IMG/VR virus record: IMGVR_UViG_3300031659_000096 | Coordinates: 1 to 23,909 of that record | Length of the DNA stretch: 23,909 nucleotides | Direction: 5' to 3' (one strand) | Source of the DNA: a virus | Shown here: one piece after another, positions 1 to 23,909 of the stretch | Layout of the letters: every line of letters starts with the position of its first letter | Position numbering within the stretch: the stretch's first letter is position 1 | Translations under genes and position numbers: made by a program | The notes under the pieces: model-generated | The model's input: the letters and a program-made list of their open reading frames with translations, nothing else | Database searches by the model: none | Told to the model about the DNA's origin: nothing

Positions 1-1
1 A

Positions 2-1246
2 ATTATCGGTAAGTGCATGATGGGATCAACCTCAAACGCCTTGGATAAAGGTGGAGAGAATTTTAAAAAACTATATAACTCCTCAGATGTTACAAAAAGA
101 AATAGAAACGGTCAGACAAAGTCTGGTTTATACTCTCTGTTTATCCCAATGGAATGGAACTACGAAGGATTTATTGATGAGTACGGAGTTCCAGTTTTCA
201 CTACTCCTGATATCGATCGATTCGACCCAAACGGTGAATTAATAGATGTAGGTGTAATAGATAACTGGCAGAATGAAGTTGATGGTTTAAAGGATGATTC
301 TGACGGGCTCAACGAATTTTATAGACAATTCCCGAGAACAACAGAACACGCGTTTAGAGATGAAACAAAAGGAAGTATATTTAATCTTGTTAAATTGTAT
401 GAGCAGATTGATTATAATGAGGAGATGAAAAACACTTTAGGAGTTACTCAGGGTAATTTTCAATGGGTTAATGGAGTTAAGGATTCACAAGTAATTTTTT
501 ATCCAGATAAAAAAGGTAGGTTTAAAGTTAGTTGGGTTCCGCCTAATCAGTTGCAAAACAACGTCGTTCTAAAGAATGGAATTAAACACCCGGGAAACGA
601 ACACATGGGAGCTTTTGGTTGTGATAGTTACGATATATCAGGAACAGTGGATGGAGTAGGATCAAAAGGAGCTTTACACGGGTTAACTAGATTCTCAATG
701 GAAGATGCTCCGGCTAATAGTTTCTTTTTAGAATACTTATCTAGACCTCCGACAGCTGAGATGTTCTTTGAAGACGTTCTAATGGCTTTAGTATTTTACG
801 GAATGCCAATATTAGCAGAGAACAACAAACCACGTCTATTGTACTATTTAAGACGAAGAGGTTATAGAGGGTTTAGCATGAACAGACCGGATAAATTATG
901 GAATAAATTATCTGTAGCAGAAAAAGAAGTTGGTGGGATACCCAATTCAAGTGAAGATATAAAACAAGCACATGCTGCTGCGATTGAGATGTATATTCAA
1001 GATCACATAGGTGTTAAACAAGATGGAACTCACGGAGATTGTTATTTTAACGAACTCCTGAACGATTGGACAAAGTTCGATATAAACAAAAGAACAAAGC
1101 ACGATGCATCTATAAGTTCTGGTTTAGCTATTATGGCTAATAACAGGCATCTATATAGACCAAATGCACTGGTTGAAAAGCCTAAGTTAAATATAAACGT
1201 TTCCAGATATACAAATACTGGAAATAATTCACAAATAATCAAGTAA
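2..1246 (+). CDS. terL: Terminase large subunit, C-terminal part (5' end outside window)
   Basis: This is the DNA-packaging motor subunit, which cuts concatemeric DNA and drives it into the prohead. The frame is open to the window edge, so the Met at 17 is probably internal and the ATPase Walker motifs lie upstream. The visible part starts in a GSTSNALDKGG segment typical of the linker after the ATPase in large terminases of marine phages. An RNase H-like nuclease domain follows. Candidate metal-binding acids, numbered from the Met at 17, are D203/D206 in GCDSYD, E268 in LAENNKPRLLYYLRRRGY, and D363 in KHDASISSGLAIM, a plausible D-E-D triad. The stop lies 5 bases before the portal start, so the two are almost certainly co-transcribed. 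The family assignment rests on recognised motifs and gene order; the exact catalytic residues are inferred. Confidence 0.9.
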   Translation: MIGKCMMGSTSNALDKGGENFKKLYNSSDVTKRNRNGQTKSGLYSLFIPMEWNYEGFIDEYGVPVFTTPDIDRFDPNGELIDVGVIDNWQNEVDGLKDDSDGLNEFYRQFPRTTEHAFRDETKGSIFNLVKLYEQIDYNEEMKNTLGVTQGNFQWVNGVKDSQVIFYPDKKGRFKVSWVPPNQLQNNVVLKNGIKHPGNEHMGAFGCDSYDISGTVDGVGSKGALHGLTRFSMEDAPANSFFLEYLSRPPTAEMFFEDVLMALVFYGMPILAENNKPRLLYYLRRRGYRGFSMNRPDKLWNKLSVAEKEVGGIPNSSEDIKQAHAAAIEMYIQDHIGVKQDGTHGDCYFNELLNDWTKFDINKRTKHDASISSGLAIMANNRHLYRPNALVEKPKLNINVSRYTNTGNNSQIIK

Positions 1247-1251
1247 TAAAT

Positions 1252-3669
1252 ATGGCAGAGTCTGGCATTAAAAGTTATTTCCCAAGTCAAACAGTCAGCG
1301 ACGCTGAGAAGTTAAGCTATGAGTATGGGTTAAAAGTAGGTAAAGCTATAGAGCAAGAATGGTTCAATGATGGTAACTCTAGTAGATATAAATCTAATCA
1401 CAATGATTTTCATAATTTAAGATTGTATGCTCGAGGCGAACAGTCTATTCAAAAGTATAAGGATGAGTTATCGATCAACGGTGATTTGTCCTATCTTAAT
1501 TTAGATTGGAAGCCTGTCCCTATTATCTCTAAATTCGTGGATATTGTAGTTAATGGAATTGCTGAGAGAACATACGATATAAAAGCTTATTCTCAAGATC
1601 CATTCGGTGTTGCAAAAAGAACGGAGTATATGGAGTCTGTACTTAATGACATGAGGTCAAAGGAGTTTAACGACTTTGCTGGTGAGGCATTTGGTGTTAA
1701 TCTTTACGAGAATGACAAGGGTTCATTACCAGAAACAGAGGAAGAGTTAAAACTTCACATGCAACTTACTTACAAGCAGTCTGTGGAGCTCGCTGAAGAA
1801 CAAGCTTTAAATGTATTGATGGAAGGTAGTAATTATGAGCTCACTAAAAAACGTTTTTATTATGACCTTACTGTTTTAGGGATTGGAGCCGTGAAGACTA
1901 CTTTTAACACATCAGAGGGAGTTGTTATTGATTATGTGGATCCAGCAAATCTAGTGTATTCTTATACAGATTCACCTTATTTCGAGGATATATATTATGT
2001 TGGTGAGGTTAAATCTATACCAGTAAATGAACTGTCAAAGCAGTTTCCCCATTTGTCAGGAGAAGATCTAGAGGATATAATGAAAAACAAATCCACTAAC
2101 AGGTCTAATCAAAACTCTAGACATACTGGAGCTCAAGAAGACAGTAATACTGTCCAAATCGTATATTTCAATTACAAGACCTACATGAATGAGGTTTATA
2201 AAGTGAAAGAGACTGGGAGTGGGGCTGATAAAATAATCCCAAGAGACGATCAATACAACCCACCAGAGGATAAGGAAGGTGGGTATGGTAGGGTATTAAG
2301 ATCTATAGAGTGTCTTTACGAAGGTGCTATGATTTTAGGTACTGACAAGCTGCTTAAGTGGGAGATGGCAAAGAATATGATGCGACCTAAGAGTGATTTT
2401 ACTAAAGTAAAAATGAATTATTCTATAGTCGCTCCAAGAATGTACAATGGAAAGATAGATTCCTTAGTCAAAAGAATTACTGGGTTTGCTGATATGATTC
2501 AACTCACACACTTGAAGTTACAACAGATAATGTCTAGGATGGTTCCTGATGGTATCTATCTTGATGCGGATGGTTTGGCTGAGATAGATTTAGGTAATGG
2601 AACAAACTATAACCCACAAGAAGCTTTAAACATGTACTTCCAAACAGGATCTATTATCGGAAGGAGCTTTACAAGTGATGGTGATATGAATCCAGGTAAA
2701 ATTCCTATACAAGAAATCACAAGTGGATCTGGTGGAAATAAAATGCAAGCTCTTATAGGTAATTATAATTACTACCTACAAATGATAAGAGATGTTACCG
2801 GACTTAATGAAGCTAGAGATGGAGGCACTCCAGATAAGAATGCTTTGGTTGGTGTTCAGAAAATGGCTGCGGCTAATTCCAATACAGCTACTAGACATAT
2901 CTTACAAGCTGGATTGTTTTTAACATCGGATACGGCCGAGTGCTTGTCACTTAGAATATCTGATATTATAGAATACTCTCCAACAAAAAATGCTTTCATA
3001 CAGGCGATTGGAGCACATAATGTAGCTACACTAGAAGAGATGTCAGAGTTACATCTTTACGATTTTGGTATCTTTATAGAGTTAATGCCAGATGACGAGG
3101 AGAAAGCGATTCTTGAAAACAACATCCAAATGGCATTACAACAACAAGTAATTGAACTTGCTGATGCTATTGACCTTAGGGATATTAGAAATGTTAAGTT
3201 AGCTAATCAACTCCTTAAGATCAGGAGAAACAAGAAGTTGGAGAAAGATCAAAAAATGCAGCAGCAAAACATGCAGGCTCAAGCTAAGATGAACCAAGAA
3301 TCAGCTCAAGCAGCAGCACAGGCTGATATACAGAAGAGTCAGGTGATACTGCAGGGTGAATCTCAAATGGAACAACTAAAAGCTAAAATTGCGTCTCAGA
3401 AGATGATGCAAGAGGCTAGTCTTAAAAAAGAACTAATGGGATTAGAATTTCAATATAACATGAGGTTAAAGGGTATTGAGGTCGAGGGCAAGAAAGCTGG
3501 AGAGAAAGAGAAGGAAGATCGTAAAGATGAAAGAACAAAAATTCAAGCAACTCAACAAAGCGAGATGATTGAACAAAGAAATGGTGGTAAACCACCTAAA
3601 AACTTTGAGTCCGCAGGTAATGATATACTAGGTGGCGGATTTGATTTAGGTAGTTTCGACCCTAGCTAG
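1252..3669 (+). CDS. Portal protein
   Basis: Portal proteins form the dodecameric ring at one capsid vertex through which DNA enters and leaves. At 805 residues this is long, in the range of P22-like podovirus portals. Evidence is its position between terminase and the scaffold/capsid pair, and a segment at about residues 519-550 (ARDGGTPDKNALVGVQKMAA and following) that I recognise from portals of marine phages. The C-terminal part, from about residue 663 to 770, is rich in Gln, Ala, Lys and Glu with heptad-like spacing, so a long coiled coil or helical barrel is likely. The last 30 residues are Gly-rich and probably flexible. The start has no Shine-Dalgarno; the leader is A/T-rich, 5 bases after the terminase stop. 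The portal call is strong; assignment to a specific portal subfamily is not possible here. Confidence 0.85.
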   Translation: MAESGIKSYFPSQTVSDAEKLSYEYGLKVGKAIEQEWFNDGNSSRYKSNHNDFHNLRLYARGEQSIQKYKDELSINGDLSYLNLDWKPVPIISKFVDIVVNGIAERTYDIKAYSQDPFGVAKRTEYMESVLNDMRSKEFNDFAGEAFGVNLYENDKGSLPETEEELKLHMQLTYKQSVELAEEQALNVLMEGSNYELTKKRFYYDLTVLGIGAVKTTFNTSEGVVIDYVDPANLVYSYTDSPYFEDIYYVGEVKSIPVNELSKQFPHLSGEDLEDIMKNKSTNRSNQNSRHTGAQEDSNTVQIVYFNYKTYMNEVYKVKETGSGADKIIPRDDQYNPPEDKEGGYGRVLRSIECLYEGAMILGTDKLLKWEMAKNMMRPKSDFTKVKMNYSIVAPRMYNGKIDSLVKRITGFADMIQLTHLKLQQIMSRMVPDGIYLDADGLAEIDLGNGTNYNPQEALNMYFQTGSIIGRSFTSDGDMNPGKIPIQEITSGSGGNKMQALIGNYNYYLQMIRDVTGLNEARDGGTPDKNALVGVQKMAAANSNTATRHILQAGLFLTSDTAECLSLRISDIIEYSPTKNAFIQAIGAHNVATLEEMSELHLYDFGIFIELMPDDEEKAILENNIQMALQQQVIELADAIDLRDIRNVKLANQLLKIRRNKKLEKDQKMQQQNMQAQAKMNQESAQAAAQADIQKSQVILQGESQMEQLKAKIASQKMMQEASLKKELMGLEFQYNMRLKGIEVEGKKAGEKEKEDRKDERTKIQATQQSEMIEQRNGGKPPKNFESAGNDILGGGFDLGSFDPS

Positions 3670-3675
3670 AATTAT

Positions 3676-3700
3676 TAATTATTATTATATTATATTATGG
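3676..3700 (+). promoter_or_regulatory. 25-bp AT-rich start-site element, copy 1
   Basis: A 25-base stretch of only A and T until its last two bases, identical to 6425-6449. It ends in the ATGG of the scaffold-like gene, as copy 2 ends in the ATGG of the 6446 gene. It contains overlapping TATATT/ATTATA units. It may be a translation initiation leader for a host that does not use Shine-Dalgarno pairing, or an internal promoter giving a very short or absent leader. The identity is seen directly; the role is inferred. Confidence 0.55.
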
Positions 3701-4908
3701 AAGTAGAAAATGAAAATGTAATCGAAGAGATTACAAAGGTAAACCAACAGGATCCAGGTGATGAGAATGTGGAGAAAGTTGATGAAACACAATTTGAGTC
3801 TGCTGGAGACGACAGCGTAATGAAAGTTGATTTAAGTAAACCCCCAAAACCAAAAGAAGATGAAACTAAAGAAAGTAACGCTGACGACAGCGGAGTGGTT
3901 GATGGCGTTAAAAATGCCGACACCACACAAAAACAAGAAGAAGTACAACCGGAAGTTCAAGCACAAGAAGCTACAACACTAGAAGAGGTTGTTACCGCTA
4001 CTGAGGAGAAGGTTATTGAGGTTGAGGAAAACGTACTAGAAGCGGTGGCAGAAGCCAAAGCAACTGGAGAACCTTTACCAGAGAACATCCAAAAACTAGT
4101 TGATTTTATGGGTGAGACTGGTGGAGATATTAGTGATTACGTAAAGCTTAACCAAGATTACAGTAAATTAGATGACAATAGCTTATTAAGAGAGTATTAT
4201 AACCAAACAAAACCTCATCTAGATAACGAAGAAATTAACTTCCTAATGGAAGATACATTCTCATTCGACGAGGACATAGACGACGATAGAGATATACGTA
4301 GAAAGAAATTAGCGCTTAAAGAGCAAGTTGCCAGCGCTAAAAGCCACCTAGACGGGCAAAAGTCTAAATACTATCAAGACATTAAAGCTGGATCGAAGCT
4401 CACAACTGAGCAACAGAAAGCGGTAAATTTCTTTGATAGGTATAACAAGGAGTCAGAAGTAACTCAAAAAGCAGCTGAGACAAGTCGTAGTAATTTTACC
4501 CAAAAAACTGATCAAGTTTTTAATAGCGAATTCAAAGGTTTTGAATACAACGTTGGGGAAAAGAATTATAGATTTAATATCAAAGATGTTGAGAAAACTA
4601 AAGCTGATCAAAGCGATATAAATAAGTTCATGGCAAAGTTTGTCGATGAAAATTCTGTTTTGAAAGACGCTAAAGGATATCACAAAGCTTTATTTACAGC
4701 TGCTAACACTGATGCGGTTGCTAAGCATTTTTATGAACAAGGCCAAGCTGATGCTATGAAGAATAGTATTGCTAAAGCTAAAAACGTGGACATGAACCCA
4801 AGACAGAGTCATGGGAAAATAGAAGCGGGTGGTACTAAGTTCAAGGTGTTAGGACAAGATTCGTCTGATTTTAAGTTCAAAATTAAAAACAATAAATTTA
4901 AAAATTAA
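3697..4908 (+). CDS. Scaffold-like / capsid assembly protein
   Basis: A 403-residue protein between portal and major capsid protein, the usual place of a scaffolding protein, which templates prohead assembly and leaves before DNA fills the head. Residues 1-140 are very acidic, rich in Glu, Val, Gln and Thr, low in complexity and probably disordered. Residues 140-200 are better ordered (KLVDFMGETGGDISDYVKLN, then KPHLDNEEINFLMEDTFSFD). Residues 200-290 look helical and charged. The C-terminus is strongly basic (FKFKIKNNKFKN), and basic C-termini bind the coat protein in several phage scaffolds. No protease motif was seen. It starts directly after the 25-bp element and its stop is 12 bases before the capsid gene. 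The name rests on position and composition; it could instead be a packaged head protein. Confidence 0.55.
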   Translation: MEVENENVIEEITKVNQQDPGDENVEKVDETQFESAGDDSVMKVDLSKPPKPKEDETKESNADDSGVVDGVKNADTTQKQEEVQPEVQAQEATTLEEVVTATEEKVIEVEENVLEAVAEAKATGEPLPENIQKLVDFMGETGGDISDYVKLNQDYSKLDDNSLLREYYNQTKPHLDNEEINFLMEDTFSFDEDIDDDRDIRRKKLALKEQVASAKSHLDGQKSKYYQDIKAGSKLTTEQQKAVNFFDRYNKESEVTQKAAETSRSNFTQKTDQVFNSEFKGFEYNVGEKNYRFNIKDVEKTKADQSDINKFMAKFVDENSVLKDAKGYHKALFTAANTDAVAKHFYEQGQADAMKNSIAKAKNVDMNPRQSHGKIEAGGTKFKVLGQDSSDFKFKIKNNKFKN

Positions 4909-4920
4909 AAAAACAAAATT

Positions 4921-6372
4921 ATGGCAATTACTGCGGGGCCAAACCTAAATTCGGTTTTATCCCCAACACAAACAACGTTAGTCAATAACTACATTGACTT
5001 TACAGCCACTGCAACTGCAGGATGGGCACAACAATATTTACCAGATCTTATGGAAAAAGAAGCTGAGGTTTTTGGAAACAGAAGCATTGCAGGTTTTCTT
5101 TCACAAGTGGGAGCTGAAGAAGCTATGACTTCTGACCAAGTAGTTTGGTCTGAGCAAGGTCGCTTACATTTATCTTACAACTGTGTTACTACTGATGTAT
5201 CTGCGGGTTTAGTTACTATTGGTACTGACATCGATGGTAATGCTGCTGCTGGAGCACACGGTATTAGAGTTGGTGATACTGTTATCATTTCGAAAGCTGG
5301 AGTTACTATGCAAGGTTACGTATCTGTTGAAGATACTGGAGCTGCTGTTGCGGCGATCACTGTACTTCCTTATAAAGCTGCTGCGATGACTACTTACTTT
5401 GGTGATGGTGATGTTGCAACTATCATGGTTTATGGTTCTGAGTTTGGAAAAGGAACTGTTGGTCAAGTTAAGGCTAACGAACCACAATTCAAATCTTTCT
5501 CTAACAAACCTGTTATTATCAAGGATTACTTCCAAGTTAATGGATCTGATGCTTCTCAAATAGGATGGGTTGAAGTTTCTGGTGAAGATGGACAAAGTGG
5601 TTACTTATGGTACTTGAAAGCTGAAGGTGATACTAGATCAAGATTTACTGATTACTTAGAAATGTCTATGGTAGAGTCTGTTAAGGCTACTCCTGGTACT
5701 TCTGTTATCAATACTGCTTTAGGAACTGCTACTACAGCTACTGATTTAGCTGGTACTGAAGGTTTATTCGCTGCTATCGAAGATAGAGGTAATGAAACTT
5801 CTGGTGTAACTGGTGTTAATGCTGCTACTGATTTAGCTGAATTTGACGCTATCTTAGCTGAGTTTGATAAGCAAGGGGCTATTGAAGAAAACATGATGTT
5901 TGTAAACAGATCTACTGCTTTGGCAATGGATGACATGTTAGCTTCTATGAATTCTTACGGAGCTGGAGGTACTTCTTATGGGGTATTTGACAATTCTGAA
6001 GATATGGCATTGAACTTAGGTTTCTCTGGTTTCAGACGTGGATCTTACGATTTCTACAAATCTGACTGGAAATATTTAAATGACAGATCAACAAGAGGTG
6101 CTTTACTTGATACTGCTGGTGCAATCAGAGGAGTTATGATTCCTGCTGGAGTTTCTTCTGTATATGACCAACAATTAGGTAAAAATCTTAAGAGACCATT
6201 CTTACATGTTCGTTACAGAAGCTCACAAGCTGATGATAGAAAGATGAAATCTTGGATTACTGGTTCTGTTGGTGGTGCTTCTACAAGCGATTTAGATGCA
6301 ATGAACGTACACTACTTATCTGAAAGATGTTTAGTTGTACAAGGTGCTAATAACTTCATGTTAATGAACTAA
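4921..6372 (+). CDS. Major capsid protein
   Basis: A 483-residue protein that should build the icosahedral shell, probably with the HK97 fold. I recognise the N-terminal region (VNNYIDFTATATAGWAQQYL, then FLSQVGAEEAMTSDQVVWSE and QGRLHLSY at about residues 19-85) from capsid proteins of uncultured marine phages. Residues about 95-165 form a Gly/Val/Ala-rich beta segment that may be an inserted domain. The C-terminal half has a typical FLHVRYRSS strand near residue 422. Codon choice differs from its neighbours: Ala is mostly GCT, Thr ACT, Ser TCT, Gly GGT or GGA, and the reading is smooth, as expected for the most abundant virion protein. The leader is A-rich without Shine-Dalgarno. A strong terminator follows 14 bases after the stop. 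Confidence 0.87.
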   Translation: MAITAGPNLNSVLSPTQTTLVNNYIDFTATATAGWAQQYLPDLMEKEAEVFGNRSIAGFLSQVGAEEAMTSDQVVWSEQGRLHLSYNCVTTDVSAGLVTIGTDIDGNAAAGAHGIRVGDTVIISKAGVTMQGYVSVEDTGAAVAAITVLPYKAAAMTTYFGDGDVATIMVYGSEFGKGTVGQVKANEPQFKSFSNKPVIIKDYFQVNGSDASQIGWVEVSGEDGQSGYLWYLKAEGDTRSRFTDYLEMSMVESVKATPGTSVINTALGTATTATDLAGTEGLFAAIEDRGNETSGVTGVNAATDLAEFDAILAEFDKQGAIEENMMFVNRSTALAMDDMLASMNSYGAGGTSYGVFDNSEDMALNLGFSGFRRGSYDFYKSDWKYLNDRSTRGALLDTAGAIRGVMIPAGVSSVYDQQLGKNLKRPFLHVRYRSSQADDRKMKSWITGSVGGASTSDLDAMNVHYLSERCLVVQGANNFMLMN

Positions 6373-6386
6373 GCATTATTTATATT

Positions 6387-6422
6387 AAAGAGTCGGGGCT
6401 TCGGCCTCGACCCTTTATTTTT
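6387..6422 (+). terminator. Rho-independent terminator after the capsid gene
   Basis: The arms 6387-6399 and 6404-6416 pair over 13 positions with one G-T pair and a single A-C mismatch, closing on a TTCG tetraloop (6400-6403). The GC-rich stem is followed by a T-rich run to 6422. In an AT-rich genome this GC-rich hairpin stands out. It would end or reduce transcription right after the capsid gene. Confidence 0.88.
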
Positions 6423-6424
6423 AC

Positions 6425-6449
6425 TAATTATTATTATATTATATTATGG
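6425..6449 (+). promoter_or_regulatory. 25-bp AT-rich start-site element, copy 2
   Basis: Identical over 25 bases to 3676-3700 and placed the same way, with the start codon at its 3' end. It follows the terminator within 3 bases, so genes downstream need either read-through or a new transcript start here. That makes a promoter role plausible, though a start this close to the ATG would give an almost leaderless mRNA. Translation enhancement is the alternative. Confidence 0.55.
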
Positions 6450-7306
6450 CAAAGAAAAAGAAAGTTGAGGTAGAACCTCAAATCGAAACAATGGAAGAAG
6501 TAGTTACAGAATTTTTTGAAGATACTGTAGTTGCAGAACCAAAAATTAGCAAAGCGGTTATAGAGACCCCAAAGCCAAAAAAAGATACTTGGGAGATTAA
6601 GGATAGGATGTACTACTTACTCTATGACAAGACGCCTTTATCAAAATCTATAAAATGTTCGAATATACATTGGTTTGACGAGAAAGCTGGCTATGAAAGA
6701 GAGTTGAAATACACTTCTAATCAAAGAACCTCGTTTGTTGACGAGATGGTAGGTGACCAAAGACTAGAGCATGTTATATTTAGAAATGGTACTATAAGTG
6801 TGCCTAAAAGTAAAGTCATACTCCAGAGATTATTGTCACTATACCACCCAGATAGAGACGTAGTATTTGCTGAGTTTAAACCATCAGAGCAAGCTTCTAG
6901 CGAGATTGATCTATTGGAATTAGAAATCGAGGCTTTAAATGCAGCTCAAAACCTAGACATAGATATGGCAGAAGCTGTTATGCGTGTTGAGATTGGATCT
7001 AAGGTGTCAGACATGAGTTCTAAGGAGCTTAAAAGAGATTTACTATTATATGCTAAGAGAAACCCACGTTTGTTCTTAGATTTAGTAAATGATGATAACG
7101 TAATGTTAAGAAACTTTGGGATCAGAGCTACTGAAAGAGGTATATTAAGATTATCACCAGATCAAAGAACATTCACTTGGGCTTCTAATGATAGAAAGTT
7201 AATGAACGTTCCTTTTGATGAACATCCTTACTCAGCTTTAGCTTCGTGGTTTAAGACTGATGAAGGAATGGAGATTTACTCCAATATTGAAAAAAGATTA
7301 AATTAA
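6446..7306 (+). CDS. Conserved-looking phage protein of unknown function, near capsid gene
   Basis: A 286-residue protein that starts with a Lys run (MAKKKKVEVE) and an acidic, probably disordered region to about residue 45. A mixed alpha/beta region follows, with many aromatic residues (WEIKDRMYYLLYD, NIHWFDEKAGYERELKY). After that come helical segments with MSSKELKRDLLLYAKRNP at about residues 191-208, then VPFDEHPYSALASWFKTDEG near the end. These segments resemble a protein I have seen in many uncultured marine phage genomes near the capsid gene, without an assigned function. Position between major capsid protein and connector genes suggests a head-completion, decoration or virion-associated role; this is inference. 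It is the first gene after the terminator and carries the repeated AT-rich start element, so it may be expressed separately from the capsid gene. Confidence 0.7.
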   Translation: MAKKKKVEVEPQIETMEEVVTEFFEDTVVAEPKISKAVIETPKPKKDTWEIKDRMYYLLYDKTPLSKSIKCSNIHWFDEKAGYERELKYTSNQRTSFVDEMVGDQRLEHVIFRNGTISVPKSKVILQRLLSLYHPDRDVVFAEFKPSEQASSEIDLLELEIEALNAAQNLDIDMAEAVMRVEIGSKVSDMSSKELKRDLLLYAKRNPRLFLDLVNDDNVMLRNFGIRATERGILRLSPDQRTFTWASNDRKLMNVPFDEHPYSALASWFKTDEGMEIYSNIEKRLN

Positions 7307-7319
7307 TCTAACTGTAGAT

Positions 7320-7343
7320 GCGGTCGCTCTTCGGGGCGATCGT
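7320..7343 (+). ncRNA. UUCG-capped RNA hairpin between genes
   Basis: Arms 7320-7329 and 7334-7343 form a 10-pair stem including three G-T pairs around a TTCG loop (7330-7333). It lies 14 bases after a stop and 20 before the next start. There is no T run after it, so it is a weak candidate for an intrinsic terminator; RNA processing, mRNA 3'-end protection or attenuation fit as well. Confidence 0.6.
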
Positions 7344-7363
7344 AAACTACTAAATCTAACTAT

Positions 7364-7525
7364 ATGAAAGAAAAATCCAAGGGACTAGGTGATACTATAG
7401 AGAAGATAACAAAGGCAACTGGAATAAAGAAAGTTGTAGATACAGTAAGCAAGGCTGTTGGAAAAGATTGCAATTGCGGGGAGAGAAAAGATATTTTAAA
7501 TAGATTATTCCCGTATAATAAATAA
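7364..7525 (+). CDS. Small Cys-containing protein with C-x-C motif (53 aa)
   Basis: A short gene filling most of the otherwise empty gap between two structural genes. It encodes a basic protein with an amphipathic N-terminal half (KGLGDTIEKITKATGIKKVV), then KDCNCGERK and the end DILNRLFPYNK. I recognise this layout (GLGDT near the start, Cys-x-Cys, Arg, then L-N-x-L-F-P-Y) from small proteins in many uncultured marine phage genomes, at similar places, with unknown function. The two Cys could bind a metal with partner chains or form a disulfide. The start codon follows a TCTAACTAT leader and the stop is 9 bases before the next gene, fitting the tight packing. Its pattern of conservation supports it being real; I would not name a function. 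Confidence 0.75.
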   Translation: MKEKSKGLGDTIEKITKATGIKKVVDTVSKAVGKDCNCGERKDILNRLFPYNK

Positions 7526-7534
7526 AAAGAAATT

Positions 7535-8197
7535 ATGGCAATAAGTATAGATACGGTATATCAAAAAGTTTTAACGTTTGCCAACAAAGAGCAAAGGGGT
7601 TATATAACGCCCCAGCAGTTTAACTTATTTGCCGACCAAGCACAGAAAGAAATATTTGAACAATATTTTTATGACTTGAACCAATTGAGTAGAGTTCCGG
7701 GTAGATCTGAAGAGTATAGCGACCTAGTACATAACTTAAATGAAAAGGTGGCTGTGTTTGAAAAATCAGATGGAACTGGGTTGACATTAGCTAACGTGTA
7801 TAGGTTAGGCACTGTTATGTCTAACGGGAAAGAGGTCGAAGAGGTACAGCAGAATGAACTCTTATACATGAATCAATCTCCTCTAACTGCACCATCATCA
7901 AACAGGAGGGTTTATGTTAGAACTGGGGCAACTACCATAGTAGTATATCCTAGTGGTGGAGCTACTAGCTACACATATGTGAGAAGCCCGTCAAAACCAA
8001 GTTGGGGATATGTGGTGGTGAATGAAAGAGCTATGTATGATTCGGGTAACACCATCAACTTTGACTTACACTTGTCAGAGGAATCTGAGCTGGTATATAG
8101 AATATTAGCGTTTGCTGGAATAGCAATGCAAAAACCAAACCTAACACAAGCAGCTATTGGATTGGAAACAGCTAAAGTACAACAAGAAAAACAATAA
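7535..8197 (+). CDS. Head-tail connector / ring protein (putative)
   Basis: A 220-residue protein beginning MAISIDTVYQKVLTFANKEQ and continuing RGYITPQQFNLFADQAQKEI. This N-terminal helical region is familiar from marine phages, where it lies just before the tail nozzle gene. The middle (residues about 75-170) is a beta-rich region with VYRLGTV, RRVYVRTGATTIVVYP and a WGYVVVNERAMYDS stretch. The C-terminal 40 residues are helical (ESELVYRILAFAGIAMQK). The order helix, beta domain, helix and the place upstream of the nozzle fit neck ring proteins of podoviruses (T7 gp11 or P22 gp4 role), but no residue motif proves this. It starts 9 bases after the small Cys gene, and its stop is 4 bases before the next start, so the two connector genes form one translational group. 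Confidence 0.6.
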   Translation: MAISIDTVYQKVLTFANKEQRGYITPQQFNLFADQAQKEIFEQYFYDLNQLSRVPGRSEEYSDLVHNLNEKVAVFEKSDGTGLTLANVYRLGTVMSNGKEVEEVQQNELLYMNQSPLTAPSSNRRVYVRTGATTIVVYPSGGATSYTYVRSPSKPSWGYVVVNERAMYDSGNTINFDLHLSEESELVYRILAFAGIAMQKPNLTQAAIGLETAKVQQEKQ

Positions 8198-8201
8198 ATA
8201 A

Positions 8202-9521
8202 ATGGGATTATTAGATAACACTACGCAGCAAGCTTACTACCAAGGAAATGATCATGGTAATTACCAATTTACCTCTTTGGATGATGTAATTAATCAGTTT
8301 ATTGTTGCTTATGTAGGTGAAGACAAAACAATATCAAAAGTTAAAAGAGTAGACGTTGCGTTCCATGCCCAGAGAGCTTTGCAAGAATTATCATTCGACA
8401 CACTCAAATCTACTAAAGCACAGGAGATAACTCTTCCACCATCACTGCAAATGACACTACCACAAGATTACGTCAACTACACTAAAGTTAGTTGGGTGGA
8501 TTCTTCCGGTATAAAACACTTGTTATATCCAGCAAGTAAAACTTCTAATCCACTTCCTCTAGCCCAAGATTCTAATAATGATTATATTTTTAATCAAGCA
8601 GCGGCATTAACATCTTCTACCAATTTAATTACAAATGGGGGTTTTGACAGTAGTACTGGTTGGACGGTAGACGCAGATGCGTGGGTTATTGGTGATGCCG
8701 TAATAACTACAACAGCTGGCAACGATAACACCTACAAAAATGTATTACAAGGTAATACCACTGCTGATGGGTATATATCAATAGCCGCTGACATCGTAGA
8801 GGGAAGAAGATACAGAATAACATACGATATTGTAGTGGCTTCTACAGCTGGTCAATTTACATTAGCAAATCACACTACTATAGCTAGCACTTTAAACTCA
8901 GACCCAAGCGATAACAATGTTGACCTTATCAACGAGACTATTATTGGTACACACTCAGTTGAGTGGCTGCAGGGGCCTAACAACACAGGTAAAATTAAAC
9001 TTTGGAATGATATAGCTTTTGATGGTGTGATAGATAATATAAAGGTAGTTAGAGTTGGTGATGGAGAAGACTCTACAACTTGGTCAAACTATAAGTCTGG
9101 AACATCATCAGAAAACCAAGATGACTATCAAGATGACACTTATTGGCCATTGGATGGATCAAGATTTGGTTTGGATCCTCAACACGCTCAAGCAAACGGG
9201 TCATTTTATATAGACAATCAATCTGGTAAAATACATTTTAGCTCTAATATTAGTGGAAAAACTGTGATCTTAGATTACATAAGCGACAGCCTTGGTACGG
9301 ATGGGGAAATGCAAGTTCATAAGTTTGCTGAAGAAGCTATGTATAAATCCATAGCATATGCGATACTATCTACAAGAGCAAATGTACAGGAATACATAGT
9401 ACAAAGATATAAAAAAGAAAGGTTTGCAGCTATTAGAACAGCAAAATTAAGATTATCAAATCTTAAATTAGAAGAACTTACTCAAATTTTAAGAGGTAAA
9501 TCGAAACAAATAAAACACTAG
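8202..9521 (+). CDS. Tail connector / neck protein with inserted jelly-roll-like domain
   Basis: A 439-residue protein whose outer parts look like a neck adaptor. Residues 1-130 hold helices (YQFTSLDDVINQFIVAYVGE; VDVAFHAQRALQELSFD) and a beta segment. Residues 290-439 hold more beta strands, then a long basic helical C-terminus (EEAMYKSIAYAILSTRANVQ and on to the end). Between them, residues about 139-288, sits a Thr/Asn/Asp-rich beta region that interrupts the adaptor and looks like an independent domain (listed separately). The gene stands directly before the nozzle gene (stop 3 bases before that start), so a contact with the nozzle is likely. Tail adaptor (P22 gp4-like) function is inferred from position and helix-beta-helix layout. 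Confidence 0.62.
   Translation: MGLLDNTTQQAYYQGNDHGNYQFTSLDDVINQFIVAYVGEDKTISKVKRVDVAFHAQRALQELSFDTLKSTKAQEITLPPSLQMTLPQDYVNYTKVSWVDSSGIKHLLYPASKTSNPLPLAQDSNNDYIFNQAAALTSSTNLITNGGFDSSTGWTVDADAWVIGDAVITTTAGNDNTYKNVLQGNTTADGYISIAADIVEGRRYRITYDIVVASTAGQFTLANHTTIASTLNSDPSDNNVDLINETIIGTHSVEWLQGPNNTGKIKLWNDIAFDGVIDNIKVVRVGDGEDSTTWSNYKSGTSSENQDDYQDDTYWPLDGSRFGLDPQHAQANGSFYIDNQSGKIHFSSNISGKTVILDYISDSLGTDGEMQVHKFAEEAMYKSIAYAILSTRANVQEYIVQRYKKERFAAIRTAKLRLSNLKLEELTQILRGKSKQIKH
8616..9065 (+). other. Carbohydrate-binding-module-like domain inserted in the connector
   Basis: Residues 139-288 of the connector begin with LITNGGFDSSTGWTVDADAW, a typical entry to CBM4/9-type or galactose-binding-like jelly rolls (N-G-x-F-D, then G-W-T). 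YISIAADIVEGRRYRITYDI follows, the usual strand pair of such folds, and KLWNDIAFDGVIDNIKVVRV matches the closing strands with a G-x-I-D-N-I-x-V motif. Trp and Asn/Asp residues could contact sugar. It is a visible module boundary, but ligand binding is not shown. Confidence 0.65.
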
Positions 9522-9524
9522 TAC

Positions 9525-12500
9525 ATGTCAGAGATTAAGCATCAGTTTACGGGTGGAAAAATGAATAAGGATCTCGATGAGAGACTTGTTCCTAATGGAG
9601 AGTATAGAGACGCTATGAACATACAAGTATCGACTTCAGAAGGTTCTGATGTTGGAGCTGTTCAAAACATATTGGGAAACCAGCTTGGGTGTTCGACTGA
9701 TATAACTCCAGTGGGATCCGTTACCGTTGGATCTGTTTCAGACGAGAAAAACGATTCTTTATATTGGCTTGTTGCCGGACCTATTTTGGGGGGAACTTCC
9801 TTAGCTACTTTAACAGCTGGTGGTAATCCTTATTATGCTAAAGACATGATAATGCGGAGAACTGCTAGTGGGTGTGAACCAGTATTAGTTGATCAATGGG
9901 CTAGTATATTCTCCAATTACGATGTAGCCAATAGTACGTACTGGGCGTCGACAAACGACAATAGTATTGTTTTAAGCGATACAGCCTTCTTAGAGCACAT
10001 TCAACTAGGAATGAGCGTATATGGAATTAATTCCGATGGTACTATAACGCCTCAAACACGAACGGTGACTAATATAGGTAATTTACAGTCTATTACAACG
10101 CCATATAGTATCGGGGTTGATGCTTCTGTAACTACTACGCTAACCCAATCTACTCCAACGCCAATAACTAGATTCGTAGCAACCATTTTACCGAACGCCC
10201 AGGGAGCTTATTCTGCTGTGATGGATGTTATATTTATTCAAAACACAAATAGTATACCTGGAGGTATTCAAATTGGTGATTATATTACATCGCAAGTTGA
10301 TTATTATGGGGTATATGCAATGAGTAGCGCACAAGTTATAGCTATATTAGGTGGTGGTTTATTCCAAATAGACACCCCGCTAGCAACTACGTCGGCAACA
10401 ATCACCCCTCCCTTAACAACATTACTTGTTGGGAGTGACGGAGTTGATTACTACCCATATTATCTTGGTGTGACGGGGACAAACGGTAGCAGCACTATAG
10501 ATAGAACATCGCAACCACTCACAAACGAAATTATACTACCAACAAATTCACAGTGGCTTAATGAGATAGCTGATTTATTTTGGGATGAAAATTTAGTTGC
10601 AATAGCTAGCCCACCAACTCTTGAGGTTTCTCCAAACGTAAATTGGCCAAACGGCGGATGTATATCTCCAAGTAGTGTAAATGTACCTGTTTTAAGCAGT
10701 GGCACCCTTGTATATGATAATATATTTAGGGTGGTTGATTGTACCGCTTATGCAGCTATTATGCCATCCAGCGCTATACCACATTCTATAACTCTAACTG
10801 TACCCATCAGCGAAGGCGAATTCAACAATCAAACTATTACTCTTGATGGTCCACTTCATTTGGGTGCTGGTTTTGAATACCTACATTTCTCAAGCGACAG
10901 GGTATTAAATTTCTCCGCTTCAAGACTAATAACAGGTATCAATATAATTGATGACATGTTATTTTGGGTTGATGGTAGGGAAGACACTTCGGGCGTCAGT
11001 AAAGTAATAGGTACCGAACCAAAGAAAATAAATATAAAAAGAAGTATAAGAGGTACTGATCTTAATGGTAATCTTCACACAAAATTAATAAACGATAATA
11101 CTAGTGTCACTGGTCCTGCTTTAAAAGAAGAGCACATAACCGTTATTAGGACTGCTCCTAAAACAGCACTAAGTTTTGATCTTATAACAGATAGGGATTT
11201 GGATAAGAATTACTCTGGGATAATGAATATATGCTCCTCTAGCGGGCCTAACATATCATCATTCACAAGCACGTCTCAAAACAGGAGGGATTTTAGCTCG
11301 CTTGAAGAAGGGGATATATTCAGAACTACCATTGATACCGATATAGATGGGAATGATGCTTTTGGATTGCCAACGTGGAAGGTGGGAACAAGAGTTGTGT
11401 TAAAGGAATTTGATGAGGCCGTTACACCAGCGATCCCCTTTACTGAAAATGAATATAGGATAAAAGGAGTTATTGTTAATTGGTCTGGAAATAAAATAGT
11501 GGGTACAACAGGAGATCCTGCACAAGTTTCTATAAAAGTTACATCAATAATAGGTTTTCCACCCACAACATCAACTACCTTAAATTATGCTGTAGACACT
11601 TATTTTGAGACGGCGAAGTTGTTTGAATTTAAGTTTCCTAGATTTTCATATAGATATAAGTATAGAGACGGAGAATATTCTACATTTGCTCCTTTTACCG
11701 AAGTAGCATTTGCTCCTGGTAATTTCAATTATCACCCTACAAAAGGTTATAATTTAGGTATGACAAATACAATAACCTCTCTTATAATTAGAGGTTTTGT
11801 GACGCAGGACATACCTAGTGACGTAGTGGGGATTGATTTACTATATAAAGAAGACGCTAGCCCCAACGTATATACTATTGATACTTTAAAACCAAACGAT
11901 CAAGTGCTTTCTGGAGCTGCCTTTAATAATTGGGATAGTAACGCGTACGAAATAACACATGATACCATTCACTCTGTGGTGCCGGCTAATCAACTATTAA
12001 GACCATGGGATAATGTCCCGAGAAAAGCACTAGCTCAAGAGGTGACTGGTAATCGCATTGTATATGGAAATTACTTACAGAACTATGATTTAACCGTTAA
12101 CAATCAAGATTTTTATCCAGAGTTCTCACTTTATGTAGCTGAAACAAAAAGCGCTCCGACAGTGCGATCTATAAAATCACTTAGAGATTACCAACTAGGA
12201 GTTGTATTTACAGATGAATATGGTAGGGAGACACCTGTTATAACAAATTCAAGTGGTACTTTCAAGGTACCGAAAAGTGATGCCAACAAAAGCAATGCAC
12301 TATCAGTGGGGTTTAATGGCAATGGCCCACCTGTTGATTTAGAATACTTCAAGTTCTTTGTAAAAGAAACTTCTGGAGAGTATTACAACATGGCTATGGA
12401 TAGGTTTTTTAATGCTGATGATGGAAATTATTGGTTATCGTTTCCGTCTTCGGATAGAAATAAGATTGATGAAGATACTTTTTTAATCTTAAAGAAAGGT

Positions 12501-15500
12501 CATGACTCTAAGGAATTGGTTGGAGATAAAGCTAGATACAAAGTTCTGGCGATTGAAAACGAGGCTCCTGATTTTATCAAAACTTCTCACTACAATATTG
12601 GACAAGTAAAACAACAAGACAATAATTTGTTTTCTAGTTTAGTTAATGCCCCAACCGAGACCAAAGATTATTTTAATATTACATCTCAACCCTTCGAAAG
12701 TGGTAGTGCAAGTGATATGCATAAAATTGAAGATCCATTATACGTAGAATTTGGCTTAACGTGGTCTAGCAAAGTATCTAATAGATATCGCATTACAGAA
12801 CTAACAAAACCTGATGGAGGAAGTACTTTCAACATAAAGATTGATGGTAGCTTCGGTAGCGATGTTAACTTCATTAGTAATGGTAGTGAGATTATAGATG
12901 GTGCTGTCATTAGATTTTATAAATATCAGGTGGAAAATAAACCTATATTTGACGGTAGATTTTTTGTAAAGATACTTAATGACGAGGTGTTTAAAAAGAA
13001 TATAGCGGTGGAAGATGTTGGGGATAAGGAATATATCGTGTCGGCAGAGAAGAAGATATATTTTATGTCTGGAGATCATATCAGTAGACACAACGCGTCG
13101 GGTACAGCTGGAACTTTTGGTGCCAACGCCAATATTAATGATAGTTATGATTCTGCTGGAGCCCAAACCTTAACCAACTTCCAGCACGGATCGTCATCTT
13201 CCTCTTCAACCTCTCAAAATTGGTATTACTATGAAACTTACTTTAAGAACAAGTTTTATATAAGCCCAGCAAGTGGATCACTACATACTAAACATAGGGG
13301 GGCTGATAAGATTTTTGAAGATGTAATGTTTATAGATAGAGGTTTTACAAGCGGTAACCATGGTCACAGTGGTCCGTTTAGGTTTCAACAACTCAACAAT
13401 ACTACTAGTAGCCAGGGTATAGGTGTCAAGAATTACACTAATATTGGTCGGATGGATTTGAGTTTTGGATCAATAGAGCCAGAAGAAAATGAAAAAAGGC
13501 TGTATAATGGAAGTGGTAGTGTTGATGTTATTGCCGCGAACGGTAAATACCACACGTCAACGTGGGATGAAAACTGGGAGTCTGGTGGTGAGGGTGCTGG
13601 TTTTTGGGATTTAACTAGCACTGATAGGAAAAAATATAATCATCTAGCCCCTATTTATGATAAAATACAATCTGGGCAACAATTCCGTTGGAAAGAAGAT
13701 CCTATGCAAACTATTTATACTATAACGCAACAAGTAGATAATTATAATGTAGTGAGGTTTGATAACACAACTGAAGGGTCTTATGTTTATAATGGTGGAG
13801 ATATAAATGATTACTACGGGGAAAGAGACAGTAATGGGCTTTTGGTAAAACATGGAACTCCATATACTCTAGCATCTAATTTCCAACAAAAGAAGAGATT
13901 TTGGTTTACACCTGCAATGTCAGCCTGGGATCCAACAAACCAAGATAGCTTGGGGCCTATAACTGGTGGGGCTAAGGTGGACGTATCAGTTAGTGATTGG
14001 GGTGATCCGACAAATAATCAAACAATATTAGCTGGAACCGCAGTAACAGGTCGTCCTAATACAATAACAATTTTTGAAAGTACATTCGATAATACTTATG
14101 ATACTGTTAATGGTGTTAGGTGGCAAATAGAAGAAGGAATGATACTCACACATATTGGTATTTCTGGAACTCTAACAGCGTTAGATAAACCGGTCTTAGT
14201 TGACAGTATATTTCGTGATAATTTGGCTAACGCATCTTATATTATCAGTTTTAAAGGTTATCAAGGTACCAGTGGAGAAGTAACTATTGGTGCACTTACT
14301 AATGTTTATGTTACTGGTCAAGCGCTAGTATTTAAGCAACCAGCGATGAATGGCTTAAGTGTTAATTCAGCTAATAATATAAGCGATTTCAATAGTGGTA
14401 CAAGTGATGGAATTGGTGCAGTTGGGTATACTATGGAATTTATAGAGGTGAAGGATGGGGATAACGAATTGCCACCAAATCCAGCTATTTGGGAAACTGA
14501 ACCTAAGGAATCTACAGATTTAGATATATACTATGAGATTAGTGGTAGTAACCCTATTAACTTAAACCCGTCTACTATAAAAACAGTTCTACCCGTAGGA
14601 TCAAAAGTGTCAAGCACTAACGGTGGTGGTTCTAGTGCGTTAACAATTATAGGTAATAATTCGATTGCTGGAGATACTATTATCTTAAGCCAAGCGCTTT
14701 GTGCTAATGCGGGTGGGTGTTATGATAAAGCTGGTAATTTAATATCAGGTGTCACTCCAGGAGTTATACTGTATGTTGAGCGCCCAAGTGGAACCGGTAT
14801 TGAGGTTGAGGTTGATGAGGTATTGGAAATATCTGGAAGTGGATACTCTAGGGTTTTTAGATTGAAAAACTCTTTATACAACACAAGTTATACTTTAAAT
14901 TGGCATAACTGTTATGCTTTTGGAAATGGCGTAGAATCAAATAGGATTAGAGATACTTTTAACCTACCATTTATTACTAATGGTGTAAAAGCTTCAACAA
15001 CTTTTGAGGAAAACTATAGAGAAGAGCATCGTAAATATGGTTTAATCTACTCTGGAATATACAATTCCAATAGTGGTGTTAATAATTTAAACCAATTTAT
15101 TCAAGCGGAGAAAATAACAAAAGACATAAACCCCATATACGGTAGTATTCAAAAACTACACTCTAGATCAGCAGCTGATGGTGATTTGATAGTCCTATGT
15201 GAGGATAGGGTATTAAAAATCCTTGCAGACAAAGACGCATTGTACAACGCTGATGGGAATTCACAGTTAATAGCAAACAACAACGTATTAGGGCAAACAA
15301 TACCTTATAGTGGAGACTATGGTATATCTAAAAATCCAGAATCATTCGCATCAGAATCATATAGAGTTTACTTCACAGACAAAGTAAGAGGCGCTGTAGT
15401 GAGATTATCTAAAGATGGATTAACGCAAATATCAGATCACGGAATGAAGGATTGGTTTAGAGATAATTTGAAATTATCTACAAAACTAATTGGTAGTTAC

Positions 15501-18500
15501 GATGATAGGAATGACGAATACAATATAACCCTTGATAACAGTGTTGATAACATTCCAAAAACGGTTTCGTTTAAAGAAGATGTGAGGGGTTGGGTGAGTT
15601 TTAAATCATTCACTCCTGAAAATGGTATTAGTTGTGCCAACGAGTACTACACTTTTAACAATGGAAAGCTCTGGCAGCATAACGATGAAGATCAAGATAG
15701 GAATACATTTTATAAGGTTTATTCAGATGATGGCTTTACACCATCAAGCATTAATGTTATTTTGAATGAATCACCTGGTAGCATTAAAACATTCCACACT
15801 TTAAACTATGAGGGGTCACAATCTAAAGTAGAAACATTTACAGATTACAACACATATTTTCCGGGAACAACAGTTGTGAGCGGTAGTACATATAACAACG
15901 AATATTACAATTTAGAACCTAAAGATGGATGGAAGGTACAAAACATAAGTACTGATCAAGAAGAGGGATCAATAAATGAATTTATTGAAAAAGAAGGAAA
16001 GTGGTTTAACTACATAAAAGGAAAGGTCGGTAGTGCTACTAATACCACATTAAATGATGGAAGCATAACTAGTGGACTTGATAATGCAGATTTTTCTTTC
16101 CAAGGGTTAGGCGTGCTACCAAGCACTGCTACCACTTCCAATCTACTTGGTTGTACTGCTAATGGTTTACTCGTAAACGCTAGTGGTGTGGTTAACGATT
16201 ACTTTGGCGACGGTGTCACTGCTTATAATTATAGTTCTATAGCTACTATTGAGGATGGATCTTGTATTGCTACAGAATATGGTTGTATGGATCCTCTTGC
16301 TGATGGTGGTAATAATTGTGAATGTAATGGGAACTTTCCTAATACGGATGATGGTTCTTGTATTTATGAAGGCTGTACTACGCTTGAGTCTACAAATTAT
16401 GATTCTAACGCAAATGCAGACGATGGTAGTTGTATTCCATTTGTTTATGGTTGTACTACTATTGGTCAATTTAATTATAACGTAGCTAATAACGTAAATC
16501 AAGTATCAGCAACTGACACTAGTAATCCTTGTGTACCGGTAATACTAGGTTGTATTAACGATGCTAATGCAACAAACTTTGCTGGGATTAACAATTTAAA
16601 TGGTGTTAACCCACCAGCTAATACAGATGATGGAAATTGCGAGTATGTTTACTATGGTTGTGTTGATACGGTGGCTTGTAACTGGTTAGATCCAGCTACC
16701 CTATATGGCAATCCAGTAACAGTGCTTACCGATAATTCTTGCGTTTACTGTGGTGATACTACTGCTGACAATGAGGACGGAGCATCTTGTAATGATGGGT
16801 GTTTATATTGTCTACTTGGAACTTCGTTTGGACTAGCTTATACGGCATCACCTGACGTGGAGATTGCTCTTCAGTGGAATCACAGTGTTGATAGTACAGC
16901 TGCTAGTGTTGTTAACTATGAGATTACATATGTAAATGATACCACTAGTGTTTCAACAACAACAACTGTAGCCTACAATGGTGGTGGCGTGCCACAATAT
17001 CACACTATATCAGGATTAACACAAAGTACTACGTACTATGTTTCAATAACAGCTGTTTGTGGTTCGTCACAATCAACTACTTCAACTGTTCACACTACTA
17101 CTGGAGTAACTCCGATTTATGGATGTACTGATCCTAATGCTACAAATGAAAATCCACTCGCTAATACAGAAGATGGTTCTTGTACTTATACTGGTTGTAC
17201 AGATAATGATCCATTAACCTCTCTTAACGGGGCTACTTTCTTTAACCACCCTAATCCTGGGAGCTTCTATACAAATCCAATTCAAGCAACTATTAGTGAT
17301 GGTAGTTGTGTTACTGTTATAAATGGATGTACCGATTCCATAGCAATAAATTTTGATTCCACTGCAAATGTTGATGATAGTAGTTGTACTTATCCTACTT
17401 ATGGATGTATGGATACATCATTAAATAACGCGGGCACAGCTATTGCAGCAACAAACTATGGGGTTCAGTATAATTCACCAGTGGGCTTTGCGGCTACTAT
17501 TCCAACTGCATGTACTTACGCTATGCCTGAGTTATGGACGGGTAATGATCAAGGTACACAATCATCACTTTTAGGTGTAACTGGATGGAGGAGTGGTGGT
17601 GTCTGGGCTAATCACAGAAGACTTTGGGCTATCTGGGACGTTAGTAATGCTCCAAAAATAAAAGGCACAGTGCCAGGAGACATACAATTTGCCTACCTGC
17701 AAGGAGCTACAACTAGTAACTACCCAGGTAATATAACTAGTTTTAACAACCCTAATCATATATGGTACAGTAATGATGACACCGCTAACTGGCTCGCGAT
17801 AAGCAATTGGATTGAAGGAGATCCAATTAAACTAATAAGGATACAATATGCAAACTCAGGAAAAGTAGCGTTTACAGGATCTAGTTACTCTAATGCCGTG
17901 AATTATCCACCACAAGTTACTTCTGGTTATACTGGTGAACAGCAAGCAGCTCGATTTAGCTTTATTGACCCTAACATTCCCGCATCGGATACTCCAATTG
18001 CTACGTATAACGTTACGTTAGGTTGTAATGATGCAACTGCTAGTAATTACGTTGCTCCGATTTCCTTCTATGATGATGCCGTACAGTGTAATTACCCTTA
18101 TACGACTGGGGTTACTACTTTTACTGGCAGCACGTCTCCTTCTTTTACCACTTCTACGCAGCCAGGCGTTTTTGTTAATACTATAACCAACGTTAGCTTA
18201 ACTTATACGCCTGCCATTCCTATAAATTTAAATCCAGTTGGCTATGAGTATCAAGCACAGTACATCGCTGATGGAGCTGCTTACGGAGTTCAGGCTGATT
18301 TCACAACATTCTTCCCGGTTCAAGGATATCAAGGGGCTGGTTATAACTCTTTTTTGTTTAGTAGCAACTTAGTGTTTGGCTTATCTACAACCACAACTTT
18401 TAATCCAAGTGGAAGAATAATACATATAAGAGCTAGAGCTTTAAGCGCGTTAGCAACTGCCTCGCAAAGTGGATCTACTCCAGCTATTCCAATCGGTGGT

Positions 18501-18530
18501 TGGGTTGACAGTTGGAGTCTAATTCCTTAA
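9525..18530 (+). CDS. Giant tail nozzle protein fused to a C-terminal adhesin (3001 aa)
   Basis: Covers over a third of the window. The N-terminus (HQFTGGKMNKDLDERLVPNG, then EYRDAMNIQVSTSEGS) is one I know from tail proteins of uncultured marine phages; such proteins occupy the place of the T7 gp12 or P22 gp10 nozzle. Residues about 1865-2080 contain IYGSIQKLHSRSAADGDLIV, RVLKILADKDALYNADGN, RVYFTDKVRGAVVRLSKDG and GWVSFKSFTPENG, resembling beta-propeller-like nozzle cores. The nozzle body appears to close near residue 2195 (NADFSFQGLGVLPSTA). From about 2205 to the end follows an adhesin-like extension: 11 Cys modules, a fibronectin type III domain, a Trp-rich globular stretch (about 2666-2830) and a final beta domain. 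The likely role is tail nozzle plus host recognition. No enzyme motif was recognised. The frame is open throughout, with no break. Confidence 0.75.
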   Translation: MSEIKHQFTGGKMNKDLDERLVPNGEYRDAMNIQVSTSEGSDVGAVQNILGNQLGCSTDITPVGSVTVGSVSDEKNDSLYWLVAGPILGGTSLATLTAGGNPYYAKDMIMRRTASGCEPVLVDQWASIFSNYDVANSTYWASTNDNSIVLSDTAFLEHIQLGMSVYGINSDGTITPQTRTVTNIGNLQSITTPYSIGVDASVTTTLTQSTPTPITRFVATILPNAQGAYSAVMDVIFIQNTNSIPGGIQIGDYITSQVDYYGVYAMSSAQVIAILGGGLFQIDTPLATTSATITPPLTTLLVGSDGVDYYPYYLGVTGTNGSSTIDRTSQPLTNEIILPTNSQWLNEIADLFWDENLVAIASPPTLEVSPNVNWPNGGCISPSSVNVPVLSSGTLVYDNIFRVVDCTAYAAIMPSSAIPHSITLTVPISEGEFNNQTITLDGPLHLGAGFEYLHFSSDRVLNFSASRLITGINIIDDMLFWVDGREDTSGVSKVIGTEPKKINIKRSIRGTDLNGNLHTKLINDNTSVTGPALKEEHITVIRTAPKTALSFDLITDRDLDKNYSGIMNICSSSGPNISSFTSTSQNRRDFSSLEEGDIFRTTIDTDIDGNDAFGLPTWKVGTRVVLKEFDEAVTPAIPFTENEYRIKGVIVNWSGNKIVGTTGDPAQVSIKVTSIIGFPPTTSTTLNYAVDTYFETAKLFEFKFPRFSYRYKYRDGEYSTFAPFTEVAFAPGNFNYHPTKGYNLGMTNTITSLIIRGFVTQDIPSDVVGIDLLYKEDASPNVYTIDTLKPNDQVLSGAAFNNWDSNAYEITHDTIHSVVPANQLLRPWDNVPRKALAQEVTGNRIVYGNYLQNYDLTVNNQDFYPEFSLYVAETKSAPTVRSIKSLRDYQLGVVFTDEYGRETPVITNSSGTFKVPKSDANKSNALSVGFNGNGPPVDLEYFKFFVKETSGEYYNMAMDRFFNADDGNYWLSFPSSDRNKIDEDTFLILKKGHDSKELVGDKARYKVLAIENEAPDFIKTSHYNIGQVKQQDNNLFSSLVNAPTETKDYFNITSQPFESGSASDMHKIEDPLYVEFGLTWSSKVSNRYRITELTKPDGGSTFNIKIDGSFGSDVNFISNGSEIIDGAVIRFYKYQVENKPIFDGRFFVKILNDEVFKKNIAVEDVGDKEYIVSAEKKIYFMSGDHISRHNASGTAGTFGANANINDSYDSAGAQTLTNFQHGSSSSSSTSQNWYYYETYFKNKFYISPASGSLHTKHRGADKIFEDVMFIDRGFTSGNHGHSGPFRFQQLNNTTSSQGIGVKNYTNIGRMDLSFGSIEPEENEKRLYNGSGSVDVIAANGKYHTSTWDENWESGGEGAGFWDLTSTDRKKYNHLAPIYDKIQSGQQFRWKEDPMQTIYTITQQVDNYNVVRFDNTTEGSYVYNGGDINDYYGERDSNGLLVKHGTPYTLASNFQQKKRFWFTPAMSAWDPTNQDSLGPITGGAKVDVSVSDWGDPTNNQTILAGTAVTGRPNTITIFESTFDNTYDTVNGVRWQIEEGMILTHIGISGTLTALDKPVLVDSIFRDNLANASYIISFKGYQGTSGEVTIGALTNVYVTGQALVFKQPAMNGLSVNSANNISDFNSGTSDGIGAVGYTMEFIEVKDGDNELPPNPAIWETEPKESTDLDIYYEISGSNPINLNPSTIKTVLPVGSKVSSTNGGGSSALTIIGNNSIAGDTIILSQALCANAGGCYDKAGNLISGVTPGVILYVERPSGTGIEVEVDEVLEISGSGYSRVFRLKNSLYNTSYTLNWHNCYAFGNGVESNRIRDTFNLPFITNGVKASTTFEENYREEHRKYGLIYSGIYNSNSGVNNLNQFIQAEKITKDINPIYGSIQKLHSRSAADGDLIVLCEDRVLKILADKDALYNADGNSQLIANNNVLGQTIPYSGDYGISKNPESFASESYRVYFTDKVRGAVVRLSKDGLTQISDHGMKDWFRDNLKLSTKLIGSYDDRNDEYNITLDNSVDNIPKTVSFKEDVRGWVSFKSFTPENGISCANEYYTFNNGKLWQHNDEDQDRNTFYKVYSDDGFTPSSINVILNESPGSIKTFHTLNYEGSQSKVETFTDYNTYFPGTTVVSGSTYNNEYYNLEPKDGWKVQNISTDQEEGSINEFIEKEGKWFNYIKGKVGSATNTTLNDGSITSGLDNADFSFQGLGVLPSTATTSNLLGCTANGLLVNASGVVNDYFGDGVTAYNYSSIATIEDGSCIATEYGCMDPLADGGNNCECNGNFPNTDDGSCIYEGCTTLESTNYDSNANADDGSCIPFVYGCTTIGQFNYNVANNVNQVSATDTSNPCVPVILGCINDANATNFAGINNLNGVNPPANTDDGNCEYVYYGCVDTVACNWLDPATLYGNPVTVLTDNSCVYCGDTTADNEDGASCNDGCLYCLLGTSFGLAYTASPDVEIALQWNHSVDSTAASVVNYEITYVNDTTSVSTTTTVAYNGGGVPQYHTISGLTQSTTYYVSITAVCGSSQSTTSTVHTTTGVTPIYGCTDPNATNENPLANTEDGSCTYTGCTDNDPLTSLNGATFFNHPNPGSFYTNPIQATISDGSCVTVINGCTDSIAINFDSTANVDDSSCTYPTYGCMDTSLNNAGTAIAATNYGVQYNSPVGFAATIPTACTYAMPELWTGNDQGTQSSLLGVTGWRSGGVWANHRRLWAIWDVSNAPKIKGTVPGDIQFAYLQGATTSNYPGNITSFNNPNHIWYSNDDTANWLAISNWIEGDPIKLIRIQYANSGKVAFTGSSYSNAVNYPPQVTSGYTGEQQAARFSFIDPNIPASDTPIATYNVTLGCNDATASNYVAPISFYDDAVQCNYPYTTGVTTFTGSTSPSFTTSTQPGVFVNTITNVSLTYTPAIPINLNPVGYEYQAQYIADGAAYGVQADFTTFFPVQGYQGAGYNSFLFSSNLVFGLSTTTTFNPSGRIIHIRARALSALATASQSGSTPAIPIGGWVDSWSLIP
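16149..18089 (+). repeat. Array of 11 Cys modules (GC...DDGSC) in the adhesin
   Basis: Each module opens with Gly-Cys, often GCTD or GCMD, has A-x-N-Y/F in the middle and closes with D/E-D-G-S-C or a worn form. Modules: 16149-16265, 16281-16361, 16371-16433, 16449-16532, 16548-16640, 16656-16742, 17121-17183, 17193-17309, 17325-17387, 17403-17513 and 18021-18089. Those at 16371, 17121 and 17325 have the minimal 21 residues; others carry loops. Seven keep a recognisable D-G-S-C-type end; 16449, 16656, 17403 and 18021 are degenerate. One Cys at each end suggests one disulfide per module; the acidic end may bind calcium (inference). The same module is familiar from Bacteroidota surface proteins. 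Confidence 0.85.
16818..17115 (+). other. Fibronectin type III domain in the adhesin
   Basis: About 98 residues splitting the Cys-module array. Strand pattern and markers fit FN3: the early Trp in VEIALQWNHS, the middle YEITYV strand, and the late HTISGLTQSTTYYVSITAVC, which is the characteristic L-x-x-x-T-x-Y-x-V-x-V-x-A signature, then a Thr-rich exit. FN3 domains are common in phage tail proteins and bind sugar or serve as spacers. Confidence 0.8.
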
Positions 18531-18558
18531 ATATAATTAATACAGTAAAAAACAACCT

Positions 18559-18924
18559 ATGCCATTAGCAACCTTAACATTTTATGACCCTCTAAACTCT
18601 AGTCTCCAAATAGGGGATATAGTTTATTATTCTAATAGTACTAGCCCCGCACCCAATAGCAATATCAAAAAAACAACTACAAGTAATGTTTTTAAGCTTG
18701 GCGTAGTATATAGTATAACATCAAACCCCACCGCTATAAATGTTATTTATGAAACTGGTACTGGTTTACCCCAAGCAACCGCTTATATAATGTTTGAAAA
18801 AGACAAGCAAGTTAATTCATCTAGTTTACTAGGTTATTATGCAAACGTTAAACTTGTAAATGATTCTAAAGGTAAAATTGAATTATTTTCTTTAGGATCA
18901 GAGGTTTCAGAAAGTAGTAAATAA
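18559..18924 (+). CDS. Small structural-type protein of unknown function (121 aa)
   Basis: A 121-residue mostly beta protein between the adhesin gene and the 537-residue structural gene. It has strand-like segments IGDIVYYSNS, FKLGVVYSI, AINVIYETGTG, AYIMFEKDK and a C-terminal block LLGYYANVKLVNDSKGKIEL, then FSLGSEVSESSK. That last block is one I have seen in small proteins of uncultured marine phages close to tail genes. No catalytic motif, signal peptide or membrane segment is visible. The start follows an A-rich leader (AAAAAACAACCT), without Shine-Dalgarno. A minor tail or virion accessory protein is the likeliest role, from position only. Confidence 0.65.
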   Translation: MPLATLTFYDPLNSSLQIGDIVYYSNSTSPAPNSNIKKTTTSNVFKLGVVYSITSNPTAINVIYETGTGLPQATAYIMFEKDKQVNSSSLLGYYANVKLVNDSKGKIELFSLGSEVSESSK

Positions 18925-18936
18925 TAAATTATATAA

Positions 18937-20550
18937 ATGAAAATAATAAAAAGTTTCAATTTAAACACAGGCAATATAAGGGGGGCTGGTGAGAATAGGG
19001 GGTTTACTATTCTCGGAGACAACGGCGCGTTGTTTAGTCTTGAGATAAAAGATGGATCTAATTACTACAACTTCCAAACTAATCTATTTCAAGCGGCTAA
19101 AACCAGGTTGAGCAACATAAGTATTACTGGGGGTGTTTATAAAGGAGATATTAAATTCCCATTAATATCATCGGGTGCTCAGTATGATATATACCTAACA
19201 GCAGAAGAAGATACTAAGCATGCGGACTACAAAGAAGTTAGGTTTCCAGATGGTAGTATGGATATTAATTCAACTACAGGGTCTAACTCTAGACTAGTGC
19301 AAAAAGTAATATATCAAACTCTAGACGTTACGGTCACAATCAACGGTTACTCTCCAAATGGGACTGTCACAGGTACTAATACAACGTCAGCTACAGTTAG
19401 TACTTCAAGAGAGCAAAGCACAGTTAAAATACCATTTACGCATAAGTTTACTGTTGCTTCCACTAGAACTCTATCAATTAATAAACAGCCTATCAGTGAT
19501 GATATTATGGCATTTATTACAGCTACTGTTGGTTCGCCTGTAGATATACCTGGAGAGAACACGTTTCCAACCGTTACTGGGACAGACACGGTGAACGGGG
19601 GGTTTGATGGAGCCACTAAGTTGCTTATGGATGCAAATGTAGCTACTAAAATGTCGGTGGGAGATAGGGTGACCGGTACTGGTATATCAAGTGGTTCTGT
19701 AGTTACAGTCGACGAGCTAGACCCAGATGGTGATAACGCAAAGGAATTCTCTGTTTCAGAAGCAGTTACTATTGGAGACGGTGTTACACTAAGTTTTAGT
19801 AATAGAAGAAATTATAGGTGGGAAATGTCCTCTACGTCGATCGATCTTAGTAGGTTAGCTCTTGGTATGAGGCAAGTTCAAGCTACTTTGTTTGCGGCTC
19901 GACCCGTTATAAAGGATTACGTTGACGAAGTCGTTATGTTTGAAGGTGAGAAAACCCAAAAACGGATTGAAAAAGTTAGAATACCAGGAGTGGATACCCG
20001 TAGTATAAAACCGCTAATAGTTAGAGACGGCACCACCAAGGTGGTTACGACGACTACAGGATCATCTACTAACCCTATTAATATAACGTTCGACCAGCAA
20101 GCTCTATTGAGCTTCGGGGGCGGTGCTAGCGCTAAGTTGTTTAGTTATGGAGAACCTGAGATAAATCGTTTAACTGGTTACGATGTAGAGTTTAGTGATT
20201 TGGCAGTAAGTCTAGCGGGGGTTTCAACAACTACTACAGCGGCGGTTAGCGCTAGCACAAGCGTACCAATCACACAGAGAGCTGGTATCATGGATGGCAT
20301 CAGCACTGTAAGCGGAATCGGCATTGATGCTTCTGCGGTAAATCCAACTGTTGCGTCGGGAGCTGGATCTGTTACTGGTGCTGGTACAATAGTGCTTAGC
20401 GCAGCTCAAACTTTAGAAGATGGTATAACATTAACTTTTCCAGGAGCTGGAGCAGTAGCCACTATAAGTGGTAATATAAAGATTAATCACGTGGGTAACG
20501 AAGATGTGACCTTGAGGTTTGATTTAGAGAAGTTCCTTACGATGCACTAG
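18937..20550 (+). CDS. Tail-associated structural protein with duplicated beta domain
   Basis: A 537-residue beta-rich protein. The N-terminal region (about 1-130) starts MKIIKSFNLNTGNIRGAGEN and carries GDNGALFSLEIKDGSNYYNF; a Thr/Ser-rich region follows. Residues 221-288 and 428-503 are two copies of one small beta domain, separated by a stretch with IDLSRLALGMRQVQATLFAA and VDEVVMFEGEKT. The C-terminus closes with NIKINHVGNEDVTLRFDLEK. There are no Cys and no enzyme motif. Position just after the adhesin and its small neighbour suggests a tail fibre base, appendage or decoration protein; this is inferred. It starts 12 bases after the previous stop, without Shine-Dalgarno. Confidence 0.65.
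   Translation: MKIIKSFNLNTGNIRGAGENRGFTILGDNGALFSLEIKDGSNYYNFQTNLFQAAKTRLSNISITGGVYKGDIKFPLISSGAQYDIYLTAEEDTKHADYKEVRFPDGSMDINSTTGSNSRLVQKVIYQTLDVTVTINGYSPNGTVTGTNTTSATVSTSREQSTVKIPFTHKFTVASTRTLSINKQPISDDIMAFITATVGSPVDIPGENTFPTVTGTDTVNGGFDGATKLLMDANVATKMSVGDRVTGTGISSGSVVTVDELDPDGDNAKEFSVSEAVTIGDGVTLSFSNRRNYRWEMSSTSIDLSRLALGMRQVQATLFAARPVIKDYVDEVVMFEGEKTQKRIEKVRIPGVDTRSIKPLIVRDGTTKVVTTTTGSSTNPINITFDQQALLSFGGGASAKLFSYGEPEINRLTGYDVEFSDLAVSLAGVSTTTTAAVSASTSVPITQRAGIMDGISTVSGIGIDASAVNPTVASGAGSVTGAGTIVLSAAQTLEDGITLTFPGAGAVATISGNIKINHVGNEDVTLRFDLEKFLTMH
19597..20445 (+). repeat. Two diverged copies of a beta domain within one protein
   Basis: Copy A (19597-19800, residues 221-288) reads GDRVTGTGISSGSVVTVDEL, then FSVSEAVTIGDGVTLSF. 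Copy B (20218-20445, residues 428-503) reads RAGIMDGISTVSGIGIDASA, then IVLSAAQTLEDGITLTF. The shared frame is a G-I turn, a V-x-V strand, and the closing S-x-A-x-T-x-x-D-G-x-T-L-x-F. Copies are diverged at DNA level, so the duplication is old or the domain was acquired twice. Confidence 0.65.
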
Positions 20551-20603
20551 AGTAAATTAGTGGCATAAAGTGTGACTATATAATTACAATTAAATCAAAT
20601 TAT

Positions 20604-21026
20604 ATGGAAGGTATTACAATAAGACCTATAAAAGAGGAAGACTACGTCTTTATAAATGAATGGTGGAAGAACATCGATAAACTACCACCATCTAGGAGTT
20701 TACTCCCTGAAAATGGGTTGCACGGACTTATGGCCTGCAAAGATGGTAAACCTATAGTTTGCACATACTTATACCTAACAAACTCTAAATTCGGTTATTG
20801 TGATTACATGATAAGTGATATGAAGTATAAAGGGAGAGATAGATTCCAAATAGTGTTAGAGTTAATGAATGCATCTATTGGAACAGCTTGGGAATTAGGG
20901 TGTGAGGATTTTTGGTTTATAACAAAAAACAAAGGAATGCTAAAGAGATGTAAATCTCTTGGTGTTAAAGTTTCAGAGGATCCATATTATCTAATATGCT
21001 CTTCAAATTCAAAAAAAGAAATATAA
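20604..21026 (+). CDS. GNAT-like acetyltransferase domain protein (degenerate CoA motif)
   Basis: A 140-residue protein resembling the GNAT fold: strand 1 ITIRPIKEEDYVFINEWWKN, a central strand KPIVCTYLYLTNSKFGYCDY, then MISDMKYKGRDRFQIVLELM and the helix NASIGTAWELGCEDFWFITK, closing with GMLKRCKSLGVKVSEDPYYL. GNAT enzymes move an acetyl group from acetyl-CoA to an amine. The usual acetyl-CoA loop (R/Q-x-x-G-x-G/A) is only matched by KYKGRDRFQ, so catalysis is uncertain. Similar proteins occur amid tail genes of marine phages. Its leader (20551-20603) is AT-rich with a TATATAAT stretch but no clear promoter. Possible roles are modifying a virion protein or a host target; it may also be a structural GNAT relic. 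Confidence 0.6.
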   Translation: MEGITIRPIKEEDYVFINEWWKNIDKLPPSRSLLPENGLHGLMACKDGKPIVCTYLYLTNSKFGYCDYMISDMKYKGRDRFQIVLELMNASIGTAWELGCEDFWFITKNKGMLKRCKSLGVKVSEDPYYLICSSNSKKEI

Positions 21027-21030
21027 AGAT

Positions 21031-21936
21031 ATGAATAAAAACAATAATAATACAGGACCAAGCCCGTTTCACAAGAAGGGTAAAAGTGAGGGAGACCAAA
21101 AAAGATCAGGATTATTTGGTGACTGGAAAGATGATGCTTGGGGTAGTGATGAGTGGGGAATAAAAGGTTTAGGTAAAAAAGTAGACACTGCTTTTGGGGA
21201 ATTCGGGGCGATTGACACAGAGACCAACCTATGGAGTGGTGCGGAAAACCTAATGGATATTGGAGATAATTTTGCTGGTATGGAAAACACAATGGAAGAC
21301 TTAACAGTTAACCAACAACAAGCTCAATTTCAATCTCAACAAGGAAATCAACAAAGAGCCAACATACTTCAGGGACTCAAAAGCTCTGCTGGTGGGTCTG
21401 GTGTAGCTGGCTTAGCTCAAGCTATGGCTAATCAAGGTCAAATACAAAACCAACAAATATCCGCTTCGATAGGCCAACAAGAATCTTCTAACCAAATGGC
21501 TAAAGCCCAGCAAGCAGCGAGTATACAGCAACAACAAGCTCAAGGTGCGCAACAAACTGATATAGCTATGGGGCAAGGGGCTATGGAGGCTCAGAAGTTT
21601 AAACTCCAAGGAGCTGCTGATGCTAGAGATCTAACGCTTCAACAAAAGCAAGGAGAATTATCATTTTTAGCTGGACAGCTTGGTGCTAGCGAAGCTAATA
21701 AAGATGCGGATACAGCTGGTAAATCTGACCGTAGATTAAAGAAAAATATTACAAAGATAGGAAAATCAGATGCTGGGTTGAACATATACTCTTTTGAGTA
21801 TAAAGACTCGTTAGATGGTACGGGAACGTTCCAGGGAGTTATGTCTGATGAAATACCACAAGAAGCAGTTACAAGTGTAGATGGTTATGATAGAGTAAAT
21901 TACAGTATGCTAGACGTAGAATTTAAACAAATATAA
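21031..21936 (+). CDS. Gln/Ala-rich internal virion-type protein with C-terminal S74-like domain
   Basis: A 301-residue protein. Residues 1-60 are polar (a run of Asn at 4-7, then Lys/Gly/Trp-rich). Residues 90-225 are unusually rich in Gln and Ala with long helix-forming runs (VNQQQAQFQSQQGNQQRA; MANQGQIQNQQISASIGQQE), typical of podovirus ejection proteins such as P22 gp7 or T7 gp14. Residues 232-301 are an S74-like segment (next entry). The start is 4 bases after the GNAT stop and the end is 2 bases before the next start, a tight pair with the 652-residue protein. Function as an internal, ejected virion protein is inferred from composition and place; no transglycosylase motif was seen. Confidence 0.6.
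   Translation: MNKNNNNTGPSPFHKKGKSEGDQKRSGLFGDWKDDAWGSDEWGIKGLGKKVDTAFGEFGAIDTETNLWSGAENLMDIGDNFAGMENTMEDLTVNQQQAQFQSQQGNQQRANILQGLKSSAGGSGVAGLAQAMANQGQIQNQQISASIGQQESSNQMAKAQQAASIQQQQAQGAQQTDIAMGQGAMEAQKFKLQGAADARDLTLQQKQGELSFLAGQLGASEANKDADTAGKSDRRLKKNITKIGKSDAGLNIYSFEYKDSLDGTGTFQGVMSDEIPQEAVTSVDGYDRVNYSMLDVEFKQI
21724..21933 (+). other. Short S74-like intramolecular chaperone domain
   Basis: Starts SDRRLKKNI at residue 232. In S74 peptidases the chain cuts itself just before this Ser using a Ser/Lys dyad spaced by five (S232 and K237 here). GLNIYSFEYKDSLDGTG and FQGVMSDEIPQEAVTSVDGY follow, with the usual end of the conserved core. Only about 70 residues are present; the long helical tail of full chaperone domains is missing. 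Cleavage is not proven. Confidence 0.72.
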
Positions 21937-21938
21937 AC

Positions 21939-23897
21939 ATGGCAATAGACCAAAACGCGATGTACAAGGCTGGGTTCTCAAGCAAGAGCACGGGTAGGAA
22001 TACAGAGAATGACGCGCAGGCGAGAAAGCAAGAGTTCTGGAAAGGTGTAGGTAACCAAGCCTATAGTATATTAGGTAATGCTGCTATTGGGCAGGTGAAA
22101 AAGAACTACAAGAGTTTACAAGTTTTTGCAAACGCATTTAATTCAACAGCTGGGCAAACCGCTTTAACTATAGCTGAAGGTTTACCTAACCCAGGTTTAA
22201 AAGAGGATTTATCTGCATTATCAGGACTACACCGCAAAGCGAATAGAAAAGCTCACACTAGTTTTGGCAAAGCGAGATCTAAAGCCGCTCAAGAGGCAGC
22301 GGGATACCGTCAACAATTGACTGATATGAAATCTTGGTTAGATGCAGCCAAAAAACAAAGGGTAGATGTGCAGGGTATGACTGCTGTAGCAGCGGGATTA
22401 ACACAGGCGGGAGGAGAACAAGCGAGCTTTAGTTCAGGTGCATCGGAATATGCTGTTGGCAACTCATATGCTTTGGCTGAAGGTTCACTACTGCAAAGAG
22501 GTAGATGGAATTACGATGCTACAAAAGGTCCTATTGGGCCAACCATATCGGTTGGTGGCGAATGGAAGAATGATAAGGTAACTGGTAAAAATTCATATGT
22601 TAATAAGGCAGAAACTGGTACTTATGAGGAGTACGCTGCTGAACATGAATCCATGAGAGGTGGTATGAATGTTGATGACGCGGTTAACTTTGGAGATGCT
22701 GATAGTAGGGAGCAGTGGACTAAACTTAATCAAGATAACCGTGGGATAGTTAGCCAAGTCCCTTGGTCAAACTTAAAGTTTGCTGAGAAAGAAGATAAAA
22801 CAACTGGAGACAACTTAAGAGAATATGAGAAACTTAAGATAAAACAAGCTTCTTCAAAGGGTTCTTTGTCTTGGGAGAATGTAGAGGCAAATGAAAAAGA
22901 AGAGTTTCAAGCTAAGATGAACGAGTACACTGACCTTCAATTTAGAGATTACTTCTTTGGTGGTGGTACCTACGAAGCATCAGCTACTAGAATGGCTAAG
23001 AGTGCTCCGGCTTATCAATTTTTAATGGAAGAGGACCGAGTTGCTGATGAAAAAAGAAAAGCAGGTCATAAGTCATATAAAGACGCGGGAGCTATCTTTG
23101 ATGAGGATGGCAATTATAATAAAGGATTCGGTCCGGGAACCGAGAATTGGGCTGGTAGAATATTATCTTTAAGAGGCCAATCATTTGTGAGTGGCTCTCA
23201 ATATAGGAAGACAACAGCTGAACAGCAGTGGAAGAAGATAGGAGAGAAGTACACAAGAAACCGTGGTTTAAGTGTAGCTAGGCAGATAGAGGAGAGCAAT
23301 AGGACATCTAATTTAAACAAAAGTAAGTATTACAGTATTTCACTTCAGGAAGGCGCTGGAGCGTCTAGTGTAGCTAAGTCTCAAATTGATCCTCTAGTGA
23401 ACGCGTTTAACAATGCTACTGATAAATCAATCATACCGCAGCAAACAGCTTCACACATTGGTATGCAGTGGGGAAAGGATGCTAGTGGCTTCTATGTAAT
23501 GACACCAAAATACACAGATGACGCACAGGGCAGAAAAGTACAGCAAGGATTTGAAATGCAACGCGGGACTAAGGATCAAATAGCGTCGGTACTTAGGATA
23601 ACTGACCCGCAGCTAGGTTATAACTTCGCTGAACCGGTAGTTCAACTATGGACACCTGATGATATAGAGGTTGACTCTAAGAAAGATGATTGGGTTCCTG
23701 AACCGAGTTCTCCTTTTGCTAAAGTGGAATATATTAAAGACTCATACAAACCTGGTGACGGAGGGAAATACGATAATATCTCCGATGCTTTAGTTGGATT
23801 TACTAAAGTGTATAAATCTAGGAATCCAAAAGCCACTCAAAAACAAATTACCGCAGCTGTGAAAGCTGAAAGAACTAAAATGGAAAATGCTAAGTAA
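21939..23897 (+). CDS. Large internal virion / ejection-type protein (652 aa)
   Basis: A 652-residue protein directly after the Gln/Ala-rich gene, the place of the larger ejection proteins in podoviruses. Residues 1-150 are Ala/Lys/Gln-rich and helical (NAMYKAGFSSKSTGRNTEND; HRKANRKAHTSFGKARSKAA), with VQGMTAVAAGLTQAGGEQAS after that. Residues about 190-240 (GPTISVGGEWKNDKVTGKN, TGTYEEYAAEHESMRGG) look globular. The C-terminal third holds a beta-rich stretch (GMQWGKDASGFYVMTPKYTD) and ends with a basic helical tail (KATQKQITAAVKAERTKM). No lysozyme or transglycosylase signature was found. Complete, with the stop at 23895-23897. Role as ejection protein is inferred from place and composition. 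Confidence 0.5.
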   Translation: MAIDQNAMYKAGFSSKSTGRNTENDAQARKQEFWKGVGNQAYSILGNAAIGQVKKNYKSLQVFANAFNSTAGQTALTIAEGLPNPGLKEDLSALSGLHRKANRKAHTSFGKARSKAAQEAAGYRQQLTDMKSWLDAAKKQRVDVQGMTAVAAGLTQAGGEQASFSSGASEYAVGNSYALAEGSLLQRGRWNYDATKGPIGPTISVGGEWKNDKVTGKNSYVNKAETGTYEEYAAEHESMRGGMNVDDAVNFGDADSREQWTKLNQDNRGIVSQVPWSNLKFAEKEDKTTGDNLREYEKLKIKQASSKGSLSWENVEANEKEEFQAKMNEYTDLQFRDYFFGGGTYEASATRMAKSAPAYQFLMEEDRVADEKRKAGHKSYKDAGAIFDEDGNYNKGFGPGTENWAGRILSLRGQSFVSGSQYRKTTAEQQWKKIGEKYTRNRGLSVARQIEESNRTSNLNKSKYYSISLQEGAGASSVAKSQIDPLVNAFNNATDKSIIPQQTASHIGMQWGKDASGFYVMTPKYTDDAQGRKVQQGFEMQRGTKDQIASVLRITDPQLGYNFAEPVVQLWTPDDIEVDSKKDDWVPEPSSPFAKVEYIKDSYKPGDGGKYDNISDALVGFTKVYKSRNPKATQKQITAAVKAERTKMENAK

Positions 23898-23898
23898 T

Positions 23899-23909
23899 AT
23901 GAATAAATA
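23899..23909 (+). CDS. Possible start of a further gene, cut by window edge
   Basis: An ATG begins 1 base after the previous stop and reads Met-Asn-Lys to the edge. Such tight spacing is normal here, and the 21031 gene also begins MNK. Only three codons are visible, so this is weakly supported. Confidence 0.25.

Follow-up and report, generated by a model that had tools for sequence, protein, structure and literature searches.

Organization of the locus

The window, that is, the whole stretch of 23,909 nucleotides analysed here from the IMG/VR virus record IMGVR_UViG_3300031659_000096, follows the gene order terminase, portal, scaffold-like gene, capsid, 286-aa gene, small protein and adaptor-like gene. 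The small gene of this block (Table 1) starts with ATG, ends with TAA and encodes 53 amino acids, MKEKSKGLGDTIEKITKATGIKKVVDTVSKAVGKDCNCGERKDILNRLFPYNK, in which both motifs quoted in the initial annotation, KDCNCGERK and LNRLFPY, are found. The same annotation let the gene fit its gap exactly, but the gap (7307-7534) measures 228 nt, of which the reading frame takes 162 nt and leaves 57 nt on the 5′ and 9 nt on the 3′ side. The 57 nt between the stop of the upstream gene and the start codon contain a conserved hairpin. Likewise, the placement between structural genes is correct only for the downstream neighbour, whereas the upstream product matches PHROGs of unknown function only.

Table 1. 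Coordinates of the small gene and of the features around it in the window.
Feature	Position	Strand	Basis
Virion structural protein, head-and-packaging class, PHROG 13704, taken as major capsid protein	4921..6372	+	
Upstream neighbour, 286 aa, unknown function, PHROG 34748	6446..7306	+	
RNA hairpin 5′ of the small gene; 11-pair stem, UUCG loop (in the window), 4-pair basal stem	7314..7350	+	
53-aa protein, short form of the GLGD...CxC..R...LN..FPY family	7364..7525	+	translation, IMG/VR relatives, alignment, predicted fold
Downstream neighbour, 220-aa virion structural protein, PHROG 14543, weakly SU10-adaptor-like	7535..8197	+	

A reading frame of this length or longer appeared in 65 of 5000 shuffles of the gap sequence, so the length by itself is weak evidence for a gene. 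A chance reading frame is ruled out by conservation, namely by the relatives in IMG/VR and the unbroken frame described below, and 7364-7525 is confirmed as a real gene.

For the hairpin in front of it, a 10-pair stem could be followed through 27 distinct aligned sequences. All 270 cells are paired, changes on both sides occur at eight pairs, and this level of pairing and covariation was reached by none of 500 shuffles, while slid controls were far lower. Several divergent relatives have here a hairpin with a U-tract behind it, the arrangement of an intrinsic terminator. The hairpin likely steps down transcription after the capsid-side genes and probably tunes transcript levels between these and the operon beginning with the small gene. 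A second, terminator-like hairpin with a U-rich tail (6386-6417) separates the capsid gene from the 286-aa gene, so that the latter has hairpins on both sides. A near-identical AT-rich stretch, TAATTATTATTATATTATATT, is located right before the ATG in the gaps 3670-3696 (scaffold-like gene) and approximately 6423-6445 (286-aa gene) and could be a promoter or translation signal common to both. A search of the window for known RNA families and tRNAs detected none.

Conservation and settings of the short form

In the following, the stand-alone 53-aa type is called the short form and proteins of 115-162 aa with the same domain are called the long form. Scanning IMG/VR with the 53-aa protein revealed a relative encoded in at least 587 stretches (587 of 600 candidates among the matches listed). 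With hundreds of relatives in viral contigs, the wide retention proposed in the initial annotation is borne out for aquatic phages. The window protein carries the family core of GLGD, CxC or CxxC, R and LN, and is matched by PHROG 32048 (E 3e-5) and PHROG 27568 (47 aa, E 0.0012). These two groups, which include gp35 of Nonlabens phage P12024S, belong to the same sequence family and have no assigned function. A literature search found no paper in which the family motif is printed. Weak matches in Streptomyces plasmids also turned up in the search for relatives.

Among 43 sequences sharing the gene order of the window, the window included, the frame is unbroken in every case and the 48-residue core has no insertion or deletion. 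Codon position 3 is about three times as variable as positions 1 and 2, and the dN/dS check suggested earlier gave a median of approximately 0.14, which means strong purifying selection. Hence neither a lack of homologues nor a frame broken in relatives was observed. With the capsid protein as a yardstick, the 53-aa protein has a median identity of 82% to its counterpart in the window, compared with 69% for both the capsid protein and the product of the upstream gene and 52% for that of the downstream gene; the 53-aa protein is the most conserved product among the compared genes of the block. Residues G7, G9, D10, C36, C38, L45, N46, P50 and Y51 are invariant across 49 short forms.

The short form also occurs in a second setting with neighbours unrelated to those in the window: small basic proteins, a tail-fibre-type protein (directly 3′ of the short form in most cases), an amidase, a GTA-type holin and GroES. 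The small basic proteins include DUF5872 and a 96-aa family matching a minor-head/DNA-pilot PHROG. Between phages without common neighbours the short form is still about 80% identical. The comparison of the two settings gave a median pS of 0.69, with synonymous sites near saturation, versus a pN of 0.15. Recent horizontal transfer as the reason for this identity is not favoured in view of the near-saturated synonymous sites, even if pS is lower in some pairs, down to 0.33. Conversely, in elemoviruses and Maribacter phage Panino, which share the neighbours of the window gene, no homologue is annotated at this position, nor did a tblastn search of the phage collection detect one in them. The initial annotation had proposed to search small ORFs next to connector genes; a constant association with such genes is not seen, since these neighbours are absent in the other settings.

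Two contigs deviate from the usual arrangement. In L006 (3194-4159), the 286-aa protein is fused in frame with the small protein and the hairpin is missing, possibly as a product of assembly or recombination; being the only such contig among the 80 loci listed, it does not speak for a general fusion of the two genes. In L076 (3998-4420), the short domain is followed by a tail resembling a separate small family found nearby in other phages, and window-type large terminase subunit (TerL) and portal genes lie about 1 kb downstream.

The long form and its sigma-like neighbour

In the long form, this domain is extended on its C-terminal side by a second one, in which a CxxC is nearly invariant. The long form was found in the Nonlabens phages P12024S/L, a Galbibacter genome contig, a plasmid record and 80 IMG/VR loci. 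Comparison of the short and long profiles (hhalign probability 99.9, E 8e-34) identifies both as one domain, as judged from the profiles, and PHROG 32048 matches 68 of 69 long forms. Compared with the CxC of the window protein, gp35 of P12024S, a long form, has CxxC, a shortened middle part and the second CxxC domain. The window protein is not a long form: its reading frame stops at FPYNK, and a sigma-like gene is absent beside it. A profile of the second domain gave no significant match to the window proteins, and the 220-aa downstream protein was rejected as a homologue of this domain on the same grounds.

All 89 long-form loci with at least 600 nt of upstream sequence have a sigma-like gene in the same orientation no more than 700 nt upstream. 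TerL follows at 55 of the 69 loci with at least 3 kb downstream. A subset of the sigma-like proteins passes the Pfam cut-offs for Sigma70_r2 or r4, and the P12024S gene was annotated by its depositors as sigma-70 region 2. In the reverse direction, starting from a sigma-like profile, the GLGD family was found within 1.2 kb at 65 of 67 loci, and it follows at 20 of 20 loci obtained with a divergent sigma-like query; this reverse test is only partly independent, as the profile was made from long-form neighbours and contigs overlap between the scans. The profile was positive in 8 of 8 long-form records and absent from 22 short-form records. Among the short-form records, a sigma gene at the Pfam level was detected only in the large window-type genomes L054 and L268, which encode a different, 252-aa sigma-70 factor elsewhere, and the other records may be incomplete.

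No record checked contains both forms. One match per record was obtained for 25 of 25 short-form records, and 26 records with one or the other form likewise have a single copy, except for a plasmid record with two and one phage gene matched in two pieces. In a poorly resolved tree of 48 columns, the short forms and a minority of the long forms fall on one weakly supported side. Since this tree needs seven changes between the three groups and the minimum possible is two, repeated switches between forms or settings are possible.

The plasmid record with two copies, CP045836.1 (L087), contains equal matches 33,426 bp apart within 66,276 bp, which suggests a duplicated phage genome or contamination. 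Together with NZ_CP040811.1, it forms a pair of similar-sized "plasmid" records, from Lysinibacillus and Escherichia fergusonii, with two places each. Phage-like contigs in MAGs or isolates of Thioglobus, Nitrosomonadaceae, Maricaulis and Pseudomonadales (L109, L099, L102 and L106) are probably misbinned.

Cysteine content and predicted structure

Exactly two cysteines and no histidine occur in each of the 49 short forms, with the cysteine pair invariant and mostly present as C-G-C. Long forms usually have five cysteines, consisting of two pairs, both invariant or nearly so, and a fifth residue. Given these counts, the metal binding considered in the initial annotation is only partly supported: the long form could plausibly form a complete metal site, whereas a site in the short form would be incomplete and would need a dimer or a partner. 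The domain is basic, with a median net charge of +7. AlphaFold2 predicted three helices for the short form with confidence (mean pLDDT 90.5), and one long form reached a pLDDT of 81.6. A fold search of the PDB with short and long models gave no match, a sequence search of the PDB no convincing relative, and the anti-sigma families of Pfam no match.

Possible functions

The domain sequence stays constant while the neighbouring genes change, which points to a partner that is common to those phages, most simply a host protein. High identity combined with near-saturated synonymous sites also points to such a partner more than to a virion protein confined to one lineage. The link of the long form to a sigma-like gene makes RNA polymerase or sigma the leading candidate. 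Tentatively, and as a possibility rather than a probability, we put forward that the gene encodes a small, helical, phage-specific domain that would bind host RNA polymerase or sigma; the long form would do so together with the sigma-like protein of the phage and the short form alone. Its conserved surface would alter the choice of promoters in the infected cell. The two cysteine pairs of the long form probably hold a metal, and this protein might cooperate with the phage's own sigma-like protein as a co-activator or an anti-sigma factor. The short form has neither the second cysteine-pair domain nor a sigma gene beside it and would target a host protein, or an unlinked phage product, directly. 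The single copy per record, the basic charge, the confidently predicted fold and the separate 252-aa sigma factor of L054 and L268 would also agree with this reading. Against a regulator count the unusual place of the short form in a late structural block, the missing matches to known sigma partners by sequence or fold, and the lack of a Pfam-level sigma gene in most short-form records, which may be incomplete. Adjacency to a sigma-like gene also falls short of proving an interaction, and the two forms may differ in function.

Known systems resemble this arrangement in part. Zinc anti-sigma factors of the RsrA/ChrR type, which control ECF sigma factors, are small helical proteins with a cysteine pair, and their genes directly follow an ECF-like sigma gene. 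The long form is similar in all of this, being a small helical protein with a cysteine pair directly 3′ of a sigma-like gene. The family differs in that the HxxxCxxC motif and a Pfam match are absent and the short form has no histidine. T4 gp33, a small co-activator of late transcription, binds the beta flap of RNA polymerase and forms a split sigma factor with the sigma protein gp55 (PMC2988020). The likeness to gp33 is an analogy in mode of action, a small phage protein accompanying a phage sigma factor, with RNA polymerase binding putative in the present family. Sequence similarity is absent (hhalign probability 0.2-0.3 %), and the genes for gp33 and gp55 are non-adjacent, in contrast to the long form and its sigma-like gene. 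T4 AsiA shows no sequence similarity to the long-form profile either (hhalign probability 0.3 %).

A role in the virion or in packaging is the next reading and a doubtful one. Here, the small basic protein would reside in the head or help to package DNA or complete the head, and the long form would have its role at the terminase step. This would agree with the basic charge, with the position of the short form among structural genes, with a second setting next to small basic proteins that include the possible minor-head/DNA-pilot family, with the frequent TerL gene behind the long form and with the single fusion in L006. It is difficult to reconcile with a protein that hardly varies while its neighbours differ completely between settings, with phages that have the same neighbours and lack the protein, and with the sigma-like gene, not terminase, as the strongest constant partner of the long form. 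The same three points stand against the virion clamp suggested in the initial annotation.

We consider it unlikely that the protein is an injected or early host-takeover factor with a conserved host target different from RNA polymerase, inhibiting for example proteolysis, replication or defence. Extreme conservation over unrelated gene contexts, one copy per phage and the small size would be expected of such a factor, but this reading would not explain why the long form is accompanied by a sigma-like gene, the gene of the short form lies in a late position, and no match to the PADLOC families was obtained, a library of defence rather than counter-defence proteins. Redox or metal handling, with C-G-C as a dithiol or dimeric metal site, for instance for disulfide formation or metal loading of virion proteins, is quite improbable, as it accounts for the conserved cysteines of both forms and leaves aside the GLGD and LN..FPY invariants and the sigma link, the short form has no histidine or further cysteine, and no fold match was found.

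Accordingly ranked, the role as a transcription partner is the best-supported reading, putative and unproven, and the virion clamp is disfavoured. The further-reaching proposal that the family reprograms the RNA polymerase of Bacteroidota, either as a two-gene module with the sigma-like factor or as a stand-alone domain of about 50 residues in a late operon, possibly packaged and injected, appears somewhat unlikely. If a transcription partner is indeed encoded, hundreds of uncultured aquatic phages have one tiny domain of this kind in common, and a testable handle on the takeover of host transcription by Bacteroidota phages would be available. At a minimum, the label "hypothetical protein" is replaced by a defined family with two forms, and the pair of sigma-like and GLGD genes has been identified, which predicts a function.

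Further features of the window

The tail region downstream of the block encodes a 3001-aa protein (9525-18530) with 40 cysteines and repeats of the type GC.D..A.N...A..DDGSC in its C-terminal third. Also encoded among the tail-region genes is a 140-aa protein (20604-21026), a possible GNAT-type acetyltransferase. The 301-aa protein encoded at 21031-21936 may end in an intramolecular chaperone domain of the S74 type, which its C-terminal end resembles.

Follow-up and report, generated by a model that had tools for sequence, protein, structure and literature searches.

The muzzle of the Crassvirales (gp44 of PhicrAss001; PF25729, PF25731 and phrog_14478) is, in its typical form, a single chain that includes its own last barrel and has propeller, IG and crass domains. 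In a part of PMC10172136, it is described as a hexamer at the tail end that is thought to contact the cell and to gate ejection, the crass and IG2 domains are given as the places where insertions make its length vary, and disulfides are reported to be present in crassvirus tails. Searches of open-licence papers gave no description of a split muzzle, and a search of the same literature for the DDGSC or GCTDP module strings returned nothing bearing on them, as judged by titles. In the window, which is the whole stretch of DNA analysed here (positions 1-23,909 of an IMG/VR virus record, a fragment of a metagenomic record), the muzzle core is homologous to that of the Crassvirales and the gene neighbourhood is shared. 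The two differ in that the last barrel part of the window muzzle is a gene of its own and that an arm of approximately 790 residues with Cys modules stands at the break.

The window and its muzzle gene

The larger genes of the window were arranged in the order of terminase large subunit, portal, a PHROG-less gene, capsid protein, a gene with unknown function, two structural genes and the 3001-aa muzzle, followed by smaller genes, which is the crAss-like order of portal, capsid protein, further structural genes and muzzle. The capsid protein has a counterpart in Calle_1 annotated as major capsid protein, and its relatives in the phage collection came to 85 records, 83 of them Flavobacterium and Cellulophaga phages, all at less than 60% identity. 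By comparison with six named phages (Calle_1, elemoE, Gundel, Panino, phi19:3 and ctfjg026), the window genes at 3697, 4921, 7535 and 9525 were matched in all six, and those at 6446 and 8202 in five (the exception being Gundel_1), with the same order throughout. The genes at 7535 and 8202 were labelled as ring proteins from position alone. The product of 8202-9521 (439 aa) contains some 170 residues, at approximately 145-319, that five relatives (269-307 aa) lack, with a weak DUF7927 match at 144-230.

The preliminary description had taken the protein for a phage tail protein, and profile search bore this out: the ORF at 9525-18530 (3001 aa) matched the muzzle family phrog_14478 with E 6.5e-129. 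The features of this protein, of its separate piece and of the neighbouring fibre-like gene all lie on the + strand. The muzzle core (residues 1-2208, 9525..16148) was delimited by phrog_14478 and by blocks of approximately 27-51% identity shared with the muzzle genes of the six named phages, and blocks homologous to the window muzzle were found in 87 phage records. A crAss_MUZ_C-like domain (residues 2059-2165, 15699..16019) was matched by PF25729 below threshold (E 5.1e-4, 20.9 bits, cut-off 27 bits), and an IMG/VR relative (L089) scored 30 bits against the same family, above the cut-off. These sequence comparisons identify the 3001-aa protein as the muzzle (nozzle) of a crAss-like flavobacterial phage. 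PDB profile searches with the muzzle C-terminal alignments (A1 and A6) returned no muzzle chain and only non-credible matches, and phmmer with the whole protein against the PDB returned nothing at E 0.1.

Downstream of the muzzle lies a gene at 18937..20550, here labelled fibre-like, whose relatives sit between two muzzle pieces in some contigs. Its product shares segments of 43% and 39% identity with the between-pieces gene of one such locus (L264) and matched no PHROG family. For the ORF at 20604-21026 (140 aa, phrog_17252), the related gene of ctfjg026 is annotated as an acetyltransferase complex subunit and a second relative (in L270) is 86% identical. The product of 21031-21936 gave a sub-threshold match to Peptidase_S74 (endosialidase chaperone) at residues 232-262. 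No defence genes were found among the three window proteins examined.

The break and the predicted barrel

The break was located with a 320-residue polypeptide of Panino, of which residues 1-218 match window residues 1926-2209 and residues 223-318 match residues 9-119 of the ORF at 18559-18924 (E 5.8e-07). Since this single piece spans both window ORFs, the Cys arm begins at the break in the muzzle gene. The separate ORF (18559..18924, 121 aa) also matched positions 185-237 of phrog_18548 with E 1.2e-4 and is the putative severed last barrel part (strands 2-6). The muzzle of Panino itself (L002:8515-12428) consists of two annotated ORFs about 110 bases apart, at yet another site and with no large insert.

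Relatives were fetched by the muzzle core, and the best 80 of at least 564 confirmed, together with the six named phages and the window, gave 87 loci. Fourteen of these (five holding modules) were left out because downstream sequence or a match was lacking; in the 73 classified loci the last muzzle part was a separate ORF in 63 and in the same ORF in 10. With its last part in a separate ORF, the window muzzle is called a variant of the Crassvirales muzzle, and this trait is common to 63 of the 73. The break fell at the window's site in 61 of the 63 (a class that comprises all split loci except phi19:3 and ctfjg026, and in which the core alignment ends early in L299, L305 and L315, at residues 2164, 2166 and 2101), and at an earlier site in these two phages. 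In 57 split loci of the 63, homology to the muzzle stopped within window residues 2188-2208. One locus (L254) was broken at both sites and carried a Cys arm on the middle piece. After the core, 17 split loci (the window included) have a module-bearing arm, 14 have another extension and 32 have fewer than 60 residues, and in 30 of these 32 an ORF of at least 200 aa, in several cases a relative of 18937-20550, lies between the two pieces. About half of the split muzzles are thus armless, which argues that the break is not there solely for carrying an arm. On a quickly built tree with 35 of 81 inner branches open, the split state required at least 6 changes and the modules at least 10, counted without direction; the loci are not all independent, since the pairs L258/L259, L262/L269 and L320/L321 have identical cores.

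In all 63 split loci the separate piece has a first Met (ATG by construction) ahead of the matched part, and in 60 it is 107-172 residues long. The muzzle stop codon is TAA in 58 of the 63. Of the separate pieces, 21 begin no more than 120 bases from the muzzle stop, and these are distributed over all three frames (13, 5 and 3), so a reassigned stop does not account for the pattern. An intron or a ribozyme was considered for the window and set aside, with no Rfam match at gathering scores. The cultured Cellulophaga phages phi19:3, phi18:3, phi13:2 and phi46:3 have split muzzles too. In these phages and in ctfjg026, the core is followed by an unrelated extension and the remainder stands in a downstream ORF, as in the window, with the break about 200 residues earlier than that of the window. 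For phi18:3, where the break corresponds to window residues ~2003/2010, both muzzle pieces (gp114 and gp115) are annotated as structural from MS/MS. The strict module was absent from the extensions of phi19:3 (L006) and ctfjg026 (L007).

The structure around the break was modelled on the C-terminus of an intact relative (L271) from 6 intact and 39 short rows; alignment A6 was used, and A3 and A5 were set aside because the short C-terminal rows were misplaced in them. The model was poor as a whole (mean pLDDT 52.3, pTM 0.34), but block pLDDT reached 90-98 over residues 351-420. Its predicted barrel has strands at 352-362, 367-370, 383-387, 391-400, 404-407 and 418-422 (this sixth strand lies partly in a block of lower confidence), and the break falls between strands 1 and 2, with five strands beyond it. 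The prediction thus supports one barrel that spans the break. The window equivalent of strand 1, by motif and by the intact model, is FSFQGLGVLP (residues 2190-2199, 16092..16121). Its QG-x-[GSA] motif was kept in 56 of the 61 muzzles split at the window's site, and QGID is seen in three of the remaining five. At the break turn, four of the five intact relatives aligned (L327 absent) have a longer and variable stretch than that of L271, and the insert of one of them (L268) exceeds 100 residues, with uncertain alignment.

Retention of a lone strand 1 after the cut fits pairing with the separate piece. In donor-strand complementation of pili, the sheet of one chain is filled out by a strand lent by a second; the window case would resemble it in so far as strand 1 is predicted on one chain and the remaining strands on the other, and the resemblance is meant as a likeness only. 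A few short muzzles have a second strand-like stretch after strand 1, with which simple strand donation fits less well. PDB matches to the barrel often began near residue 353 and included phage lambda and other tail-tip barrels with Z up to 7.7; at Z below 8 they may reflect a common arrangement only. Foldseek with the barrel gave none at E 0.001 or better.

The Cys-module arm and the distribution of its module

The extension of approximately 790 residues is composed of modules, a fibronectin type III (fn3) domain and two domains without family assignment. Of the 40 Cys of the protein, 10 precede residue 2200 and 30 follow it. The preliminary description had proposed eleven Gly-Cys...Cys modules at 16149-18089, and the limits of the first and the last module give exactly these positions. 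Modules 1-6 (residues 2209-2406, 16149..16742) were read at residues 2209-2247, 2253-2279, 2283-2303, 2309-2336, 2342-2372 and 2378-2406 (16149-16265, 16281-16361, 16371-16433, 16449-16532, 16548-16640 and 16656-16742). Modules 7-10 (residues 2533-2663, 17121..17513) were read at residues 2533-2553, 2557-2595, 2601-2621 and 2627-2663 (17121-17183, 17193-17309, 17325-17387 and 17403-17513) from the sequence and the model, and module 11 at residues 2833-2855 (18021..18089) from the sequence and the Cys positions. The pattern scan gave 8 matches covering nine of the eleven modules (the fourth and the fifth fused), and the other two were read off the sequence. The array was far beyond chance in 2000 shuffles of the same tail: [DTES]DG[SAN]C occurred six times versus a shuffled mean of 0.0115 (maximum 1), and the longer GC...DxGxC pattern four times versus 0.004 (maximum 1). 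The DDGSC type of ending that had been assigned to the modules thus holds in its relaxed form, the exact DDGSC being found in 2 of the 11. The reported length variation was reproduced (21 to 39 residues).

The statement that the last 800 residues of the tail protein hold 11 modules was right, and the modules are not continuous. Between modules 6 and 7 the array is interrupted by a Cys cluster (residues 2409-2429, 16749..16811), assigned from the Cys positions and possibly a worn module, and by an fn3 domain (residues 2446-2525, 16860..17099; PF00041, E 9.2e-07 for the whole protein, above the Pfam cut-off, and 1.5e-08 for the segment alone). Between modules 10 and 11 lies a domain of 168 residues (residues 2665-2832, 17517..18020) with no Pfam match at E 0.5, and module 11 is followed by a C-terminal domain of 146 residues (residues 2856-3001, 18090..18527), a candidate binding head whose best Pfam match was non-credible (E 0.21). 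The two module stretches of the window had tblastn matches in 116 and 160 loci, and the fn3 domain and the two other domains had none at E 1e-4 among the loci compared, so that, by these sequence matches, the arm resembles a stalk in common use that ends in a head of its own. In the 40 listed pairs of module-bearing relatives, tail identity was lower than core identity by local alignment (for example, 54.4% against 79.8% and 41.5% against 79.1%), as expected for a host-facing part; repeats align poorly, which lowers the tail values.

The consensus of 666 modules is 21 residues long, G-C-T-D-P-x-A-x-N-Y-[ND]-P-x-A-x-x-D-D-G-S-C, and the window modules conform to the defining pattern with two Cys, G-C-x4-A-x-N-[YF]-x3-A-x2-D-[DN]-G-S-C. 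The 21-residue window modules at 2283, 2533 and 2601 fit the consensus with one to few substitutions each, and the longer ones at their ends only. The structure prediction that had been proposed as a check was run for residues 2528-2668 and was informative for the canonical modules, with block pLDDT 92-96 in the first such module and 87-95 in the third, and not for the long-loop modules, which were mostly below 60. No Pfam or NCBIfam family matched the window modules above cut-off (best AcMNPV_Orf17, E 0.015). The EGF domain, by the Pfam EGF profile, has six Cys; neither the whole protein, searched at E 0.1, nor the module segments, searched at E 0.5, matched an EGF family, and the canonical module has two Cys. 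When 780 module cores were collected independently of Cys, 734 had both Cys, 32 the first only, 12 the second only and 2 neither (Fisher p 0.12). Among complete ORFs with at least two modules, the Cys total was even in 29 of the 55 viral ones, where even totals are thus no commoner than odd ones, and in 26 of the 35 from genomes. Neither count amounts to proof of disulfide pairing. Spacers within module arrays were 3-6 residues in 251 of 282 counted.

Scanning with a degenerate module pattern gave at least 120 stretches in viral contigs and at least 119 in genomes, both to be read as samples. The preliminary description had linked the module to surface and secreted proteins of marine Bacteroidota, and 97 of the 119 genome loci listed were indeed Bacteroidota, the others being 10 Fidelibacterota, 8 archaea and 4 single cases. 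From a random draw of 76 of 126 genome and 66 of 124 viral module ORFs (last 1100 residues of each), the type IX sorting domains Por_Secre_tail and CHU_C were found in 16 and 5 of the 76 genome ORFs; on contigs classed as viral, Por_Secre_tail was seen on 10 and CHU_C on 3 of the 66. Five of the 66 viral-contig ORFs matched the muzzle family phrog_14478, and others matched baseplate, tail and other virion families. By tblastn, the muzzle core and its last part were matched in none of the 119 genome loci. Marine Bacteroidota proteins that carry the module, a part of which bear type IX sorting domains, share the 21-residue consensus with the viral modules; unlike these, they frequently show a third Cys, at position 8 of the module (142 of 336 genome modules versus 20 of 330 viral modules). 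The module was also found in a Kyanoviridae virus and in cyanophages, and a search of the window tail against 50,697 phage records (tblastn, E 1e-3) gave a single match, a Kyanoviridae single-cell virus. Viral contigs searched with patterns from the window's own tail yielded no confirmed relative, whereas the degenerate module pattern did find some. When the 239 module loci listed were ranked by their match to the window tail, the top 25 included 23 viral ones, which favours exchange among phages over recent host capture. The module is neither host-only nor phage-only. Its confinement to phages and conservation with the nozzle, which had been named as the case against a host origin, was not what was found, since Bacteroidota carry it and at least 10 module changes occurred independently of the core.

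Beyond microbes and phages, a profile of the module array searched against the PDB found perforin-2/MPEG1 (best E 1.3e-4), a mammalian pore-forming protein in which a 21-residue stretch between the MACPF and the P2/MABP domains fits the module profile, in a single copy against eleven in the window protein. Foldseek with the module model gave three matches, all MPEG1 chains (E 1.7-2.7), two of them over 24 columns at rmsd 0.5-0.6 and one over 32 columns at rmsd 5.7, and VIA-align gave nothing at Z of 2 or more. According to a part of PMC6989145, a truncated EGF-like domain joins MACPF and P2 of perforin-2 and acts as a hinge; from its position, the module-matching stretch is probably this EGF-like domain. 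The module model also matched a protein known from its database row in BFVD (A0A7S9SUA2 of virus NIOZ-UU157, named crassvirus muzzle C-terminal domain protein) with E 2.3e-05. A MACPF-domain protein of Terrestrivirus (A0A3G4ZMM5, BFVD) gave a match of 30 columns with 50% identity (E 0.19), which echoes perforin-2.

A proposed two-piece muzzle and its alternatives

The reading that we favour, by a modest balance of probability, is a two-piece muzzle in which a barrel re-formed from two chains anchors an exchangeable Cys-module arm that contacts the flavobacterial surface. The break, its place, its recurrence and the gain and loss of modules come from sequence comparison and the shared barrel from the model; the reassembly, the disulfides and the host binding are inferred from these. 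Strand 1 would stay on the muzzle core, and the chain would continue past it as the arm of approximately 790 residues, made of a Cys-module stalk, the fn3 domain, more modules and two distal domains. The adjacent 121-aa gene would supply the remaining strands, which would form a non-covalent barrel with strand 1 in the virion. The barrel so re-formed would anchor the arm, with its stalk and swappable head, near the tail tip, where the arm would most likely touch or grip the flavobacterial surface. If the window muzzle is also a hexamer, each virion would carry six arms. The wider proposal, that many aquatic crAss-like phages build the tail-tip gate from two chains sharing one barrel (strand 1 and strands 2-6) and that the cut serves lastingly as a place where adhesin arms or fibre genes dock and are exchanged, is put forward tentatively, at somewhat below an even chance.

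Two alternatives concern the break. It was considered whether the extension is simply a variable receptor-binding one and the severed barrel piece of minor importance, having taken a new role (a free decoration or a chaperone) or being a relic of insertion. This accords with the varying order of the parts, which is core, other gene and last piece in many relatives and core with arm and last piece in others; against it stand the motifs of the separate piece, kept in divergent copies, the strand 1 kept on the core, and the structural annotation by MS/MS of the separate piece of phi18:3, though that piece contains more of the muzzle. It is held to be unlikely. An artefact, by assembly error, reassigned stop codon or intron, might be suspected in a fragment of a metagenomic record, and stop reassignment in some crAss-like phages is described in a part of PMC12386605. 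With 63 of 73 loci split, mostly at TAA stops and over three frames, with Rfam matching nothing in the window at gathering scores, and with cultured phi19:3, phi18:3, phi13:2 and phi46:3 split too, at the earlier site, this is judged very improbable indeed.

Two others concern the arm. The preliminary description had suggested capture of a host surface module and a possible ligand mimic, and it was weighed whether the arm imitates a ligand of the host surface, or comes straight from a type IX surface protein of the host, whose partners it would then bind. The module is common to Bacteroidota proteins, a part of which bear type IX sorting domains; yet the best tail matches among the listed loci are predominantly viral, the Kyanoviridae virus and cyanophages carry the module, the third Cys at position 8 is mostly a genome trait, and neither Por_Secre_tail nor CHU_C was found in the 3001-aa window protein at E 0.1. 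Direct capture is thus not borne out, and this explanation as a whole appears quite improbable. That the modules are metal-stabilised linkers or hinges which let the tip domains swing, rather than a stiff stalk, draws on the fit of perforin-2 to the module profile, on the hinge point described for its EGF-like module in a part of PMC6989145, and on the Asp/Asn-rich consensus; the 3-6 residue spacers in most arrays would favour a rod instead. It is regarded as rather unlikely, and it is compatible with the two-piece muzzle with an anchored arm.

The muzzle is regarded as the gate for the release of crassvirus DNA and proteins, and the recurrent break in its last barrel marks a definite point at which parts that contact the host could be gained or exchanged. 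The split muzzle is a two-gene system open to expression and testing. A Cys module of 21 residues, found in marine bacteria and in phages and without a family name, is now linked to a solved element of perforin-2, so that its fold and its disulfide become testable. If the docking-site reading is true, new arms or whole fibre genes would slot in at the break and leave the gate undisturbed.
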